Shown one piece after another: positions 1 to 64,000 of a stretch of DNA of 64,000 nucleotides. Both the position numbers and the translations under genes were made by a program. The notes below the pieces were generated by a model. The model was not told where the DNA came from, made no database searches, and saw nothing but the letters and a program-made list of their open reading frames with translations. The stretch's first letter is position 1. Each line of letters opens with the position of its first letter. Source of the stretch: Planctomycetia bacterium (GTDB taxonomy: Bacteria; Planctomycetota; Phycisphaerae; Phycisphaerales; SM1A02); the NCBI GenBank assembly GCA_005776885.1, contig SXOD01000050.1, positions 1 through 64,000 on the forward strand. The letters are read 5' to 3'.

Positions 1-118
1 CGCATGGCCAGGATGTCGGTGCTGGTCAGGTCCAGCCCGCTGGTGCTGGTGGTGCCGTTCAACACCATCGTCAGCGTGCTGGTGGCCGCCTGCAGTACCA
101 CCGCGCCGCTGCCGGTGA
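1..118 (-). other. Non-rRNA sequence joined to the 23S gene; possible protein fragment on the minus strand
   Basis: This stretch does not resemble the 23S rRNA that should lie upstream of the sarcin-ricin loop. Read on the minus strand, one frame is open throughout and gives a Ser/Thr/Gly/Val-rich sequence (FTGSGAVVLQAATSTLTMVL and onward) of the kind found in repetitive surface or beta-helix proteins. It is only about 39 codons and runs off the window edge. The likeliest explanation is an assembly chimera at the edge of an rRNA operon; a real insertion into the gene is possible. Confidence 0.35.
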
Positions 119-346
<228 letters not shown>

Positions 347-507
347 TGTCTACCAGGTCCCGTCGAATTCGACGGCCTGGAAGCGGCAAGCCTTGCTGCT
401 CAAGTTCTTGATTGCGTCGCTGCGGCGCCGGCCCCTCGGGGTCAGGTCCAGCAGCCATGAACCTTCGATCTCACCACTTCAGGCCGCGGACACGCGACCT
501 GGAGACT
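347..507 (+). other. 23S-5S intergenic spacer with a short hairpin
   Basis: This is the 161-base spacer between 23S and 5S rRNA. It contains an inverted repeat at 353-380: CCAGG, then the palindrome CGTCGAATTCGACG at 361-374, then CCTGG. Such a structure could be an RNase III or maturation site, which is an inference. No tRNA was found in the spacer. Confidence 0.6.
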
Positions 508-616
508 TGTCGGTGACCATAGGCTTGGGGAAACACCTGTTCCCATCCCGAACACAGAAGTGAAGACCAAGCCGCCGATGATACTGCAACGCGGGAAAGT
601 AGGTCATCGCCGACTT
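508..616 (+). rRNA. rrf: 5S ribosomal RNA
   Basis: A typical bacterial 5S rRNA of about 109 bases. Helix I pairs GTCGGTGA (509-516) with TCGCCGAC (607-614). The conserved CCCATCCCGAACACAGAAGT segment of loops B and C and the GCGGGAAAGTAGG-like 3' half are present. It is the last gene of the rRNA operon. Confidence 0.95.
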
Positions 617-618
617 TG

Positions 619-652
619 CAAGCCCTGCCGGAGACCTCTCCGGCAGGGCTTG
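619..652 (+). terminator. Intrinsic terminator of the rRNA operon
   Basis: A perfect 16-bp stem (CAAGCCCTGCCGGAGA paired with TCTCCGGCAGGGCTTG) closes on a CC centre and is followed by TCCTTTTG. It starts three bases after 5S rRNA. It is the clearest rho-independent terminator in the window. Confidence 0.9.
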
Positions 653-792
653 TCCTTTTGTATGGCCCTCCGTTTTGCTGCTGCCTCCTGATGCCGGCGG
701 CCGTGGCACTCCCTGCCCGATCCTGTTCGGCGAAGTGGCTACACTCATGACTTCCCCGGGGACTGGTTGGTCTTTCATTCCTTCCTTGTCCC

Positions 793-1386
793 ATGTTCAA
801 GATCTACATCGGCAATCTCGACAAACGCACGACCGCTGAGCATGTTCGGCGGCTCTTCGTCACTTTCACCGACCTCGAGGACCTGGTTCTCGTCGAGGAT
901 GCGGAGACCGGGCTTTCGCGATGCTTTGCCATCGCGATGTTTCGCGATGCGGAACGAGGGAGAGCGGCAATTGCCGCCCTCGCAGGCCGGCGGTTGCATG
1001 GCCGTCCATTGACGGTCGCCGAGGCCCTCAACAAGAAGGCGAAGAAGGAATACGACGCCAAGCTCGCGGCCGAGGGCGGCCCTGGGATGGCTCGTGGTCC
1101 AGGTGGTCCAGGTGATCCGCGCGGTCCAGGTGCGGCCAGCGGTCCAGGTGGACCACGCCGCCCATTCGGCCGCGGTGGCTCCAGCGGTGAAGGACCTCGC
1201 GGCGCCGGTGGATTTGGCGGCCAGGGTGGAAGCGGCGGACCGGGTGGTCCAGGTGGGCCAGGTTCCGCTGACGGTGCCCGTCGTCCTGGACAGCGCCCAT
1301 GGCACCGCAGCAGCGGCTTCGGGGGTCGCCCGTTCGGCGGCGGCTCTGGTGGCGCTGGCGGCGGCGGGCCGAGCGGTCGATCCTGA
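793..1386 (+). CDS. Glycine-rich RNA-binding protein with one RRM
   Basis: A 197-residue cytoplasmic RNA-binding protein of the single-RRM, glycine-rich type known from cyanobacteria and planctomycetes; it probably binds single-stranded RNA. Residues 1-80 form the RRM: RNP2 is IYIGNL (4-9) and RNP1 is RCFAIAMF (43-50), a weakened form of the usual RGFGFV pattern that keeps F45 and F50. Residues 94-197 are a low-complexity Gly/Pro/Arg tail of GGPGGP-type units, so the DNA there is repetitive. The ATG is about 140 bases after the 5S terminator, with no obvious Shine-Dalgarno. The gene stands alone on its strand. The RRM call is firm; the target RNA is unknown. Confidence 0.85.
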   Translation: MFKIYIGNLDKRTTAEHVRRLFVTFTDLEDLVLVEDAETGLSRCFAIAMFRDAERGRAAIAALAGRRLHGRPLTVAEALNKKAKKEYDAKLAAEGGPGMARGPGGPGDPRGPGAASGPGGPRRPFGRGGSSGEGPRGAGGFGGQGGSGGPGGPGGPGSADGARRPGQRPWHRSSGFGGRPFGGGSGGAGGGGPSGRS

Positions 1387-1430
1387 TCGCTGGTTCCTGA
1401 AGCCGATGCCGCTATCGTGGTGGCGTACCA

Positions 1431-3176
1431 ATGGCCTACCTCGAAGTGAAGACTCCTCGCGGGGTGACCAAGGTCCCACTCGCCCGGACGCCGATTTCGA
1501 TCGGGCGGCTCCCGGAAAACCATGTCCATTTCAACGATGAGGGGCTTTCAAGGCGGCATTGCGTCGTCGAGCCGGCGGGTGGCGGTGGCTGGCAGGTGCG
1601 CGACCTGGCAAGCCGCAACGGCACCAAGGTGAACGGCGAGAAGGCCCCCACGGTCGAGTTGGCGCATGGTGACACCATTCGGGTCGGGCAGTTGGAGATC
1701 CGCTACATCGACCCCGAGGCGTCGACCCGGAAGCCGGTTGGCGTGGGAGTCCTTGATCCGGCGGCGGCGCGGCGTGCCCGCGCCCGGGCGACTGAGACCG
1801 AGCGAGGCGCCACGCTGGACGTTGAGGCGGCGACGGGAGCGGTCACGGACGAGGAGGCTCGGACGGATTACGAGCGCAGCCTGATGAAGACGATCGACTC
1901 GGCGGCGGAGAAGCCGTTTGGTCTGGCCGACATCGGGCTCGTGGACAGCCGTGGCACGACGCTGCACCACGCCGGCGCTGCCGGAATCGACCGCCGGCAC
2001 AAGGGGGCCGACGAGGAATCCGAGAGCATCAGGCTTTTCAAGCTGCTGTTGTTGGCGTGCTTCCGGGCGCGAGCCACCGACCTGCATGTGGAGCCTCGCC
2101 GCGAGGACACGACCGTCCGCATGCGCGTCGATGGGCTGATGGTCACCATCGCGACGGTGAGCGGCGACTTGTCGCGTCGCGTGCTTGGCGTGGTGAAGAT
2201 CCTCTGCCAGATCGACACCAGCTTGAAGGCGCAGGTGCAAGATGGCCACTTCAGTGCGGCGGTCGCGGGTCGACGCGTGGATTACCGGGTGTCGCTCACG
2301 CCGGCGGTGCACGGGCAGAAGCTGGTGGTCCGCGTGCTTGATGCCGGCAATGCACCGACTCGACTGCATGAGCTGGGGCTCCTGCCGTGGCAGTACGAAA
2401 AGTTGAAGGGGATGGCGCTTCGCGACGCGGGACTGATGCTTTCGACGGGGCCGACGGGGAGCGGCAAGACGACGACCATCTACTCCTGCCTGCGCGAGAT
2501 CGACATCGACACGCGCAACTGCATCACGATCGAGGACCCCGTGGAGTACTACCTCGAAGGGTGCACCCAGGTGCCCGTGGACCACAAGCAGGGCCATGGG
2601 TTTGGCCAGATCCTCCGGTCGGTGCTTCGACAGGACCCGGATGTCATTTTTGTCGGGGAGATCCGGGATGCGGAGACCGCGACCGTGGCGACGCAGGCGT
2701 CGATGACGGGCCACCTCGTGTTCTCGACGGTCCATGCGCGCGACACCATTGGCGCCATCTTCCGCCTCCTGGACCTGGGGGTGGAGTCGTACCTCGTGGC
2801 CAACTCGCTTGGCATGACCATCGCGCAGCGGCTGATCCGGTTGCTGTGTCCTGGGTGCAAGCGGGGCGTGCGCCCCACGCCGGCGCAGGTCCTCAAGATG
2901 GGCAAGCACGTGAGCGGGTTGGCGCAGGTGTACGTGCCGCAGGGGTGCAGTGCGTGCCTCGGCACGGGGTACCACGGTCGGCGGGCGCTCTTCGAGCTCA
3001 TGGAAGTGTCGGAGCAGATCCGCGACATCATCTTGCGCAAGCCGACGATTTCCGACATTCGCACGGCACTTGAGGGCGAGCACTGGATCTCGCTCCAGGG
3101 CTTTGGCCTCCAGCTGGTTGCGCAGGGAGTGACCAGCGTGGATGAGGTGGATCGCGTCGCCTCGTCGGACACCTGA
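1431..3176 (+). CDS. FHA-domain-bearing GspE/PilB-type secretion or pilus ATPase
   Basis: A 581-residue hexameric ATPase of the type II secretion/type IV pilus assembly class with an added N-terminal FHA (phosphothreonine-binding) domain. FHA signatures are IGR (24-26), SRRH (40-43) and SRNGTKVNG (61-69). The ATPase part has Walker A GPTGSGKTT (340-348), an Asp box ITIEDPVEY (366-373), Walker B VIFVGEIRD (405-413), a His box HLVFSTVHA (428-436) and a Cys4 zinc site CPGC (473-476) plus CSAC (506-509). All catalytic motifs are intact. A TATCGT hexamer lies 12 bases before the ATG. A pseudopilin gene lies at 18204-19163, but no other secretion genes are adjacent. The FHA fusion implies control by protein phosphorylation, which is inferred. 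Confidence 0.9.
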   Translation: MAYLEVKTPRGVTKVPLARTPISIGRLPENHVHFNDEGLSRRHCVVEPAGGGGWQVRDLASRNGTKVNGEKAPTVELAHGDTIRVGQLEIRYIDPEASTRKPVGVGVLDPAAARRARARATETERGATLDVEAATGAVTDEEARTDYERSLMKTIDSAAEKPFGLADIGLVDSRGTTLHHAGAAGIDRRHKGADEESESIRLFKLLLLACFRARATDLHVEPRREDTTVRMRVDGLMVTIATVSGDLSRRVLGVVKILCQIDTSLKAQVQDGHFSAAVAGRRVDYRVSLTPAVHGQKLVVRVLDAGNAPTRLHELGLLPWQYEKLKGMALRDAGLMLSTGPTGSGKTTTIYSCLREIDIDTRNCITIEDPVEYYLEGCTQVPVDHKQGHGFGQILRSVLRQDPDVIFVGEIRDAETATVATQASMTGHLVFSTVHARDTIGAIFRLLDLGVESYLVANSLGMTIAQRLIRLLCPGCKRGVRPTPAQVLKMGKHVSGLAQVYVPQGCSACLGTGYHGRRALFELMEVSEQIRDIILRKPTISDIRTALEGEHWISLQGFGLQLVAQGVTSVDEVDRVASSDT

Positions 3177-3179
3177 CCG

Positions 3180-3731
3180 ATGGATCGACCCGCCTTTGAT
3201 CCCTTTGCGGTGGTGGGGGTCGCGCATGGCTTCGACATCGATGTCGCGGCCGTTCGTCGAAGGCAGGCGGAACTCATGCGGCAGTGGCATCCGGACCGAC
3301 TGGCGCAGGCGCAGGCGACGGCGCAGGCGACGGCGATGGCGACGACGGCCGCAGGGGACGAGGAACTTGCCGCGCGCGCGGCTGCCGTGAATGCCGCGGT
3401 GGCCATCCTCGTGGATCCGGCACGGCGCGTGGATGCGCTGCTGTCGTTGCTCGATCCCGCCGGGCGTGATCCCGCGCTGGCGCCTGAGCTGCTCGTTCGC
3501 GCGCTTCAGGCCCGCGTGGAGCTGGCGGATGGGGGCGCCGAGGCGAGGGCGCGCGTGCAGCGCGAGGTTGAGGCGGAGCGCGCGGCGTGTGTCGCGCGGT
3601 GCGCCGCGGCGCTCCGGGCAGGGAGTGATTTCCCGTCGGCACGTGCGGAACGAGTCGCGTGGCGGTACTGGGACCGGTTGCTCCTGGCCTGCCGCGGGGA
3701 GGAATCACCTGAGGCTGCCTTCCGTGGGTGA
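3180..3731 (+). CDS. hscB: HscB-like J-domain co-chaperone
   Basis: A 183-residue protein with the layout of HscB, the J protein that delivers the Fe-S scaffold to an Hsp70. The J domain holds HPD at 37-39 after a basic helix II, then the family phrase AAAVNAAVAILVDPARR, matching the HscB helix that ends in DPxxR. The C-terminal helices lack further motifs. The loop after HPDRL carries an Ala/Gln/Thr-rich repeat (QAQATAQATAMATTAA) encoded by imperfect 12-base DNA repeats, longer than usual. It starts 3 bases after the FHA-GspE stop and overlaps the next gene by 8 bases if that begins at 3724. No iscU, hscA or fdx is nearby, so the Fe-S role is inferred from family only. Confidence 0.72.
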   Translation: MDRPAFDPFAVVGVAHGFDIDVAAVRRRQAELMRQWHPDRLAQAQATAQATAMATTAAGDEELAARAAAVNAAVAILVDPARRVDALLSLLDPAGRDPALAPELLVRALQARVELADGGAEARARVQREVEAERAACVARCAAALRAGSDFPSARAERVAWRYWDRLLLACRGEESPEAAFRG

Positions 3732-5088
3732 GGCGATTGCCTCCGCGGGCGAGACGGGCGGGGCAGCCGTCGCGACGATGGCCATGGTCTGTGCCATGGT
3801 GCTCCTCACGGGATTGAGCGCCTGCTTCTCCGGGAGCGAGACGGCCCTCTTCGGGCTGGACCATTCGCAGCGGGCGGCGCTCCGGCGTGCGTCGCCGTCG
3901 CGGGCGGCGGCCGTCGATGCGCTGCTCGCCCATCCCAGGGCACTGCTGTCGACGGTGCTGCTTGGAAACGTGGTGGTGAACACCATGTACTTCGCCATCG
4001 GTGGCGCGCTGGCCGTCCATGCCGAATCCACCTGGCACGCCGCGGCCCTCGGCGTGGCGCAGGTGGTATGGCTGGTGACGTTCGGGGAAGTGCTCCCCAA
4101 GACCACCGCGATGATCGTGCGCGAGCGCCTCGCTCCCGCGCTGGCGCCATCGCTCAAGTGGCTGGTCTCCGTGACGGCTCCCGTGAGGCGCGTCATCGAC
4201 GGCCTGGTCGTGGAACCGATTGGGCGGATGGTGGGACAGCCCGCCGGGGGTGGAGGTGCACTGACGAGGACGGACCTGGTGGATGCGATTGCCGCAGGCG
4301 AGGAGTCAGGTGGGCTCTCGGTGGACGAGGAACTGCTGCTGCGCCGACTGATGGTGCACCGCCAGTTGCGCGTGAGGGACGTCATGACGCCCCGCACCGA
4401 ACTGGCGTGGGTGTCGAGCGACGCCTCCCGGGAACAGGTCGCGGCGGCTGCGCGGCGCGGTCGGGTGCGGCGGCTCGTTGTGTGCCGGGCGGGTGACCTT
4501 GACGAAGTCGTCGGACTCCTGGACGTCCGCGCATTCGTTGGGGGGGCCGGAACGGTCGCGGGCTCGACCGCCTCAGCCTCATTCGTTCCAGAGGTAGCCA
4601 CGCTGGGCCAGTTGGATGAGTGGTTCGCACAATCGCGGACGGACTTGGTGGTGGTAGTGGACGAGTTCGGCGGAACGGCCGGCGTGGTGGCCGTCGAGGA
4701 TTCGCTCGAACAACTGGTGGGCGACGTGGTGAGTCGAGGCGAGTCCGTCCCGGCACCGCCATCGCGCGCTGCGGATGGGACGATGATGCTTGATGGGAGA
4801 ACCTCCGCCGCGGACTGCGCCGAGGCGCTGGAACTCTCGCTTCCCGCCATGCACGCATCGACCGTGGCTGGAGTGGCGGCGGAGGCACTGGGTCGGATGC
4901 CGCGAGCAGGCGACGTGTTCCGGCTGGCTGGGCACGATTGGCGGATTCTCGCGGTCCAGCAGGGCCGCGCCGCAGCCATCTCGGTTCGGCGTGCCGAGAA
5001 GGGCGTCGAGAGGGGTGCCGAGCCTGCCGTCGATGTCGGCAGCGGCGAGATCGACCGTGCCGACCACAGAAACGGTGGTCACCAGTGA
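3724..5088 (+). CDS. CNNM/CorC-type membrane protein (DUF21, CBS pair, CorC C-terminal domain)
   Basis: A 454-residue integral membrane protein of the HlyC/CorC (CNNM) family, linked to Mg2+/divalent cation homeostasis. Residues 18-190 are the DUF21 transmembrane domain with the hallmark SACFSGSETALFGL. CBS motifs follow (VMTPRTELAW, then VVGLLDVRAF) and VVVDEFGGTAGVVAVEDSLE. The end is a CorC-HlyC transporter-associated domain. GTG 3724 is chosen because it leaves a short lead before the first membrane helix and overlaps hscB by 8 bases; ATG 3778 is the alternative. It is followed without a gap by a second, shorter CNNM gene, so the two may form a heteromer. Confidence 0.85.
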   Translation: MGEAIASAGETGGAAVATMAMVCAMVLLTGLSACFSGSETALFGLDHSQRAALRRASPSRAAAVDALLAHPRALLSTVLLGNVVVNTMYFAIGGALAVHAESTWHAAALGVAQVVWLVTFGEVLPKTTAMIVRERLAPALAPSLKWLVSVTAPVRRVIDGLVVEPIGRMVGQPAGGGGALTRTDLVDAIAAGEESGGLSVDEELLLRRLMVHRQLRVRDVMTPRTELAWVSSDASREQVAAAARRGRVRRLVVCRAGDLDEVVGLLDVRAFVGGAGTVAGSTASASFVPEVATLGQLDEWFAQSRTDLVVVVDEFGGTAGVVAVEDSLEQLVGDVVSRGESVPAPPSRAADGTMMLDGRTSAADCAEALELSLPAMHASTVAGVAAEALGRMPRAGDVFRLAGHDWRILAVQQGRAAAISVRRAEKGVERGAEPAVDVGSGEIDRADHRNGGHQ

Positions 5089-6101
5089 CAACGCTTGCCG
5101 AACACGTCGAACACGCCACCACACCATTGGGACTCGCCGTGGCTGCGGCGATCGTGGGCGTCGTCGGGATGGCCGTCTTCTCCGGATTGGAGACGGGCTT
5201 CTATTCGGTGAGCCGGGTTCGCCTGGCGGTGCGGCTGGCCCGGGGCGAGCGCTCCGCACGAGTCCTTCGCGGCGAGATGGATCACTCCACCGGGGCACTG
5301 ATTGCGTTGTTGCTCCTCATCAACCTGGCAGGGTTTCTTCAGGCGTGGGGAGTGGCTGTCTGGCTGGAGGGCCTGGGGCTTGATCCGTTCGCGATATCGC
5401 TCCTTGACTTCGCCATCCTGCTCCCGATCGTGTTCCTGGTCGGCGACTTGATCCCCAAGGACCTGTTTCGGGTGCATGCCGAAGCCTGGACCTACCCGCT
5501 GGCGTGGTCGATCCGGCTGGTGCGCTCCGCGGCGACGGTGCTTGGGGTGGTGTGGGCCATCGAACGGTTGGCTGGTGCCGTGGCGCGAACGGTTGGCGGC
5601 GCGGCGAGCGATCGGGTGCTGACCAGCCGAGAAGAGGTTTCGCGAGCGGTCCGCGAGGGAGAAGGGGCCGGCTTGCTTCGACGGGAAGACATCGAGGTGG
5701 CGGATCGAGTGCTCCGGCTGCGTTCGGTCGTCGTGGGATCGTGCGTCGTTCCTTGGGGCCGGGTCTCGTGCGTTCCGGCGGAACTGGGTGGGGACGACCG
5801 CGCGAGCCGGCTGGCCGCGCTTCCCTACACCCGCGTCCCAGTGGTGGCCGAGGGAGGTGTGGTGGTTGGCATGCTGTCGACGCTCGACGCGGCGCTGTCG
5901 CCGGGGTTGTCCACCGTTGACCTCATGGCGCCGACCGTGGTCGTCCAGGCAGAGACGCCGATTGCCACGGCATTGGGACTCATGCGTCGGCAGCGGACGC
6001 AGACGGCCATCGTTGGCCCCGTGGAGGCGCCGATCGGAATCGTCACGCTGAAGGACCTGGCGCGAGGCATCGTCGGCCAGGCGGCGTGGCTCGGGGCGTG
6101 A
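5085..6101 (+). CDS. CNNM-type membrane protein (DUF21 plus CBS, no CorC domain)
   Basis: A 338-residue second CNNM-family protein. It has the DUF21 hallmark in the form GMAVFSGLETGFYSVSRVRL, then membrane helices and the phrase VGDLIPKDLFRVHAE, the family's GE(V/I)xPK segment. The C-terminal half has CBS-like stretches (PVVAEGGVVVGMLSTLD and TAIVGPVEAPIGIVTLKDL). It stops after the CBS pair and lacks the CorC C-terminal domain of its neighbour. The GTG start overlaps the upstream stop as GTGA, so translation is probably coupled. Its own stop codon is the first part of a 10-base tandem repeat. Confidence 0.82.
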   Translation: MTTLAEHVEHATTPLGLAVAAAIVGVVGMAVFSGLETGFYSVSRVRLAVRLARGERSARVLRGEMDHSTGALIALLLLINLAGFLQAWGVAVWLEGLGLDPFAISLLDFAILLPIVFLVGDLIPKDLFRVHAEAWTYPLAWSIRLVRSAATVLGVVWAIERLAGAVARTVGGAASDRVLTSREEVSRAVREGEGAGLLRREDIEVADRVLRLRSVVVGSCVVPWGRVSCVPAELGGDDRASRLAALPYTRVPVVAEGGVVVGMLSTLDAALSPGLSTVDLMAPTVVVQAETPIATALGLMRRQRTQTAIVGPVEAPIGIVTLKDLARGIVGQAAWLGA

Positions 6102-6148
6102 CGGGGCGTGACGAGGCGTGACGGAGCGTGACGGAGCGAGACGGGGCG
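6099..6148 (+). repeat. 10-bp tandem repeat starting at the stop codon
   Basis: Five units of TGACGGGGCG-like sequence: TGACGGGGCG, TGACGAGGCG, TGACGGAGCG twice, and AGACGGGGCG. The first TGA is the stop codon of the CNNM gene. A comparable array (TGACGCGCGG) begins at the stop codon at 16011. Confidence 0.85.
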
Positions 6149-6234
6149 AGGGACTTGGCCGGCGTGGAGCGTCATCATGAGGGACGCGTCATCGTCAGCG
6201 GCGTCCCCGGGTGCGCGCTATACTGCGCGGCCCT

Positions 6235-6308
6235 GCGCCGATAGCTCAGCTGGCTAGAGCACGCCCCTGATAAGGGCGAGGTCGATGGTTCGAGTCCATT
6301 TCGGCGCA
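6235..6308 (+). tRNA. tRNA-Ile (anticodon GAU)
   Basis: A 74-base cloverleaf. The acceptor stem pairs GCGCCGA with TCGGCGC and the discriminator is A. The D stem is GCTC/GAGC. The anticodon stem CGCCC/GGGCG frames CTGATAA, giving GAT. The T loop is TTCGAGT. The 3' CCA is not encoded. A TATACT hexamer at 6219-6224 lies 10 bases before the gene and is a likely -10 element. Confidence 0.96.
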
Positions 6309-6421
6309 CTTCTGATTCCGGGGGACTCACTGTTTCGGGTCACGGGGCCGAGGGGCGTGGATATGATCCCCGCCCTTTCAGGCCCCACCGACGGGCCATC
6401 GAACAACTCACGGAGACCGTC

Positions 6422-7390
6422 ATGCGTCGAGCAAAGATCAGCGTCATTGGGGCAGGAAACACGGGTTCGAGCTGCGCGGTCTGGGCCGCGAGCAAGGAAC
6501 TTGGCGATGTCGTGTTGCTGGACATCCCCGCCGCCGAGGGAGTCGCCAAGGGCAAGGCGCTGGACCTTGCATGCAGCGCGCCGATCGAGGGGTTCGACTG
6601 CCAGATCCACGGCACCGCCGACTACGCCGACACCGCGAACAGCGATGTCGTGATCCTCACCGCAGGCCTCCCTCGCAAGCCCGGGATGAGCCGCGACGAC
6701 CTCATCCAGACCAACGTCAAGATCGTGCGGTCGTGCAGCGAGCAGATCGCCAAGCACAGCCCCGACGCCACGCTCATCGTGCTGTCGAACCCGCTGGACG
6801 CGATGGTGTACACCGCCTGGAAGGCTTCGGGCTACCCGACGCACCGCATCATTGGGCAGGCCGGCTGCCTGGACGTGGCTCGATTCTGCACCTTCCTCTC
6901 GATGAAGCTCGGCTGCAGCATCGAGGACATCAAGTCGCTGCTCATGGGCGGCCACGGCGACGACATGGTGCCGCTCCCGCGATACACCAGCGTCCACGGC
7001 ATCCCGATCAACCAGTTGCTCTCTGACGCCGAGATCACCGAGTGCGTCGAGCGCGCCAAGGTGGGCGGCGGCGAGATCGTCAAGCTCATGGGAACCAGCG
7101 CCTACTACGCGCCGGCGAGCGGCTGCATCCAGATGGCCGAGTCGATCATCAAGGACAAGCGCCGCATCCTGCCGTGCGCGGCGTACTGCGAGGATGCGTA
7201 CGGCGTCGCCCCGGGCCAGAAGGGCAAGGGTTACTTCGTGGGCGTTCCGGTCATCCTGGGTGCCAACGGCGTGGAGAAGGTGGTGGAGGTGAAGCTGGAC
7301 GCCGCCGAGCGGGCGCTCTTCGACACCAGTGCCAGCCACGTGAAGGACCTGGTGAAGGTGGTCATGGACCTGTTCCCCGAGCTGGCCTGA
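6422..7390 (+). CDS. mdh: Malate dehydrogenase (LDH-like)
   Basis: A 322-residue NAD-dependent malate dehydrogenase of the LDH-like bacterial type, acting in the TCA cycle. The Rossmann motif is GAGNTG (10-15). The mobile loop has GLPRKPGMSRDDL, where the first Arg favours malate/oxaloacetate over lactate. NPLDAM and the catalytic His in GGHGDDMVPLPRY are present. Length is normal. It is one of the few genes here with a conventional leader: TATGAT at 6362-6367 and a Shine-Dalgarno GGAG at 6412-6415, seven bases before the ATG. It is followed at once by a palindromic repeat. Confidence 0.95.
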   Translation: MRRAKISVIGAGNTGSSCAVWAASKELGDVVLLDIPAAEGVAKGKALDLACSAPIEGFDCQIHGTADYADTANSDVVILTAGLPRKPGMSRDDLIQTNVKIVRSCSEQIAKHSPDATLIVLSNPLDAMVYTAWKASGYPTHRIIGQAGCLDVARFCTFLSMKLGCSIEDIKSLLMGGHGDDMVPLPRYTSVHGIPINQLLSDAEITECVERAKVGGGEIVKLMGTSAYYAPASGCIQMAESIIKDKRRILPCAAYCEDAYGVAPGQKGKGYFVGVPVILGANGVEKVVEVKLDAAERALFDTSASHVKDLVKVVMDLFPELA

Positions 7391-7401
7391 CCGCAGACTG
7401 C

Positions 7402-7458
7402 CCCTGGTTTTGGCCAATGCGTTGCCTCCGAAGCAACGCCTTGGTCAAAACCATCAGG
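7402..7458. repeat. Imperfect palindromic element, diverged copy of the queA-internal palindrome
   Basis: An inverted repeat of about 57 bases in the gap after mdh. Its core (GGTTTTGGCCAATGCGTTGC, then CTCC, then GAAGCAACGC and TTGGTCAAAACC) is the same element as the perfect palindrome at 33021-33075, with a few changes. It lies 12 bases after mdh and may form a hairpin in the mRNA, but no T-run follows, so terminator activity is uncertain. Confidence 0.85.
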
Positions 7459-7471
7459 GAGCCTCCCAAGT

Positions 7472-8119
7472 TTGCACGCCCTGTGGCGCGCCGTCCGATA
7501 TGTTCCAACCGTGCAGCGCATCACGCAGCCGCTCTTTCGCATCGACCCGGGTTGGCTGTTCCTCGTTGCCGGCCTCCTGCTGATCGGAGCCAGTGTGCTC
7601 GTTCCGCAGGAGGCACGCTTGCACGACCTTCGGCAGCAGCTTGGCATCCTGGAGCGATTGGAGGATTTTGGCGAACGGCGTGCGCAGGCCTACGCGAAGT
7701 TCATCGACCAGGTTGAGGCCGGCGACCCATCGGTGATTCGTCGATTGGCCGCTGCCCAGCTTCGGATCGTGGATGACGGCTTCGAGCGCCTGGCCGAGGC
7801 GGACTCCGCCCGTGCGCCCGTCTCCGAGTGGATCGATGCGTCAGTCCCCATCCCGCCCGTCGAAGCGATGGCGCCGACTGACACGTTGCTCCATCGATGG
7901 ACCAAGGGGCGCCACCAGTTCTGGCTTGGGGGGCTTGGGGCGTTCAGTGCGTTTGTCGGGCTCATCGTGGGCGTGGAGCACCCGGGCAGGCGCCGACGTC
8001 GACCGGTCGGCTCGGGCCTTTCTGGCATGGAGACGACAGAGACGCCCACGCCGGCGGCCATCACACGCCCCGATGAGGCAGTCGATGAGTTTGCCGATTA
8101 CCGTCACGGCGCGGACTGA
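7472..8119 (+). CDS. Membrane protein of unknown function with two transmembrane segments
   Basis: Up to 215 residues; not recognised. From the TTG at 7472 the protein has a hydrophobic segment (GWLFLVAGLLLIGASVLV) near residues 28-45, a charged probably helical region of about 85 residues (LRQQLGILERLEDFGERRAQ and onward), then a second segment (LGGLGAFSAFVGLIVGV), a basic RRRRR stop-transfer patch and an acidic tail. The middle domain therefore probably faces outside. GTG 7511 is an alternative start. The reading frame begins 13 bases after the palindromic element. The septum-protein-like topology is only suggestive. Confidence 0.6.
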   Translation: MHALWRAVRYVPTVQRITQPLFRIDPGWLFLVAGLLLIGASVLVPQEARLHDLRQQLGILERLEDFGERRAQAYAKFIDQVEAGDPSVIRRLAAAQLRIVDDGFERLAEADSARAPVSEWIDASVPIPPVEAMAPTDTLLHRWTKGRHQFWLGGLGAFSAFVGLIVGVEHPGRRRRRPVGSGLSGMETTETPTPAAITRPDEAVDEFADYRHGAD

Positions 8120-8220
8120 GCCGTCGCGGCGCGGACCGGGCAGCGACCGGGTCCGACAAGGAAAGCCAGCCTTTTGGTGCCGCCGTGGGGATTGCGCCGA
8201 TTCGGCGTTACTGTGGCACC

Positions 8221-9200
8221 ATGGCGAGGGATGTTGACGAACTGGATGATGAACTCCTCCGCGTGGCGTGCGCCTGTGGGTCAGCCACCGGAATAGGGCC
8301 TGTCACTTGGGGAAGGCTGTTGGCGCGGGGCTTGGATGCTGGATGGTTGGCGCGCGCCGAGGCCGGCGCACTGGCGGAGGCCGCTGAAGTCCCCATGGCC
8401 CGGGCGCACCGCATGCTGGAGGCCGTCCGCATGGTCGACCCAGTCGCGGAGCGGGTCGCGATGCGGGAGCACGGCGTACGTGGCGTCGTGCTGGGCGACG
8501 CGGACTACCCCACCCGCCTGGCGGCCACGCACGATCCGCCGGCCATGCTCTGGGTTCGAGGGGACTGGGGATCGATGGACTGGGAGGACTGGTGGGTGGC
8601 GATCGTCGGCAGTCGCGAGGCGACATCTGGTGGCCAGGCCATCGCGTTCGAGTGGGCGCGTGCGCTGGGTGATGCCAGCTGCAACATCATCTCCGGCGGT
8701 GCACGCGGCATCGATGCCGCGGCCCACCGGGGTGCACTTGCCATCCGCATTCCCACGGTGGCGATCCTCGGCTGCGGGCTTGGCGTCTGCTATCCGGCGG
8801 AACATGGCGAGCTGTTCCAGTCGATCGTCGCGTCAGGTGGGTCGATCCTCAGCGAACTCCCCATGACTGCGCCACCGCTGGGCCACCACTTCCCACGGCG
8901 GAACCGAATCCTCGCGGCCCTCGCCGACGCGACGGTCGTCGTGGAAGCTCGCATCCGCTCAGGCGCGATGGTGACCGCTCGAATGGCGTGCGACCTCGGG
9001 AGGGAAGTCTGCTGCGTTCCCGGGCGCCCGGCGGACGTGAACGCCGAGGGCTGCCTGGTGGCGATCCGAGAGGGCTGGGCTTCCCTCGCTCGAGGGCCTG
9101 ACGACGTCTTGGAGGCCCTCCGGGCCCATGTCTGGCGCTCCATTCCGGCCAAATGGGGTGGGGAACGGGTAGATTCCACCCCTTCCCCTCCACCACGCGC

Positions 9201-9204
<4 letters not shown>
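8221..9204 (+). CDS. dprA: DNA processing protein DprA
   Basis: A 327-residue DprA/Smf protein, which loads RecA onto incoming single-stranded DNA during natural transformation. The Rossmann-like core shows [41 protein letters not shown] and the conserved [12 protein letters not shown] followed by [17 protein letters not shown] helical N-terminal domain precedes it; the C-terminal winged-helix domain appears short or absent. ATG 8221 is chosen because a TACTGT hexamer ends exactly six bases upstream (8209-8214), suggesting a leaderless transcript. The stop overlaps the guaA start (ATGA). Confidence 0.93.
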
Positions 9205-10845
<1,641 letters not shown>

Positions 10846-10900
10846 CGGGGACACCGTGGCGGAGGCCGGTCGCGCCGTGCCGGATCGCTATTCTCCTCGC

Positions 10901-11173
10901 ATGCCTGATGTCCGCCGCAAGGGCCACGCGCTCCGCCTTTTCTTCTTCAACGCCGTCCTCTTCCTCGTCCTTGGCGCATTCGCCGGGTTCGAGATGGATG
11001 ATTTCCTGCCCGACGCCGGGAAGGTGGCCGTGCTGGCGTTCGTGCTTCCGCTGGCCCTGGCCGTGGTGGCGACCTGGTGGCACCTCAAGCAGGGTCGATG
11101 GACCAACGCCGACGACATGAGCGAGCGGATGGTGCACCCGGGTCGTGACCCGCATTCCGGGCGCAAGGCGTGA
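10901..11173 (+). CDS. Small two-helix membrane protein
   Basis: A 90-residue protein of unknown function. A basic N-terminus (PDVRRKGHALR) precedes two hydrophobic segments (LFFFNAVLFLVLGAFAGF and VAVLAFVLPLALAVVATWW) and a charged tail, so both ends are probably cytoplasmic. The start at ATG 10901 is supported by a TATTCT hexamer at 10889-10894 that ends exactly six bases upstream. The stop overlaps the GTG start of the next gene. Confidence 0.65.
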   Translation: MPDVRRKGHALRLFFFNAVLFLVLGAFAGFEMDDFLPDAGKVAVLAFVLPLALAVVATWWHLKQGRWTNADDMSERMVHPGRDPHSGRKA

Positions 11174-12129
11174 CGACGCGCCGGGAATGGATCGGCGGCG
11201 CGTTCTCCGCGGCCGCCGCCGCCGCCGCCGCCACGAGTGCGAAGACCTTCGCCGGAAGGTGGAACCCAGTGCAGGGCGCCGCGCCGAAGGAGCAGGAACG
11301 GACGACGTCGAGCCAAGCCCGCAATCGAATCTCGCTGGCGCAGTGGAGCCTTCACCGCGCCATTGCGGGAGGGTCGATCGACCCCGTGGACTTCCCGACG
11401 ATGGCCAAGCGCGACTACGGCATCAGCGGCGTGGAGTACGTGAATTCCTTCTACCGGTCGCAGATGGGGGACGCATCGGGATTGGCTGCGTCACTCAAGA
11501 AGCGCTGCACCGATGCCGGCGTCACCAGCGTCCTCATCATGTGCGATGGGGAGGGTGACTTGGGTGCGCCCGACGCCAAGGCTCGGGGGACGGCGGTGGA
11601 GAATCACCTCAAGTGGCTCGAGCTGGCTCAATCGCTTGGGTGCCATTCGATTCGCGTGAACGCGAAGAGCGACGGCACGCCGGAAGAGCAAGCGAAGTTG
11701 GCGGCCGATGGACTGCGGGCGCTCAGCGAGCGAGCGGCGGGCTTTGGCCAGGATGTCATCGTGGAAAACCACGGGGGCCTTTCCAGCCACGGCGACTGGC
11801 TGTCGGGCGTGATCCGATCCGTGGGGCTTCCCAACTGCGGCACGCTCCCGGATTTTGGCAACTTCTACGAGTACGACCGATACCAAGGGGTGCGCGACCT
11901 GATGCCGTACGCCAAGGGAGTCAGCGCGAAGAGCTACGACTTCTCGGTGGACGCGGCTGGAGCCGTCGCCGCCGAGACGAAGATCGACTTCACGCAGATG
12001 CTGTCGATTGTCCGTGAGGCCAAGTATGCCGGCTGGATCGGCATCGAGTACGAGGGAAATCGGATGAGCGAGCCCGATGGGATCAAGGCCACGCGCGACC
12101 TGCTGGTGAAGCTTGGGTGCGTCGTCTGA
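11170..12129 (+). CDS. Exported sugar phosphate isomerase/epimerase-like TIM-barrel protein
   Basis: A 319-residue protein of the xylose isomerase-like TIM-barrel family (AP endonuclease 2 superfamily), common in planctomycetes. The N-terminus TRREWIGGAF plus an Ala run (12-21, from a GCC trinucleotide tract) looks like a Tat signal. The barrel begins at about residue 53 (ISLAQWSLHRAI); metal-ligand-type stretches are VENHGGLS, LPDFGNFY and the terminal GWIGIEYEG. The GTG start overlaps the previous stop (GTGA). Substrate unknown; probably a periplasmic carbohydrate isomerase, as an inference. Confidence 0.75.
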   Translation: MTTRREWIGGAFSAAAAAAAATSAKTFAGRWNPVQGAAPKEQERTTSSQARNRISLAQWSLHRAIAGGSIDPVDFPTMAKRDYGISGVEYVNSFYRSQMGDASGLAASLKKRCTDAGVTSVLIMCDGEGDLGAPDAKARGTAVENHLKWLELAQSLGCHSIRVNAKSDGTPEEQAKLAADGLRALSERAAGFGQDVIVENHGGLSSHGDWLSGVIRSVGLPNCGTLPDFGNFYEYDRYQGVRDLMPYAKGVSAKSYDFSVDAAGAVAAETKIDFTQMLSIVREAKYAGWIGIEYEGNRMSEPDGIKATRDLLVKLGCVV

Positions 12130-12194
12130 GGCTCGTTGGATCATGCCTGCGGAGCGTCGATCGTCGGACACGCCCCTATACTCGCCCCTCACCC

Positions 12195-13304
12195 ATGCCA
12201 TCCACGGCTGAGCCCAAGTCACTGCCAATGAACCCGACGAATGCGCCGAAGTCGCCCGCCGTGACGCCGAGGACGGGAGCCATCCTCGTGACGGGCGCCG
12301 GCGGGGAGATGGGGCACGCCCTCTTGCGCGCGCTCCACGAGCGATACGGCGTGGATCGACCCATCATCGGCTTCGACCTTCGACCGTTGGACCAGGCGTC
12401 GTCGTCGCACTGCACGCACGCCGTCGCGGGGGATGTTGCTGACGCCGCCGTCGCGGCGAGCCTCTTTGACCCCGCGTTGGCCGGGCGGGAGATCGATGAA
12501 GTGTGGCACCTGGCCGCGCTCCTCTCCACGCGCAGCGAGCGTGATCCCGCACTGGCGTTCAAGGTCAATCTCGGCGGGAGCGCGCAGCTCCTGGAGCTGG
12601 CGGCGCAGTCGGGCACTCGGCGCGGGACGCCGACGCTCTTCATGTTCCCGTCAACGATCGCCGTGTACGGCATGCCGTCGCTGGAGGTGAAGCGGGCCGC
12701 GGGGGCGATTCGCGAGGACCAGTTCACGCAGTCCGCGACGGTGTATGGCGTGCACAAGCACGCGGTGGAAGAGCTGGGCCGGTACGCGAGCACCACCTAC
12801 CGGATGCTGGATGCCCAGCGTCCGGCCGCGGGCGTGCTGGACTTCCGCGCGATCCGATTCCCCGGGATCATTTCCGCCGACACGGTTCCCACCGGCGGCA
12901 CCAGCGACTATGGCCCCGAGATGCTTCACGCCGCCGCGCAGGGCAAGCCATACGAGTGCTTCGTGCGGGCGGACTCGCGCATCCCGTTCATGACGATGCC
13001 CGATGCCGTGCGCTCGATCATGGAGCTGGCCGCCACGCCCCGGGACCGGCTCTCGCGCACCGCCTACAACGTTTCCGCCTTCGCGCCAAGCGCCGAGGAA
13101 ATCGCGGCGCAGGTCAGGGTCCTGTTTCCCCAGGCCCGGATCAGCTACGCGCCCAACCTGCTTCGCCAGCGAATCGTCGACTCGTGGCCGGAGGATTGCG
13201 ATGACTCGGCCGCCCGTCGCGACTGGGGCTGGTCACACGAGCACGACTTGCCGGGTGCCTTCCGCGCCTACCTCGGCCCGGTCGTGTGCGCTCGGTACGC
13301 GTGA
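12195..13304 (+). CDS. NAD-dependent epimerase-type dehydrogenase, probably SDR L-threonine 3-dehydrogenase
   Basis: A 369-residue extended SDR protein. The nucleotide-binding motif is VTGAGGEMG near residue 37. The catalytic region has FPSTIAVYG and the YxxxK motif as YGVHK. FRAIRFPGIISADTVPTGGTSDY fits the SDR-type threonine dehydrogenases, which oxidise L-threonine to 2-amino-3-ketobutyrate. Support comes from the next gene, Kbl, which uses that product. A TATACT hexamer (12177-12182) lies 12 bases before the ATG, giving a very short leader. The first 30 residues are a poorly conserved Pro/Ala extension. The exact substrate is inferred from context. Confidence 0.78.
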   Translation: MPSTAEPKSLPMNPTNAPKSPAVTPRTGAILVTGAGGEMGHALLRALHERYGVDRPIIGFDLRPLDQASSSHCTHAVAGDVADAAVAASLFDPALAGREIDEVWHLAALLSTRSERDPALAFKVNLGGSAQLLELAAQSGTRRGTPTLFMFPSTIAVYGMPSLEVKRAAGAIREDQFTQSATVYGVHKHAVEELGRYASTTYRMLDAQRPAAGVLDFRAIRFPGIISADTVPTGGTSDYGPEMLHAAAQGKPYECFVRADSRIPFMTMPDAVRSIMELAATPRDRLSRTAYNVSAFAPSAEEIAAQVRVLFPQARISYAPNLLRQRIVDSWPEDCDDSAARRDWGWSHEHDLPGAFRAYLGPVVCARYA

Positions 13305-13326
13305 GCGTCCAACTACCATCGCGGGA

Positions 13327-14559
13327 ATGACCACGGTGGCCGCATCGACCTCCCCAGCCGCGTTTGACGCGCGGACCGACAACACGCTCTCGCAGCTGCG
13401 CCAGGCCGGCCAGATCAAGCACCTGCAGGTGATCGAGGGGCCGATGGACGCCACCGTGCGCCTGCGCGGCCACGGCGAAGTCGCCTGCTTCTGCTCCAAC
13501 AACTACCTCGGCCTGGCCAACCACCCCGAGGTCGTCCAGGCTGCGCACGATGGCATCACCCGGTACGGCGCGGGCACGGCCAGCGTCCGGTTCATCTGCG
13601 GGACCTTTGAGTGCCACGAGCAGCTGGAGCGCCGCATCGCGCGGTTCTACGGCGTCGAATCCGCGTACACCTTCGTCTCGTGCTGGAACGCCAATGAGGC
13701 GATCTTTCCCACGCTGTGCGAGCCCGGCGACATCATCATCTCGGACGAGCTGAACCATGCGTCGATCATCGACTCGATCCGCCTGGCGGCGGTCATCAAG
13801 AAGGGGCTCCACAAGACCGTCTACAGGCACAATGACCTGGCGTCATTGCGGGAGCGGCTCGCCCAGGCGGCGGCCAATCCCGAGATCACCGGCACGGCGT
13901 GGGTGGTGACCGATGGCGTCTTCTCGATGGAGGGCGACATTGCCGACCTCCCGGCCATGCGGGCGCTGTGCGACGAGTTCGGCGCCAAGCTGGTGGTGGA
14001 TGACTCGCACGGCACTGGCGTGATGGGGAAGACCGGCCGCGGCACCCACGAGCACTGGGGGATGGACGGCACGCAGGTGGACTACTTCACCGGCACGCTG
14101 GGCAAGGCGCTTGGCGGGGCCGCGGGCGGGTATGTCGCCGGATCGCAGCGCGCGATCGAGTTGCTCGTCCAGCGTGGGCGGCCAACGCTCTTCTCCAATG
14201 CGTTGCCGTGCACCGTCGCGTGCAGCGCCGACAAGGCCATCGAAGTACTGATGCGAGAGCCCCAGCGCGTGCAGCGACTGCGCGACAATGTGGAGTACGC
14301 GCGCAACGGGATCCGTGCCGCCGGCTGGGATGTGCTCACCAGCCCGACGGCCATCTGCCCGATCATCGTCCACGAGACGGCGCGCGCGATCGCGCTCTCC
14401 AAGCGCCTCCTCGAGATGGGGGTGTTCGTGATCGGCTTCGGGTTCCCCGTCGTGGCCGAGGGCCACGCGCGCCTGCGCGTCCAGATTTCCGCGGCACACA
14501 CGACCGCGCACCTTGATGCGCTCATCGGCGCGCTCAGGAAGCTCAAGGCCGAGGCATGA
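13327..14559 (+). CDS. kbl: Glycine C-acetyltransferase (2-amino-3-ketobutyrate CoA ligase)
   Basis: A 410-residue PLP-dependent alpha-oxoamine synthase. It cleaves 2-amino-3-ketobutyrate with CoA into glycine and acetyl-CoA, completing threonine degradation. Family motifs are CSNNYLGLANHP, GTASVRFICGTFECHEQLE (typical of Kbl), DDSHGTGVMG and the PLP-lysine segment TGTLGKALGGAAGG with K260. ATG 13327 is chosen; TACCAT at 13314-13319 lies seven bases upstream. It follows the dehydrogenase by 22 bases and overlaps the next gene (ATGA). 8-Amino-7-oxononanoate synthase is less likely, since no biotin genes are nearby. Confidence 0.92.
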   Translation: MTTVAASTSPAAFDARTDNTLSQLRQAGQIKHLQVIEGPMDATVRLRGHGEVACFCSNNYLGLANHPEVVQAAHDGITRYGAGTASVRFICGTFECHEQLERRIARFYGVESAYTFVSCWNANEAIFPTLCEPGDIIISDELNHASIIDSIRLAAVIKKGLHKTVYRHNDLASLRERLAQAAANPEITGTAWVVTDGVFSMEGDIADLPAMRALCDEFGAKLVVDDSHGTGVMGKTGRGTHEHWGMDGTQVDYFTGTLGKALGGAAGGYVAGSQRAIELLVQRGRPTLFSNALPCTVACSADKAIEVLMREPQRVQRLRDNVEYARNGIRAAGWDVLTSPTAICPIIVHETARAIALSKRLLEMGVFVIGFGFPVVAEGHARLRVQISAAHTTAHLDALIGALRKLKAEA

Positions 14560-16013
14560 TCCTCCGGCGACTTCACGACGACGCACTCGCGCAGACGACC
14601 TACCTCGTCGGATGCGAGGTCAGCCGGGAAGTCGTCGTGGTGGATCCCGAGCGTGACGCCGATCGGGTGACGGCGCTGGCGCGGCAGGAGGGGTGGTCGA
14701 TCATCGCGGCGATCGAGACGCATGTGCACGCCGACTTCGTGAGTGGGGTGCCTGCCCTGTGCAAGTGCGAAGGGATTCCCGCGTGGGTCTCAGGCGTGTG
14801 CGGCGAGCCGCGGTGGATTGGCGCGGTCGATGCGTCGGCGCGCGCTCGCATTCGATTGCTTCAGGATGGGGACGAACTCGCCGTCGGGGCCATCCGGCTG
14901 CGCGTGCTGCACACTCCTGGACACTCGCCCGAAGCGATCTCGCTGGCCGTGGTGGACGCGGCGGGGACCGTCCGCGCGCTGCTCACCGGCGACTTCCTCT
15001 TCGCCGGCGGCGTCGGGCGCCCTGATCTGGGTGCGCATCTGCGGGTGGAGGGGGCCGACCGGGTCGCGGCGGCCAAGACCATGCAGGCGGCGCTGGCTCG
15101 GCTGGGCGACCTGGGCGACGATGTCATGGTGTATCCCGGGCACACGGCGGGGAGCCCCTGCGGCCGGATGGTCGCTTCGATGCCCGTGACCAGGATGGGC
15201 ATCGAGCGACGGATCAACGGGACGCTCAAGTCCTGCGACGCTGACAGCGACGAGTTCGCGGAGAAAGTCCTCTCGGGACTCCCGGACCCGCCGGCGTACT
15301 TCGAGCGAGTCAAGCGGCTCAACATCTCTGGCGCGTGTAGCGCGGCCGGCGATGTCCCTCCCACGGCGCCCGCCCTGGATGCCGACGCCTTCCTCGCCGC
15401 GCTCGCGCGCCCCGCCAGCGTGGTGGTGGACTGCCGCACGTGGCCTCGATTCAACGAGGGATTCGTGCACGGCGCCATCAGTGCGCCGCTGGACAAGTTC
15501 TTCGCGGTGAGTGCCGGCAGTTACCTTGAGCCCGGTGACGAGGTGGTCCTGGTCTGCGCGCAACCCGAAGTCGACCGAGCCGTGCGGGCGCTGTGGCGAG
15601 TGGGAGTGGAGCACTTTGCGGGATGGCTCGATGGCGCCGCTTACGACGCAATCCCCGATCGACTGCTCCCGATCGAGGAGATCGAGGAAGTGTCCGCTCC
15701 GACGGCGCGGCATCGATGGGAGCTGGACGGTTGGCGATTCATCGATGTCCGCAACTGCGTGGAGTTTGAGCGAGGGCACTTGCCTGAAGCCACGTTCGCC
15801 CCGTTCACGCAGTTGCCCCAGCGATGTGCCGGGTGGGATCGATCCCAGCCGATCATCTGTTACTGCCGCTCCGGGAACCGGAGCGCGCGCGCCTGCTCCT
15901 ACCTGCGTCGACGCGGATTCACGGTCGCCAACCTTCGAGGCGGCTATTGGCCATGGGCGGGGCGTGGATTGCCGGTTGAATCAGGCGCCCCGGCTGGCTT
16001 GCCACGCTGCTGA
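14556..16013 (+). CDS. MBL-fold hydrolase/persulfide dioxygenase fused to two rhodanese domains
   Basis: A 485-residue sulfur-metabolism enzyme. Residues 1-240 are a metallo-beta-lactamase domain of the ETHE1/CstB-like type with ETHVHADFVSG, LHTPGHSPE, LTGDFLFAGGVGRPDL and VYPGHTAGSPCG. Two rhodanese domains follow. The first (about 278-380) has a modified loop, CAQPEVDR. The second (about 395-470) has the full active loop CYCRSGNRS with C437. The family oxidises persulfides and moves sulfane sulfur. The ATG overlaps the kbl stop, so it is probably translated with the threonine-degradation pair; that link is unexpected. The stop codon opens a 10-base tandem repeat. Confidence 0.88.
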   Translation: MILRRLHDDALAQTTYLVGCEVSREVVVVDPERDADRVTALARQEGWSIIAAIETHVHADFVSGVPALCKCEGIPAWVSGVCGEPRWIGAVDASARARIRLLQDGDELAVGAIRLRVLHTPGHSPEAISLAVVDAAGTVRALLTGDFLFAGGVGRPDLGAHLRVEGADRVAAAKTMQAALARLGDLGDDVMVYPGHTAGSPCGRMVASMPVTRMGIERRINGTLKSCDADSDEFAEKVLSGLPDPPAYFERVKRLNISGACSAAGDVPPTAPALDADAFLAALARPASVVVDCRTWPRFNEGFVHGAISAPLDKFFAVSAGSYLEPGDEVVLVCAQPEVDRAVRALWRVGVEHFAGWLDGAAYDAIPDRLLPIEEIEEVSAPTARHRWELDGWRFIDVRNCVEFERGHLPEATFAPFTQLPQRCAGWDRSQPIICYCRSGNRSARACSYLRRRGFTVANLRGGYWPWAGRGLPVESGAPAGLPRC

Positions 16014-16050
16014 CGCGCGGTGACGCGCGGTGACGCGCGGTGGCGCGCGG
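16011..16050 (+). repeat. 10-bp tandem repeat starting at the stop codon
   Basis: Three copies of TGACGCGCGG and one of TGGCGCGCGG. The first TGA is the stop codon of the MBL/rhodanese gene. It lies between that gene and the convergent mrp gene. The arrangement parallels the array at 6099-6148. Confidence 0.88.
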
Positions 16051-16071
16051 TGCCAGTGTCCCGCGCGGACT

Positions 16072-17172
16072 TCAGCTGACGCTGATCGTCGGCTGGAGGA
16101 GTCCGCCACCGGCCATCGTGGCGATCGACACCTGCGCGGCAAGCCGCTGGCAGAGGGCATCCAGGTTCTTGCCAAGTCCGGGCACCTCCCAGTTGGCCAG
16201 CGGTGTCCCCGCATCGGCATTCCTGCGAAGCTCCATGTGGATCGGGAGCTGGCCAAGGTAGGTGAGGCCCATCGACTGGGCCATCATCTCCGCACCGCCG
16301 CGACCGAAGAGGTCGTACTCCTTGCCGTCGTCACCGATGAAGTGCGACATGTTCTCGACGACGCCGAGGATCGGAACGCCCAGCTGCTCAAACATGCGCA
16401 CCGCGCGTCGCGCGTCATCCTGCGCCACCCGCTGTGGCGTGCACACGATCACCGCACCGGTGAGGGGGAGCAGTTGTGCCAGCGAGAGCGGGACGTCGCC
16501 TGTCCCCGGCGGCAAGTCCACGATCAGGTAGTCCAGCGCTCCCCACTCGGTCTGCGTGGCCAGCTGCGTGAATGCGCCGTGCGCCCGCGGGCCTCGCCAG
16601 ATGAGGGCCTTGTCGGGATCGACCAGCTTGCCGATCGACATGGACTTGATGCCATGGCGCTCGAAAGGAAGCAGTGTGTTGCCGCGCGCGCTCGCGCCGA
16701 CCTCGTCCAGCCCAAGCATGGTGGGAAGGCTTGGGCCGAAGATGTCGCCGTCGAGCAATCCAACGCTGGCGCCAAACTTCGCCAGGCCGACGGCCAGGTT
16801 TACGCTCACCGTGCTCTTGCCAACGCCACCCTTGCCCGCACCGACGGCGATCACGTGCTTGACATCGGGGAGTGGATTGCCGGCGTCGGTCACGCGTTGG
16901 TTGGCCTTGCGGACATCCGCGGTGAAGGTGATGTCGATCGCGGCGTCGGCCATGCCTTCGCCCATCGCCGCGGCGCGGATCGCGCGTTCGCAGTCGGACC
17001 GGATCTTGTCCTTCATCGGGCATGCGGGAGTGGTGAGCTCGATCCCCACGCTCACGCGTCGGCCGTCCACCTCCACGGACTTGACCATGTTGAGGGACAC
17101 CAGGTCCTTGCCCAGGTCTGGGTCCAAGACCGTGCTCAGGGCGGTTGTCACGATGTCCGGGGTGAGGCTCAT
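16072..17172 (-). CDS. mrp: Mrp/NBP35-family iron-sulfur cluster carrier ATPase
   Basis: A 366-residue P-loop ATPase of the Mrp/ApbC family, which carries Fe-S clusters to apoproteins. An N-terminal DUF59/MIP18-like domain (VTTALSTVLDPDLGKDLVSL) is followed by the deviant Walker A GAGKGGVGKST, then GLLDGDIFGPSLP and LIVDLPPGTGD. The usual CxxC after ENMS is absent: the sequence reads ENMSHFIGDDGKEYDLFG. ATG 17172 begins the conserved MSLTPD; an open extension upstream is not conserved-looking. It is convergent with the MBL/rhodanese gene. Confidence 0.9.
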   Translation of the reverse strand: MSLTPDIVTTALSTVLDPDLGKDLVSLNMVKSVEVDGRRVSVGIELTTPACPMKDKIRSDCERAIRAAAMGEGMADAAIDITFTADVRKANQRVTDAGNPLPDVKHVIAVGAGKGGVGKSTVSVNLAVGLAKFGASVGLLDGDIFGPSLPTMLGLDEVGASARGNTLLPFERHGIKSMSIGKLVDPDKALIWRGPRAHGAFTQLATQTEWGALDYLIVDLPPGTGDVPLSLAQLLPLTGAVIVCTPQRVAQDDARRAVRMFEQLGVPILGVVENMSHFIGDDGKEYDLFGRGGAEMMAQSMGLTYLGQLPIHMELRRNADAGTPLANWEVPGLGKNLDALCQRLAAQVSIATMAGGGLLQPTISVS

Positions 17173-17324
17173 GGGCGGCGTGCGGAGCCCCGGAATGTAG
17201 TTGATCGAGGGCAGCCTCCAAGTGCCGGCGTGGAATGCGCCATTTTGCGCCCCTTCGTGTCCCGTACCGCTGTCCATGGGAGAATCTCCGAAGTACGCCG
17301 ACACTCCGTCGGCAAGGAGAACCA

Positions 17325-18044
17325 ATGAATCGACTGAACACAATCATCTCTCTCGCGACGACCCTGTTCCTCGGGATGGCCGTCGCCGTGGCTCAGGATG
17401 CCCCCGCGGGCGATGCTCCCAAGGGTCCACCACCGACCGGCGCCAAGGGCGGACAGGACGGTCAGAAGGGACAGCAGGGCGACCGCCCGCGCGACAAGGC
17501 CAAGCGTGGCGATCGTCAGGGTCCCGGTGGGCCGGGCGGCGACATGATGGGCCGGATGGGTGGCGCCATGCAGGAACTCGAGATGGCTCGTGCCGCGCTC
17601 GCCGCGGTCCAGCCGCCACTGAGCACCGAGCAGCAGGCGGAGGTGGACGCTGCCCGCGAGTCGTTCAAGGCCGAGATGGAGACGTGGCGTGCCGCGAACG
17701 AAGAGAAGATGCGTGACCTCATGAAGCAGATCCGCGAGGCTGGTGGCATGGACCCCGAGCTCATGGACAAGATGAAGGCCATGAAGGAGAGCGCCCCGAA
17801 CGCGCAGGCAGCGTTCGACAAGGTTCGAAATGTCCTGAGCCCGGAGCAGCAGAAGTCGTTCGATGACGGCCTCGCGAAGCAGCGGGAGTCGGCCAAGAGC
17901 AAGCGCGGCGGCGACCGGCAAGGCAAGGACGGCAAGGACGGCAAGGGCGGAAACTCGGATCGCCCGCAGCGTCCTGGCAAGGGCAAGGACGGCGCCCCGC
18001 CGCCGCCGCCAGCCGGGGGTGACAAGCCGGTCTTTGACGACTGA
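17325..18044 (+). CDS. Secreted Spy/LTXXQ-like protein rich in charged low-complexity sequence
   Basis: A 239-residue exported protein. A signal peptide (MNRLNTIISLATTLFLGMAVAVAQ) is followed by a Gly/Lys/Asp/Gln-rich linker, a helical core (LSTEQQAEVDAARESFKAEM and LSPEQQKSFDDGLAK) resembling the LTxxQ repeats of Spy/CpxP-type periplasmic chaperones, and a Lys/Gly tail ending PPPPPAGGDKPVFDD. It has a clear Shine-Dalgarno, AAGGAG (17314-17319), about five bases before the ATG. The periplasmic chaperone or stress role is an inference from the two LS(T/P)EQQ helices. Confidence 0.7.
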   Translation: MNRLNTIISLATTLFLGMAVAVAQDAPAGDAPKGPPPTGAKGGQDGQKGQQGDRPRDKAKRGDRQGPGGPGGDMMGRMGGAMQELEMARAALAAVQPPLSTEQQAEVDAARESFKAEMETWRAANEEKMRDLMKQIREAGGMDPELMDKMKAMKESAPNAQAAFDKVRNVLSPEQQKSFDDGLAKQRESAKSKRGGDRQGKDGKDGKGGNSDRPQRPGKGKDGAPPPPPAGGDKPVFDD

Positions 18045-18059
18045 GTGGCGTCGAGGCTT

Positions 18060-18118
18060 CCCCGTTGGGCTGATCAGAATCGACCAAAAAAACGTCGAAT
18101 CTGATCAATCCAACGGGG
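18060..18118. terminator. Long hairpin between convergent genes, possible bidirectional terminator
   Basis: Two 25-base arms, 18060-18084 and 18094-18118, pair with three mismatches around a CAAAAAAAC loop. The outer ends are CCCCGTTGG and CCAACGGGG. It sits 15 bases after the Spy-like gene and before the convergent pseudopilin gene. It lacks a downstream T-run, so terminator function is inferred from position. Confidence 0.6.
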
Positions 18119-18200
18119 GAGGGGCGGGGAGGGGCGGGGAGGGACGGCGCGGACGGCGCGCACGCCGCGGACGGCGCGGCCGGCGCGGCGGGCGCGGGGG
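18115..18200. repeat. GC-rich short tandem repeat tract
   Basis: Degenerate 10-base repeats: GGGGAGGGGC-type units pass into GGACGGCGCG-type units, almost entirely G and C. It fills the rest of the gap between the hairpin and the end of the pseudopilin gene. Confidence 0.7.
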
Positions 18201-18203
18201 GCC

Positions 18204-19163
18204 TCAACCGCCGCCGAACACGATGATGTCGTTGTAGCGCTCAGCGAGGCCTGGCTTGGCGTAGTCCGCATTGGTCATCGCGGTCGCCCCGACTCCATCC
18301 TTGACGGAATAGAAGATGCCGTCGGCACCCGCGCTGATGAGCACGTACTTGCCTCGGGCAGTGCCGTATTGGGCGTCACCGAGGGTCGCAAACTTGCCGA
18401 AGCCCGGGTGACGGAGGATCGCTCCGTACGCGCCGTAGGGAGAGAGCGAGTTGTTCAGCAGCGAATAGCCCGTGGCATTGGACGTGGTCTGGTCCTGGCT
18501 GAGCTCGCCAAGCGAGGACGACGCCGTGTAGGACATGATCGGCTCGAGGAGGAACTGTGGATTGCTGGACCGAGTCCCGGTGAGCGGGCCTGAACCACGG
18601 ATCGCCCTCGCGAACGCGATGGGTTGTCCCCACGAATCCAGGAGTTCCGGCACCGCGACGGCGGCCTCGTTCACCTGGCCGACCGCGAGGCCAACCTGCC
18701 CGCCCTTGGGCGTGAAGAACGGCGGGAACCACTCGCCGGCCACGCGAGTTCGCTTGCCGATCTCGAACGGGTTGATCTTGATCGCGACGCCGTTGGGGAA
18801 GGTGAACTCCGTCCAGCCGGCACCGAACGACGCGTAGTCGGGATCGTCGTTTCGGACCGCGCCGCCCATGAGATGCAACAGGGCATTCTCCATCCCGGAG
18901 AGGACTGGCGCGACGCCATCGGCGGTCACCAACGAGTTTTCCGGCACGATCCCCGGATAGAAACCGAACTGCAGGTAGAAGGCGTCACAGCCCTTGGCGA
19001 ACTCCTGCATGAGCGACTGGGTCTCGGTCACCTTGGCGCGCTGCGTCACCTTTGAGAGGGCTGGCAACAACAGGCCGATCAGGATCACGATGATGCCGAT
19101 CGCGACCAGGATCTCGGTCAGGGTGAAGGCGCGACGCACGTGGGGCGTGTTCGTGTGGTTCAT
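18204..19163 (-). CDS. Type II secretion/type IV pseudopilin-like protein with prepilin leader
   Basis: A 319-residue protein with a class III (prepilin) signal: a short basic leader ending RRA, cleavage before F13 (FTLTE, with Glu at mature position 5), then the helix ILVAIGIIVILIGLLLPAL. The large C-terminal domain (about 280 residues) ends with SAGADGIFYSVKDG and a NDIIVFGGG tail, as in planctomycete pseudopilins. It is probably assembled by a GspE-type ATPase such as the one at 1431-3176. On the minus strand a TATGAT hexamer about 40 bases upstream may be the -10. It is convergent with the Spy-like gene and followed upstream by trmL. Confidence 0.85.
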   Translation of the reverse strand: MNHTNTPHVRRAFTLTEILVAIGIIVILIGLLLPALSKVTQRAKVTETQSLMQEFAKGCDAFYLQFGFYPGIVPENSLVTADGVAPVLSGMENALLHLMGGAVRNDDPDYASFGAGWTEFTFPNGVAIKINPFEIGKRTRVAGEWFPPFFTPKGGQVGLAVGQVNEAAVAVPELLDSWGQPIAFARAIRGSGPLTGTRSSNPQFLLEPIMSYTASSSLGELSQDQTTSNATGYSLLNNSLSPYGAYGAILRHPGFGKFATLGDAQYGTARGKYVLISAGADGIFYSVKDGVGATAMTNADYAKPGLAERYNDIIVFGGG

Positions 19164-19252
19164 GGGTTGTCTCGTGGGGGCCCAAGGGCCCGGCAACAGG
19201 GAATCATACGAGTGGGGTCCCGATTTCGGTTCCTCAAAGGGTTGATAACGAC

Positions 19253-19795
19253 TCAGTTCGGGGGTCGATTCACCCCGTCGCTTCCCCCGAGCCAGGGGAG
19301 CCCGCCGCCGGAAAGCTGCCGGAGTCCTTCGAAGACGCCGCATGCGACGGCAGTGGCGAGGTTCAGGCTTCGAGCTTCGGGGATTGGTCGCATTGGCAAC
19401 GTGAGTCGATGCCCAGCGCCTTGGTTGGCGTCGACCCAGTCGTGCAGCCACGCCGGCACCCCGCCGTTTTCCTGGCCAAAAAGGAGGTGGTCGCCCTGTT
19501 CGAACGACGCCTTCCAGTGGGGTCTGGCCCCGGTCGTGGTGTAGAGCCAGATTCGCCTGGGCTGCGCCGTGCGGAGGTAACCCTCCCAGTCCGTGTGCTC
19601 GACACAGTCCACGTGGTGCCAGTAGTCAAGGCCGGCCCGGCGCTTGGCCTTCTCGTCCATCTGGAACCCGAGCGGATGGATGAGGTGGAGTCGGCAACCC
19701 GTCGTCATGCAGGTCCGGCCGATGTTCCCCGTGTTGTTGGGGATCTGCGGCTGGAACAGCACGACATGGAACAGGGGGTCAGTCTCGGAGGCCAC
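19253..19795 (-). CDS. trmL: tRNA (cytidine/uridine-34 2'-O)-methyltransferase TrmL
   Basis: A 180-residue SPOUT methyltransferase that methylates the wobble ribose of tRNA-Leu. Knot motifs are FQPQIPNNTGNIGRTC, HPLGF, LLFGQENGGVP and LPMRPIPEARSLNLATAVA, the last two forming the SAM pocket. LFGxENxG differs slightly from the usual LFGxExxGLP. GTG 19795 gives a family-length N-terminus; TTG 19813 is an alternative that would abut the divergent gene. It is divergent from the transglutaminase-domain gene at 19813. Confidence 0.92.
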   Translation of the reverse strand: MASETDPLFHVVLFQPQIPNNTGNIGRTCMTTGCRLHLIHPLGFQMDEKAKRRAGLDYWHHVDCVEHTDWEGYLRTAQPRRIWLYTTTGARPHWKASFEQGDHLLFGQENGGVPAWLHDWVDANQGAGHRLTLPMRPIPEARSLNLATAVACGVFEGLRQLSGGGLPWLGGSDGVNRPPN

Positions 19796-19812
19796 GCGGC
19801 TATTCTCGCGCA

Positions 19813-22146
19813 ATGCTCAGCGCGCTGCTTGCCTTGGCTTCCCCGCCCGCAGTGGTGGCCACGGCCGACGTGATGGCCGACCCGGCCTGGCGGGCCGTCG
19901 CGGAATCGATGGCTCCCACTGCCGAAATCATCGTCTGGGGTGACTCGGGCGCGGAGGGTGCTCGCGCCGCGCTGGCGGTGACCATGCCTCGCTACACGGT
20001 CTTCGTCTCCAAGCCAGACCAGTCAGGGCGTGCCTTCGTCGCGAACATCCACCAGTTGACCCGCGCCCTCGACGCCGACCCTTGGTGTGACACGCGGTGG
20101 GGGATCATCACCGGACGGACACCCCAGGACGCGATGCGGCTGGCCTCGACCACCGAACCGATCGGCGTGCGCGTTGGGTTCGGCGGCACCGGCATCCCGC
20201 TGGATCGATTCGCATCTGGTTGCTGGTTCAACGAGGGCGCGGCGGGGGAGCGCACCACGAAGGCGGCTGATGGGTCGATCTCCACGACTGGAGGCGAGAC
20301 GGACACGACGGCGGACCTGGTCGCAACCTTCAACTCGATCCAGCCGGACTTCATGTTGACCAGCGGCCATGCCACCGAGCGTGGCTGGGAGATGGGCTAT
20401 TCGTTTCCCGCGGGGTCGCTGCAGCCGCGCGATGGCGCCGTTGTTGGCGTGGATCGCAAGGGAGGCCTCCATCCGATCGAATCCCGCAAGCCCAAGGTGT
20501 TCCTTGCCGCGGGCAACTGCCTGCTGGGGCATGTGGACGGCCCCGACGCCTTGGCGCTGGCGCTGTTGGGCGAACGCGCCGGCTTTGACCAGCTGGTGGG
20601 CTACACGGTGGTGACCTGGGCGGGGCATGGAGGCTGGGGAACGAAGGACTGGTTCTTTGCGGATCCGGGCCGATACTCATTGCATGAGGCGTTCTGGCTC
20701 AACAACCAGATGATCGTGGAGTCGCTTGAGCGAGAGGTCCCGGGATCGTCCAAGGGTCTGGTCGCGGGGTTCACGACCGATGATCCCAACGCGCTGTTCC
20801 GCCAGTCCGCCGGATCGCTGCCATCTGGATGGAACCGCGACCAGGTCATGGCGCACCTGGGCCGGAGATGGGACCGAGATGGCGTCGCGTTCTATGGTCG
20901 ACCCGATCGGGATGCGCGACTTTCTCGCGGCGGCAAGGTGTGGGACAGCGAGATCGATGATCGTGGAAGCGAGATGCGGGTCACGGTGTTTGCACCGGGT
21001 GGGGCGACGCTGGAGAAGCCGCCCGCCGTGTTCCTGCCTCGGCGGATCGCCGCCCCACGCGTGGTGGATGCGGGCGGGCTGGCAGACCCCTTGGTGGCCG
21101 ATGATTTCGTCGTCTTCCGTGGGCTGGACGCCTTGCCGGCCGGCGAGCGTCGGACCATCGTGATCGCCGACGACGGCGCGGTCGAGTCGGCTCGCGCCAC
21201 GGTGCCGTCGTGGGGATCGCTGCTTGAGATGTCATCCAAGTTTCCGGCGGAGTATCGAGGGGACCTCGTCAAGGCATTGAGCGTGGCGGAGTCCAACCAG
21301 GGCGAGATCGCCGCCTTCCTGCAGCATGCGCTGGACTCCGGTGCTGCGGACCCGCTCGCGCCGGAGGCCGCTGGATTCCTCGTGGCGAACATGCCGGAGC
21401 GCGACCTCACCTCGTTGCGCGCCGAGTTGCTCATCGAACACCTGGACTACGCGCTGCGTGCGCGTCGTGAGAGCAAGTGGAGCAAGGACGTTCCGGTGGA
21501 ACTGTGGCTGGACGCTGTCTTGCCCTATGCGCATGTCAATGAGCGCCGGGACCAGTGGCGCAAGGATTACTTTGATCGATTCTTCGCGATGACGCAGGCG
21601 CCGGAATCCATCGAACAGGTTGCGCTGGCGCTCAACCAGCGTGTGTTCAAGGATCAAGGGGTCGTCTACCACGCCACGAAGCGTCCCAAGAGCAACCAGA
21701 GCCCGTACGAGAGTCGGGACGCGGGGTACGCGTCGTGCACCGGCCTCAGCGTGATGCTCGCGGATGCGCTTCGCACGGGCGGGATTCCCGCGCGGCTGGC
21801 CGGGACTCCCCTGTGGCTGGAGAAGACCGGGAATCACACGTGGGTGGAGGTCTGGGACGGCGCGATGTGGCGACCTGTCGAGGCCTTCAGCGAGCAAGGA
21901 TTTTCCAGGCCGTGGTGGGCGGCCCAGGCTGCGGCACTGGCGGCGGCAGGGTCTGCCGATCCCATGCACCGGCTCTATGCCTCGGGATGGAAGCGTCGGC
22001 CGACCCATTTTGCGCAGGCGTGGAGCATCGAGGATGAATCGGTCCCCGGCGACGATGTCACGGCCTCGTACGCCAGTTTGTGGGGCCCTGACGGCTCGCC
22101 CGCGCCCGCTGGACCTGCACCGACCCAGTGCCCGGTGGGGCCGTGA
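19813..22146 (+). CDS. Large protein with C-terminal transglutaminase-like domain and possible caspase/gingipain-like N-terminal half
   Basis: A 777-residue, probably exported protein (N-terminal hydrophobic MLSALLALASPPAVVATA). The C-terminal domain is transglutaminase-like: YASCTGLSVMLADALR with C642, NHTWVEVW with H675, and PVEA, where the usual Asp is Glu. The N-terminal half has MLTSGHATERG (H186) and, about 50 residues on, VFLAAGNCLLGHVDGPD (C236), the order of the His-Gly/Cys dyad of clan CD (gingipain or caspase-like) peptidases; this is tentative. A middle region carries FAPGGATLEKPPAVFLPRR. TATTCT at 19801-19806 ends six bases before the ATG. Substrate unknown. Confidence 0.7.
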   Translation: MLSALLALASPPAVVATADVMADPAWRAVAESMAPTAEIIVWGDSGAEGARAALAVTMPRYTVFVSKPDQSGRAFVANIHQLTRALDADPWCDTRWGIITGRTPQDAMRLASTTEPIGVRVGFGGTGIPLDRFASGCWFNEGAAGERTTKAADGSISTTGGETDTTADLVATFNSIQPDFMLTSGHATERGWEMGYSFPAGSLQPRDGAVVGVDRKGGLHPIESRKPKVFLAAGNCLLGHVDGPDALALALLGERAGFDQLVGYTVVTWAGHGGWGTKDWFFADPGRYSLHEAFWLNNQMIVESLEREVPGSSKGLVAGFTTDDPNALFRQSAGSLPSGWNRDQVMAHLGRRWDRDGVAFYGRPDRDARLSRGGKVWDSEIDDRGSEMRVTVFAPGGATLEKPPAVFLPRRIAAPRVVDAGGLADPLVADDFVVFRGLDALPAGERRTIVIADDGAVESARATVPSWGSLLEMSSKFPAEYRGDLVKALSVAESNQGEIAAFLQHALDSGAADPLAPEAAGFLVANMPERDLTSLRAELLIEHLDYALRARRESKWSKDVPVELWLDAVLPYAHVNERRDQWRKDYFDRFFAMTQAPESIEQVALALNQRVFKDQGVVYHATKRPKSNQSPYESRDAGYASCTGLSVMLADALRTGGIPARLAGTPLWLEKTGNHTWVEVWDGAMWRPVEAFSEQGFSRPWWAAQAAALAAAGSADPMHRLYASGWKRRPTHFAQAWSIEDESVPGDDVTASYASLWGPDGSPAPAGPAPTQCPVGP

Positions 22147-22188
22147 TCGTCGCGCGCGACGGCTATACTTTGCGCCTCGGAACACACT

Positions 22189-22323
22189 ATGGCAGGCGTC
22201 CTCTTTGCAAATCTTGGTTGGGTCGTGCTCCTCACCGGCTGGTGCGTCGTCTACTTCGTGCAGGCGAAGGCGGACCGGGGTCGCCCCGCGCGCTACACGC
22301 TGAGCGACGCGGTCGACGACTGA
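22189..22323 (+). CDS. 44-residue single-pass membrane peptide
   Basis: A small reading frame from ATG 22189. It encodes one hydrophobic helix (VLFANLGWVVLLTGWCVVYF) followed by a basic/polar tail (QAKADRGRPARYTLSDAVDD), so N-out/C-in topology fits the positive-inside rule. A TATACT hexamer (22164-22169) lies 19 bases before the ATG. It ends four bases before tRNA-Arg and could share a transcript with it. It is not recognised; the amphipathic layout makes it a plausible real small protein. Confidence 0.5.
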   Translation: MAGVLFANLGWVVLLTGWCVVYFVQAKADRGRPARYTLSDAVDD

Positions 22324-22326
22324 TTC

Positions 22327-22400
22327 GCCCGACTAGCTCAGTTGGATAGAGCACCGGTTTCCTAAACTGGAGGTCGACGGTTCGAGCCCGTCGTCGGGCG
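22327..22400 (+). tRNA. tRNA-Arg (anticodon CCU)
   Basis: A 74-base cloverleaf. The acceptor pairs GCCCGAC with GTCGGGC, discriminator G. The D stem is GCTC/GAGC. The anticodon stem CCGGT/ACTGG frames TTCCTAA, giving CCT, which reads AGG. The T arm is GACGG-TTCGAGC-CCGTC. CCA is not encoded. Confidence 0.96.
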
Positions 22401-22452
22401 CTGGGGGCAATGCATGGCGACGTGGTTGTCGCCGACTTCCTAGACTCATCCA

Positions 22453-24105
22453 ATGGCGGCACTCCCCACCGGCCGCATGAAGCGCGAACTCGGCCTGTGG
22501 GGGCTCACGGCGATGGGAATCACCGGCGTGGTGGGTTCAGGCTGGCTCTTCGCGGCCTTTTTTGCAGCGAAGCTCGCTGGCCCGGCGGCGGTCGTGGCGT
22601 GGCTGATTGGTGGCGGGCTCATGGTGCTGACGGGACTCTGCTTTGCGGAGGTCGCCACCGCCTACCCGCTCTCGGGCGGCGGCGCGCAGCTGGCGACGGC
22701 GACGCACGGGCGGACGATCGGGCTCGTGAGCATGTGGCTGCTCTACCTTGGGTATGTCTCCACCCCGGCGATCGAGGCAGCGGCGATCATCGATTACACC
22801 GGCTCCTACTTCCCGTCGCTGGTCGAGGAATCGGGAGCGGTCCTCTCGTGGAAAGGCCGCGGCGTGGCGGTCGGCGTGGCGTGGGTGTTTGTCGTCCTCA
22901 ACTTCTTCAGCATCCGGTGGTTCAACCGGCTCAACAGCACGCTCACCTGGTGGAAGTTCGCGATTCCGCTCTTGGTCGTGGGGTTGCTCCTGCTCGAGCG
23001 GTTTGAGTGGTCGAACTTCGGGTGGGACCAGCCCGCGGGCAGCCCACAATCCTTCATGCCGATGGGCTGGGGTGGCGTGCTGGCGGCGCTCAGCGCCGGT
23101 GGCGTGGTCTTCTCCCTCTCCGGATTCCGGATCGTGGCAGACATGGCGGAAGAAGCAGCCAATCCCGGGCGGGACATTCCGCGCGCTTTCGGGATCGCGA
23201 TCCTCTTCGCGACGGGGCTCTATGTGCTAGTGCAGGGGGCGTTCATCGGCGCGCTGGATCCATCAAGCCACGCCGACGGCTGGGCCAGCCTTGGGTTCAG
23301 CGGAGACAGCGCACCGCTGGTGACATTGCTGAAACTCGCGGGGATTGCATGGCTGGCCAACGTGCTGTACGTGGATGCGGTGATCTCGCCGGGCGGATCG
23401 TGCCTCGCCTACACCGCCGCCACGGCGCGAGTGGGGTATGCCGTGTCCAACGCGGGCTATGCACCCAGGCTCTTCTCGCAGATCAATGGGAAGGGAGTGC
23501 CGTTCATGAGCCTGCTCGCCTGCGCGGGAATCAGCACCCTCCTCATCGCGCTCTACCCCGCGTGGGACCAACTCGCGGCGCTCAACGCTGCGGCGTACTT
23601 CCTCTCGGTGGCCCCCGTGGCGGTGGTCCTGCTGGCGCTGAGGAAAATCGACCCGGATGGGAGACGCCCATTCAGGTTGCCATTCGCCCCGCTTGTTGCG
23701 TGGGCGGCGTTCGCCTCCAATGCCCTCATCGTCAGTTGGTGCGGCCCGAAGGCCGTGGTCCCGACCGCGGCCGCCGCGCTCCTGGCCATCCTGGGCGACC
23801 ACTTCCACGCCAGGCGCGCCACCAACGACCGCGTCCCCGACCATTGGTCGCAGTGGGGGTGGATGGTCCTGCTGCTCGTGGTCGTGGGAGCCGTGTCGTT
23901 GGTCGGAGACCCTGCGGTGGGTGGATACGGGTGGCTGCCTGCTCCATGGGACTCATTCCTGACCGCATCGGCTGCCACGGGGGCGCTGTGGTGGGCGTGG
24001 AAGGGCCGATCGTCCTCACGGGAGGCGCGGCAGGCCCTGTCAGAGATCCGGACCCGGGTGAGCGCAAGCATGGAGCAGTCAGGCCGCTCCGCCCAGCGGG
24101 CCTGA
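22453..24105 (+). CDS. APC-family amino acid permease
   Basis: A 550-residue inner-membrane transporter of the amino acid/polyamine/organocation family with about 12 transmembrane helices. The first helix carries the substrate-site motif GITGVVGSGWLFAAF; helix 6 has VFSLSGFRIVADMAEEAANPGRDIPRAFG, the conserved post-TM6 EExxNPxRxIP signature. The C-terminal tail is polar. A TAGACT hexamer (22441-22446) ends exactly six bases before the ATG, suggesting a leaderless message. It lies between tRNA-Arg and the convergent tRNA-Met. Substrate unknown. Confidence 0.9.
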   Translation: MAALPTGRMKRELGLWGLTAMGITGVVGSGWLFAAFFAAKLAGPAAVVAWLIGGGLMVLTGLCFAEVATAYPLSGGGAQLATATHGRTIGLVSMWLLYLGYVSTPAIEAAAIIDYTGSYFPSLVEESGAVLSWKGRGVAVGVAWVFVVLNFFSIRWFNRLNSTLTWWKFAIPLLVVGLLLLERFEWSNFGWDQPAGSPQSFMPMGWGGVLAALSAGGVVFSLSGFRIVADMAEEAANPGRDIPRAFGIAILFATGLYVLVQGAFIGALDPSSHADGWASLGFSGDSAPLVTLLKLAGIAWLANVLYVDAVISPGGSCLAYTAATARVGYAVSNAGYAPRLFSQINGKGVPFMSLLACAGISTLLIALYPAWDQLAALNAAAYFLSVAPVAVVLLALRKIDPDGRRPFRLPFAPLVAWAAFASNALIVSWCGPKAVVPTAAAALLAILGDHFHARRATNDRVPDHWSQWGWMVLLLVVVGAVSLVGDPAVGGYGWLPAPWDSFLTASAATGALWWAWKGRSSSREARQALSEIRTRVSASMEQSGRSAQRA

Positions 24106-24154
24106 GGGGTGCCAGACACCGCGATGTGGGGACCCCGGGGCCCCCCGGGGAGAA

Positions 24155-24229
24155 GTGCCGATGGGCGGGCTCGAACCGCCGACCTAAGGTTTATGAATCC
24201 TTCGCTCTAGCCAGCTGAGCTACATCGGC
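24155..24229 (-). tRNA. tRNA-Met (anticodon CAU)
   Basis: A 75-base cloverleaf on the minus strand. The acceptor is GCCGATG/CATCGGC, discriminator A. The anticodon loop is TTCATAA. The anticodon stem AAGGA/ACCTT has an A-A mismatch at its loop-closing pair. The variable loop is AGGTCC. The first acceptor pair is a full Watson-Crick G-C and the three G-C pairs typical of initiators are missing in the anticodon stem, so this is an elongator Met or, less likely, a lysidine-modified Ile-CAU. Confidence 0.92.
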
Positions 24230-24257
24230 GCAGGGGCGGGAATGATACGCCCGACCG

Positions 24258-26168
24258 TCACCGCGTGCCAGCAGCGGCTCCGTTGCGCTCGGATCCGGAA
24301 CCGGTGGTGCTTGATCGCACCCAGCGGCGGCCGAGCGTGCTTGACGCGAAATCCGGCGAGGTCCTGGCGATCGCGGCGGCGATGAGTCCCATGAATAGCG
24401 GCTGCGGATGGACGGGGCGGCTGGTGAGTTCCGGGTGGAACTGCCCGCCGATGAAGTATGGATGCATCGAGAGCGGGAGTTCCAGCATCTGCATGATCGG
24501 ATGCTTTGGGTGGCGTCCGCTGAACGACATCCCCGCCGCGGCGAGTTCGTCGATGAACTTGGGTTCCACCTCGAAGCGGTGCCGGAACCGCTCACGGACG
24601 CTGGTGGTGCCGGCCTTGCCCAGGGTGGCGCCGTACAGGAAGGAGGCCAGGGAGCCTTCCGTGATGGCAATGTCCTGCGCCCCCAGGCGCATCGTGCCGC
24701 CCATGATGCCTTCCAGTTTTTTCTGTTCCGGGAGCTCCGAGATCACCGGGAATGGGCAAGACGCCGCGAACTCGGTTGAGTGCGCACCGGCCATGCCAGC
24801 GACATTCCGTGCGAACTCGATCACCGCCATCTGGAAGCCGAGGCAGATGCCCAGGAACGGCACGCGCTCCTCGCGGGCATGCTGGACGGCGAGGATCTTG
24901 CCCTCCACGCCGCGGCTTCCGAAGCCGCCGGGAACGATCAGCGCGTCGATGCCGGCGAGCGTCTTCTTCGCGGATGGGATCGTCGTGATGTCGCTGGTTT
25001 CCAGCCATCGGACATCGACATCCGCGCCGAGCGCCACGCCGCAGTGCTCGATCGCCTTGTCGATGGAGGCATACGCATCCCGGAGGCTGGTGTACTTGCC
25101 GGCGATGCCCAGCGTGACCTTGTGGTCGCGTGCGCCGTTGAGTCTGGTGGTGAAGGCACTCCACTCGCGGCGAGCCCGGTCTTCGTGGGTGGCGTTGACG
25201 CGGTCGTGCAGGCCGAGCATCGAGAGGATCTCGCGGTCCAGCCCGCCTTCGCGCATCGCGTCGGGGATCACGTAGATGCTCTCGCGGTCGTGCATCGAGA
25301 AGACGCGGCGCGTGGGCACGTTGCTGAACATCGCGATCTTCTCCATCACCTTCTCGGTGACGGGGTGTCGCGCGCGGCAGGCCACCAGCTGGGGCTGGAT
25401 GCCGGCTTCCATGAGCCGCTTGATGCCCAGTTGGGCCGCCTTGCTCTTCTGCTCGCCCAGGATGGATGGCTCGATGATGTAGGTGAGCGCCACGAAGCAC
25501 GTGGAACCCTCCCCCTCCTCGAAGGCCAGCTGGCGAAGGGCCTCGATGTAGAAGCCGTTCTCGTAGTCGCCGGCGGTCCCGCCGACCTCCACGAAGACGA
25601 CGTCGGCCTGCTTGCCCTTGGGGGCACCGCCGCCGGGGCGCATGGCCAGCTCTCGAAGCTTGAGCTTCACTTCGCCGGTCACGTGCGGAATCATCTGGAC
25701 GTCGCGCCCGAGGTAGCCGCCCCGGCGCTCGCGCTCCAGGATCCGGGTGTAGATCTGGCCGGCGGTGACGAAGTTCCGCCCGGAGAGGTTCTCGTCCAGC
25801 AGGCGCTCGTAGGTCCCCAGGTCCATGTCAGTCTCCATCCCGTCATCGAGGACGAAGACCTCGCCGTGGCGGTAGGGGTTGAGGGTCCCGGAATCGATGT
25901 TGAGGTAGCCCTCCATCTTGATCGGCGCCACCACGAGCCCCTTGTCGTGGAGGAGCTTGGCCAGGCTGCTGGCGAAGATTCCCTTGCCCAGCCCGCTCAT
26001 CACCGTGCCAATCACCACCACGAACTTCGTGCGACCCTTGATGTAGCCATCGGGAACGGGTGAGTAGTGCTCGGAGCCGAGTTCGGTTGACCCAAACTGC
26101 GCCAAAAACCCTCCGGAAGTGGTCGATTCCCGGTCCGAGTTTGGCTGTGATGGCTCCGAGTGGGGCAT
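24258..26168 (-). CDS. pyrG: CTP synthase, divergent subtype
   Basis: A 636-residue CTP synthase (UTP + ATP + glutamine to CTP), about 90 residues longer than usual. The synthetase domain has VIGTVMSGLGKGIFASS in place of the usual VTGGVVSSLGKG, then NIDSGTLNPYRHGEVFVLDDG, RRGGYLGRDVQMIPHVT and VEVGGTAGDYEN. The UTP/CTP loop reads GEQKSKAAQ rather than GELKTKPTQ. The class I amidotransferase domain has FLGICLGFQMA and GGQFHPELTSRP. ATG 26168 is chosen over an upstream open extension: TAGGCT on the minus strand ends five bases before it. N-terminal (about 50) and C-terminal extensions are polar. It is divergent from the M1 peptidase. Confidence 0.9.
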   Translation of the reverse strand: MPHSEPSQPNSDRESTTSGGFLAQFGSTELGSEHYSPVPDGYIKGRTKFVVVIGTVMSGLGKGIFASSLAKLLHDKGLVVAPIKMEGYLNIDSGTLNPYRHGEVFVLDDGMETDMDLGTYERLLDENLSGRNFVTAGQIYTRILERERRGGYLGRDVQMIPHVTGEVKLKLRELAMRPGGGAPKGKQADVVFVEVGGTAGDYENGFYIEALRQLAFEEGEGSTCFVALTYIIEPSILGEQKSKAAQLGIKRLMEAGIQPQLVACRARHPVTEKVMEKIAMFSNVPTRRVFSMHDRESIYVIPDAMREGGLDREILSMLGLHDRVNATHEDRARREWSAFTTRLNGARDHKVTLGIAGKYTSLRDAYASIDKAIEHCGVALGADVDVRWLETSDITTIPSAKKTLAGIDALIVPGGFGSRGVEGKILAVQHAREERVPFLGICLGFQMAVIEFARNVAGMAGAHSTEFAASCPFPVISELPEQKKLEGIMGGTMRLGAQDIAITEGSLASFLYGATLGKAGTTSVRERFRHRFEVEPKFIDELAAAGMSFSGRHPKHPIMQMLELPLSMHPYFIGGQFHPELTSRPVHPQPLFMGLIAAAIARTSPDFASSTLGRRWVRSSTTGSGSERNGAAAGTR

Positions 26169-26173
26169 AGTGG

Positions 26174-26183
26174 AGCCTATCCT
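26174..26183. promoter_or_regulatory. Overlapping divergent -10 elements for pyrG and the M1 aminopeptidase
   Basis: AGCCTATCCT reads as TATCCT (26178-26183) on the plus strand and TAGGCT (26179-26174) on the minus strand. The minus hexamer ends five bases before the pyrG ATG, giving a leaderless message, while the plus one would give a leader of about 40 bases for the peptidase. The two polymerases could not occupy this site together. No good -35 hexamers are visible. Confidence 0.45.
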
Positions 26184-26229
26184 GACTGGGCCTCGCGATG
26201 CAAGCGCGAGAGCCGAGGAATATCCCGCC

Positions 26230-28797
26230 ATGAAGCACGTCATTCGTCTCGCCCTGCCGTTGGTTGTTTCCGCACTTTTCACCGTGGCGTGTGCGGCGGC
26301 TGCCGCCGCGGGTGCGGACGATGCCACTCCCGTGACGCCGCCGGCGGATCGCCCAGCGATCGCGGACCCGACCTCCGGGCGCGACCTCCGGACCTGGCCA
26401 CCTGACCGAGTGGTGGATTACGTCCACATGAAGCTGGAGATGGATGTCGATGACCTCGCGAGCGAGTCATTTGGCGCGAAACAGACGCTGACCGTCCGGG
26501 CATTGGGACTCCCCGTCGAGGCCATTTCCCTGGATGCCGTCAACCTGAAGGAGCTGCGCGTGGCGACCCCAGGTGGGCAGCCGATTCCGTTTTCCTACGA
26601 CGGCCGGAAACTGGTGGTCACTTTCCCCGCGCCGATCCCGCCAGGTGGCGAGGGCACGATCGTGACGGCATATCGGGTGGAGCATCCGGAGATGGGAATC
26701 GTTTTCGCACCACCCGGCGCGGGGGTCGCCGCGCAGTTTCACTCCCAGGGGCAGGCCGAGGAGAACTCCCACTGGTTCCCATGCCACGACTCGCCGAATG
26801 AGCGAATGACCACGGAGTTGGTCGTCACGGTCCCGAAGGGCGTGGCCGTGAGCGGAAACGGCCGCTTGGCGTCCCACTCGGTGGACGGTGACGAGGAGAC
26901 CTGGCACTGGGTGCAGTCCAAGCCGCACGTCGCCTACCTGGTGAGCGTCGTCGGCGGCGAGTTTGAGCGGACGGCTTTGCCCCCGGGACCCGGCGGGGTG
27001 CCGATGACCGTCTGGGCTCGGCCTGGGCTTGCTGACGACGTGCGCGAGACGTTTGCCAGGACTGGCGCGATGATCGGCGTGTTCGAGGAGGTGTTCGGCG
27101 TGCCCTACCCGTGGGACCGGTACGACCAACTCTGCGCCCGCGGCTTCCAGTCGGGCGGGATGGAGAACACGTCGGCCACGACGCTTCTGGAGGGGGCGGT
27201 CCTTGACGGGCGCAGCCGCGCAGAGCGGGACATGGATGGGCTGATCTCGCACGAACTGTGCCACCAGTGGACTGGCGACTTCATCACCTGCCACGACTGG
27301 CGCGACATCTGGCTCAACGAAGGCTGGGCCACCTACGGCGAGGCCCTCTGGTTCGAGGCGCGCGATGGCGCGGACGGGTACTTTGACGAACTGTTCGGCA
27401 ACGCTGAAGTGGCGGAAGTGGATCGAGTGGCCAGCAACAGCGAGGCGATGTGCATCAACCTCGGCGGCCCGGAATCGTTCGGCCGTGCGGCGAACCCTTA
27501 TCCCAAGGGCGCATCGATCCTCCACATGCTGCGGGAAATGCTTGGCGACAAGGTGTTCTTTGACGGGGTCCACCTCTACATGGATCGACACGCGCTGGGG
27601 ACGACGGAGACCAGCGATTTCCGCCGGGCACTGGAAGAGGTCAGCGGGCTGGAACTGGCCTGGTTCTTTGACCAGTGGTGCCAGCGCCCGGGCTGTCCCG
27701 AGATCGCGGCGAACACGACCTGGGTCGCGGGAGAGTCGGGTGCGGGGATGCTCTCTGTGTCCCTCACGCAGACGCAGCCGATCGACCAGTACACGCCGGC
27801 GTTCCGGTGCGTGATGCCGATTCGCGTGACGACGGCCAGCGGCGAAGTGGTTGAGCGGAGGGTCGACTTGCGCGAGCGATCGGCCTCGATCGAGATTCCA
27901 TTGGGCTCGGCGCCCACGATGGTGGAGGTCGATCCGCGCATCACCGTGCTCAAGAGGCTGAGTGTCACCATGCCGCGCGAGTGGTTGGTGGTGCAGGCCC
28001 AGAAGGGATCGACCCTTGCCGCACAGCGAGCCGCCATCCGGGCGATTGGCCCGGACGTGGACGCGTCGACGGCGGCGGCGCTCGTCGCCATCGCCTCGGA
28101 TCCAGCGCGCCGCGACTCGGTGCGGATCGAGGCGATCGAGTGCCTCAGCCGTGGCGAGGGGGAGGCTGCGACCGCCGCGGTGGTGCAACTCTTCAACGCC
28201 CCGCTCAACCGTGGGAAGGTGCGGGCGGCGGCCGTGGAGGCCCTCGCGGCGGATCGAGGAGTCGACGCATTGCCGGAGATGGTGGCGGTGCTGGCCAAGG
28301 ACCAAGGCATTTCCCCGCGCGTGGCCGCCTGCCGGGCCATCGAGCGATGGAAGCCCTCCTTGGAGGGGCAGGACCAGTTGCGGAGCCTGCTCGTCGATCT
28401 GTGCGGCGAACGGAGCAGCCGGGGCGACCTGGAGGGTGCCGCGATGGAGGCGTGCGCCGCGCTGGGAATCCTGGAGGCGTTGCCGATGGTCGAGGCGCGG
28501 ACCGCGAGAGGCGAGCCCGATCGAGAGCGCGGCCGCGCCGTGCGAACGTTGGCACGACTCGCACCCGACGAGGGGCCGGCGCGCGATCGGGTCGTCGAGG
28601 TGCTGGTGGCGTGCCTGAGCGACCCCGAAGATTCCTGCTTCCGGAACGCCGGTCAGGCGCTTGAACGGATGCATGCGCCCGAGGCGATCCCGGTGCTGGA
28701 GTCGATCGCGAGCGAGTCGCCTCACGGCTTCCGGCGGTCGATGGCGAAGCGATGGTCTGCCGGCATCAGCAAGGCGAATGCGCCCGCCGGCGGGTGA
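26230..28797 (+). CDS. Exported M1-family metallo-aminopeptidase with C-terminal HEAT-like repeats
   Basis: An 855-residue gluzincin aminopeptidase. The N-terminal signal sequence (MKHVIRLALPLVVSALFTVACAAA) is followed by a beta-rich domain, then the exopeptidase motif GGMEN (309-313) and the zinc site HELCH (341-345) with E364 in NEGWATY. Residues from about 585 on are Ala-rich paired helices with HEAT/Armadillo character in place of the ERAP-like bowl. It probably trims peptides in the periplasm. GAGGAA about 11 bases before the ATG may be a Shine-Dalgarno. It is divergent from pyrG. Confidence 0.92.
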   Translation: MKHVIRLALPLVVSALFTVACAAAAAAGADDATPVTPPADRPAIADPTSGRDLRTWPPDRVVDYVHMKLEMDVDDLASESFGAKQTLTVRALGLPVEAISLDAVNLKELRVATPGGQPIPFSYDGRKLVVTFPAPIPPGGEGTIVTAYRVEHPEMGIVFAPPGAGVAAQFHSQGQAEENSHWFPCHDSPNERMTTELVVTVPKGVAVSGNGRLASHSVDGDEETWHWVQSKPHVAYLVSVVGGEFERTALPPGPGGVPMTVWARPGLADDVRETFARTGAMIGVFEEVFGVPYPWDRYDQLCARGFQSGGMENTSATTLLEGAVLDGRSRAERDMDGLISHELCHQWTGDFITCHDWRDIWLNEGWATYGEALWFEARDGADGYFDELFGNAEVAEVDRVASNSEAMCINLGGPESFGRAANPYPKGASILHMLREMLGDKVFFDGVHLYMDRHALGTTETSDFRRALEEVSGLELAWFFDQWCQRPGCPEIAANTTWVAGESGAGMLSVSLTQTQPIDQYTPAFRCVMPIRVTTASGEVVERRVDLRERSASIEIPLGSAPTMVEVDPRITVLKRLSVTMPREWLVVQAQKGSTLAAQRAAIRAIGPDVDASTAAALVAIASDPARRDSVRIEAIECLSRGEGEAATAAVVQLFNAPLNRGKVRAAAVEALAADRGVDALPEMVAVLAKDQGISPRVAACRAIERWKPSLEGQDQLRSLLVDLCGERSSRGDLEGAAMEACAALGILEALPMVEARTARGEPDRERGRAVRTLARLAPDEGPARDRVVEVLVACLSDPEDSCFRNAGQALERMHAPEAIPVLESIASESPHGFRRSMAKRWSAGISKANAPAGG

Positions 28798-28841
28798 GCG
28801 ATCACGCTCGCCGGAGCAGATGCTGCGTGAGGATGGGCACG

Positions 28842-29633
28842 TCAGCCGTGCCGGGCGAGCCAGCCGCTGGCCCACGCCTCGTACTGCTCTGGCGTGTCGA
28901 TGCCCTGGGCCGCGCTGGTGCCGATGGCAACCGCGATGGGGTGGCCATGCTCCAGGATTCGGAGTTGTTCCAGCATCTCCGTTCGTTCCAGGGGTGATTC
29001 CGGGAGCATGACGTAGTCGGCCAGGAACTCGCGGCGGTAGGCGTAGAGGCCGACGTGCCGAAGTGGCGACACGCCATCGGGACGCTGGTCTCGGTTGCAG
29101 GGGATCGGGCTCCTCGAGAAGTAGAGCGCGCGACCGTTGAGGCCGACCACGACTTTCACGAGGCGGCGATCCGCCGGGTCCTCGCCGTCGAGGAACGGAG
29201 TGGCCGCGGTGGCGACCGGGGACTCCGGGTCAGCGAGGAGCGCGGTGACGGCGGCGTCCACGATCGAAGGCTCGACTTCCGGCTCGTCGCCCTGGATGTT
29301 CACCACGATGTCACAGTCGATGGCACGGATGGCCTCCGCGATCCGGCTGGTGCCGTTGGGATGGTCGGGGCTGGTCATCGCCACTTCACCCCCGAAGGAG
29401 GCCACGGCCTCGGCGATGCGGCGGTCATCGGTGGCCACGATGACCCGGCCGATGGAGTGGCACTGCCGCGCGCGCTCCACGACGTGCTGGATCATGGGTC
29501 GGCCCGTCTTGTTGGCGAGGGGCTTCCCGGGAAATCGCGTGCTGGCCATGCGGGCCGGGATGACGGCCACGGTGCGTGGTGCCGTTTGGTTGGGGCGGGT
29601 CACTTGGCGGGTCACTTGGCGGGTCACTCGCAA
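28842..29633 (-). CDS. kdsB: 3-deoxy-manno-octulosonate cytidylyltransferase (CMP-KDO synthetase)
   Basis: A 263-residue nucleotidyltransferase that activates KDO as CMP-KDO for lipopolysaccharide inner core synthesis, so the organism very likely makes KDO-type LPS. Motifs: VIPARMASTRFPGKPL, VATDDRRI, VNIQGDEP and the KDO-contact segment RRVG-like LRHVGLYAYRREFL. The core begins at about residue 20; the leading MRVTRQVTRQVTRPNQ is encoded by a 12-base repeat with several in-frame GTG/TTG starts, so the true start is uncertain. It lies 13 bases downstream of the TPR gene on the same strand. Confidence 0.93.
   Translation of the reverse strand: MRVTRQVTRQVTRPNQTAPRTVAVIPARMASTRFPGKPLANKTGRPMIQHVVERARQCHSIGRVIVATDDRRIAEAVASFGGEVAMTSPDHPNGTSRIAEAIRAIDCDIVVNIQGDEPEVEPSIVDAAVTALLADPESPVATAATPFLDGEDPADRRLVKVVVGLNGRALYFSRSPIPCNRDQRPDGVSPLRHVGLYAYRREFLADYVMLPESPLERTEMLEQLRILEHGHPIAVAIGTSAAQGIDTPEQYEAWASGWLARHG
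29595..29630. repeat. 12-bp tandem repeat in the kdsB start region
   Basis: Three units of GCGGGTCACTTG (the last GCGGGTCACTCG). On the minus strand they encode VTRQ repeats and provide three in-frame GTG codons 12 bases apart at the 5' end of kdsB. Unit number would change the N-terminus without a frameshift. Confidence 0.85.
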
Positions 29634-29646
29634 ATCACTGCGCGAA

Positions 29647-31116
29647 TCACTTGGCGGTGAGGTCGCGCAGCAGCGTGTCGATGTCCTTGCGCTTCTGCCT
29701 GATGTCCTTGAAGCCGATTTCCTTGCGCATGATCGTGGAGGCAGCCTCCTGGGCTTCCTTGGCGAGCACGTCGCTGCGGTCAGCCCTGGCCTGTTCCATC
29801 AGGCTCAGCATGAGGTCGTACCGAATGTCAAGCTCGCGGTCGGCGCTGGTGACGTCGATGAGCCCGAGGGCCTCCCGGAACTCGCCCACGGCGTCGGAGT
29901 GCCAGCCTTCGCGCGCGAAGCACTGGCCGAGCATGTGGGCCGACCGCAATCGAAGCCGCGCGTCTTCCTTGCAACCCTGGAACGCCTGCATCGCGGCGTC
30001 GGTGTTGCCGGAATCAAACTCCAGGCGGCCGAGCTCAAACTTGATGGTCCGGTCGGTGGGGTACTTCTCGCCGCGCTCGCGGAACTCGCGGAGCTCCAGT
30101 TCATGCAGCTGCGCCGTGCGCTGGGCGAGTTCCTCCCTGGCCTGCGCGTGCCCCTTCTCCACGAATGGCTGGAGCTGCTCGATTCGCCGGCGGAACTGCG
30201 CAATGCGGATGTCGCCGGCCGTCATGCGAAATCGGTATTCGCCGATCGCCTTGAAGCCGGCCATGAGCACCTCGATCGCGCGCTTCTCTGATTCGGGCGT
30301 GCCACGCCGCCGAAGGATGGCCACCAGCCGCTGGATCGCCTCGGCGCTTGTCGGTGCGGCGGCGTAGGCCTCCTCGGCCTTCTGCAGGTTGAACTCGGCG
30401 CTGGCACCGGTCCCGGAGAGGCTGGCGGCCATCTCCAGTTCCTTCTGCTTGTCCGCGTCCTTGAGGACGGCCTTGAAGGCCCCGCCGCCCTTGGCCGCTT
30501 CCGCGAAGCCGCCCGACTCGATGGCTTGACCCGCGAGGAGCTGCTTGAGCTCGGACGCCAGCGCGCCATCGGTGGGATCGACCTCCTGCGCCCTCCGGAG
30601 GAGCTTCAGGGCCTCGCTGAAGGACTGGGACTTCTTGAGAAGCTCCATGGTCCGGATCAGCGCGCGCTTGTTGGGCTTGGACGTGCTGGCGTGCAGGGCC
30701 AGGTTGGCCAGCTTGGGCGCAAACCACTGTGCCGGGTCGAGATGCCCGACGGCGATGATGGCTTCCATCAGCGTGGTGGCCTTGTCGACGCTCTCCACGT
30801 CGCGCATCCACGCCAGTGCCGCGACGGCGACCTTGTCCGGGGCGCCGGGGCCGTCGATCGCCTTCAAGTCGTCCTTGCTGGCCGGCTTGGCCCCCTCGGC
30901 GGCGTAGGCCTTGGCGCAGTCGAACATGGCCTCGAAGCGCTCGGGGTTGATCACGTCGGCCTTGATGGCCTCGGCGAAGAGCGAGAGTGCGTACTCGAAC
31001 TGGTAGCGGCCGGCAAGATCCTGCGCCTTCGCGACGAGGTTTGAGGCCTTGTCGGAGTCGATGGAATGCTCGTCCGCGGTTGAGTCGTTCTTCTTGCCAA
31101 ATCCGAAGATCGCCAC
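29647..31116 (-). CDS. TPR-type helical repeat protein of unknown function
   Basis: A 489-residue soluble, almost wholly helical protein with TPR-like pairs (for example AQDLAGRYQFEYALSLFAEA and FSEALKLLRRAQEVDPTDG), and a later charged region (REELAQRTAQLHELELREFR) that could form a coiled coil. No signal peptide. It starts at GTG 31116 (VAIFGFGKK) with GGAG about six bases upstream, and is the first gene of a pair with kdsB. Family counterparts are common in planctomycetes with no assigned role. It probably works as a scaffold, as an inference from the fold. Confidence 0.7.
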   Translation of the reverse strand: MAIFGFGKKNDSTADEHSIDSDKASNLVAKAQDLAGRYQFEYALSLFAEAIKADVINPERFEAMFDCAKAYAAEGAKPASKDDLKAIDGPGAPDKVAVAALAWMRDVESVDKATTLMEAIIAVGHLDPAQWFAPKLANLALHASTSKPNKRALIRTMELLKKSQSFSEALKLLRRAQEVDPTDGALASELKQLLAGQAIESGGFAEAAKGGGAFKAVLKDADKQKELEMAASLSGTGASAEFNLQKAEEAYAAAPTSAEAIQRLVAILRRRGTPESEKRAIEVLMAGFKAIGEYRFRMTAGDIRIAQFRRRIEQLQPFVEKGHAQAREELAQRTAQLHELELREFRERGEKYPTDRTIKFELGRLEFDSGNTDAAMQAFQGCKEDARLRLRSAHMLGQCFAREGWHSDAVGEFREALGLIDVTSADRELDIRYDLMLSLMEQARADRSDVLAKEAQEAASTIMRKEIGFKDIRQKRKDIDTLLRDLTAK

Positions 31117-31158
31117 GCGTTGCTCCTGAGGAAGGGGGAGCCTACGCCATCGGGCCGA

Positions 31159-31710
31159 ATGGGGTCAACGACTGCGTACGATGCCTTGCTCGTGCATCCC
31201 GACCGAGCCCACCGCCTGCATGTCTACCCGGACGAAGTGCTGCGAACGAAGTCGGCGCCAGTGGTGTCGATGGACGAAGGCGTTCGGTCGCTCGTCGCCG
31301 AGATGTTCCAGATCATGCGTGACGAAGGTGGGATCGGCTTGGCGGCGCCGCAGGCGGGACGGAGCGTGCGGATCTTCGTGACGGAGGAGCATGAGGGGCA
31401 GCCGGCGCGGGCGTTCATCAATCCGACACTGGTCTCGCTGACCGGCGCGGTGGTGTCGGAAGAGGAGGGTTGCCTCAGCCTGCCGGGCATCCATGTCAAG
31501 GTCAGGCGACCGCCCGTCGCCACCATCCGGGCCATGGATGAGCACGGGACGGTCTTTGAGCTGGCCGACGACGCGTTGTTGGCTCGATGTTGGCAGCACG
31601 AGATCGACCACCTTGATGGTGTCCTCATCATCGACCGCATGGGCCCGATGGACAAGCTCGCGACGCGGAAGGCGCTGCGCGCGCTCCAGCGTGGCGAGGT
31701 GGAGGAGTGA
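31159..31710 (+). CDS. def: Peptide deformylase
   Basis: A 183-residue metalloenzyme that removes formyl groups from nascent N-terminal methionine. The three family motifs are present: GIGLAAPQ, EGCLSLP (metal Cys) and HEIDHLDG (two metal His and the catalytic Glu). ATG 31159 is the preferred start, with an open extension to 31120 and GTG 31192 as alternatives. It is divergent from the TPR gene, and its stop overlaps the start of fmt (GTGA), the usual def-fmt pairing. Confidence 0.94.
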   Translation: MGSTTAYDALLVHPDRAHRLHVYPDEVLRTKSAPVVSMDEGVRSLVAEMFQIMRDEGGIGLAAPQAGRSVRIFVTEEHEGQPARAFINPTLVSLTGAVVSEEEGCLSLPGIHVKVRRPPVATIRAMDEHGTVFELADDALLARCWQHEIDHLDGVLIIDRMGPMDKLATRKALRALQRGEVEE

Positions 31711-32618
31711 GCGGCCAGCGCGAGGCGCGGATCGCGTTCCTTGGGTCGGGCGCCTTTGGCATCCCAAGCTTGGAGATGATCGCGCGGACGTGGGGCGTCT
31801 CGCTCGTGGTGTCGCAGCCGGATCGACCCGCTGGCCGCGGGAAGGTGGAGACGCCGACACCCATCGCCGGATGGGCGACGGCGCGGGGCGTGCCGATGGT
31901 CCGTGCCGATGACGTGAATGGCAGCGAGGTGCTGGCTCGGCTTGCGGCACTGGGCGTGAATGTGCTGGCGATCATCGCGTTCGGGCAGAAAATCGGCGAG
32001 TCGGTGCTGGCCGGCCGGTTCGCGGTCAACCTGCACGGATCGCTCCTGCCTCGCTGGCGCGGCGCCGCGCCGATCCAGCGATCGGTGATGGAAGGCGACG
32101 CCGAGGTCGGCGTGTCCGTCATCTCCATCGCACCGACGATGGACGCGGGCGTGGTGTACGACGAGGCGCGCACGATTGTCGGGGAGGGCGAGACCGCCGG
32201 AGCGCTGCACGACCGGCTCTCCGAGCTGGGCGTGGAGCCCCTTCGCCGCGTGCTCGCTTCGTGGGTGGCGGGCGACGAGATCGCTGGCCGTGCGCAAGAT
32301 GAGTCGAAGGCCACCCGTGCGCGAAAGCTTTCCAGGACCGACGCGTGGGTTGATTTCCGTGGGCCCGCGAGGTTGGTCGCGGCACGAATCAACGGGTTGA
32401 GCCCCTGGCCCGGCGTCGATGCCCTCGTGGGGGGGAAGCATGTAAAGGTGTTGCGCGCGAGGGCGATTGGTGAGCGCCTCGAAGTCCTTGAGGTCCAGCC
32501 TGCCGGGGGGAAGGCCATGCGCTGGCCCGACTTCCTGCGCGGACTCCGGTGGGATGTTGCGGCGCGCGGGGGGGATCCGCCTATCACGTGCCCGACGGCA
32601 CCCGGGGTGTCCGTGTGA
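31707..32618 (+). CDS. fmt: Methionyl-tRNA formyltransferase
   Basis: A 303-residue enzyme that formylates initiator Met-tRNA. Motifs: RIAFLGSGAFGIPSLE, the folate/catalytic NLHGSLLPRWRGAAPIQRSV with Asn and His, and ISIAPTMDAGVV. The C-terminal OB-like tRNA-binding domain is present from about residue 210 (GPARLVAARINGLSPWPG). The GTG start overlaps the def stop, and its own stop overlaps the queA start, so three genes are translationally chained. Confidence 0.94.
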   Translation: MSGQREARIAFLGSGAFGIPSLEMIARTWGVSLVVSQPDRPAGRGKVETPTPIAGWATARGVPMVRADDVNGSEVLARLAALGVNVLAIIAFGQKIGESVLAGRFAVNLHGSLLPRWRGAAPIQRSVMEGDAEVGVSVISIAPTMDAGVVYDEARTIVGEGETAGALHDRLSELGVEPLRRVLASWVAGDEIAGRAQDESKATRARKLSRTDAWVDFRGPARLVAARINGLSPWPGVDALVGGKHVKVLRARAIGERLEVLEVQPAGGKAMRWPDFLRGLRWDVAARGGDPPITCPTAPGVSV

Positions 32619-33790
32619 GCGGCGGGTGCGACGTGCTTCAGCCGGTGCGAGGGGAAGTTGCTTCACTGCCCAGATCCGCGCTGGAGTACGAGCTGGATCC
32701 CGCTCGCGTCGCCACTCGACCCATCGAGCCCAGGGACTCGGCGCGGATGATGGTGGTGCACGTGGAGTCCGGCCGCGTGGAGCATCGGCGGGTGCGCGAC
32801 CTTCCGGAGTACCTGGAGCCCTCCGATTCCGTGGTGGTGAACCGAACCCGCGTGACGCCCGCGAGGATTGTCGGGCGGCGGGTGGGCGATGGCCGGGAGA
32901 CGGAGGGGCTCTGCCTGCAGCCGACTGGCCCGAGCACCTGGTCCGCGATGCTCCGGGGGGCCAAGCGATTCAAGGTTGGCGACGAGGTGGCCTTGGTGCC
33001 GCCAGAGGATGCTGGGCTCACCGGGGTTTTGGCCAAAGCGTTGCTTCCGAAGCAACGCTTTGGCCAAAACCCCGGCGAGGATCGGGTTCGGGTGGTGGAG
33101 CGGACGCCGGAGGGGGTGGTCCTGGAGTTCCTGACCGGGGAGCCGGCCGAGGTGCTGGCGCGCTCGGGGTGGACGCCGCTGCCTCCCTACATCGTCTCCG
33201 CGCGCCGGGAGTCGGCGCCCGACGCGGACGATCGAGCCTGGTACCAGACGGTCTACGCCGCCGAGGAGACTCGCCCCAGCGTGGCGGCCCCGACGGCGGG
33301 CCTGCATTTCACGCCGGAACTCCTGGCCCGGGTCCGGGGGGCCGTCGCGGCGGTCCTTGAAGTCGAGTTGCAGGTGGGGTCGGGGACCTTCAAGCCGGTC
33401 ACCTGCGATGACGTGCGGGACCACCCCATGCACTCGGAGTGGTGCGCGGTCCCCCCGGAAACCGTCCGAGGGCTCAAGGCGGCGGCCGGCCGGGTGATGG
33501 CCGTCGGCACGACGTCCGCCCGGGTGCTGGAGTCGCTCCCTCGGCCGCTGGAGGGCGGCGCGTCCGGGTTGGCGTTCGACACCAGGCTGCTGCTGGCGCC
33601 GGGGGCGACCTTCCGCTGGGTCGATGTGCTCATGACCAACTTCCACCTGCCGGGATCGACACTCCTGGCGCTCGTCGGCGCGTTCGCCGGACTGGACCGG
33701 GTGCACGAACTGTACGCCTTGGCGCAGCGTGAGGGGTATCGCTTCTATTCCTATGGAGACGCGATGTTGTTGTTGCGAGCGAGTCGATGA
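32615..33790 (+). CDS. queA: S-adenosylmethionine:tRNA ribosyltransferase-isomerase QueA with a palindrome-encoded insertion
   Basis: A 391-residue enzyme of queuosine synthesis that adds epoxycyclopentanediol to preQ1 in tRNA; it acts in the cytoplasm on tRNA with GUN anticodons. Family motifs: SVVVNRTRVTPARIVGRR, PTAGLHFTPELL, GSGTFKPV and TNFHLPGSTLL. It is longer than the usual 345-356 residues for two reasons: a 30-residue N-terminal extension and a 17-18 residue insertion, VLAKALLPKQRFGQNPG, encoded by the palindrome at 33021-33075. The insertion lies in a loop of the small beta domain, before EDRVRVVERT, so activity is plausibly kept. The GTG start overlaps the fmt stop. Confidence 0.93.
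   Translation: MSGGCDVLQPVRGEVASLPRSALEYELDPARVATRPIEPRDSARMMVVHVESGRVEHRRVRDLPEYLEPSDSVVVNRTRVTPARIVGRRVGDGRETEGLCLQPTGPSTWSAMLRGAKRFKVGDEVALVPPEDAGLTGVLAKALLPKQRFGQNPGEDRVRVVERTPEGVVLEFLTGEPAEVLARSGWTPLPPYIVSARRESAPDADDRAWYQTVYAAEETRPSVAAPTAGLHFTPELLARVRGAVAAVLEVELQVGSGTFKPVTCDDVRDHPMHSEWCAVPPETVRGLKAAAGRVMAVGTTSARVLESLPRPLEGGASGLAFDTRLLLAPGATFRWVDVLMTNFHLPGSTLLALVGAFAGLDRVHELYALAQREGYRFYSYGDAMLLLRASR
33021..33075. repeat. 55-bp perfect palindrome inserted in frame in queA
   Basis: Two perfect 27-base arms (33021-33047 and 33049-33075) around one central C. The outer bases are CCGG on both sides and the core is GGTTTTGGCCAAAGCGTTGC. If CCGG is a duplicated target, the insertion is 51 bases, exactly 17 codons, which keeps the queA frame open. 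A diverged copy lies at 7402-7458. This resembles the coding palindromic elements known in Rickettsia, but the sequence is not one I recognise. Confidence 0.92.
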
Positions 33791-33812
33791 TCGCAGCCGA
33801 TATGAAGTCTCC

Positions 33813-35375
33813 ATGCCAACGACTGCCGACGCGAGGCGCGCGATGAGCGCCGGTTCAGCGATGCCGCTCGAGCGGCTGCTGGCCGAGGCGGGGCTGGAGC
33901 TGGTCGCGGGGGGGAACTGTGGACCAGGTGTGGAAATCGTGGGGCTTGCCGATGACTCGCGGCGTGTCACGCCGGGCTCGCTCTTCATCGTGCGTCCGGG
34001 CGCGGGCGGGCGCGACGCGCTGGAGTTCGTGGCACCAGCGATGGAGCGTGGCGCCGTGGCGCTGGCCGTCCCCACCGAGATGGCCTCCGATGCGCGAGTG
34101 CTGGGGGCCAACGTTCCGGTTGTCCGCTACGAGGATCGACCCGAGTCGATCGCGGCGATGGCCGACGCGTTCTGGGGCTCGCCGGCGTCGGCGATGCGGA
34201 TGGTGGGCATCACCGGGACCAACGGCAAGACGACGATCGCATTTCTCTACCAGCAGCTGGCGCGCGCGGCGGGTCGGCGGTGTGGGTTGCTGGGAACCGT
34301 GTCGATCGACGACGGCGTGCACGTGCGGGAATCGACCCTCACCACGCCGGGGCGGCTGGAGTTGACGTCGCTCTTCGCCAGCATGCGCTCCAACGTGTGT
34401 GATGACGTGGCGATGGAAGTCTCCAGCCACGCGCTCGCGCAGGGGCGTGTGGCGGGCTTGAAGTTTGACACCGCCATCTTCACCAACCTCACCGGGGACC
34501 ACCTGGACTTCCACGGCTCGATGGAGGAGTATGCGTCGGCGAAGGCCGGCCTCTTCAAGTCGCTCGCCCCCGGTGCGACGGCGGTGGTGAATGCCGATGA
34601 CCCTGCCCACCGGCGGATGCTCCGTGATTGCCCCGCGCGCGTCCTGCGGTGCAGCCTTGAACACCGAGACACCGAGTGCTTCGCCCAGGTGCGATCGTCT
34701 GGCGTGCACGGCCTGGACATCGCCATGCACGGGCCCTGGGGCATCCTGGATGTGCCGCTGCCGCTCTTGGGCCGGCACAACGCCATGAACGCGCTGCAGG
34801 CCGTGGCCGCGGCCTGGTCGCAGGGCGTGCGTGCGCGCTCCATCGAGACGGCGCTCCGGGCATGCCACGCGCCGCCGGGTCGATTGCAGAATGCCAGCAC
34901 CGTCGACGACGACATCGGCGTGTACGTGGACTATGCCCACACCGACGATGCGCTTCGAAACGTGCTGGCGGCCTGTCGGCCCTGCGTGCCGGCCGGCTCG
35001 CGGCTGGTCGTGGTCTTCGGGTGTGGTGGCGACCGGGACCGGACCAAGCGGCCTCGCATGGCGGCGGCGGCGTGCGAGCTGGCGGACCGCGTGTGGGTGA
35101 CCAGCGACAACCCTCGGACGGAAGTGCCGGAGTCCATCGTGGCTGAAGTCCTCTCCGGAGTGCCCTTGGCGGACCTCGCGCGCGTGAGCAGCGACGTCGA
35201 CCGCGCCGCCGCGATCGCGGCCGCGATCACTGGCGCTGGCGCGGGCGACCTCGTGGTGATCGCCGGGAAGGGGCACGAGAACTACCAGGTCATCGGCACC
35301 GCCAAGCGTCCATTCGACGACCGGATCGAGGCGATCGCCGCGCTGCGCGCGCGACGCGCGGGGAGGGGATCATGA
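33813..35375 (+). CDS. murE: UDP-MurNAc-tripeptide synthetase MurE, DAP-adding type
   Basis: A 520-residue Mur ligase that adds the third peptide residue to UDP-MurNAc-dipeptide. The ATP site is GITGTNGKTT; TPGRLEL, EVSSHAL and HNAMNALQA are Mur ligase signatures. The specificity loop reads TSDNPRTEVPESI: DNPR is diagnostic for meso-diaminopimelate. ATG 33813 is chosen by the position of the first fold element. It lies 22 bases after queA and overlaps murF (ATGA). It shows that this organism has DAP-type peptidoglycan. Confidence 0.95.
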   Translation: MPTTADARRAMSAGSAMPLERLLAEAGLELVAGGNCGPGVEIVGLADDSRRVTPGSLFIVRPGAGGRDALEFVAPAMERGAVALAVPTEMASDARVLGANVPVVRYEDRPESIAAMADAFWGSPASAMRMVGITGTNGKTTIAFLYQQLARAAGRRCGLLGTVSIDDGVHVRESTLTTPGRLELTSLFASMRSNVCDDVAMEVSSHALAQGRVAGLKFDTAIFTNLTGDHLDFHGSMEEYASAKAGLFKSLAPGATAVVNADDPAHRRMLRDCPARVLRCSLEHRDTECFAQVRSSGVHGLDIAMHGPWGILDVPLPLLGRHNAMNALQAVAAAWSQGVRARSIETALRACHAPPGRLQNASTVDDDIGVYVDYAHTDDALRNVLAACRPCVPAGSRLVVVFGCGGDRDRTKRPRMAAAACELADRVWVTSDNPRTEVPESIVAEVLSGVPLADLARVSSDVDRAAAIAAAITGAGAGDLVVIAGKGHENYQVIGTAKRPFDDRIEAIAALRARRAGRGS

Positions 35376-36811
35376 CCGTGACCGCTGCATCGGCGCCGAC
35401 GACCGCCGGATTCCTGTCGCTTGGTGAAGTCTCCATGGCGTGTGGCGGCACGTGGTTGTCGCCGATGGACATCGACTCGCTGGCGCGCAGGACCTCTGGC
35501 GTGGCCACGGACTCGCGGGTCGTGTCGGCCAGCGGGCCCGGCGCGATCTTTGTGGCACTGAAGGGTGATCGATTCGATGGCCACGACTCGCTCGCGGAGG
35601 CTGCTGCACGCGGCTGCGTCGCCGCGATCGTGTCTCGCCCGGTGGCCGGCGTGGCCTTGCCGCAGTGCCTGGTCGGCGACACGGTGACGGCCTTCCAGCG
35701 CCTGGCCTGCGCGTGGCGCGCGCGGCTGACGGCCACGGTCGTCGCAGTCACCGGGAGTGCGGGCAAGACGACCACCCACCGACTGCTTGGCGCCGCACTG
35801 GGTCGAGCCGGCGTCACGTGCGCCAGCCCGAAGAGCTTCAACAACCACATCGGCGTCCCCATCTCCATCTGCCGCTGTCCCTCAGATGCCTCGTTTCTCG
35901 TGGCCGAGGTCGGCACGAATCATCCCGGCGAGATCGAGGCGCTGGGCGCGATCGTGCGGCCCGACGTGTGCGTGGTGACGAATGCCGGCCGCGTGCACCT
36001 GGAGGGCCTCGGAAGTCTTGCCGGCGTCGTGGCGGAGAAGTCGTCCATCGCGGCGTCGCTGGAGCCGGGCGGCACGGCGGTGGCGCCGATTGACCAGCCC
36101 GAGCTCTACGCAGCGGTCGCGTCGCATGGCCACAGGGTCGTCCCATTCGGGAGCGAGGCTGCCGGAGCCGGCGGCGTCGGCATCGTGTCCCGCACGCCGA
36201 CCGCGACGGGGCAGCTGGTGGAGGTGCTCGCCTTTGGCGCGCGGGCGTCGCTGGAACTGCGCCTCCCCGGTTGGCACAATGCGAGAAACGCCAGTGCGGC
36301 GCTGGCGGCAGCGATTGTCGCGGGTGCTTCGATGGAGCAGGCGACCGAGGGAATGGCCTCCGTGGAGCCCGCCGACATGCGGATGGTCCGTGAAGACCTG
36401 GGTTGGTGCACGCTGTACAACGATGCCTACAACGCCAACCCCGAGGCCATGCGTGCCAGCCTGCTGACATTTGCCGAGCTGGCGCCTGCGCGCCGGCGGG
36501 TCGTCGTGCTGGGCGAGATGCGTGAGTTGGGGCCGGCGTCCGCCTCGCTGCACGCGGAGGTCGGTGCGATGGCCGCGGCGACGGCACAGGTGTGCATCTT
36601 CGTCGGAGGCGACACGAGGCACGGCGGCGCAGCGGCGGCCAGCGCGGGCGCTGCGACCGGCGTCACGAGCCACTTCTTCGAGTCGCTCAGCGACCAGACC
36701 ACGTCGCATATCCGGTCCATCCTTCGCGAGGGGGATGCGGTGCTGGTCAAGGGCTCTCGCGGAGCCGCCATGGAACGATTCATCGAGGGGCTGCGCGCCC
36801 TGGGCCGCTGA
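35372..36811 (+). CDS. murF: UDP-MurNAc-pentapeptide synthetase MurF
   Basis: A 479-residue Mur ligase that adds D-Ala-D-Ala. The ATP site is VAVTGSAGKTTTHRLL; then FNNHIGVP, EVGTNHPGEI and YNDAYNANPEAMRASL, all MurF signatures. The N-terminal substrate domain has ATDSRVVSASGPGAIFVALKG. The ATG overlaps the murE stop. It is followed 13 bases later by mraY, the usual dcw-cluster order, with the rest of that cluster not seen here. Confidence 0.95.
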   Translation: MTVTAASAPTTAGFLSLGEVSMACGGTWLSPMDIDSLARRTSGVATDSRVVSASGPGAIFVALKGDRFDGHDSLAEAAARGCVAAIVSRPVAGVALPQCLVGDTVTAFQRLACAWRARLTATVVAVTGSAGKTTTHRLLGAALGRAGVTCASPKSFNNHIGVPISICRCPSDASFLVAEVGTNHPGEIEALGAIVRPDVCVVTNAGRVHLEGLGSLAGVVAEKSSIAASLEPGGTAVAPIDQPELYAAVASHGHRVVPFGSEAAGAGGVGIVSRTPTATGQLVEVLAFGARASLELRLPGWHNARNASAALAAAIVAGASMEQATEGMASVEPADMRMVREDLGWCTLYNDAYNANPEAMRASLLTFAELAPARRRVVVLGEMRELGPASASLHAEVGAMAAATAQVCIFVGGDTRHGGAAAASAGAATGVTSHFFESLSDQTTSHIRSILREGDAVLVKGSRGAAMERFIEGLRALGR

Positions 36812-36824
36812 GGGATTCGCTGCA

Positions 36825-38027
36825 ATGCTCTTCTATCTCGTCGATCAACTGCAAAACCGGCTGGACCAACTCGGCCTCGGCGGCCTGGTCAGCATCATGT
36901 ACCAAGTGGAGTTCCGCGCGCTCTTCGCGGTACTCCTCTCGTTCGCCGCCACCCTGTGGGTGGCACCGCGCACGATCCGGTGGCTGGCCGCGAAGAAGAT
37001 CGGCGACCGTCCCGAGTTCTACAACAAGACGATCAACGAACTGATGAAGGAACGAGTCGGCACGCCGACGATGGGTGGGCTGTTCGTGATCGGCACCCTG
37101 CTGGGAACGACATTCCTGCTGGCGGACGTGGTCCACTCCCGCTACGTGCAGCTGGCCTTCGTGGCCGTGCTTTGGCTGGCGTGCGTGGGCGCGATCGACG
37201 ACTGGCTCAAGCTCACCAAGGCCAACCGTGCGCCGGGGACGCGGGAGGGGCTGTACTCGCACGAGAAGCTGGCGGCGCAGATCTTGATCGGCGGCATCGT
37301 GTGCTTCTTCGCCTACCGGGTCTCGGGACTCCCCGACGCGCACGTCCTGAACCTTCCGTTCCAGCGGACGTACCCGCCCACTCCGGCCATCGACTCCATG
37401 ATCCAGCCGCCAGCGATCGCCTCGAACGTCTGGGTCATGGGCGTCCTGGCCTTCACCGCCTTGGGCTGCTTCATGATGGTGGCGATGTCCAACGGCGCCA
37501 ACATCACGGATGGGCTTGACGGACTAGCGGGCAGCAACCTGCTGGTGGCCAGCGTCGCGGTCATGATCCTGGCCTGGGTCGCCGGCAGCCCCAGGGCTGC
37601 GTACTTCCTCATGGTGCCCCACGTGGCGGGAAGTGCGGAACTCATGGTGGTGGCGGGGGCCATGGTCGGTTCACTGCTTGGTTTCCTGTGGTTCAACGCC
37701 CATCCAGCCAAGGTCTTCATGGGCGACACGGGGAGCCTGCCGCTGGGTGGGCTCCTGGCCTTCATCGCCGTCGTGATCCGGCAGGAAGTCCTGCTGATCC
37801 CGATCTGCGGCGTCTTGATCCTGGAGATGGGAAGCGTGGCGCTCCAGGTGGGGTACTTCAAGTACTCGCGGAGGAAATACGGCGAACCACGTCGCCTCCT
37901 CCGGTGCTCACCGCTCCATCATCACTTCCAGCAACTGGGCTGGAAGGAGCAGCACATCGTGACCCGCAGCATGATCGTGAGCATCGTGCTGGCGATCATC
38001 GCGCTGGCCAGCATCAAGATTCGCTGA
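36825..38027 (+). CDS. mraY: Phospho-N-acetylmuramoyl-pentapeptide-transferase MraY
   Basis: A 400-residue inner-membrane enzyme that makes lipid I, with about 10 transmembrane helices. Catalytic and signature segments are GTPTMGGLFVI, VGAIDDWLKLT, NITDGLDGLAG, FMGDTGSLPLGG and CSPLHHHFQQLGWKE. A GAGGG lies about 10 bases before the ATG. The last 14 bases overlap the convergent mutS gene. It is the last gene of the def-to-mraY run, which would make the wall precursor genes co-transcribed with def, fmt and queA. Confidence 0.95.
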   Translation: MLFYLVDQLQNRLDQLGLGGLVSIMYQVEFRALFAVLLSFAATLWVAPRTIRWLAAKKIGDRPEFYNKTINELMKERVGTPTMGGLFVIGTLLGTTFLLADVVHSRYVQLAFVAVLWLACVGAIDDWLKLTKANRAPGTREGLYSHEKLAAQILIGGIVCFFAYRVSGLPDAHVLNLPFQRTYPPTPAIDSMIQPPAIASNVWVMGVLAFTALGCFMMVAMSNGANITDGLDGLAGSNLLVASVAVMILAWVAGSPRAAYFLMVPHVAGSAELMVVAGAMVGSLLGFLWFNAHPAKVFMGDTGSLPLGGLLAFIAVVIRQEVLLIPICGVLILEMGSVALQVGYFKYSRRKYGEPRRLLRCSPLHHHFQQLGWKEQHIVTRSMIVSIVLAIIALASIKIR

Positions 38028-40731
38028 CGGCGGACTCCCGGAGCTTGCGCAGCGCGTCGAACGCCTCCAGCGGCGTCATTCGATCCAAGTCCATCGCCGT
38101 GAGCATCGCCACCAGCGGATGGGTTGACGGTGGCGGGTCAAAGAGCGATGGACCGTCAACATCGCGGCGAGCCATGCGCCGCGGAGGTGCGCTGCCGGCA
38201 TCGTCACCGCGAAGGGCGCGCCGAACACCGGCATCGTCGGCGTGGAGCGCCAGGGTTTCCAGGAGCTTCCGCGCCCGTTCCACGGTCTGAGGCGGGATCC
38301 CCGCCAGCTGCGCCACATGGATGCCGTAGGACTGGTCGGTGTTTCCCGTGCGGATCTGGTGGAGGAAGATGATCTTCCCGTTCCACTCGCGCACGGCGAC
38401 GTGGAGGTTCTGGATGCCGGGCGTTCGCTCAACCACTTCGGTGAGCTCGTGATAGTGCGTCGCAAAGAGCGTGCGGCAGCCGAGGGTGGCGAGGCGTTCC
38501 GTGATCGCCCACGCCAGGCTGAGCCCGTCCAGCGTGCTGGTGCCGCGACCGACCTCGTCCATCACGACGAGCGTGCGCTGGGTGGCCGTGTTGAGGATGC
38601 CGGCCGTCTCGGTCATCTCCACCATGAAGGTGGACTGGCCGCCGTGGAGTTCGTCGCTGGCGCCGATGCGCGTGGCGATGCGGTCCGTCAGGCCAATGCG
38701 CGCGCGGGTGGCGGGGACGAACGAACCGGCATGCGCGAGCAGCGTGATGAGCGCCACCTGCCGGATGTAGGTGCTCTTGCCCGCCATGTTGGGGCCGGTG
38801 ATGAGGGCCAACGGAGCCGCATCGCCACCGAGCGTCGTGTCGTTGGGGACGAATCGTTCTCCCAAGATCGTGTCCACCACGGCATGCCGTCCCTCGACGA
38901 GGTCCAGAATCGGCTCCGCAGTCATCGTTGGCTTGACCCAACGATGTTGCGTGGCGTGGGAGGCGAACGTGGCCAGGCAATCGATCGTGGCCAGCGCATC
39001 GGCGAGCGCGGTCATGGCGGGGCGATGCTGGTCCATCGTGCCAAGGAGTGCGTCGAAGAGCGCGCGCTCGCGAGCCAGCGACGCGGCTTCGGCGCCAAGC
39101 ACCTTGTCCTCGAATGTCTTGAGTTCCTCGTTGGTGAACCGCTCGGCATTGCGAAGCGATTGCCGGCGTGCGTAGGCCGCGGGCATCTTGTCGGCGTGCG
39201 TGCGCGACACCTCGATGTAGTAGCCGAACACGCGATTGAATCCAACCTTGAGCGAGTCGATTCCAGTCTCGTCGATGACGCGCTTCTGGAATCGAGCCAG
39301 CCACGCAGCCGAATCGGTCTGGAGCGTGCGAGATTCGTCCAGCGCCGCGTCCACGCCATCGCGGAAGAGGCCGCCCTCGCGCAGGTGGGCGGGAGGCACG
39401 TCGACGCATTGCCGGCGGATCGATGCGGCGAGCGGCGCCAGTGCGGCGGCGTCGGCGGCGAGAGTTGGCGCGGCATCGGCGGCGGGGGAGGCGGAGGATC
39501 CGAGCAGGTGTGCCAGTGCGCCTGCCGATTCGATGGATCGCGCCGCGGCCACGACATCGCGCGGGGTGGCTCGATGCATCGCCACTCGTCCGGCGATTCG
39601 AGCCAGGTCCTGCACGCCGGCGAGGGCCTCGCGCACGCGGCGCAGCAGGTCGGTGTCGTCGGCCAGCGCGGCGACCGCGGCGTGGCGGCGTCGGATCGCG
39701 GCAAGGTCAGCCAAGGGCGCGCAGAGCCACTCGCGGAGCAGTCGTCGACCCATCGGCGTGCGTGGCTGGCTTTGGCCGGAGAAGGAACCAAGCAGCGATC
39801 CTTCGACGGAGCCGCCTCGGATCGTTCGCTCGATCTCCAGGCTCTGCAGGCTGGCGGCGTCAAGGAGGAGCCGGTCTCCCGGCGTGAGGACGCGTGGGAG
39901 GGAGAGATGCGCGAGCGATTCGCCCTGTGTTTCTCGGAGGTATCGCACCAGCGCGCCGCATGCGGCGACGGCGGGCCCAGCCTCTGGGAGGCCCAGTCCG
40001 GCGAGCGCGGCGACGGAGAATTGCGAGCAGAGTGCCTCACGGGCTTCCGCCTCTCGCCAGTACCAGCCGTCGCGAGTCGTGCGCGATGCACCGGCTGTGC
40101 GGCACATCGTGGCGGCGTCGCGGTCGGCTCGCTCGTCGCGCTCGGCGGGGAGCAGCACTTCCGCGGCGCCCGCAAGCGCGAGCGTGTCGGTGGCAGCGGC
40201 GGATGGAGCCGTGGTGACGGTGAAGGCGCCGGTGGAGAGTTCGATGGTGGCGACGGCGCAGGTACGACTGGCCCCCGAGGCGCCGGCCTCGGTGGCCACG
40301 CACGCCACGCGATTGCCCGCGCCGGCGTCAAGCAGCGTGTCATCCACACGCGTGCCCGGCGTGATGACTCGCGTCACCGCGCGGTCCACTACTCCCTTGG
40401 CGTCCTTGGGATCTTGCACCTGGTCCGCGATCGCCACGCGGAATCCCTGGTCGACCAGCCTCTTGATGTATGCCTCCGCGGAGTGCCACGGGATGCCCGC
40501 CATCGGGATGCCGTTGGTGCGCTGCGTGAGCGTGATCCCCAGGGCCTTGTGGGCCGTCACCGCATCGTCATCGAAGAGCTCGAAGAAGTCGCCCAGCCGG
40601 AAGAGCAGGATGCAATCAGGATGCGACGCCTTGAACTGCGCGTGCTGGCGCATCGCGGGCGTGTCGCGGTTGGGGGTACCACTGGGAACAGATTGCGGCA
40701 CGGTTGTGGAACGCGCAGGTACGAGGGGCAT
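38014..40731 (-). CDS. mutS: DNA mismatch repair protein MutS
   Basis: A 905-residue mismatch-recognition ATPase. The N-terminal mismatch-binding segment is FRLGDFFELFDDDA, keeping the Phe-x-Glu wedge. The clamp/connector domains have GIPMAGIPWHSAEAYI. The ATPase has TGPNMAGKSTYIRQVALI (Walker A), VVMDEVGRGTSTLDGLSLAWA (Walker B and signature) and ATHYHELTE. The ATG at 40731 is preceded by TAGGCT on the minus strand about 13 bases upstream. It ends inside mraY (14-base antiparallel overlap). MutL is not in the window. Confidence 0.96.
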   Translation of the reverse strand: MPLVPARSTTVPQSVPSGTPNRDTPAMRQHAQFKASHPDCILLFRLGDFFELFDDDAVTAHKALGITLTQRTNGIPMAGIPWHSAEAYIKRLVDQGFRVAIADQVQDPKDAKGVVDRAVTRVITPGTRVDDTLLDAGAGNRVACVATEAGASGASRTCAVATIELSTGAFTVTTAPSAAATDTLALAGAAEVLLPAERDERADRDAATMCRTAGASRTTRDGWYWREAEAREALCSQFSVAALAGLGLPEAGPAVAACGALVRYLRETQGESLAHLSLPRVLTPGDRLLLDAASLQSLEIERTIRGGSVEGSLLGSFSGQSQPRTPMGRRLLREWLCAPLADLAAIRRRHAAVAALADDTDLLRRVREALAGVQDLARIAGRVAMHRATPRDVVAAARSIESAGALAHLLGSSASPAADAAPTLAADAAALAPLAASIRRQCVDVPPAHLREGGLFRDGVDAALDESRTLQTDSAAWLARFQKRVIDETGIDSLKVGFNRVFGYYIEVSRTHADKMPAAYARRQSLRNAERFTNEELKTFEDKVLGAEAASLARERALFDALLGTMDQHRPAMTALADALATIDCLATFASHATQHRWVKPTMTAEPILDLVEGRHAVVDTILGERFVPNDTTLGGDAAPLALITGPNMAGKSTYIRQVALITLLAHAGSFVPATRARIGLTDRIATRIGASDELHGGQSTFMVEMTETAGILNTATQRTLVVMDEVGRGTSTLDGLSLAWAITERLATLGCRTLFATHYHELTEVVERTPGIQNLHVAVREWNGKIIFLHQIRTGNTDQSYGIHVAQLAGIPPQTVERARKLLETLALHADDAGVRRALRGDDAGSAPPRRMARRDVDGPSLFDPPPSTHPLVAMLTAMDLDRMTPLEAFDALRKLRESAVSES

Positions 40732-40769
40732 GTCACCTGCGCCAAGCCTACGTTGGTCAACCGCAAGCC

Positions 40770-40798
40770 TTGACCAGCAAGAAGTGTGGGGATAGGCT
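40770..40798 (+). promoter_or_regulatory. Sigma-70-like promoter for the secreted unknown trio
   Basis: TTGACC (40770-40775), a 17-base spacer, and TAGGCT (40793-40798). The ATG at 40807 follows eight bases later, so the transcript would have almost no leader. It is the best-matched promoter pair in the window. Confidence 0.65.
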
Positions 40799-40806
40799 CT
40801 CTAGCC

Positions 40807-41271
40807 ATGAGCGAGAGGGGCCAGTCGAGTCGTGGTCGTCGCCGAGGGCTGCAGCCGATGTCCGGTTCGAACGTGTTGTTGCTCACGTTCATCGCCGGTG
40901 TGAGTGGGTTCACGATGTTGTCCGACCACGGGGCGGAGGGTCAAGGGGGACTAAGGGCGATGGATTGCCTGCGAGAGGTGGGAGGGACTGCTTGCGAGTT
41001 GTGCGAGGTGCCGATTCAAGAGCGATGCAGCGACGGGACGGTATGTCGATACAGAATCGATGTGAATGAAGCGGCGCGCCGAGTGGTCGCCGCGCCCACC
41101 GGTCACTGGGGGTTCAGTGACGAGGGCGAGGGGTACCGGCGGTGCCGAGGCATGTACCGCCGATGCAGTCCGGATGCTCCGAAAGGCTGCGCCGAGACGG
41201 GGATGTGGTTCGACTGCGCAAGGCTAGAGCGGCACGTCGGGAGTGACGCTTGCCCGTCTCCAACACCATGA
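40807..41271 (+). CDS. Secreted cysteine-rich protein of unknown function
   Basis: A 154-residue protein, not recognised. A long basic lead (SERGQSSRGRRRGLQ) precedes a hydrophobic helix (VLLLTFIAGVSGFTML), then a domain with ten cysteines (for example ACELC and RRCRGMYRRC), an even number that suggests disulfides outside the cytoplasm. No lipobox. It is the first gene of a three-gene set started by the promoter at 40770, and its stop overlaps the next ATG. Function cannot be assigned. Confidence 0.6.
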   Translation: MSERGQSSRGRRRGLQPMSGSNVLLLTFIAGVSGFTMLSDHGAEGQGGLRAMDCLREVGGTACELCEVPIQERCSDGTVCRYRIDVNEAARRVVAAPTGHWGFSDEGEGYRRCRGMYRRCSPDAPKGCAETGMWFDCARLERHVGSDACPSPTP

Positions 41272-42536
41272 GCATCCCTCGCCTCACCATCGGGACTCGA
41301 GCGGCGATGCTTCCCCTTCTTGCCGGTGCCGTTGCAGCCCAGGGAGGACAGGTTGTTCATTCGGATCGGCTGCGGGACCCCGTGCCTCCGTCCGCCCATC
41401 AGGTTGCGGATGGCGTACGCCTTCAGTCGGTTGACTGGGGGCAGCCACTCCAATCCGAAGAGTTCCTGGCGGTTGCGGTTGATGTGCTTGGGGATGCAGG
41501 CGCCCCGTGGTCCCTCCAGCGGTGGGGCGAGTTCGTTGAAGCACATGACGACGCATGTCATTCGGCGATACCTTCGATTGAACGACTCTCCGCCGTCGAT
41601 GGGGACTTTCTGAAGAGCGCGACGGTGGTGGAGCAGGCAGAGTTGCTGCAAACCATCAACACGCGCGTCGAAGGGGTCATCCGCCGCCTTGCCACCTTGG
41701 AATGCGAGTTGTGGGGCGACCTGTTCGCGCGCGCGGCTGATCGGCATGAGGAGCCGCGAAATGGGAATGCGTGCTTGGAGAGCATGGCACGGGCGAGGGC
41801 GTACGTGAGGCACTCACGATCCAACTATGCCATGCCCGACGGGGACCTCGATGGAGGCGGGATTCTGCGCGCCATGGGGTTCGATGCGTCGAGCCTCCCT
41901 TCATTGAATGACAAACTCTGTGAGGCGCGGGAGGCGTGGGCCGCACTTCAACTGGAGCGATATGTGAAGGAGCGCGAGGTCGGCGTGGCAACCCTGCGTT
42001 CGCTTGGCCGCGTCGAGCAAGGTGAGTCGTGGACGGTCTACCGGGACGCCCGGCGGAAGGCCGCCGGGGCCGTGGTTGAGCTGTGCAGCCGCCAGCTGCG
42101 CACGCAGCAGGACGTGCTGGATTTCGCGGCACGCCATTTCTCCGTTGAAGAGCGTGCGACGCTCGACTCACTGCTCCTCCGGGCGCGGTTCCCGGAACTG
42201 GCGCGAGCTGCGGGGGTCGCGATGATCGAAGAGGCCCTTCAGTCCGTGAATGGCGCAGAGCCGAATGCCGTGTCGTCCGCGCAGCGGGGAGCGGTGCTTG
42301 CCATGCTGCGCGTGGAGTTCAGTCAGCTCTGCGAGACGCACGCGGATGCCTACGACGTCGATCTTCGACTGGAATCGCGTGGGGTCGATCCGGAGGATCC
42401 GCAGTGTGTCGAACGCTCCAACAGGAGCCGGGACCGGGTAGCCGAATGGCGCAGGCGAGGGGTGGCGACGCTCGTCGGCCTAGGAGTGCTGGATGATGTC
42501 GATCGCGTCAAGTTTGAACAGGAGGCCAGCCCATGA
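41268..42536 (+). CDS. Exported helical protein of unknown function
   Basis: A 422-residue protein, not recognised. The start (SIPRLTIGTRAAMLPLLAGAVAAQ) looks like a signal peptide. The rest is mostly charged and helical, with long amphipathic stretches (LQLERYVKEREVGVATLRSL and VEERATLDSLLLRARFPELA) of the kind seen in heptad or helical-bundle proteins. The ATG overlaps the previous stop (ATGA) and its stop overlaps the next possible ATG. Context ties it to the Cys-rich neighbour. Confidence 0.6.
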   Translation: MSIPRLTIGTRAAMLPLLAGAVAAQGGQVVHSDRLRDPVPPSAHQVADGVRLQSVDWGQPLQSEEFLAVAVDVLGDAGAPWSLQRWGEFVEAHDDACHSAIPSIERLSAVDGDFLKSATVVEQAELLQTINTRVEGVIRRLATLECELWGDLFARAADRHEEPRNGNACLESMARARAYVRHSRSNYAMPDGDLDGGGILRAMGFDASSLPSLNDKLCEAREAWAALQLERYVKEREVGVATLRSLGRVEQGESWTVYRDARRKAAGAVVELCSRQLRTQQDVLDFAARHFSVEERATLDSLLLRARFPELARAAGVAMIEEALQSVNGAEPNAVSSAQRGAVLAMLRVEFSQLCETHADAYDVDLRLESRGVDPEDPQCVERSNRSRDRVAEWRRRGVATLVGLGVLDDVDRVKFEQEASP

Positions 42537-42884
42537 AGTGGTGGAAGCAGACGCTCAACGTGCGATTCTTCGTTGGTGAGCCATCGTGAGATCAGCCTCG
42601 GACTGCAGCCGGAAGACCTCTCCGTGTCCGCTCACCACATCCCGACCGGCTCGTACACGACCACGACGAGCTACGCGGCGGTGAGGGATGGCACTCGATT
42701 CATCGTGCGTGCGACCATGACATTTGAGGTGCTAAGGGGATGGACCGCGTGGGAAACTCCGGGGGGCGGGGGAGACGATGTGGTCCCTCCCCACTGGGGC
42801 CTCCACTGGCCAGTCTTCTCGCTCGAGGGGGAAGAGGCCGGGACGGGACGACTGGTTTCTCGCAGTTCACTCCTCACTCCCTGA
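42533..42884 (+). pseudogene. Possible frameshifted third gene of the secreted trio
   Basis: ATG 42533 overlaps the preceding stop in the same ATGA way as its neighbours but reads only 18 codons (MKWWKQTLNVRFFVGEPS) before TGA at 42587. The next frame is open across the junction and runs from about 42573 (VSHREISLGLQPEDLSVS) to 42884. The natural reading is one gene of about 115 codons broken by a one-base shift near 42565-42575. A sequencing error is equally possible. Not recognised. Confidence 0.35.
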
Positions 42885-42950
42885 GTTTCCCGCGCGTGGT
42901 GCCCGTGGCTGCCCCCGGCGGTCCGCGCGTGCTACAATCCCCGTCCCAAT

Positions 42951-43023
42951 GGGGTGGTAGCTCAATTGGGAGAGCGCTTGAATCGCATTCAAGAGGTTGT
43001 GAGTTCGATCCTCATCCACTCCA
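42951..43023 (+). tRNA. tRNA-Ala (anticodon CGC)
   Basis: A 73-base cloverleaf. The acceptor GGGGTGG/CCACTCC has the G3-U70 wobble that identifies tRNA-Ala. The anticodon stem CTTGA/TCAAG frames ATCGCAT, giving CGC, with the A32-U38 pair typical of tRNA-Ala. A TACAAT hexamer at 42933-42938 lies 12 bases upstream and is a likely -10. Confidence 0.96.
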
Positions 43024-43034
43024 CTCGTTGACGC

Positions 43035-43062
43035 AACGGGTGTCGCAGCAGCGGCACCCGTT
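43035..43062 (+). terminator. Hairpin after tRNA-Ala
   Basis: A 12-bp stem (AACGGGTGTCGC with GCGGCACCCGTT, one G-T pair) around an AGCA loop, 11 bases after the tRNA, followed by CGTCGTTT. It is a probable terminator with a poor T-run. Confidence 0.6.
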
Positions 43063-43102
43063 CGTCGTTTGAGGTCACGGCGCGGCATCGAACCATCGAC
43101 CC

Positions 43103-44107
43103 ATGGAAGCTCTCGTCCAACATGGAACGGACCTCGCCGTCGAGCTGGCGCTGCTGGCCGTCGCGGCTGTGCTCGGGGCAGTGGCCCCGCGACTCTTCCG
43201 GCTCAAGCACCGCGGCATGCAGTTTGCGCTCAGCGGCGTGAGCGGCGTGATGATCGGCTTGGCGTGCTTCCACTTGCTGCCACATGCGATCGAGGAGCTT
43301 GGCGGCAAGGGCCCAAGCTGGATGGCGGGTGTGGAGGCGGCGATGATCGCGGCGGTGGTTGGCTTCTGCGCGATGTTCCTGTTGGAGCGATTCCTCTGCT
43401 TCCACCACCACGAGGAGCCGGAGGGCGAGGAAGCGGCGCATGATTGCGGGCATGGGCACTCGGACGCACGCGGTCACGCACACGCACTGGCAGGCTCGCA
43501 CTCCCATGCCCACGACCATGCACACGCCATGGCGGCGGTCGGGGCGTTTGGTGGACTGGCTGTGCATGGACTTCTGGAGGGGGTGGCGCTTGGCGCCGCC
43601 GTGGCGGCGGAGGCGCCTTCGGTGCGGCTGGCCGGTGTGGGGACCTTTCTGGCCATCGTGCTCCACAAGCCCTTTGACTCGCTCACGATCGCCGCGCTGA
43701 TGGCGAGGGCGGGGGCGTCGCAGGGACGAATCGTCGGCGTGGCGCTGCTCCTCTTCCTGGCGATCCCCGTCGGCGTGGCGGTGTTCGCGTTTGGGCTCTC
43801 GGGGTTGGGCGACATGACGGGGCTGGTCCTGGCCGGGGCGGGCGGCATGTTCCTCTGCATCGCCACCAGTGACCTGTTGCCTGAGTTGCAGTTTCACTCG
43901 CATGACCGCGTGGGCCTCAGCGTGGCGCTCTTGGCGGGGATCGCGGTGGCTCTGGGAATCGCGCGCTTGGAGCATGCAACGCATGACCATGGGGTGCACG
44001 GACATGGGGCGCACGAGCATGGGGCGGACGAGCATGGGGCGGACGGACATGCCACGCAAGAGGACGAGGCGCACACTTCGCCAACCCAGGCCAGATTCGA
44101 CCCCTGA
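43103..44107 (+). CDS. ZIP-family divalent metal transporter
   Basis: A 334-residue membrane protein of the ZIP family (Zn/Fe uptake) with eight predicted helices. TM2 has GLACFHLLPHAIEELG; the cytoplasmic loop is His-rich (about 120-145, HAHALAGSHSHAHDHAHAM); TM4 and TM5 carry AVHGLLEGVALGAA and AIVLHKPFDSLTIAA, the metal-ligand histidines. The C-terminal tail is a second His/Asp repeat (HDHGVHGHGAHEHGADEHGA) made by 12-15 base DNA repeats. ATG 43103; no promoter recognised. Confidence 0.9.
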   Translation: MEALVQHGTDLAVELALLAVAAVLGAVAPRLFRLKHRGMQFALSGVSGVMIGLACFHLLPHAIEELGGKGPSWMAGVEAAMIAAVVGFCAMFLLERFLCFHHHEEPEGEEAAHDCGHGHSDARGHAHALAGSHSHAHDHAHAMAAVGAFGGLAVHGLLEGVALGAAVAAEAPSVRLAGVGTFLAIVLHKPFDSLTIAALMARAGASQGRIVGVALLLFLAIPVGVAVFAFGLSGLGDMTGLVLAGAGGMFLCIATSDLLPELQFHSHDRVGLSVALLAGIAVALGIARLEHATHDHGVHGHGAHEHGADEHGADGHATQEDEAHTSPTQARFDP

Positions 44108-44191
44108 GAGGCGCTATTTGGCCTGAGATCGCAGGTTGTTCGCCGCAAACCCGCCGACTCGATGGCTTGATGGCCGCGTACCCTCCCGCCC

Positions 44192-44392
44192 ATGAAGGCC
44201 GAACGCGTTCTCGCTGAACTGAATCGACTCCGCCAGGACTTGGACAAGGACCCCACGGACATGGAGTGGTTCACGCTGCACCATGTGTTCTGCTTCGTCT
44301 CCTACAAGATGGCCGATTTCCAGAAGTACCTCGATGAGGCCGTGAAGGGCGCCAAGCCCGGGCAGGAGCCGAGCCTGGACGAAGAGGAGTAG
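44192..44392 (+). CDS. Small conserved-looking helical protein
   Basis: A 66-residue acidic, soluble protein, not recognised. Sequence features are a charged start (MKAERVLAELNRLRQDLDKD), a central aromatic stretch (EWFTLHHVFCFVSYKMADF) and an acidic tail ending DEEE. It looks like a compact helical hairpin. TACCCT seven bases before the ATG may be a -10. It is followed 40 bases later by ileS. Confidence 0.6.
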   Translation: MKAERVLAELNRLRQDLDKDPTDMEWFTLHHVFCFVSYKMADFQKYLDEAVKGAKPGQEPSLDEEE

Positions 44393-44432
44393 AAGCAGTT
44401 TTCCGGGGCTGGCGCGTACACTCCGCCCCTTC

Positions 44433-47279
44433 ATGACCGAGACCGCGCGCGATTATCGGAGCACCCTCAATCTCCCCAAGACCGGCTTTCCCATGAAGGC
44501 CAACCTGGGGCAGGCCGAACCCGCCACGCTCAAGCGATGGGCGGAAGGGTCGCTGGCCGCGCGGGTGTTGGAAGCTCGCGCCGACGCCCCCAACTTTGTC
44601 TTCCACGATGGCCCGCCGTATGCCAACGGGAATATCCACATCGGCCACCTCCTGAATAAGGTGCTGAAGGATTTTGTCGTGCGCTCCAGGCTCATGGAGG
44701 GCAAGCGCGTCCACTATGTGCCGGGCTGGGATTGCCACGGCTTGCCCATCGAGCACAAGGTGATGCTGGAGCTGGTGGAGAAGGGCAAGATGGCCAAGCT
44801 GGACACGCTCGAGCCGGACCTTCGACGCATGGCGATCCGCCGCGAGTGCGCCGCCTCCGCCGACAAGTTCATCAAGCTGCAGTGCGGCCAGATGGAGCGG
44901 CTCCTGACACTGGCCGACTACGCGCACCCCTACGCCACCAAGCAGCCCGAGTACGAGGCGGCCACGCTGGAGGTCTTCGCGTCGATGGTGGAGCAGGGGG
45001 TTGTGTATCGCGATCTCAAGCCCGTGCATTGGTCGATCGCCAACCAGACCGCGCTGGCAGAGGCGGAGCTGGAGTACGAGGATCGAGATGACCCGTCGAT
45101 CTATGTGGACTTTGAGGCGAGCGACGCCGAAGCCGTTGGAAGGGCCTTCGGCGTGGAGCCGGAGTGCCGGCCCAGCTTCATGATCTGGACGACGACGCCG
45201 TGGACGCTTCCCGCCAACCTGGCGATCGCGGTGCATCCAAGGTATCGATACGCGCTGGTAGAGCACGACGGCGCGCTGAGCATCGTGGCCAGCGACCTGT
45301 GGGCCAAGGTGGCCGCTGCGGTGAGCGCGGAGAAGCACCGGGTGGTCGCCGAGTGCGATGGCGCTGCGCTGGTCGGGCTGACCTATCGACACCCGTTCTG
45401 CGACCGCGAGGGCGGAATCGTCGCCGCGGACTATGTGACGCTGGAAGACGGCACTGGCTTGGTTCACACGGCACCCGGCCATGGCGCGGACGACTACCGA
45501 ACCGGGCTGCGTGAAGGGTTGGCGATCTACTGCCCCGTGCGTGGCGATGGCACCTACGACGACACTGTGCCGCAGTGGCTCCGTGGCATGAGCGTGTGGG
45601 AGGCCAACGCCAAGGTGGTGGAACACCTCACGCAGAGCGGCCACATGGTGCATCACCAGATGTTCCGGCACTCGTACCCGCATGATTGGCGGAGCAAGAC
45701 GCCGGTCATCTTCCGGGCCACCGAGCAGTGGTTTGTTGGTGTGGATCGACCCGTGAAGTCATCGGGCAAGACGCTCCGCGAGATGGCGCTTGCGGCGGTT
45801 GGTGGCGAGACGGCCACCGTCAGGTTCGTGCCCGAGTGGGGTCGCAACCGCATGCGCGGCATGCTGGAGAATCGACCCGACTGGTGCCTTTCGCGCCAGC
45901 GCTCGTGGGGGCTGCCGATCCCCGCATTTGTGCAGGCCGACGGCAGCATGTTCATGACCCCGACCAGCGTGCGTGCGGTGGCCAGGCGCATCGCGGAGAA
46001 GGGGAGCGATTGCTGGTTCCAGGAATCGCCCGCGCAGTTGCTGGCGGCGTACGACCCATCGGCCGACGCCAGCGCGCCGGCCGGGCTGGACATCGCCTCG
46101 CTCACCAAGGCCTACGACATCTTCGATGTCTGGTTTGAGGCGGGCTCCAGCTGGAACAGCGTGATGCGCGCGCGTGGCATCGGCTTCCCCAGCGAGCTCT
46201 ATTTGGAGGGCAGCGACCAGCACCGAGGCTGGTTCCAGTTGTCGCTCCTGCCCGCGCTGGCGGTGACCGGCGAGCCGCCGTACCGCGCACTCCTCACCCA
46301 CGGCTTCATCGTGGACAAGGACGGCAAAAAGATGTCCAAGAGCCTCGGCAATGCGATCGAGGTGGAGGACCTGCTCAAGCTGCACGGCGCGGAGGTGGCC
46401 AGGTGGTGGGCCAGCAGCGTCCCCTACGACGGCGACATCCGCGTGGACATGGAGTTCTTCCGGCTCGCGGGCGAGTCGTATCGCAAGGTGCGCAACACGC
46501 TGCGGTTCCTCCTGTCCAACCTGAGCGACTTCAACCCCGAGGCGTGGAAGAAGTCTGGCGCGAGCATCGGTCCCGAGACGATCGATGGATGGGCGATGGC
46601 TCAACTGGCCCAGCTGCAGCGCACCGTGCGCGACGCCTATGAGCGCTACCAGTTCCGCGACGCGCATGTGGCGATCTTCGACTTCTGCAACGAGACCCTG
46701 AGCGCGCGCTATTGCGCCGCCACGAAGGATCGACTCTATTGCGATGCGGCCAACGGGCCACGGAGGCGCCGCACCCAGGCCACGATGTGGGCGTGCGTGG
46801 AGACGCTGTGCAAGCTGCTCGCGCCGGTGCTTCCCCACACGGCGGAAGAGGCGTGGAACTCGCTCTGGCAAAGTGTTGGCGTGGATGCGGCGAAGGGCCG
46901 GCCGCTCACGCTTGAGCAACACGCGCCGATCGCGGCCCAGCTGCATCCGGCCTGGGATGCGGCGCTGGTCGCCAAGGAGTCCGTCTCCAAGGCGCTGGAG
47001 GTGGCCAAGGCTGAGGGGCTGGACAATCCGCTTGATGCTGGCGTGTCGGTTGTTGATGCAGCCGCGACGCTCAAGCCTGTGCTCGCGGACTTGCCGGACT
47101 TCTTCGGGGTTTCGCGGGTGGAGTTGGTGGAGCGTGGAACCGGTGCCTTGACGGTCACGGTGCAAGACCTTCGCAACGAGCCCCGATGCGAGCGCTCCTG
47201 GCGCCGTGACGGAACCGTGCGAGAGCGCGGCGACGGCGGCTTGCTCAGCGATCGGGACGCGGCCGCGGTGGGGGTGTAG
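44433..47279 (+). CDS. ileS: Isoleucyl-tRNA synthetase with a degenerate C-terminal zinc site
   Basis: A 948-residue class I synthetase. Signatures: PPYANGNIHIGHLLNKVLKD (HIGH), DWCLSRQRSWGLPIP, and KDGKKMSKSLGN (KMSKS). An editing domain is present (PSFMIWTTTPWTLPANLAIA). The C-terminal region normally has a Cys4 zinc finger (for example CxRC then CxRC); here it reads RCERSWRRDGTVRERGDGG, followed by LLSDRDAAAVGV, so only one cysteine remains and zinc binding is unlikely. TACACT ten bases before the ATG may be the -10. It stands alone. Synthetase function is otherwise well supported. Confidence 0.95.
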   Translation: MTETARDYRSTLNLPKTGFPMKANLGQAEPATLKRWAEGSLAARVLEARADAPNFVFHDGPPYANGNIHIGHLLNKVLKDFVVRSRLMEGKRVHYVPGWDCHGLPIEHKVMLELVEKGKMAKLDTLEPDLRRMAIRRECAASADKFIKLQCGQMERLLTLADYAHPYATKQPEYEAATLEVFASMVEQGVVYRDLKPVHWSIANQTALAEAELEYEDRDDPSIYVDFEASDAEAVGRAFGVEPECRPSFMIWTTTPWTLPANLAIAVHPRYRYALVEHDGALSIVASDLWAKVAAAVSAEKHRVVAECDGAALVGLTYRHPFCDREGGIVAADYVTLEDGTGLVHTAPGHGADDYRTGLREGLAIYCPVRGDGTYDDTVPQWLRGMSVWEANAKVVEHLTQSGHMVHHQMFRHSYPHDWRSKTPVIFRATEQWFVGVDRPVKSSGKTLREMALAAVGGETATVRFVPEWGRNRMRGMLENRPDWCLSRQRSWGLPIPAFVQADGSMFMTPTSVRAVARRIAEKGSDCWFQESPAQLLAAYDPSADASAPAGLDIASLTKAYDIFDVWFEAGSSWNSVMRARGIGFPSELYLEGSDQHRGWFQLSLLPALAVTGEPPYRALLTHGFIVDKDGKKMSKSLGNAIEVEDLLKLHGAEVARWWASSVPYDGDIRVDMEFFRLAGESYRKVRNTLRFLLSNLSDFNPEAWKKSGASIGPETIDGWAMAQLAQLQRTVRDAYERYQFRDAHVAIFDFCNETLSARYCAATKDRLYCDAANGPRRRRTQATMWACVETLCKLLAPVLPHTAEEAWNSLWQSVGVDAAKGRPLTLEQHAPIAAQLHPAWDAALVAKESVSKALEVAKAEGLDNPLDAGVSVVDAAATLKPVLADLPDFFGVSRVELVERGTGALTVTVQDLRNEPRCERSWRRDGTVRERGDGGLLSDRDAAAVGV

Positions 47280-47382
47280 GGACGGGCGCGGGCAGGGGCC
47301 CCCAGAGGCCGCTGGAGGGAATGGAACGCGCTCCGTCCGGGAACCTGCTGGGCCACGACCGTGCAAAGTGAGCGCTTTCCGC

Positions 47383-47410
47383 TTGCGCCACGAGAGGGCG
47401 GTGTTACATT
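47383..47410 (+). promoter_or_regulatory. Promoter of the first beta-helix gene
   Basis: TTGCGC (47383-47388), a 16-base spacer, TACATT (47405-47410), then GATCGG and the ATG. The same arrangement (TTGCGC, 16 bases, TATATT, six bases, ATG) occurs before the second beta-helix gene, so it is conserved between paralogues. Transcription would start at or next to the ATG. Confidence 0.65.
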
Positions 47411-47416
47411 GATCGG

Positions 47417-49972
47417 ATGTTGAGGCACATCAGACCATCCGGCAGGCGAGCGTTGTGGTTCGTGGCAAGCTGTGCCATGGGCCTGGCGATGTGTGCGGAA
47501 CGCAGTGCCACGGCCGACACGATCACCGTCTGCGCCAGTGGCTGCGACTACAGCGACATCCAGTCGGCCATCAACGCGAGCGCCAACGGCGACGTGATCG
47601 AGATCGCCGAAGGGACCTATGCGCCATCAGCCACGCTCAACACGATGGGCAAGGCGATCACGATTCGCGGGGCGACGAACCCCGACGGCACGCCCGCGAC
47701 TGTGGTTGATGGGCAAGGGCAGTGGCGAGTGTTCCAGATTGATAACGGGGAAGGTCCCGGCACGGTGCTTGAGAACCTGGTGATCACGGGGGGCTACGCC
47801 TCTAGCGGCGGCGGCCTGTACCTCCAGAACTCCAGCCCGACGCTGACAAACTGCACGGTGAGCGGGAACACGGCGACGGGAACCTACGGCCAGGGCGGCG
47901 GCCTGTACCTCTGGAACTCCGGCCCGACGCTGACGAACTGCGAGGTGAGCGGGAACACGGCGACGGGAACCTACGGCCAGGGCGGCGGCCTGTACCTCTG
48001 GAACTCCAGCCCGACTCTGACGAACTGCGAGGTGAGCGGGAACACGGCGACGGGAACCTACGGCCTGGGCGGCGGCCTGTACCTCTACAACTCCAGCCCG
48101 ATGCTGACGAACTGCGAGGTGAGCGGGAACACGGCGACGGGAATCTACGGCAAGGGCGGCGGCCTGTACCTCTCCTACTCCAGCCCAACGCTGACGGACT
48201 GCGTCGTGAGCGGAAACACGGCGACCTTTTCCGGCGGCGGCCTGTACCTCTCCTACTCCAGCCCAACGCTGACGGACTGTGTGCTGTGCGCAAACGAAGC
48301 ACCAACAAGTCCGCAGGTCTTGGTTGATGGGGATAGCACGCTCCAGGGAGAAGGCAACTGCTTCACGGTCTCGTGCGAAGACAGCGACGGTGATGGATGG
48401 CCGGACAAGTGCGGGAGCGTCGGGGATGGGGTGCACGAAGTGCCAAGCGAATACGCAACGATCAAGGAAGCCATCGCGGCGGCGGGTGCCGGGGACGTGG
48501 TGCTGATCGCAGAGGGGACCTACACGCCAGCCACCACGCTCAACACGATGGGGAAGGCGATCACGATCCGCGGGTCGACGAACCCCGACGGCACGCCCGC
48601 TGCGGTGATCGACGGGCAGGGGCAGCGACGGGTCTTCCAAATTGACAACGGCGAGGGTCCCGGGACGGTCTTGGAGAACCTGGTGATCACGGGGGGCTAT
48701 GCCGAGCACGGCGGCGGACTGCACCTCATCGGTTCCAGCCCGACGCTGACGAACTGCACGGTGAGCGGGAACACGGCGAACGGCCCCAGCGGTGAGGGCG
48801 GCGGACTGCACCTCATCGGCTCCAGCCCGACGCTGACGAACTGCACGGTGAGCGGGAACACGGCGACTTACTTCGGCGGCGGTCTGTACCTCTCCAACTC
48901 CAGCGCGACGCTGGCGGACTGCGAGGTAAGCGGGAACACGGCGACCTCCGGTGGCGGCGGCCTGTACCTCTACCAGTCCAGCCCGACGCTGACGAACTGC
49001 GTCATGAGCGGGAACACGGCGACTGAGTACGGCGGCGGCCTGTCCGTCTACTACCAGTCCAGCCCGACGCTGACGGACTGCACGGTGAGCGGGAACACGG
49101 CGTATCAGAACGGCGGGGGCCTGTCCATCTACTACAACTCCAGCCCGACGCGGACGAACTGCGAAGTGAGCGGGAACACGGCGGACCTCGGCGGCGGCTT
49201 GCTCCTCTACTTCGACTCCAGCGCGACGCTGACGGACTGCGCGGTGAGCGGGAACACGGCGACTGACTCGGGCGGCGGCATGTACCTCTACCAGTCCAGC
49301 CCAACACTGACGAACTGCGAGGTGAGCGGGAACGCGGCGGACTTCGGCGGCGGCTTGCTCCTCTACGCCGACTCCAGCGCGACGCTGACGAACTCCACGG
49401 TGAGTGGGAACATGGCGACTAACGCCGGCGGCGGCCTGCGCCTCGACCAGTCCAGCGCGACGCTGACGGACTGTCTGGTGAGCGAGAACACGGCGAGCCT
49501 CTACGGCGGCGGCCTGTACCTCTCCAACTCCAGCGCGACGCTGGCGAACTGCGAGGTGAGCGGGAACACGGCGACCTCCGGTGGCGGCGGCCTATACCTC
49601 TACCATTCAAACTCGACGCTGACGAACTGCGAGGTGAGCGGGAACACGGCGACCACCGTCGGCGGCGGTCTGTTCCTCTACTCCAACTCCAGCCCGACGG
49701 TCTCGGGCACGGTGGTTTGCAGCAACACCGCGACGTCGTCGCCGCAGGTCTACGGCTCCGGCGGCCTGTGGATCTCGACATGCATCTCCGATGCCTGCGG
49801 CATGTGTCAAGGCGACTTCGATCTGGACGGCGCCATCACAGCGTCCGACCTTGCGTACCTCTTGAGTGTGTGGGGGATGCCCAACCCGCCGGTTGGCGAC
49901 CTAGACGGCAGCGGACAGATCGATGGTGGAGACCTTGCTGCGATCCTCGGCAACTGGGGTCCGCTGCCGTAG
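47417..49972 (+). CDS. Secreted right-handed beta-helix protein with C-terminal dockerin-like repeats
   Basis: An 851-residue exported protein. The N-terminus (RHIRPSGRRALWFVASCAMGLAMCAE) is a long signal sequence. Two modules open with EYATIKEAIAAAGAGDVVLI-type sequence and NTMGKAITIRG, then many 22-26 residue coils of the pattern GGGLYLYNSSPTLTNCEVSG, the turn-and-asparagine-ladder repeat of parallel beta-helices (pectate lyase-like fold). The end (DFDLDGAITASDLAYLLSVW and DLDGSGQIDGGDLAAILGNW) is a pair of Ca-binding dockerin-like segments. Surface binding or attachment is an inference; no catalytic residues are recognisable. Its downstream paralogue shares promoter and termini. Confidence 0.82.
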   Translation: MLRHIRPSGRRALWFVASCAMGLAMCAERSATADTITVCASGCDYSDIQSAINASANGDVIEIAEGTYAPSATLNTMGKAITIRGATNPDGTPATVVDGQGQWRVFQIDNGEGPGTVLENLVITGGYASSGGGLYLQNSSPTLTNCTVSGNTATGTYGQGGGLYLWNSGPTLTNCEVSGNTATGTYGQGGGLYLWNSSPTLTNCEVSGNTATGTYGLGGGLYLYNSSPMLTNCEVSGNTATGIYGKGGGLYLSYSSPTLTDCVVSGNTATFSGGGLYLSYSSPTLTDCVLCANEAPTSPQVLVDGDSTLQGEGNCFTVSCEDSDGDGWPDKCGSVGDGVHEVPSEYATIKEAIAAAGAGDVVLIAEGTYTPATTLNTMGKAITIRGSTNPDGTPAAVIDGQGQRRVFQIDNGEGPGTVLENLVITGGYAEHGGGLHLIGSSPTLTNCTVSGNTANGPSGEGGGLHLIGSSPTLTNCTVSGNTATYFGGGLYLSNSSATLADCEVSGNTATSGGGGLYLYQSSPTLTNCVMSGNTATEYGGGLSVYYQSSPTLTDCTVSGNTAYQNGGGLSIYYNSSPTRTNCEVSGNTADLGGGLLLYFDSSATLTDCAVSGNTATDSGGGMYLYQSSPTLTNCEVSGNAADFGGGLLLYADSSATLTNSTVSGNMATNAGGGLRLDQSSATLTDCLVSENTASLYGGGLYLSNSSATLANCEVSGNTATSGGGGLYLYHSNSTLTNCEVSGNTATTVGGGLFLYSNSSPTVSGTVVCSNTATSSPQVYGSGGLWISTCISDACGMCQGDFDLDGAITASDLAYLLSVWGMPNPPVGDLDGSGQIDGGDLAAILGNWGPLP

Positions 49973-50041
49973 GTGCTTCAGCTGACCGTGTTGAAGTAGA
50001 CCTCCGTCCCGCCACCACCGCGACGCGTCCGCCTCGTTTCC

Positions 50042-50069
50042 TTGCGCCGCGAACTCCCGGTGTTATATT
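50042..50069 (+). promoter_or_regulatory. Promoter of the second beta-helix gene
   Basis: TTGCGC (50042-50047), a 16-base spacer, TATATT (50064-50069), then TATTGC and the ATG at 50076. The spacer ends CGGTGT like that of the first gene. A consensus-closer -10 than the upstream copy suggests equal or stronger expression. Confidence 0.65.
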
Positions 50070-50075
50070 TATTGC

Positions 50076-51902
50076 ATGTTGAGGCACATCAGACCATCCG
50101 GCAGGCGAGCGTTGTGGTTCGTGGCAAGTTGTGCCATGGGCTTGGCGATGTGGGCGGAACGCAGTGCCACGGCCGACACGATCACCGTCTGCGCCAGTGG
50201 CTGCGACTACAGCGACATCCAGTCGGCCATCGACGCGAGCGCCAACGGCGACGTGATCGAGATCGCCGAAGGGACCTATGCGCCATCAGCCACGCTCAAC
50301 ACGATGGGCAAGGCGATCACGATCCGCGGGTCGACGAACCTCGACGGCACGCCGGCAACGGTAATCGATGGGCAGGGCAAGCGGCGAGTGTTCCAGATGA
50401 ACAACGGCGAAGGCCCCGGGACGGTGCTTGAGAACCTGGTGATCACGGGGGGCTACGCCTCTAGCGGCGGCGGGCTGTACCTCGAGAACTCCAGCCCGAC
50501 GCTGACGAACTGCACGGTGAGCGGGAACACGGCGTCTCTCTTCGGCGGCGGCCTGGACCTCTATTACTCCAGCCCGACGCTGACAAACTGCACGGTGAGC
50601 GGGAACACGGCGACCGACGGCGGCGGCCTACTGCTCTGGGGCTCCAGCCCGACGCTGACGGGCTGCCTGCTCTGCGCAAACGCAGCTTCAAGCGGCCCGC
50701 AGGTGCACTTTGTGTTGAACAGCACGCTCTTGGGAGAAGGCAACTGCTTCACGTCCTCCTGCGAGGACAGCGACGGAGACGGATGGCCGGACAAGTGCGG
50801 GAGCATTGGTGACGGGGTGCACGAGGTGCCAGGCGAGTACGCGACGATCGAGGAAGCGATCGCGTCGGCGGGTGCCGGGGACGTGGTGCTGGTCGCAGCG
50901 GGGACCTATGCGCCATCAGCCACGCTCAACACGATGGGCAAGGCGATCACGATCCGCGGGGCGACGAACCCCGACGGCACGCCCGCGACGGTGATCGACG
51001 GGCAGGGGCAGCGAGGGGTCTTCTTGATCGCGAGCGGCGAAGGCCCCGGGACGGTGCTTGAAAACCTGTTGATCACGGGTGGCAATGCCAACTACGGCGG
51101 CGGCGTGTACCTCGCATCCTCCAGCCCGACGCTGACGAACTGCACGGTGAGCGGGAACGCGGCTACCAACAAGGGCGGCGGCCTGTACCTCTATTACTCC
51201 GGCCCGACGCTGACGAACTGCACGGTGAACGGGAACACGGCGACCTCCTCCTCCGGCGGCGGCCTGTTCCTCTATTACTCCAGCCCGACGCTGACGAGCT
51301 GCACGGTGAGCGGGAACATGGCGACTGAGTACGGCGGCGGCGGCCTAGACCTCCTTTACTCCAGCCCGACGCTCACGAACTGCACGGTGAGCGGGAACAC
51401 CGGCTACGGCGGCGGCGGCGGCTTGAGGCTCTGGAGGTCCAACTCAACGCTGACGAACTGCACGGTGAGCGGGAACACGGCGAACTCCAGCGCCTACGGC
51501 GGCGGCGGCCTGTTGCTCCTGGAGTCCAGCCCAGCGCTGACGGGCTGCACGGTGAGCGGGAACGCGGCTACCAACAAGGGCGGCGGCCTGTACCTTGATG
51601 GCGCGACCACGGCGCCGACCGTCCTCGACTCGGTCGTCTGCAGCAACACCGCCGCATCGTCGCCGCAGGTCTACGGCTCCGGCGGCGGTTGGTCAAACAC
51701 GTGCATCTCCGACGATTGCGCATCGTGCCTCCGGTCGCTGGGAGACCTGAATGGCGACTGGATGGTGGATGGCGAAGACCTCTTGATGCTCCTCGCCGCG
51801 TGGGGCGATCCAGGAGCGTGGCAGTCAGACGTGAACGGTGACGGCGAGGTGGATGGGGAGGACCTTGCTGCGATCCTCGGCAACTGGGGACCGCTGCCGT
51901 AG
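50076..51902 (+). CDS. Second secreted beta-helix protein with dockerin-like repeats (tandem paralogue)
   Basis: A 608-residue paralogue of the preceding gene. The first 110 or so residues are nearly identical, and the ladder of GGGLYLYYSSPTLTNCTVSGN units is shorter. It also contains two EYATIEEAIASAGAGDVVLV-type openings. The C-terminus has two dockerin-like segments (DLNGDWMVDGEDLLMLLAAW and DVNGDGEVDGEDLAAILGNW) and ends LGNWGPLP, the same terminus as the first gene. It lies 103 bases downstream. A recent duplication is the natural explanation. Confidence 0.82.
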   Translation: MLRHIRPSGRRALWFVASCAMGLAMWAERSATADTITVCASGCDYSDIQSAIDASANGDVIEIAEGTYAPSATLNTMGKAITIRGSTNLDGTPATVIDGQGKRRVFQMNNGEGPGTVLENLVITGGYASSGGGLYLENSSPTLTNCTVSGNTASLFGGGLDLYYSSPTLTNCTVSGNTATDGGGLLLWGSSPTLTGCLLCANAASSGPQVHFVLNSTLLGEGNCFTSSCEDSDGDGWPDKCGSIGDGVHEVPGEYATIEEAIASAGAGDVVLVAAGTYAPSATLNTMGKAITIRGATNPDGTPATVIDGQGQRGVFLIASGEGPGTVLENLLITGGNANYGGGVYLASSSPTLTNCTVSGNAATNKGGGLYLYYSGPTLTNCTVNGNTATSSSGGGLFLYYSSPTLTSCTVSGNMATEYGGGGLDLLYSSPTLTNCTVSGNTGYGGGGGLRLWRSNSTLTNCTVSGNTANSSAYGGGGLLLLESSPALTGCTVSGNAATNKGGGLYLDGATTAPTVLDSVVCSNTAASSPQVYGSGGGWSNTCISDDCASCLRSLGDLNGDWMVDGEDLLMLLAAWGDPGAWQSDVNGDGEVDGEDLAAILGNWGPLP

Positions 51903-51926
51903 GTGGTTCAGCTGACCAACCCGACC

Positions 51927-51956
51927 CCAAGTGTCCCCAAGTGTCCCCAAGTGTCC
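51927..51956. repeat. Three 10-bp tandem repeats before the ASKHA operon
   Basis: Three units of CCAAGTGTCC, followed by the related TGAAGTGACA. The array begins 24 bases after the second beta-helix gene and ends about 40 bases before the ATG of the ATPase gene. It could be a regulatory site; no known operator matches by eye. Confidence 0.8.
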
Positions 51957-51997
51957 TGAAGTGACACGAAGGGACTTGCAGTAACTTGCGCGACCCC

Positions 51998-53848
51998 ATG
52001 GTCGCCCCCGCCGCCGCTCCCGCACACGCACCCGCCCCAGCCGCCGGCGCGATCAAGATCGTGGTGGCCACGGACTGTGGATCGACCACGACCAAGGCGA
52101 TTCTCATTCAAGAAGTCGATGGCGTGTTCCGGCAGACGCACCGCGGCGAGGCGCCCACCACCGTGGAGGAGCCCTTCGCCGATGTGACCGTTGGCGTGAC
52201 CAACGCGGTGACGGAACTGGAGGAGCTGTCTGGCCGTCGACTGATCAATCCAGACGGCACAATCCTGCGGCGGACCTCGCCGACTGACCCCAACGGCTGC
52301 GACATCTACATCTCCACCTCCAGCGCCGGCGGCGGCCTCCAGATGATGGTGGCGGGGGTCGTGCGCCAGATGACCGCGGAGAGCGCCAAGCGAGCGGCGC
52401 TGGGGGCCGGTGCCATCGTGATGGACACGATTGCCAGCAATGACAAGCGTCGGCCGCACGAGCAGATCCAGCGCATTCGGGAACTTCGCCCCGACATGGT
52501 GCTTCTCTCGGGCGGCACCGACGGCGGTGACACCAAGAAGGTGACGGAGCTGGCCGAGCTCATCGCGCCGGCCAAGCCGCGCCCGCGGTTTGGCGGCGAG
52601 TACTCCATGCCGATCATTTTCGCCGGCAACAAGGACGCGGCGGCGGGCGTTCAAAAGGTCTTCCAGCACGGCGGGTTTGACCTCTCGGTCGTGGACAACC
52701 TGCGGCCGTCGCTGGAGAACGAGAACCTCGGCCCCGCGCGCGACCGCATCCACGATGTGTTCCTGGAGCATGTCATGGCGCACGCGCCCGGCTACGACAA
52801 GCTGATGCGCTGGTCCAACGCGCCGATCATGCCCACGCCTGGTGCCGTGGGCGACATCCTGCAGGCGATCGCGCGCGGCCGAAACATCAACGCGGTCGGC
52901 GTGGACATCGGCGGAGCGACGACAGATGTGTTCAGCGTCTTTGGCCCGCATTTCAACCGGACCGTGAGTGCGAACCTGGGGATGTCGTATTCGATCTCCA
53001 ATGTGTGCGCGGAGGCCGGGATGGCCAACATCCTCCGATGGGTGCATCTGGCCCAGATGGACGAGCGCGAGCTTCGCAATCGCGTCAAGAACAAGATGAT
53101 CCGGCCGACCACGATTCCGCAGTCGCTGGAGGCGCTCATCTTTGAGCAGGCGGTGGCGCGCGAGGCGCTGCGCCTGGCGTATGTCCAGCACCGCGAGTTC
53201 GCCACCAACCTCAAGGGGGTGCAGCAGCAGCGCACCGTCGGCGATACCTTTGCGCAGAAGCAGGGGGGATCGTCGATCGTCGACAACATGGCGCTGGACC
53301 TGCTGGTCGCGTCCGGCGGCGTCCTCAGCCACGCGCCGCGCATGGAGCAGACGGCGATGATGCTGGTGGATGCCTTTGAACCCGAGGGATTCACGGAACT
53401 GGCCAAGGACTCGATCTTCATGATGCCGCACCTTGGCGTGCTGGCCAGCGTCCACGGGCGCGCAGCGATGGAAGTCTTCGAGCGCGATTGCCTCATCTAC
53501 CTGGGCACTTGCATCGCGCCCGCGGGCACGGCGGTGTGGGGCAAGCCGGTGGCGAGGTACACGATCGACGGGGTTGATGCGGGAACCGCCCAGGGCACGC
53601 TGCTCGGCGGCGAGATGAAGCGATTCGCGATGGCGGGCGACAAGCGCGCGCGCGCGGAAATCGTGCCCGAGAAGGGCTTTGATGTGGGGGCGGGGCCGGG
53701 CAAGGCGGTCACTCGCGAGATCCGCGGCGGCACGGTGGGGCTCATCCTGGACGGTCGGGGTCGGCCACTCGTGTTGCCATCGACCCGGGACGAGTGTCGC
53801 CGGTCGATGGACTCGTGGGTCAAGGCACTGGACCTCTATCCCGGCTAG
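51998..53848 (+). CDS. ASKHA-fold ATPase of the GlmL/MutL (glutamate mutase activator-like) family
   Basis: A 616-residue soluble protein of the actin/Hsp70/sugar-kinase (ASKHA) superfamily resembling GlmL/MutL. After an Ala/Pro-rich lead, phosphate-1 is DCGSTTTK (26-33); phosphate-2 is VDIGGATTDVF starting at D303; the adenosine motif is VASGGVLSHAP (437-447). The lead and the C-terminus (LDGRGRPLVLPSTRDECRRS) are normal. No glutamate mutase (glmS/glmE) or B12 genes are present. It is the first of six tightly spaced genes, so the likely role is to power assembly or reactivation of the membrane complex encoded downstream; that is an inference. ATG 51998 is chosen over TTG 51986. Confidence 0.8.
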   Translation: MVAPAAAPAHAPAPAAGAIKIVVATDCGSTTTKAILIQEVDGVFRQTHRGEAPTTVEEPFADVTVGVTNAVTELEELSGRRLINPDGTILRRTSPTDPNGCDIYISTSSAGGGLQMMVAGVVRQMTAESAKRAALGAGAIVMDTIASNDKRRPHEQIQRIRELRPDMVLLSGGTDGGDTKKVTELAELIAPAKPRPRFGGEYSMPIIFAGNKDAAAGVQKVFQHGGFDLSVVDNLRPSLENENLGPARDRIHDVFLEHVMAHAPGYDKLMRWSNAPIMPTPGAVGDILQAIARGRNINAVGVDIGGATTDVFSVFGPHFNRTVSANLGMSYSISNVCAEAGMANILRWVHLAQMDERELRNRVKNKMIRPTTIPQSLEALIFEQAVAREALRLAYVQHREFATNLKGVQQQRTVGDTFAQKQGGSSIVDNMALDLLVASGGVLSHAPRMEQTAMMLVDAFEPEGFTELAKDSIFMMPHLGVLASVHGRAAMEVFERDCLIYLGTCIAPAGTAVWGKPVARYTIDGVDAGTAQGTLLGGEMKRFAMAGDKRARAEIVPEKGFDVGAGPGKAVTREIRGGTVGLILDGRGRPLVLPSTRDECRRSMDSWVKALDLYPG

Positions 53849-53860
53849 GCTCACCCGCTC

Positions 53861-55015
53861 GTGGCAAAGGCCTACACACCAGGACTGAAGGTCGCTGCCC
53901 ACGGCACCTACCGATCGCGCCGATTGCTGCCGATTAAGGGCGAGGTGCTGGTGAAGGCGGGGGATCGAGTCACGCCATCCACGCCGGTTGCTCGCACCTA
54001 TTTGGAGGGCGAGGCCACTCCGATGAAGCTGGCCAACTTGCTCGGGGCGCAGCCGCGAGAGCTGCCATCGCTCATGCTCAAGCCCGTGGGCTCGCGCGTT
54101 GCGGTGGGCGAGCCGATCGCCCGAAGCAAGGGCATCTTCGGGATGATGAAGACCGAGGTGAAGTCCGCCGCTGAAGGGACCATCGAGAGCGTCTCCGAGA
54201 CGACCGGCATGGCCATCATTCGCGGCGAGCCGATCCCCGTGCAGGTGGACGGGTACATCGCGGGCTCAGTCGTCGAAGTGATCGATGGCGAGGGCGTGGT
54301 CGTCGAAGCCCAGGCTGCGGTGGTGCAGGGGATCTTCGGCGTGTCGGGCGAGGCGTCGGGACCGATCAAGGTTGTCTGCGCGGCTCCCACCGAAGTCTGC
54401 GACACGGACCACATCGATGCCTCATGCCAGGGATGCGTCGTGGTGGGCGGTGCGCGAATGACCGCAGCGGCCATCAAGAAGGCGAAGGACATGGGCGCCG
54501 CCGCATTGGTGTCGGGAGGTCTTGACGATTCCGACCTGCGCGATTTCCTCGGCTACGACCTGGGTGTGGCGATCACCGGGACCGAGAAGACCGGGCTCAC
54601 CGTCATCGTCACCGAAGGCTTTGGCGACATCGCGATGGCGGATCGGACCTACCACCTGCTCAAGGGACTGGAAGGCCGGCTCGCCAGCGTCAACGGCGCA
54701 ACGCAGATTCGTGCCGGCGTGATGCGCCCGGAAATCGTGGTGCCGCTGGATGCCGCAGGCGTCGCTGCGGCGAAGGCGGCGGTGGCTGCTCGCCTGGCGG
54801 CATCGGTCGCGCACGAAGAAGGCTCGCTGGAGATCGGTGTTCAGGTCCGCATCATCAGAGATCCGCACTTTGGCGTCATCGGCACCGTCGCCGCGCTTCC
54901 CGAGGCTCCCGCCGTGCTGGGCTCCGGCTCCAAGGCACGCGTCCTGGATGTCAAGCTGCAGGATGGCTCAGTCGTTACGATTCCACGCGCCAATGTGGAG
55001 CTCATCGAAGGCTGA
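53861..55015 (+). CDS. Barrel-sandwich/lipoyl-like protein with KOW-type C-terminus, part of the six-gene operon
   Basis: A 384-residue soluble protein; exact family not recognised. Residues 1-160 contain barrel-sandwich (RnfC/biotinyl-like) segments: LLPIKGEVLVKAGDRVTPST and LKPVGSRVAVGEPIARSKG, then VKSAAEGTIESVSETTG. Residues 173-192 carry four cysteines (C173, C180, C189, C192) with a CxxC that could bind a metal. The C-terminus (IIRDPHFGVIGTVAALPEAP, then VVTIPRANVELIEG) is KOW-like. GTG 53861 is 12 bases after the ATPase. It probably bridges the ATPase and the membrane subunits, as an inference. Confidence 0.62.
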   Translation: MAKAYTPGLKVAAHGTYRSRRLLPIKGEVLVKAGDRVTPSTPVARTYLEGEATPMKLANLLGAQPRELPSLMLKPVGSRVAVGEPIARSKGIFGMMKTEVKSAAEGTIESVSETTGMAIIRGEPIPVQVDGYIAGSVVEVIDGEGVVVEAQAAVVQGIFGVSGEASGPIKVVCAAPTEVCDTDHIDASCQGCVVVGGARMTAAAIKKAKDMGAAALVSGGLDDSDLRDFLGYDLGVAITGTEKTGLTVIVTEGFGDIAMADRTYHLLKGLEGRLASVNGATQIRAGVMRPEIVVPLDAAGVAAAKAAVAARLAASVAHEEGSLEIGVQVRIIRDPHFGVIGTVAALPEAPAVLGSGSKARVLDVKLQDGSVVTIPRANVELIEG

Positions 55016-55018
55016 ACC

Positions 55019-55882
55019 ATGACCAGTGCCACGGCATCCATCATGGTTTCGATCTTGGGCATGGCGGACGAAGCGTCCGCCGAGAGTTTCTTCGTCTCCG
55101 GCCGTGGCGCGCTCTTTGGATGGCTGGCGATCATCAGCGTGTTCGTGCTGGTGTCGATCGTGATGGCGCGGGGTGGCAAGGTCTTCAAGGTGCGGCCGAT
55201 CGCCGGCCTTTCCGCGGTGGATGAGGCCGTGGGCCGCGCCACCGAGATGGGTCGACCCGTCCTCTTCATCCCCGGCATCCAGGACATGGACAACGTCCAG
55301 ACGATTGCCGGCCTGACGATCCTCTCTCGGGTGGGCAAGACGACCGCCGACTACGACGCGCAGATTGAAGTCCCCGTGAGCCGTTCGCTGGTGATGACCG
55401 CCGGGCGCGAGGCGCTTGGTGCGTCATTTCTTGCCGCGGGACGCCCTGACTCATTCAACGAGGACCAGGTCTATTACGTCACCGACGAGCAGTTTGGCTA
55501 CACCGCCTATGTGTCGGGCTTGATGGTCCGCAAGAAGCCCGCCGCCTGTTTCTACATGGGGCAGTTCTTTGCCGAGAGCCTGATCCTGTCTGAGACGGGC
55601 AACTCCATCGGCGCGATCCAGATCGCGGGAACCGCCGAAACCAGCCAGCTGCCGTTCTTCGTGGCCGCCTGCGACTACACGCTGATCGGCGAGGAGTTCT
55701 TCGCCGCGAGCGCGTACCTGTCGGGTGAGCCTGACCAGATGGGCAGCTTGCGCGGGCAGGACTTGAGCAAGGCGTTGGTCGGCGCGGTGCTGGTGCTGGG
55801 TGTCGTGGCGATGACCGCTGGCGCGCTGGTGGGCGGCCTGGATGGGGTCACCGGGTTCTTCCAATCGTTGGTGGGAGGCTGA
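55019..55882 (+). CDS. Membrane protein of the DUF6754-like family, part of the six-gene operon
   Basis: A 287-residue protein with one N-terminal transmembrane helix (31-50, ALFGWLAIISVFVLVSIVMA), a soluble middle domain (for example GRPVLFIPGIQDMDNVQTIA and VYYVTDEQFGYTAYVSGLMV), and a C-terminal helix (ALVGAVLVLGVVAMTAGALV). I recall that this family, which I would call DUF6754, neighbours GlmL-like ATPases in other phyla; that is from memory. Its ATG is three bases after the previous stop. Probably a core component; function unknown. Confidence 0.6.
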   Translation: MTSATASIMVSILGMADEASAESFFVSGRGALFGWLAIISVFVLVSIVMARGGKVFKVRPIAGLSAVDEAVGRATEMGRPVLFIPGIQDMDNVQTIAGLTILSRVGKTTADYDAQIEVPVSRSLVMTAGREALGASFLAAGRPDSFNEDQVYYVTDEQFGYTAYVSGLMVRKKPAACFYMGQFFAESLILSETGNSIGAIQIAGTAETSQLPFFVAACDYTLIGEEFFAASAYLSGEPDQMGSLRGQDLSKALVGAVLVLGVVAMTAGALVGGLDGVTGFFQSLVGG

Positions 55883-55885
55883 CGC

Positions 55886-56587
55886 ATGAGCAGGCAGCTG
55901 GCCATCATCGTCACGCTTGTCGCCGGTGTCCTCATGGTCGTCTCCGGCTTCATCAAGCCGACGGAGGGGTGGGGCGAGGATGTGGCGGAATGGTTCAACA
56001 TCCTGGCGGCGATCGCGTTCGTGCTTGGTGCCGCCAACATCGCCAAGGTGCATCTCTCCAAGATCTCGGCGCGCGACGCCGGGTGGGGCTTCTCGGCCAT
56101 CACGCTGCTGGCGTTTGCCGTGACCTTTGCCGTGGGCATCATGAAGGTCGGCGTCAACCCGATGCCGGCGTTCCCCAATGTCGCGATGAGCGGCGAGAAG
56201 GACGCGGGGGGAAGCGCCTTCTGGTGGGTCTACACCTACGTGATGTCGCCCATCACGGCGACGATGTTCTCGCTCCTCGCGTTCTATGTGGCCAGCGCCG
56301 CGTTCAGGGCCTTCCGTGCCAAGAACACCGAGGCCACGCTCTTGTTGGTCGCTGCGTTCGTGGTGCTGCTTGGGCGCACCTTTGCCGGCGTGGTGCTGAC
56401 CGGGTGGATCCCGGCTGACAGCGACTGGGCGTTCCTGCGCTTTGAGAATCTCTCAACGACGATCTTCGAGGTCTTTGCCAGCGCCGGCAACCGGGCGATC
56501 ATCATCGGGATCGCGCTGGGCGTCGCGGCCACCAGCCTCAAGATCATCCTGGGCATTGATCGCTCCTACATGGGGTCGGGAGACTGA
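55886..56587 (+). CDS. Six-helix membrane protein, part of the six-gene operon
   Basis: A 233-residue integral membrane protein with about six hydrophobic segments (from LAIIVTLVAGVLMVVSGFI to AIIIGIALGVAATSLKIILG). Loops include GFIKPTEGWGEDVAEWFN and GVNPMPAFPNVAMSGEKDAG. Not recognised. It starts three bases after the previous stop and ends two before the next gene, so the four membrane genes are almost certainly co-translated in order. Confidence 0.6.
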   Translation: MSRQLAIIVTLVAGVLMVVSGFIKPTEGWGEDVAEWFNILAAIAFVLGAANIAKVHLSKISARDAGWGFSAITLLAFAVTFAVGIMKVGVNPMPAFPNVAMSGEKDAGGSAFWWVYTYVMSPITATMFSLLAFYVASAAFRAFRAKNTEATLLLVAAFVVLLGRTFAGVVLTGWIPADSDWAFLRFENLSTTIFEVFASAGNRAIIIGIALGVAATSLKIILGIDRSYMGSGD

Positions 56588-56589
56588 TC

Positions 56590-57513
56590 ATGTCATTCAT
56601 CGACCGACTGGACGCGATCGACCGCCGCTGGATCTTCGCCATGATGGCGTGCGCGGTTGCCATCCCCATCATCGTGATCGGCATGACTGGCGTTCGGTTC
56701 CCTGAAGTGCCTGGCCCCACGTCGACGGCGGCGTTTGAGGCCATCGAGGCGCTGCCCGATGGCGCGAAGGTTCTCTTCTCCTTCGACTTCGACCCCGCCA
56801 GCGCCGGCGAGCTCCAGCCGATGGCCAATGCGTTCATGCGGCACCTGGGCCAGAAGAAGGCGAAGGTCTACTGCCAGACGCTCTGGGCCCCGGCCCCGCC
56901 GCTCATCGAGGACACCCTCAAGAAGTGCCTGCTCGCGCGGAACCCGGACTTGGTCTACGGCGTTGACTACCTCAACCTGGGCTACCAGGCGGGCAATGAG
57001 GGCGTGATGAAGGTCATCACCACCGACTACAAGCAGTCGTTCCCAACGGACGCGAAGGGGACTCGCACGAGCGAGATCCCGATGATGCAGGGGATCGAGA
57101 ACACCAGTTCCTTTGACCTCATCGTGGTGGTGAGTGCGGGATACCCGGGCTCCAAGGAGTGGGTGCAGTATGTGGTGTCGCCCACGCTGGGGAAGGAGCG
57201 GCCGATCCAGCTGGTCGCCGGAGTCACGGGCGTCTCGGCGCCGCAGTTGGTGCCGTACTTCCCCGTGCAGATGAAGGGAATGCTGGCCGCCATCAAGGGG
57301 GCCGCCGAGTACGAGTTCATGGTCAACGAGGTCATCGAGGCCGCCAATCCAGGAAGACCCTTGCCGCCCGCGTTCATGGAAGCGCAGCGACGCATGGCGC
57401 CGCAGCTCTTTGGCCACCTCCTGATGGTGGGGCTCATCATCGTCGGCAACACGATTTTCTTCCTCAAGCGGAGGCAGTCGCGCCGTGGCGGAACCATGGG
57501 GGCCGCGGCCTGA
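56590..57513 (+). CDS. Membrane-anchored protein with large extracytoplasmic domain, part of the six-gene operon
   Basis: A 307-residue protein. One N-terminal helix (WIFAMMACAVAIPIIVIGM) and one C-terminal helix (LFGHLLMVGLIIVGNTIFFL, then KRRQSRRGG) bracket a domain of about 230 residues, probably outside the membrane. The domain has KVLFSFDFDPASAGELQPMA, PDLVYGVDYLNLGYQAGNEG and SFDLIVVVSAGYPGSKEWVQ, suggesting an alternating alpha/beta (Rossmann- or solute-binding-like) fold. Not recognised. Confidence 0.6.
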   Translation: MSFIDRLDAIDRRWIFAMMACAVAIPIIVIGMTGVRFPEVPGPTSTAAFEAIEALPDGAKVLFSFDFDPASAGELQPMANAFMRHLGQKKAKVYCQTLWAPAPPLIEDTLKKCLLARNPDLVYGVDYLNLGYQAGNEGVMKVITTDYKQSFPTDAKGTRTSEIPMMQGIENTSSFDLIVVVSAGYPGSKEWVQYVVSPTLGKERPIQLVAGVTGVSAPQLVPYFPVQMKGMLAAIKGAAEYEFMVNEVIEAANPGRPLPPAFMEAQRRMAPQLFGHLLMVGLIIVGNTIFFLKRRQSRRGGTMGAAA

Positions 57514-57529
57514 TCGGTCGGGACACACG

Positions 57530-58621
57530 ATGAACCAGAAGCAAACCTGGACAGTCATCTTCGTCGTCGCGGCCGCGCTGCTGACGATCCGGTCGTTCAC
57601 CGGCCCGGGCATGGCGAAGGTCTATGTGGAGGACACGCGTGTGTCGCTCAAGCAGTCGGGCGAGAAGGAAGTAGACGGCGTGATGAAGCCGGTCTATGAG
57701 GCTGTCGCTCCAGGCACCGACGGCGCCATCGAGTGGACCGCCCAGTCACAGGTCCCGCCGCGTGTGTACTACGCCGCAGAGGCTGCCGACCCGAGCCAGA
57801 CGGCGATTCACCTGAGCGCCAGCCGGACGATCGGCGTGTGGGTCGCCGCACTCCTGACCCTCTTCATCTTCAGCTTCCTCTACCGAGACAATCCGTTCTA
57901 CAAGTTTGCGGAAGCGACCATCGTGGGCGTCTCGGCTGCGTACTGGATGGTGGTCGGTTTCTGGGACACGCTGATGCCCAAGCTCTTTGGGAGCCTGGTC
58001 CCGGCGATCGTGACCGCCAACTTCATGCCTGGCCTCGAAGGGAAGTCCGACTACTGGATCCTCGTCCCGGCGGCGCTGGGCATCATGCTGCTGTGCCGGC
58101 TCAACCGTGGCCTCGCGGCGGTGAGCGTCATCCCGCTGGCGTTCATCGTGGGCACGACTTCCGGCCTCAAGTTCGTGAGCTATGTGGAGAGTGACCTCCT
58201 GGCGCAGACCGCCAGCACGATGAAGTCGCTCCTGGTGGCCGCGCCCGCGATCGGCGACCAACCCTCGACAGGCTTTTCGATGGAGCTCTCCATCAAGCAG
58301 GCCTTGCTCTTCATTGGCGTCGTGAGCGGGCTGGTCTACTTCTTCTTCAGCGTCGAGCACAAGGGCGTCGTCGGCAAGACGGCCCGCGTCGGCGTCTGGT
58401 ACCTGATGATCACCTTCGGCGCGGCCTTTGGCTTCACCGTGATGGGCCGCATCGCGCTCTTTGCGGCGCGGTGCGAGTTCCTCTTCGATGACTGGCTCTG
58501 GCTGATCGATCCCACCCAGAATCGAGTGGTCGTGGAGACGGCGGTGGCCAGCGTGAACGCGCTGGTGGGTGCGATGGCTTCCTCGCCGTGGATGCCTGCG
58601 CTGTCAGCGCTCGGATGCTGA
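57530..58621 (+). CDS. Polytopic membrane protein, last gene of the six-gene operon
   Basis: A 363-residue membrane protein. A first helix (TWTVIFVVAAALLTIRSF) is followed by an outside segment of about 80 residues, then about seven more helices (for example TIGVWVAALLTLFIFSFLYR and ALLFIGVVSGLVYFFFSVEH). Not recognised. ATG 57530 is 16 bases after the previous stop; a longer start at 57485 would overlap it. Zwf follows after 20 bases, so it may share this transcript. Confidence 0.6.
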   Translation: MNQKQTWTVIFVVAAALLTIRSFTGPGMAKVYVEDTRVSLKQSGEKEVDGVMKPVYEAVAPGTDGAIEWTAQSQVPPRVYYAAEAADPSQTAIHLSASRTIGVWVAALLTLFIFSFLYRDNPFYKFAEATIVGVSAAYWMVVGFWDTLMPKLFGSLVPAIVTANFMPGLEGKSDYWILVPAALGIMLLCRLNRGLAAVSVIPLAFIVGTTSGLKFVSYVESDLLAQTASTMKSLLVAAPAIGDQPSTGFSMELSIKQALLFIGVVSGLVYFFFSVEHKGVVGKTARVGVWYLMITFGAAFGFTVMGRIALFAARCEFLFDDWLWLIDPTQNRVVVETAVASVNALVGAMASSPWMPALSALGC

Positions 58622-58641
58622 TTCGGTAGCCTTCCCGCGCC

Positions 58642-60183
58642 ATGCCACCAGTCCAAGCCCCCACCAAGCCGGTGGTTTCCGCTGATCCGTCAATCGTCGT
58701 CATCTTTGGGGCGTCGGGCGACTTGGCCTCCAGGAAGTTGCTCCCGGCCCTGTACGAGATGGATCACCTGGGCTTCCTTCCCAAGGCAACCCGCATCATC
58801 GGCGTGGCGCGCCGTGACAAGTCGGACGACGAGTGGCGCGAGGAGCTGCGGGCCAGTGCGGCGGAACACGCCACCAACTTTGATGCAGCAGCGTGGCAGT
58901 CGTTTGCGCAACGGGTCTTCTATCACGCGGCGGACGCGACCAAGCCCGAGGATTACGCGGGCATTGCGCAGCGCCTGAAGACCATCGACCCGAACGACGA
59001 GACGAAGGGAAACATCCTCTTCTTCCTGTCGGTCGCGCCCGCGCTCTACGCACCGATCACGCGCGCCGTGGGCGCCAGCGAGATGGTGGTGGAAGGTCGT
59101 CGATGGTGCACGCTGGACCCGGCCAACCGATCCTGGCAGCGGGTGGTCATCGAGAAGCCGTTCGGCCACGACGCCGCCAGCGCTGCGGAACTCAATCGCG
59201 AGCTGGCGCAGGTCTTTGACGAGACGGCGATCTTCCGCATCGACCACTACCTGGCCAAGGACGTGGTGCAGTCCACGCAGGTCCTGCGGTTTGCCAACAC
59301 GATCTTCGAGCCCGTCTGGAACCACCGCTACATCGACCATGTGCAGATCAGCGCGTGCGAGACGCTTGGCGTGGAGGACCGCGTCGCGTTCTACGACCAG
59401 ACCGGCGCGCTGCGCGACATGATCCAGTCGCACTTGATGCAGGTCTTCGCCTTCATCGCGATGGAGCCGCCGGCGCGCATGGCCGCGCAGGACATCCAGG
59501 CCGAAAAGCTGAAGGTGGTGCGGTCGATTCGTCCGGTCGGCGCCTCGGAAGTCACCGAGTCGTGCGCGTTCGGCCAGTATGGGGGCGGGCCGGATTGCAC
59601 GCCGTACGTGGACTTGCCCGGCGTCGCCAAGGGATCCACCACCGAGACCTACGCCGCGATCCGGCTTGAGGTAGACAACTGGCGATGGGCCGGCACGCCG
59701 TTCTATTTCCGAAGCGGCAAGCGACTGGCGGAGAAGCGCACCGAAGTGGTGGTGCAGTTCAAGGCACCGGCCGCCGACCTCTTCAGGGGCGTCCCGCACC
59801 CGCAGGGGCGCGTTTCGGGAAATCGACTCATCTTGCGGATCGCGCCGCAGGAGGGTGCGCGGCTGACCTTTGCCAGCAAGGTGCCTGGGCAGGGGATCCA
59901 GATCCGACCGACACATATGGATGTCGATTTCCAGAAGGAGTTCGGCTCAGAGACGGTCGAGGCGTACGGACCGCTCTTCATCGATGCGATGCGCGGCGAC
60001 CAGACGCTTTTCAAGCACCGGCTTGAGGTGGAAGGCGCGTGGGACGCGGTCATGCCCTACCTGGACGGGCGCAGTGCGGCGGCGCGGGTTGGAATCGCTT
60101 CCAACTACGCACCCGCGTCGTGGGGGCCCGCATGCGCCGAGGCGCTCATGGCGCGCGACGGCCGGGCCTGGAACACGGACTGA
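58642..60183 (+). CDS. zwf: Glucose-6-phosphate 1-dehydrogenase
   Basis: A 513-residue enzyme that oxidises glucose 6-phosphate with NADP+, opening the oxidative pentose phosphate pathway. The nucleotide motif is IFGASGDLASRKLLPALY. VIEKPFGHD and the catalytic segment RIDHYLAKD (H202) are present; the family usually has KE in place of KD. Length and C-terminus are normal. It lies 20 bases downstream of the six-gene operon on the same strand and ends just before a 51-base perfect palindrome. Confidence 0.95.
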   Translation: MPPVQAPTKPVVSADPSIVVIFGASGDLASRKLLPALYEMDHLGFLPKATRIIGVARRDKSDDEWREELRASAAEHATNFDAAAWQSFAQRVFYHAADATKPEDYAGIAQRLKTIDPNDETKGNILFFLSVAPALYAPITRAVGASEMVVEGRRWCTLDPANRSWQRVVIEKPFGHDAASAAELNRELAQVFDETAIFRIDHYLAKDVVQSTQVLRFANTIFEPVWNHRYIDHVQISACETLGVEDRVAFYDQTGALRDMIQSHLMQVFAFIAMEPPARMAAQDIQAEKLKVVRSIRPVGASEVTESCAFGQYGGGPDCTPYVDLPGVAKGSTTETYAAIRLEVDNWRWAGTPFYFRSGKRLAEKRTEVVVQFKAPAADLFRGVPHPQGRVSGNRLILRIAPQEGARLTFASKVPGQGIQIRPTHMDVDFQKEFGSETVEAYGPLFIDAMRGDQTLFKHRLEVEGAWDAVMPYLDGRSAAARVGIASNYAPASWGPACAEALMARDGRAWNTD

Positions 60184-60198
60184 GCGAACGTCCACTTG

Positions 60199-60249
60199 CG
60201 GTTATCGGTGAGAATGTGACCCTCAGGGTCACATTCTCACCGATAACCG
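60199..60249. repeat. 51-bp perfect palindrome between convergent genes
   Basis: Two perfect 25-base arms (60199-60223, 60225-60249) around a single C. The inner sequence is GTGACCCTCAGGGTCAC. It lies 15 bases after zwf and 77 before the end of the convergent OB-fold gene. No T-run, so a terminator role rests on position alone. Form, not sequence, matches the queA palindrome. Confidence 0.92.
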
Positions 60250-60326
60250 GGTGCGGACCTTGGGCGCGGGCACAGCGCACCACTCCAGCGCACCACCCCC
60301 GGCGCCTGGGACTCTCACTCGCGTTG

Positions 60327-60776
60327 TCAGGACACCTTGGAGCCGGCGGGAACCGCGGCATCGGGTCGCAGGACAAAGACATCCCGCTCGCCAGCAGCAC
60401 CCGTGATCGCACTGGCCGCCAGGATCATCCCCTGGCTCACTTCGCCGCGGAGAGTCCGTGGCTCCAGGTTGGCCACGATGATGACTTGCGTGCCCACCAG
60501 TTTCTCCGGCGCGTACCACGCCTTGATGCCGGCACAGACTTGTCGACCCCCGGGCGTGCCATCGTCCAGCTTGATCTTGAGGAGCTTGTCCGCATTCGGG
60601 TGAGGCTCAGCGCTCACGATGGTGGCCACGCGCAGGTCCAGCTTCGCGAAGACATCGAAGGGGATGTTCTCCAGGAGCGGGGCTCCCTCAACCACCGGCT
60701 TGGCATCAACCACCGGCTTGGCATCAACCACCGGCTTGGCATCAGCCACCGGCTTGGCATTCACGACGTCGCTCAC
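60327..60776 (-). CDS. Stand-alone tRNA-binding (MetRS C-terminal/Trbp111-like) OB-fold protein
   Basis: A 149-residue protein. Residues 38-149 are the tRNA-binding OB-fold found at the C-terminus of MetRS and in Trbp111 and EMAP II: FAKLDLRVATIVSAEPHPNA, DKLLKIKLD, VCAGIKAWYAPEKLVGTQVI and VANLEPRTLRGEVSQGMILA. The N-terminal tail is a repeat of AKPVVD units from 18-base DNA repeats. The GTG start overlaps the upstream gene's stop (GTGA). It probably binds tRNA as a dimer and may assist a MetRS that lacks this domain, which is an inference. Confidence 0.85.
   Translation of the reverse strand: MSDVVNAKPVADAKPVVDAKPVVDAKPVVEGAPLLENIPFDVFAKLDLRVATIVSAEPHPNADKLLKIKLDDGTPGGRQVCAGIKAWYAPEKLVGTQVIIVANLEPRTLRGEVSQGMILAASAITGAAGERDVFVLRPDAAVPAGSKVS
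60691..60762. repeat. 18-bp tandem repeat coding for the AKPVVD tail
   Basis: Three exact copies of ACCACCGGCTTGGCATCA and a fourth changed one, in frame at the N-terminus of the OB-fold protein. Unit number changes would shorten or lengthen the tail by six residues. Confidence 0.9.
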
Positions 60777-62704
60777 TTGGTCGAGCCTTCCGCAGCGCCT
60801 GATGGTTCGGGCCCGCCATCCTTCTCGGCCAACGGCACGAACTGGTGGCGCACCCGCATCGCCGAGTACGAGAACGCATCCAGCGGCTTCTCGGCGCCCT
60901 GGCGACCCACGATTCCGCGCAGTCCATTGCCCTTGAGGGCGTCGGCCAGCTGGGTCTCGTTCATCGGCGAGATGGAGTCGATCTGCACCACGGCCACGGC
61001 CAGCTGGCGGGGGAGAGGCACGACGATCGTGCGATCGGCGAGTGGGATTTCCGCGGCAGACTTGTCGCTGGGGAGTGCCATGGCCGTCTTCACGATGTCG
61101 GCCTGCAGTTCCACGTTGGCGCCGACCAGCGGGAGCGGCTGCCCAAACTCGATCCCATACTGGAGGAACTGCGGGTTCGAGATCCGCATCTCCGTGAACG
61201 GGGACGTCGTGCCGCCGTAGGCGGTGGCCGCCGCCGCGAGTCCCGAGACGGCAGCCGCCTTGATCGAGTCAAGCTGCCCCTGGAGTGCGGCGTACGTCTC
61301 CACGCGACGCACGTCGCGAGTGAGGGCTTCGCGGACCTCGTCGACGGAGACGGGGGCGTGGGCCGATTCAGCGTCGGTGATGCGTGCGATGAAGAGGTCG
61401 CCACCGGGGGCGGTGAAGACGGGCATCGCCACGCCGGCTTGGGCGACCAACGTCGGGTTGCCGCCAAACTCCTTGATGGCCGCGGCCAGCTCGGACACGC
61501 GGACGCCCCGGGCGCCGAAGGCGGCAGTCGTCGCGGTGCCAAGGCCAGGCACGGCCGCCAGGTCGGCCGGTGCCGTCCATGCTTCGCTGGCGCCGATCAC
61601 CGATGGGACAGCAATGCCGAATCGCGTCGCGATGTCACCAGCGAGCGCGTCGAAGGCGAGACGCTGCGACTCCCAGCCCTCTGGAAGTTGCACGTAGCCG
61701 CCGGCGCGAGCCACCCCTCGCAGCTGCATGCCAAGGCGATCAGTCGCGAACTTGGCGATCTCCTCGGTCCGTTCCTTGGTGAGCTTGGCCAGGAGGGCGG
61801 CACGGACCGCTTCCTGGTACTGCTCAAACTCGGGACGCGAGGCCGCGACAGCGGCGTTGGCACCGATGAACTGCCCTTCGTTCTCGAGGAAGTACTTGCG
61901 CAGCGCGATGTTGGAGAGGTCGGGACCCTTTTCGATCGCGGCGGAGATGGTCGTTGCGGGAATCGACAGCCACTCGTACCGGATGCGGTTGGGGATCTGG
62001 TAGCCGAAGCCGTTCTCGCCACTGCCTGCGACGACGTTGCCGTACGTCTTGAGCTGCGCCGCGAGCTGTTCTTCGGTGGGTTCAGCGATCGGCGCAAGGG
62101 GCCCAAGCTGTGCGGTCGCGGCATCGACCAGCAGGATCTGGCCGTCGATGGCCATCAATCGCCGGGCGGCCTCCTGCTTGAGGCGCGTCGACGAGACGCG
62201 GCCGGGTCCCGCACCAGACACCAGGAGCATGAGTCGCATCACGCCGGCTTCGTCGGCCAGGGTCTGCAGCACTTCACGGTGCGACAGTCCCGAGGCGCCC
62301 ATCAGCTGGCGAATGACGAGGTTGGGGTCGACCGGCGTCTGCTGCCCCTGGAGTCGGGACGCCAGCGCACGCTCGCCATCGGCAGGGGGGCCGATGAGCC
62401 CGGCCTGCCCGGCCTCGCGGACCAGCAGGTACCAGTGACCGGGGTCCTTGTCGATCCCCAGGTTGGTGAGGACGGGTGACCCGACCGCCTCGAGCATCGC
62501 CAGCTGCTGCTGCGAATGCTGGAGGTCGCCTGCGGACGCTTCCTCGCTTCCCACCATGGCCCACGTGCGACCGCGAGCAAGCCAGTCGCTCACGATCGAG
62601 TTGGACGAATAGTCGAAGGCGAGCCAAGAGATGAGCAGCAGCACGAGGCCGCCGACCATGATCCACTTGGCGATTTTCTCGTTCTCTCGGAAGAACTTGA
62701 GCAT
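60773..62704 (-). CDS. PpiD/SurA-N-like membrane-anchored periplasmic chaperone
   Basis: A 643-residue protein. A short N-terminus (MLKFFRENEKIAKW) precedes one transmembrane helix (IMVGGLVLLLISWLAF), then a long periplasmic part with a SurA-N-like helical domain. No obvious parvulin motif is visible, so it may be a chaperone without isomerase activity. The layout matches PpiD, which helps outer-membrane proteins fold. It is co-transcribed with the OB-fold protein (GTGA overlap), an odd pairing. Call by architecture. Confidence 0.65.
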   Translation of the reverse strand: MLKFFRENEKIAKWIMVGGLVLLLISWLAFDYSSNSIVSDWLARGRTWAMVGSEEASAGDLQHSQQQLAMLEAVGSPVLTNLGIDKDPGHWYLLVREAGQAGLIGPPADGERALASRLQGQQTPVDPNLVIRQLMGASGLSHREVLQTLADEAGVMRLMLLVSGAGPGRVSSTRLKQEAARRLMAIDGQILLVDAATAQLGPLAPIAEPTEEQLAAQLKTYGNVVAGSGENGFGYQIPNRIRYEWLSIPATTISAAIEKGPDLSNIALRKYFLENEGQFIGANAAVAASRPEFEQYQEAVRAALLAKLTKERTEEIAKFATDRLGMQLRGVARAGGYVQLPEGWESQRLAFDALAGDIATRFGIAVPSVIGASEAWTAPADLAAVPGLGTATTAAFGARGVRVSELAAAIKEFGGNPTLVAQAGVAMPVFTAPGGDLFIARITDAESAHAPVSVDEVREALTRDVRRVETYAALQGQLDSIKAAAVSGLAAAATAYGGTTSPFTEMRISNPQFLQYGIEFGQPLPLVGANVELQADIVKTAMALPSDKSAAEIPLADRTIVVPLPRQLAVAVVQIDSISPMNETQLADALKGNGLRGIVGRQGAEKPLDAFSYSAMRVRHQFVPLAEKDGGPEPSGAAEGSTK

Positions 62705-62830
62705 GGGAATCTGTCGTCTGCGAGGTCCGGCCGCAGGGGCGGCCCATCTATGAAACGGGGCGCACGGATTTGAGATCCGGGCGCCCCATGGTCGAAGTCG
62801 AGGAATGCTCTCGGCTGGACGCGGCCCGAA

Positions 62831-63430
62831 TCAGCGATAGAACTCGATGATCAGGTTCGTGTTCACGTCGAACGGAATCTGGTCTGACGTGGGGGTCGAA
62901 GTGACCTTCACCGACAGTTCGGCGGGGTTCACCGAGATCCAGCCCGGCTGAATGTGGCCGGCGAGGGACTCCATGTTTTCGCGAACGAGCGTGTGAAGGC
63001 CTTCCTTGAAGGTGATCACGTCGCCAACCTGGACGGCCAGGCTGGGTCGATCGCACTTGCGGCCATTGACCAGCACGTGTCCGTGCGCCACCATCTGGCG
63101 GGAGGCCCAGATCGTGCGGGCGAAGCCGGCACGGCGCAGGACGTTGTCCAAGCGCTGCTCGAGGATCTGCATGAGGGCCTCGCCGGTGTTGCCGGAGGCG
63201 CTGCCCGCCTCGCGGAGGTACCGACGGAACTGGCGCTCGAGCACCCCATAGTGGTATCGAAGCTTCTGCTTCTCATCCTTGCGGATGCCGTACGGCTTCG
63301 GGCGCTTGCCACGGAAGCCGTGGGGGCCGGGCGCGGTCAACTGGCGCTTGGCGGTGTGCTTCGGGGTGTCAGAGATCGGCACGCCGACGCGGCGGGAGAG
63401 CTTGACCTTGGGTCCGGTGTAACGAGCCAT
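62831..63430 (-). CDS. rpsD: 30S ribosomal protein S4
   Basis: A 199-residue primary 16S rRNA-binding protein. The start ARYTGPKVKLSRRVG and the S4 domain (RLDNVLRRAGFARTIWASRQ and HGHVLVNGRKCDRPS) are typical. ATG 63430 is chosen over an upstream open extension by homology with the family N-terminus (MARYTGP). It is away from the usual rps13-rps11-rps4-rpoA cluster, at least on this side. An AGAGG lies about 12-16 bases upstream. Confidence 0.96.
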   Translation of the reverse strand: MARYTGPKVKLSRRVGVPISDTPKHTAKRQLTAPGPHGFRGKRPKPYGIRKDEKQKLRYHYGVLERQFRRYLREAGSASGNTGEALMQILEQRLDNVLRRAGFARTIWASRQMVAHGHVLVNGRKCDRPSLAVQVGDVITFKEGLHTLVRENMESLAGHIQPGWISVNPAELSVKVTSTPTSDQIPFDVNTNLIIEFYR

Positions 63431-63735
63431 GGATACTTGGGTGCCTCTGAAGGGTCTGGTCTGGTGAATCCTGCTGGGGAATCGGGCATTACAGCACGAA
63501 ACGGCCCGTTCGTCAAACATCGACGACCACTCGGCGGCGCGACCGTGTGAATCGTGTGGAAGGCGGCAACTTTCCGCGAAGGTAGGCCTGTGTTCGCGGT
63601 TCGCGCCTCGACCGGATCGCCCCTACAATAAGTCCGATAACACAAAACTCAATACGCCGCACGCCGCAAGCCGCGCGCAATGCGCAATGCGCAATGCGCA
63701 ATGCGCAATGCGCAAATGCGCAAGGCGCAACTCGC
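63431..63735. other. Intergenic region with a 7-bp repeat tract
   Basis: A 305-base gap between rpsD and the PurF-like gene. Its only marked feature is the GCGCAAT array at 63675-63731. The upstream part (63431-63600) is probably the rpsD leader and promoter region; no clear -35/-10 pair was found. No tRNA or small reading frame is convincing. Confidence 0.6.
63675..63731. repeat. 7-bp tandem repeat GCGCAAT
   Basis: Five exact GCGCAAT units, then GCGCAAAT, GCGCAAG and GCGCAAC. It ends five bases after the stop of the PurF-like gene (minus strand), so it lies just past that gene's 3' end. Confidence 0.92.
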
Positions 63736-64000
63736 CTACTCGTACGCGCGACGGTCGATGTGCCGTCGCCAGTCGAGGTAGGCGCGATTGAGCGTCTGGA
63801 AGCCGCCGGGAGTGGGGTAGTTCCCCGTGAAGTACCAGTCCCCCGTGTGGCCTGGCATCGCACGGTGCAGCCCCTCGATGTCTTGGTAGACGATGTGCAG
63901 CTCGCCCTTCCACTCCACGTCGCGGGGGCGTGCCAGCCGAGCGACTTCATCGCACAGGTCCTGGAACGAGAGGGCGTCGTACAGCTTGCGGACCGCATTC
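63736..64000 (-). CDS. C-terminal end of an amidophosphoribosyltransferase-like (PurF family) protein
   Basis: The last 88 codons of a gene running off the window. The sequence (KLYDALSFQDLCDEVARLAR, ELHIVYQDIEGLHRAMPGHT, then GDWYFTGNYPTPGGFQTLNR) and the terminal RRAYE match, as I recall it, the C-terminus of the Bacteroidetes-type PurF-like amidotransferase. Only the tail is visible, so the call rests on the GDWYFTGNYPTPGG phrase. The stop TAG is at 63736-63738. Confidence 0.5.
   Translation of the reverse strand, partial: NAVRKLYDALSFQDLCDEVARLARPRDVEWKGELHIVYQDIEGLHRAMPGHTGDWYFTGNYPTPGGFQTLNRAYLDWRRHIDRRAYE

Follow-up and report, generated by a model that had tools for sequence, protein, structure and literature searches.

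A hairpin lying directly behind a stop codon and followed by a U-tract is the usual form of an intrinsic terminator. Palindromes of other kinds are dispersed in bacterial genomes, and among these the GTAG- and CGTC-tagged REPs are presented by Di Nocera et al. (2013, PMC3733652) as forming several families in some genomes, some of them species-specific, and as lying mainly between convergent or tandem genes and near 3′ ends, with some copies inside genes. There, the PVC superphylum is named among the carriers of GTAG repeats, and the CGTC class is described as being without a dedicated transposase, its families 1–4 having stems of 8–9 bp and loops of 4–5 bases. Rickettsia palindromic elements, as described in PMC10969869, are sequences of about 150 bp noted for in-gene, in-frame insertion in housekeeping genes, and the coding palindromes of nematomorph mitochondria, as described in PMC6649704, are perfect inverted repeats in protein-coding genes whose arms encode conserved regions.

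In the window (the whole stretch of 64,000 nucleotides that was analysed), the mdh gene for malate dehydrogenase (6422–7390, + strand; NCBIfam TIGR01763, 424.7 bits, cut-off 351.85) bears a palindrome at its 3′ end. The stretch 7402–7458 encloses a quasi-palindromic core of 47 bp (7406–7452, no strand assigned), with the mdh stop 15 bp before it and the next called gene 19 bp after it. The first-pass annotation had described it as a second, diverged copy of a palindrome in queA some 25.6 kb away, with several mismatches between the arms, and this description holds: 20 of 23 positions are paired in the mdh copy, against 23 of 23 in the queA copy (33025–33071, no strand assigned) at a distance of 25,619 bp. 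The latter is a perfect palindrome of 47 bp, with pairing extending out to 33017–33079, and lies in frame within the queA reading frame (32549–33790, + strand; NCBIfam NF001140, 342.1 bits, cut-off 324), where its stretch reads VLAKALLPKQRFGQNP; as the family match starts at residue 44, the true start of queA is probably downstream of 32549. The half-site GGTTTTGGCCAANGCGTTGC, allowing up to three mismatches, has four matches in the window, two per element, with 0.01 expected by chance and none of 100 shuffles yielding four. As RNA of the + strand, the mdh copy folds with −31.2 kcal/mol (z −6.95) and the queA copy with −51.2 kcal/mol (z −9.97), and for neither did any of 200 shuffles fold as well. 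A default inverted-repeat search of 7300–7560 reported no inverted repeat, probably because the mismatches break its 9-base seed.

These two palindromes belong to a dispersed family, here called A. The organism is taken to be a planctomycete, most of the best named queA matches being records of Planctomycetota or Phycisphaerales. In the draft genome that contains the window (G000; 2,490,991 bases or 2.49 Mb, 83 contigs, 84.6% complete), a covariance model built from nine elements first found by pattern gave 22 matches, which are both strands of 11 places on 8 contigs, with a majority sequence close to GGTTTTTGCCAAAGCGTTACTTCCGAAGTAACGCnTTGGCCAAAACC and a mean folding energy of −27.9 kcal/mol for the core. 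The arms change together: in the nine-copy alignment of the 11, two-sided changes occur in 8 of 22 pairs and 90.9% of cells are paired, values that none of 500 shuffles reached and that are far lower in slid versions, with shuffle controls that leave the relatedness among copies in place. Ten of the copies stand at gene 3′ ends and one, that in queA, in coding sequence, which answers the question raised by the first-pass annotation of whether gene ends or coding sequence are favoured. Nine of the ten lie 10–39 bp beyond a called stop; in the tenth (C53), the palindrome itself contains the stop codon TAA of the upstream frame, and the gene ending there was missed by our home-made gene finder, which thus erred at least once. 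The model was also run on 61 related genomes and on 181 from the same taxonomic family (overlapping sets, in both of which stricter filters removed weak matches); here, matches at E 0.001 were restricted to G000 and to G002, a genome of the same genus, where the match is weak (E 2.5e-4) and lies inside queA at the same place. For a 33-base consensus of family A, genome_contigs contained no exact match; G000 itself may be absent from that collection.

A palindrome scan of the window and of G000 stretches revealed a larger sibling family, B, characterised by the sequence GGTTATCGGTGRRAATGTGMCCC and with the outer arm GGTTATCGGTG. The expectation in the first-pass annotation of a repeat family of perhaps dozens was thus sound as to dispersal, and the number suits family B (92 half-site matches, 47 elements genome-wide), not family A with its 11 copies in an 84.6%-complete assembly. 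The core of the window copy (60200–60248, no strand assigned) is a perfect palindrome, pairing out to 60199–60249 (51 bp), 16 bp after the zwf stop; the whole copy (60187–60261, 75 bp, no strand assigned) consists of AACGTCC, 6 nt, the core, 6 nt and GGACCTT. Family B cores fold with a mean of −40.6 kcal/mol, and two-sided changes are found in 10 of 23 pairs with 96% of cells paired (0/500 shuffles as high). Pairs 2–11 show just two departures in 370 cells, and the inner pairs are variable, with compensation. In 33 of the 47 copies the core is flanked on either side by 6 nt followed by CGTCC or GGTCC, and 39 have at least one CGTCC no more than 40 nt away. Both ends were located within that distance in 43 copies, of which 35 combine CGTCC with GGTCC (p 4e-5) and eight have the same letter twice. 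The CGTCC end points towards the stop in 17 of 23 copies beside single stops (p 0.03), a count that omits seven convergent cases, so that orientation is biased, not fixed. On contig C3 (21915–30005, L206), four adjacent B copies combine a left arm of one subtype with a right arm of another, as though arms had been swapped.

Positions of family B relative to genes were read from home-made gene calls over 736,111 bases (557 genes, 89.5% coding). A called stop is overlapped or at most 31 bp away in 27 of the 47 copies and at most 82 bp away in 38, and six have no called stop within 400 bp. Three of the 27 overlap, with the called gene ending 12 nt inside the core. Three copies lie 38–78 nt inside called reading frames (L184:14135, L206:15022, L211:8084); these were taken as too-early start calls and kept in the counts. 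Ten copies could not be placed between two called genes; the remaining 37 are found between convergent (17), tandem (18) and divergent (2) genes, the background of intergenic bases being 23%, 53% and 24%, respectively (at most 400 bases counted per spacer, those of the elements among them), which amounts to a convergent excess (17/37, p 0.0016) and a divergent depletion (p 0.003). At stricter gene cut-offs the corresponding counts were 16, 18 and 2, and 17, 15 and 4 (4/36 divergent). Within tandem spacers the upstream stop is the nearer one for 16 of 22 A and B copies (p 0.026, one-sided), and for 13/20 and 12/18 at the stricter cut-offs.

As many dispersed palindromes, mostly intergenic and near 3′ ends, families A (11 copies) and B (47 copies) answer to the general description of REPs. 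They resemble the tagged REPs of Di Nocera et al. in forming more than one family in the genome, in their habit of lying at gene ends, chiefly between convergent or tandem genes, and in having a copy within a gene; the CGTCC ends of family B may be a counterpart of the CGTC tag. They differ from the CGTC REPs described there in a near-perfect stem of 22–24 bp, two to three times longer, with a 3-base loop in the structures used here, and from tagged REPs generally in that no shared tag was seen by eye beside the family A core and that arms have been replaced at inherited sites between two species (see below). The queA copy, in frame within a housekeeping gene, recalls the Rickettsia palindromic elements, although it is the only one of the 11 family A copies with an in-gene position; the rest stand at gene ends, one of them providing the stop codon. 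It also recalls the nematomorph palindromes in being a perfect inverted repeat kept inside a protein-coding gene, but the queA insert is an extra peptide missing in relatives. Like an intrinsic terminator, the family A hairpin lies just past the stop codon; unlike one, it has no U-tract, and its stem base is GGTTTT..AAAACC. Since TTTT was found within 10 nt past the core in none of 22 family A and none of 94 family B flanks, and a U-tract is thus missing from 116/116, intrinsic termination was rejected. A terminator-like hairpin of the window, at 619–652 behind the 5S rRNA gene and followed by TCCTTTTG, contrasts with the palindromes.

The comparison with G002, here termed the sister species as the closer of two same-genus genomes (mdh 97% and queA 69% identical, against 85% and 59% for the other, G001), separates the history of the sites from that of their sequences. 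In the QueA alignment an extra stretch is present in G000 and G002 and missing in G001 and the other relatives shown, one of which (L030) has a shorter extra stretch of its own. The G002 insert is palindromic too (17/22 positions), with a different sequence: alignment and counting by eye gave four changes that affect both arms, including one deletion common to the two, and five confined to a single arm. The queA site was thus occupied before the two species parted. At the mdh site, G002 has a spacer without such a palindrome, loss from G002 remaining an alternative to later arrival. The greater age that the first-pass annotation had offered as one reading of the mdh copy is therefore not derivable from its mismatches, the queA site being common to both species and the mdh copy missing from G002.

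Both flanks together were recovered in G002 stretches for 20 of 58 elements of G000 (3 A, 17 B), and by eye G002 has a palindrome, in some cases imperfect, at nine, a remnant at four and none at seven. A palindrome is present at queA and at the B sites L206:1915, L206:9957, L209:12556, L212:13632, L217:601, L219:4694, L222:8949 and L225:10672; a half or shortened one at zwf (60200), L212:9126, L219:16512 and L220:7411; and none at mdh (7406), L173:11863, L179:11539, L206:3209, L206:8296, L211:8084 and L219:15392. Under stricter filters, the family B model has 14 matches at eight places in G002 and none in 59 other relatives. Conversely, a half-site pattern of G002 has 15 matches in that genome (reversed control 1) and none in G000 or G001. 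The related family of G002, C, comprises 11 elements in 949,270 bases, retained from 14 candidates after three (L264, L292, L294; 12 or 13/17 positions paired) were dropped by eye as foreign to the family; the flanks of L264 map to a place in G000 without an element. Eight of the 11 have a flank match, and 8/8 fall at B sites of G000, a count favoured by the choice of G000 stretches largely around A and B copies; the other three have no flank match in those stretches. Two of the eight (L285, L286) are placed by one flank only, and L287:17094 lies in an interval with two B copies of G000. A pairing of the family A copy on C53 with the C element L246:15106 was rejected, the right flank mapping to L246:334–2058.

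At seven shared sites the 17 innermost pairs are paired at 105/119 positions in G000 and 109/119 in G002; 68 of these 119 pairs are the same, 28 are changed on both sides and 22 are paired in one species only. The site pair L215/L285 has an even-length centre, so a shift of register may account for its eight two-sided changes; when this pair is left out, 60 of 102 pairs are the same, 20 two-sided and 21 paired in one species only. The outer GGTTATC, the most constant part among B copies, is missing from the G002 partners of the seven sites. Two G002 places keep B-type arms, one in L281 and, as a half, one in L195 (the counterpart of L212:9126); the B form may therefore be the ancestral one. 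A part that is constant within one genome yet replaced in the other speaks for homogenisation among copies or for a changed recognition factor; independent compensations would hardly produce it.

There is no sign of the agent known to mobilise REPs, since the Y1_Tnp transposase domain (PF01797) was not found in G000, G001 or G002 (84.6, 88 and 96% complete), a search that was positive in 5 of 14 control genomes; there are gaps in the G000 assembly, yet G002, about 96% complete, is also without a Y1 transposase. In this the palindromes differ from RAYT-mobilised REPs, no REP-associated Y1 transposase having been found in the three genomes of the genus. A MITE of a DDE insertion sequence would have target-site duplications and a parent element with the same ends. 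All half-site matches are within palindrome copies, except one cut by a contig end (C18:32401), so that the assembly shows no such parent. No target-site duplication was definable from the G002 comparison, the spacers differing too much, and none of six Rfam matches above the gathering threshold in the window falls on a palindrome. A viral origin was rejected: the family B half-site had no exact match in viral_contigs, and the family A half-site had one (L301), on a contig judged phage-like by its reading frames, which has no partner arm and was taken as chance. Integron attC sites were set aside, the copies adjoining housekeeping genes on many contigs.

On balance, we favour the reading that the palindromes are REP-like, dispersed non-coding repeats, which an arm-recognising activity spreads and rewrites at their sites and which are tolerated for the most part behind genes. 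A trans-acting activity recognising the outer arms would have spread copies through the genome, and these would have persisted mostly just past stop codons, where a strong RNA hairpin may be harmless or even useful, possibly as mRNA 3′-end structure. Existing copies would then be overwritten in place, with either another copy or the opposite arm as the source, so that both arms change together and each species comes to have its own arm sequence at inherited sites, as the comparison with G002 displays. For family A, the in-place argument has one shared site (queA), against two where G002 has no palindrome (mdh, L179), the remainder coming from B and C. Against this reading stands that the Y1_Tnp search linked no transposase or recombinase to the palindromes, and the location at gene ends can equally be compatible with a selected 3′-end function. 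A bolder and rather doubtful extension would have a non-RAYT factor read the outer arms and keep rewriting the palindromes in place, its "password" having changed between the sister species. If true, this would be a REP-like system that undergoes concerted evolution and has a recognition protein of its own, in which sites are inherited and arms are current.

Alternatively, the palindromes could be functional 3′-end RNA hairpins (terminators lacking a U-tract, or mRNA stabilisers) whose pairing is selected, with a sequence-specific factor reading the outer arms. The gene-end location with its divergent depletion and convergent excess (17/37, p 0.0016) would fit, as would compensatory arm changes in stable hairpins (core means of −40.6 kcal/mol for B and −27.9 for A) and the several orthologous sites that are still palindromic despite changed sequence. 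However, no core has TTTT in the 10 nt past it, unlike the 5S hairpin with its TCCTTTTG, one copy lies within queA, where termination would harm, and G002 has no palindrome at 7 of 20 sites and a remnant at four. Independent compensations, moreover, would not yield one common outer arm per species, and we regard this explanation as possible but unlikely.

Less probable still are decaying mobile repeats (REP or MITE) that are no longer served by an arm-recognising factor and whose arms are kept alike by template-switch correction, a quasipalindrome process described in PMC7202029. The four two-sided changes in coding DNA between the queA copies of G000 and G002 are of the kind expected, as are the mosaic B copies on C3 with arms of different subtypes. 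Correction of arm from arm alone, though, leaves separate sites unlike one another, whereas the B outer arms are near-invariant over 47 copies and different in G002 at seven site pairs. Local duplication, in which the queA palindrome gave rise to that at mdh, suggested by two copies within one 64-kb window and named in the first-pass annotation as the inference should a genome-wide count of the core find only these two, is almost certainly wrong, being refuted by nine further copies on seven other contigs.

Where two sister species have palindromes at the same sites but differ in the part that is otherwise best conserved, the inheritance of a site becomes separable from that of its sequence, and what copies or maintains REP repeats without a transposase becomes a testable question within one small genus. 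Literature searches for palindromes that evolve in concert and for terminators lacking a U-tract yielded nothing usable, from which we claim no absence from print.

Other hairpins and repeats were noted. A hairpin at 18060–18118 of the window (no strand assigned), 15 bp after a called stop, has 22 complementary positions and an A-rich loop; it is one of two copies of a family, D, in the sequence examined, the other lying near position 47167 of C3 in G000. A further hairpin, AAAACGAGCATTCSGAATGCTGTTT, has the same sequence in both species (L212:19604–19664 and, in G002, L254:3447–3483). Near the end of the window, 63675–63713 is a short tandem run of GCGCAAT units.

Follow-up and report, generated by a model that had tools for sequence, protein, structure and literature searches.

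The window analysed here, that is, the whole stretch of 64,000 nucleotides of Planctomycetia bacterium DNA, carries a group of six genes, designated A to F (Table 1). As described in an earlier, sequence-only reading, they are six same-strand open reading frames spanning positions 51998-58621 and separated by gaps of 12, 3, 3, 2 and 16 bases; these coordinates agreed on re-checking, and the helix counts given in that reading fit those derived from hydropathy. The six encoded proteins share 57-79% identity with those of the nearest relative, locus L072, and nucleotide change between the two loci is concentrated in third codon positions in all six genes (for A: 0.20, 0.12 and 0.52 at the three positions). 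This excess of third-position change, together with the level of protein identity, indicates that all six are real genes. In sequence searches, B, D, E and F gave nothing over threshold in Pfam, B to F gave nothing in NCBIfam, and A to F gave chance-level matches only against solved structures. A role in anti-phage defence was rejected, as the six proteins have no match to PADLOC models, and a plasmid or phage origin was likewise discarded for want of matches.

Upstream of A, where relatives carry two further genes (G and H, see below), the plus strand encodes two tandem paralogous large repeat proteins (47417-49972 and 50076-51902), probably secreted, with beta-helix-type repeats and dockerin-like C-terminal motifs. 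A small tRNA-binding-domain protein with an N-terminal KPV-DA repeat, MetG/CsaA-like as judged by eye, is encoded on the minus strand at 60327-60776. Downstream of the operon there is also a glucose-6-phosphate dehydrogenase gene, which is a clade-specific neighbour. In fact, a survey of neighbours for a constant additional enzyme returned clade-specific genes only, namely G6PD/6PGL in the clade of the window, fatty-acid genes in others and PPDK in Zixibacteria. Pilin, secretin and division genes are not constant neighbours either.

Table 1. Location of the operon genes, of the partner genes G and H, and of related loci in other genomes.
Feature	Location	Strand	Description	Basis
A	51998..53848	+	MutL/GlmL-fold ASKHA ATPase, C-terminal extension of about 110 aa	Pfam PF13941, conserved phosphate motifs
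B	53861..55015	+	soluble three-domain putative adaptor: barrel-sandwich hybrid, swivelling beta/beta/alpha, KOW	model, fold matches, homologue profile matches
C	55019..55882	+	DUF6754, 2 TM, predicted cytosolic Rossmann-like domain	Pfam PF20539, model, fold matches, topology
D	55886..56587	+	integral membrane protein, about 6 TM	hydropathy over alignment
E	56590..57513	+	2 TM, predicted extracytoplasmic domain of about 200 aa	hydropathy, positive-inside
F	57530..58621	+	integral membrane protein, about 7 TM	hydropathy
G	contig C38, 15946-16428	-
H	contig C38, 16325-16777	-
Long Cloacimonadota C proteins	L216 5196-8120 and 10692-13478; L219 7379-10393
Second A-B system	L154 9274-11748; L155 10309-12816; L203 11843-14824; L204 7731-11006
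Second A-B system, further loci	L157, L158, L205

The description of A as a GlmL/MutL-type ATPase with intact motifs holds. A matches the Pfam family MutL (PF13941) with an E-value of 4.2e-129 over positions 1-450, and the phosphate motifs DCGSTTTK and DIGGATTD are at least 98% conserved among operon homologues; this full-length profile match with intact motifs places A in the MutL family of ASKHA ATPases. Within NCBIfam, A scores below the cut-off of both the GlmL equivalog (231.9 bits vs 475) and the GlmL family model (162 vs 204). In a tree, GlmL-type proteins are set apart from A by long branches, which also leave the exact root unsure. The mutase epsilon subunit (PF06368) was not found in the source genome (G000), nor over cut-off in the 76 Planctomycetota genomes bearing the membrane gene cassette of C to F (CDEF); it exceeds the cut-off in five of 294 Planctomycetota genomes, all of which have a MutL gene and none the cassette. 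Glutamate mutase is thus not the constant partner of A, in agreement with the first reading, which had seen no tie to this enzyme. Literature searches on the gene context of GlmL/MutL returned nothing relevant, and the main text of the Planctopirus limnophila essential-gene paper (PMC10632474) names neither a mutase nor MutL. On these profile and tree comparisons, A is a MutL-family ATPase of a kind other than GlmL. It is also by far the most conserved part of the system: at 62% identity, 65 sequences of A fall into 5 groups, as compared with 35 groups for 73 sequences of B and 60 groups for 155 sequences of C. Such exceptional conservation is what a shared motor or chaperone would be expected to show.

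The predicted structure of B (pLDDT 88.8) combines a barrel-sandwich hybrid with a swivelling domain and, at the C-terminus, a KOW domain. The swivelling domain resembles those of RraA and of PEP-utilising enzymes, with Z-scores of about 8.5-9 that are only moderately above background, and with Foldseek alone neither the model of B nor that of C found a confident match over the whole protein. Homologues of B match RnfC_N (26 of 36) and NQRA_N (8 of 36), as well as Biotin_lipoyl and KOW. The emphasis first laid on a CxxC in this protein proved misplaced, with cysteine kept at its two positions in just 7 and 8 of 36 homologues, and a redox role based on this motif was consequently rejected. A biotin- or lipoyl-carrying function was rejected as well, since the acceptor lysine in the hairpin is not conserved; the best candidate, K97, is lysine in 26 of 36 homologues and otherwise R, P, Q or S. 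One B-like reading (G244:C76:2033-3154) contains an internal stop, possibly through decay or sequencing error.

A and B are adjacent in nearly all loci. Moreover, a paralogous second A-B system occurs with no CDEF nearby in G169, G124, G139, G011, G039 and in Cloacimonadota and Fermentibacteria genomes, either as a single fused protein of 800-1000 aa or as an adjacent pair. As far as gene arrangement can tell, this fusion speaks most strongly for physical cooperation of A and B, and the existence of such paralogues away from CDEF suggests that the A-B pair may have a more general role.

The first reading had presented C to F as four unrecognised membrane proteins. That does not apply to C, which belongs to the catalogued Pfam family DUF6754 (PF20539; E 1.8e-114, 381.6 bits against a gathering score of 27), even though the entry is a domain of unknown function and a search of the open-access literature returned no paper naming it. 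The predicted structure of C (pLDDT 89.6) consists of two transmembrane helices and a Rossmann-like domain, predicted to be cytosolic by charge, with conserved residues just after several strands. Its model matches Sir2-like proteins (Z 12.1, rmsd 3.2 over 137 residues), RCK domains (Z 9.6) and transhydrogenase dIII (Z 9.4). The likeness to Sir2-like and DHS-like NAD-binding proteins would be a resemblance of predicted fold only. Many relatives of C carry an additional extracytoplasmic FN3-like N-terminal region, which reaches about 700 aa in Cloacimonadota; ahead of DUF6754, the long proteins of this phylum (930-1005 aa) have a signal peptide and FN3-like repeats, and possibly a coiled coil, and the second of those in L216 lacks a D, E and F of its own. 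Homologues of D, E and F were found at 74, 70 and 68, respectively, of the best 79 C-bearing loci. Two suspected homologies within the cassette were discarded: the soluble domains of C and E look alike by eye, but their hhalign score of 13.9 does not rise above that of column-shuffled controls (mean 14.8, maximum 22.2), and homology of D with F found no support.

Iterated profile searches over 40 Planctomycetota regions found the order A-B-C-D-E-F many times, and it is kept in many families of this phylum and in other phyla. The repetition of one gene order in dozens of genomes from several phyla excludes chance. The proposal that the six genes form a conserved unit is therefore upheld, but the unit is incomplete, as two further conserved genes located elsewhere in the genome belong to it. 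G encodes a protein of about 110-150 aa and lies directly upstream of A in many loci; H, upstream of G, has a transmembrane segment and a PH-like domain (bPH_6, sub-threshold). Both are missing from the window and stand side by side on contig C38 of the source genome, and G is unlinked in several other genomes too. A G-like reading with three stops (G217:C1:3083431-3083760) may reflect decay or sequencing error.

The genes also travel together across genomes. Among the 294 Planctomycetota genomes, C is present in 76 and B in 70, with 68 in common (Fisher p 7e-55); C and A share 70 genomes, and G is found in 72 of the 76 with C (p 2e-58), these p-values overstating independence in that they ignore shared ancestry. 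More useful facts are the small number of exceptions and the persistence of all the genes where linked ones have moved apart. In particular, A, B, C and G are all present in 40 of the 43 near-complete positive Planctomycetota genomes, and A in 15 of 16 genomes checked from other phyla, including those showing only CDEF locally. The six genes thus do co-occur in other genomes.

Scanning genome contigs with an alignment of C yielded at least 572 confirmed relatives. The best 79 of these loci are distributed over Planctomycetota, Zixibacteria, Neomarinimicrobiota, Fermentibacteria, Latescibacteria, Eisenbacteria, Gemmatimonadota, Stahlbacteria, Cloacimonadota and entries annotated as Acidobacteria and Deltaproteobacteria; individual records derived from metagenomes may be mislabelled. 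DUF6754 occurs in 76 of 294 Planctomycetota genomes, in all 60 Zixibacteria (2-6 copies per genome), in 38 of 61 Neomarinimicrobiota and in 57 of 59 Cloacimonadota, and is absent from all 14 well-known control genomes. The culturable planctomycete genera Gimesia and Thalassoglobus are among the matches listed.

The cassette CDEF is found singly or in tandem pairs or triples, and sometimes far from A-B. In Zixibacteria, cassettes at the first, second and third position group into separate clades across species, which indicates that they are old, diverged types and that one A-B pair probably serves several of them; several genomes hold one A with two or more cassettes (for example, G307). Over 115 cassettes, the pairwise distances measured for C, D, E and F are correlated with one another (0.65-0.87). 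This correlation of sequence distances fits co-inheritance, although shared species history would also contribute. Variant arrangements were observed as well: a Zixibacteria cassette has two consecutive C genes followed by one D, E and F (L220, 7541-9314), and behind one cassette in Stahlbacteria come genes for a DUF4388 protein and two roadblock-like proteins, as well as ExbB/ExbD/TonB-like genes (L140, 6792-12887).

Judged by these comparisons, the existence of a conserved, modular, chromosomally inherited system with intact ATPase motifs, an A-B pair and replaceable membrane cassettes is well supported, and the conserved linkage of A with the membrane genes lends support to the original proposal that the ATPase serves a membrane complex. 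Reactivase- and chaperone-type ASKHA proteins, including MutL/GlmL, use ATP to act as helpers of other proteins. This habit, the sharing of a single A by several cassettes and the exceptional conservation of A lead us to propose, tentatively, an eight-component envelope machine in which A-B would act on CDEF as an ATP-dependent clamp or chaperone, assembling, activating or resetting it. Its components would be the ATPase A, the cytosolic adaptor B, the small partners G and H, and the inner-membrane cassette CDEF, open to duplication and diversification. Specifically, A and B would join in a single ATPase unit in the cytosol, with the cytosolic Rossmann-like domain of C as its docking site; binding and hydrolysis of ATP by A would drive the swivelling and KOW domains of B, whose movement would in turn assemble, activate or reset the CDEF complex, and the latter would act at the cytoplasmic membrane, with extracytoplasmic domains in E and in the FN3 region of C. 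The reactivase or chaperone action assigned to A is borrowed from MutL/GlmL, a group of which A is a distant member only.

Other readings of the same data have to be weighed against the clamp or chaperone. It is unlikely, though conceivable, that CDEF is an ATP-powered transporter or exporter with A-B as its shared energising unit, in which E and the ectodomain of C would handle an outside substrate, D and F provide the path and C couple to A-B. The roughly 17 transmembrane segments of C, D, E and F, with their extracytoplasmic and cytosolic domains, would suit such a task, and the sharing of one ATPase by several diverged cassettes is reminiscent of an energiser common to several substrate specificities; however, no transporter family is consistently matched by homologues of D, E and F, and we know of no ASKHA ATPase that drives transport. 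Rather improbable is that A works like FtsA or PilM, as the actin-fold scaffold of a membrane machine that builds the envelope, secretes or forms surface structures, and to which G and H would recruit it. The ASKHA fold of A, the below-cut-off PH-like domain of H, the large FN3-type ectodomains of C in Cloacimonadota and the ExbB/ExbD/TonB-like genes beside the Stahlbacteria cassette are consistent with it. Against it, A scores in MutL, FtsA-like matches are sub-threshold and confined to a paralogue of A, and the pilin, secretin and division genes are inconstant neighbours.

We give little credence to a membrane sensor, in which the Rossmann-like domain of C, in the manner of RCK/KTN domains, would bind a ligand of nucleotide type and gate or signal through D and F, with A-B as an ATP switch. 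The fold matches of C and its conserved residues after several strands point in this direction, but Rossmann-like folds are common and reveal no ligand, and the sequence of the first loop of C is without a GxGxxG motif. A derivative of Rnf/Nqr-type ion-translocating oxidoreductases, with B in place of RnfC/NqrA, is very improbable: the RnfC_N and NQRA_N matches of B and a similar mix of soluble, polytopic and membrane-anchored subunits are offset by the failure of D, E and F homologues to match Rnf/Nqr subunits (RnfA/D/E/G or NqrB-F) in Pfam, by the unconserved CxxC and by the swivelling and KOW domains that make up the rest of B. Finally, that A is simply the glutamate mutase (or ornithine aminomutase) accessory protein GlmL, with incidental neighbours, can be dismissed despite the shared Pfam family, in view of its scores below the cut-offs, its deep separation in the tree and the distribution of the mutase epsilon subunit.

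A system nearly universal in the sampled species of two phyla and patchy in others probably does something basic. Given the occurrence of its DUF6754 component in 60/60 Zixibacteria and 57/59 Cloacimonadota, in up to six copies, the system is unlikely to be dispensable there, which points to a core membrane function missing from all the control genomes. On balance, we lean slightly towards an energised envelope machine of an ancient class not previously described, belonging to the core genome of at least two phyla, in which a MutL-fold ATPase and its own three-domain adaptor are permanently paired with exchangeable four-subunit membrane cassettes. If true, MutL-fold ATPases, which are known for helping enzymes, would also have a part in membrane complexes. 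Furthermore, the strict co-occurrence of the genes marks them as clear targets for genetics in planctomycetes that can be cultured, for example Gimesia and Thalassoglobus.

In these searches, no characterised relative emerged for seven of the eight components, and no known system with such a set of parts was found, although an existing kind of machine may be present in disguise. PilM/FtsA-type platforms combine an actin-fold ATPase with membrane partners, as is the case for A, but A belongs to the MutL family and a pilus or division partner is not constant. Rnf and Na+-NQR resemble the system in having an RnfC_N/NqrA_N-like barrel-sandwich domain in a soluble subunit beside several membrane subunits; no membrane subunit in common with it was found, and B is accompanied by an ATPase and lacks a conserved CxxC. 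The MutL/GlmL family (PF13941), which includes GlmL and the GlmL-related ornithine degradation protein, has its ATPase family and nucleotide motifs in common with A, whereas A lies below all NCBIfam GlmL cut-offs, has a longer C-terminus and is accompanied by B, and in most cases by G and CDEF, rather than by the mutase epsilon subunit. Lastly, C is a full-length member of DUF6754, a family whose partners are newly described in this analysis.
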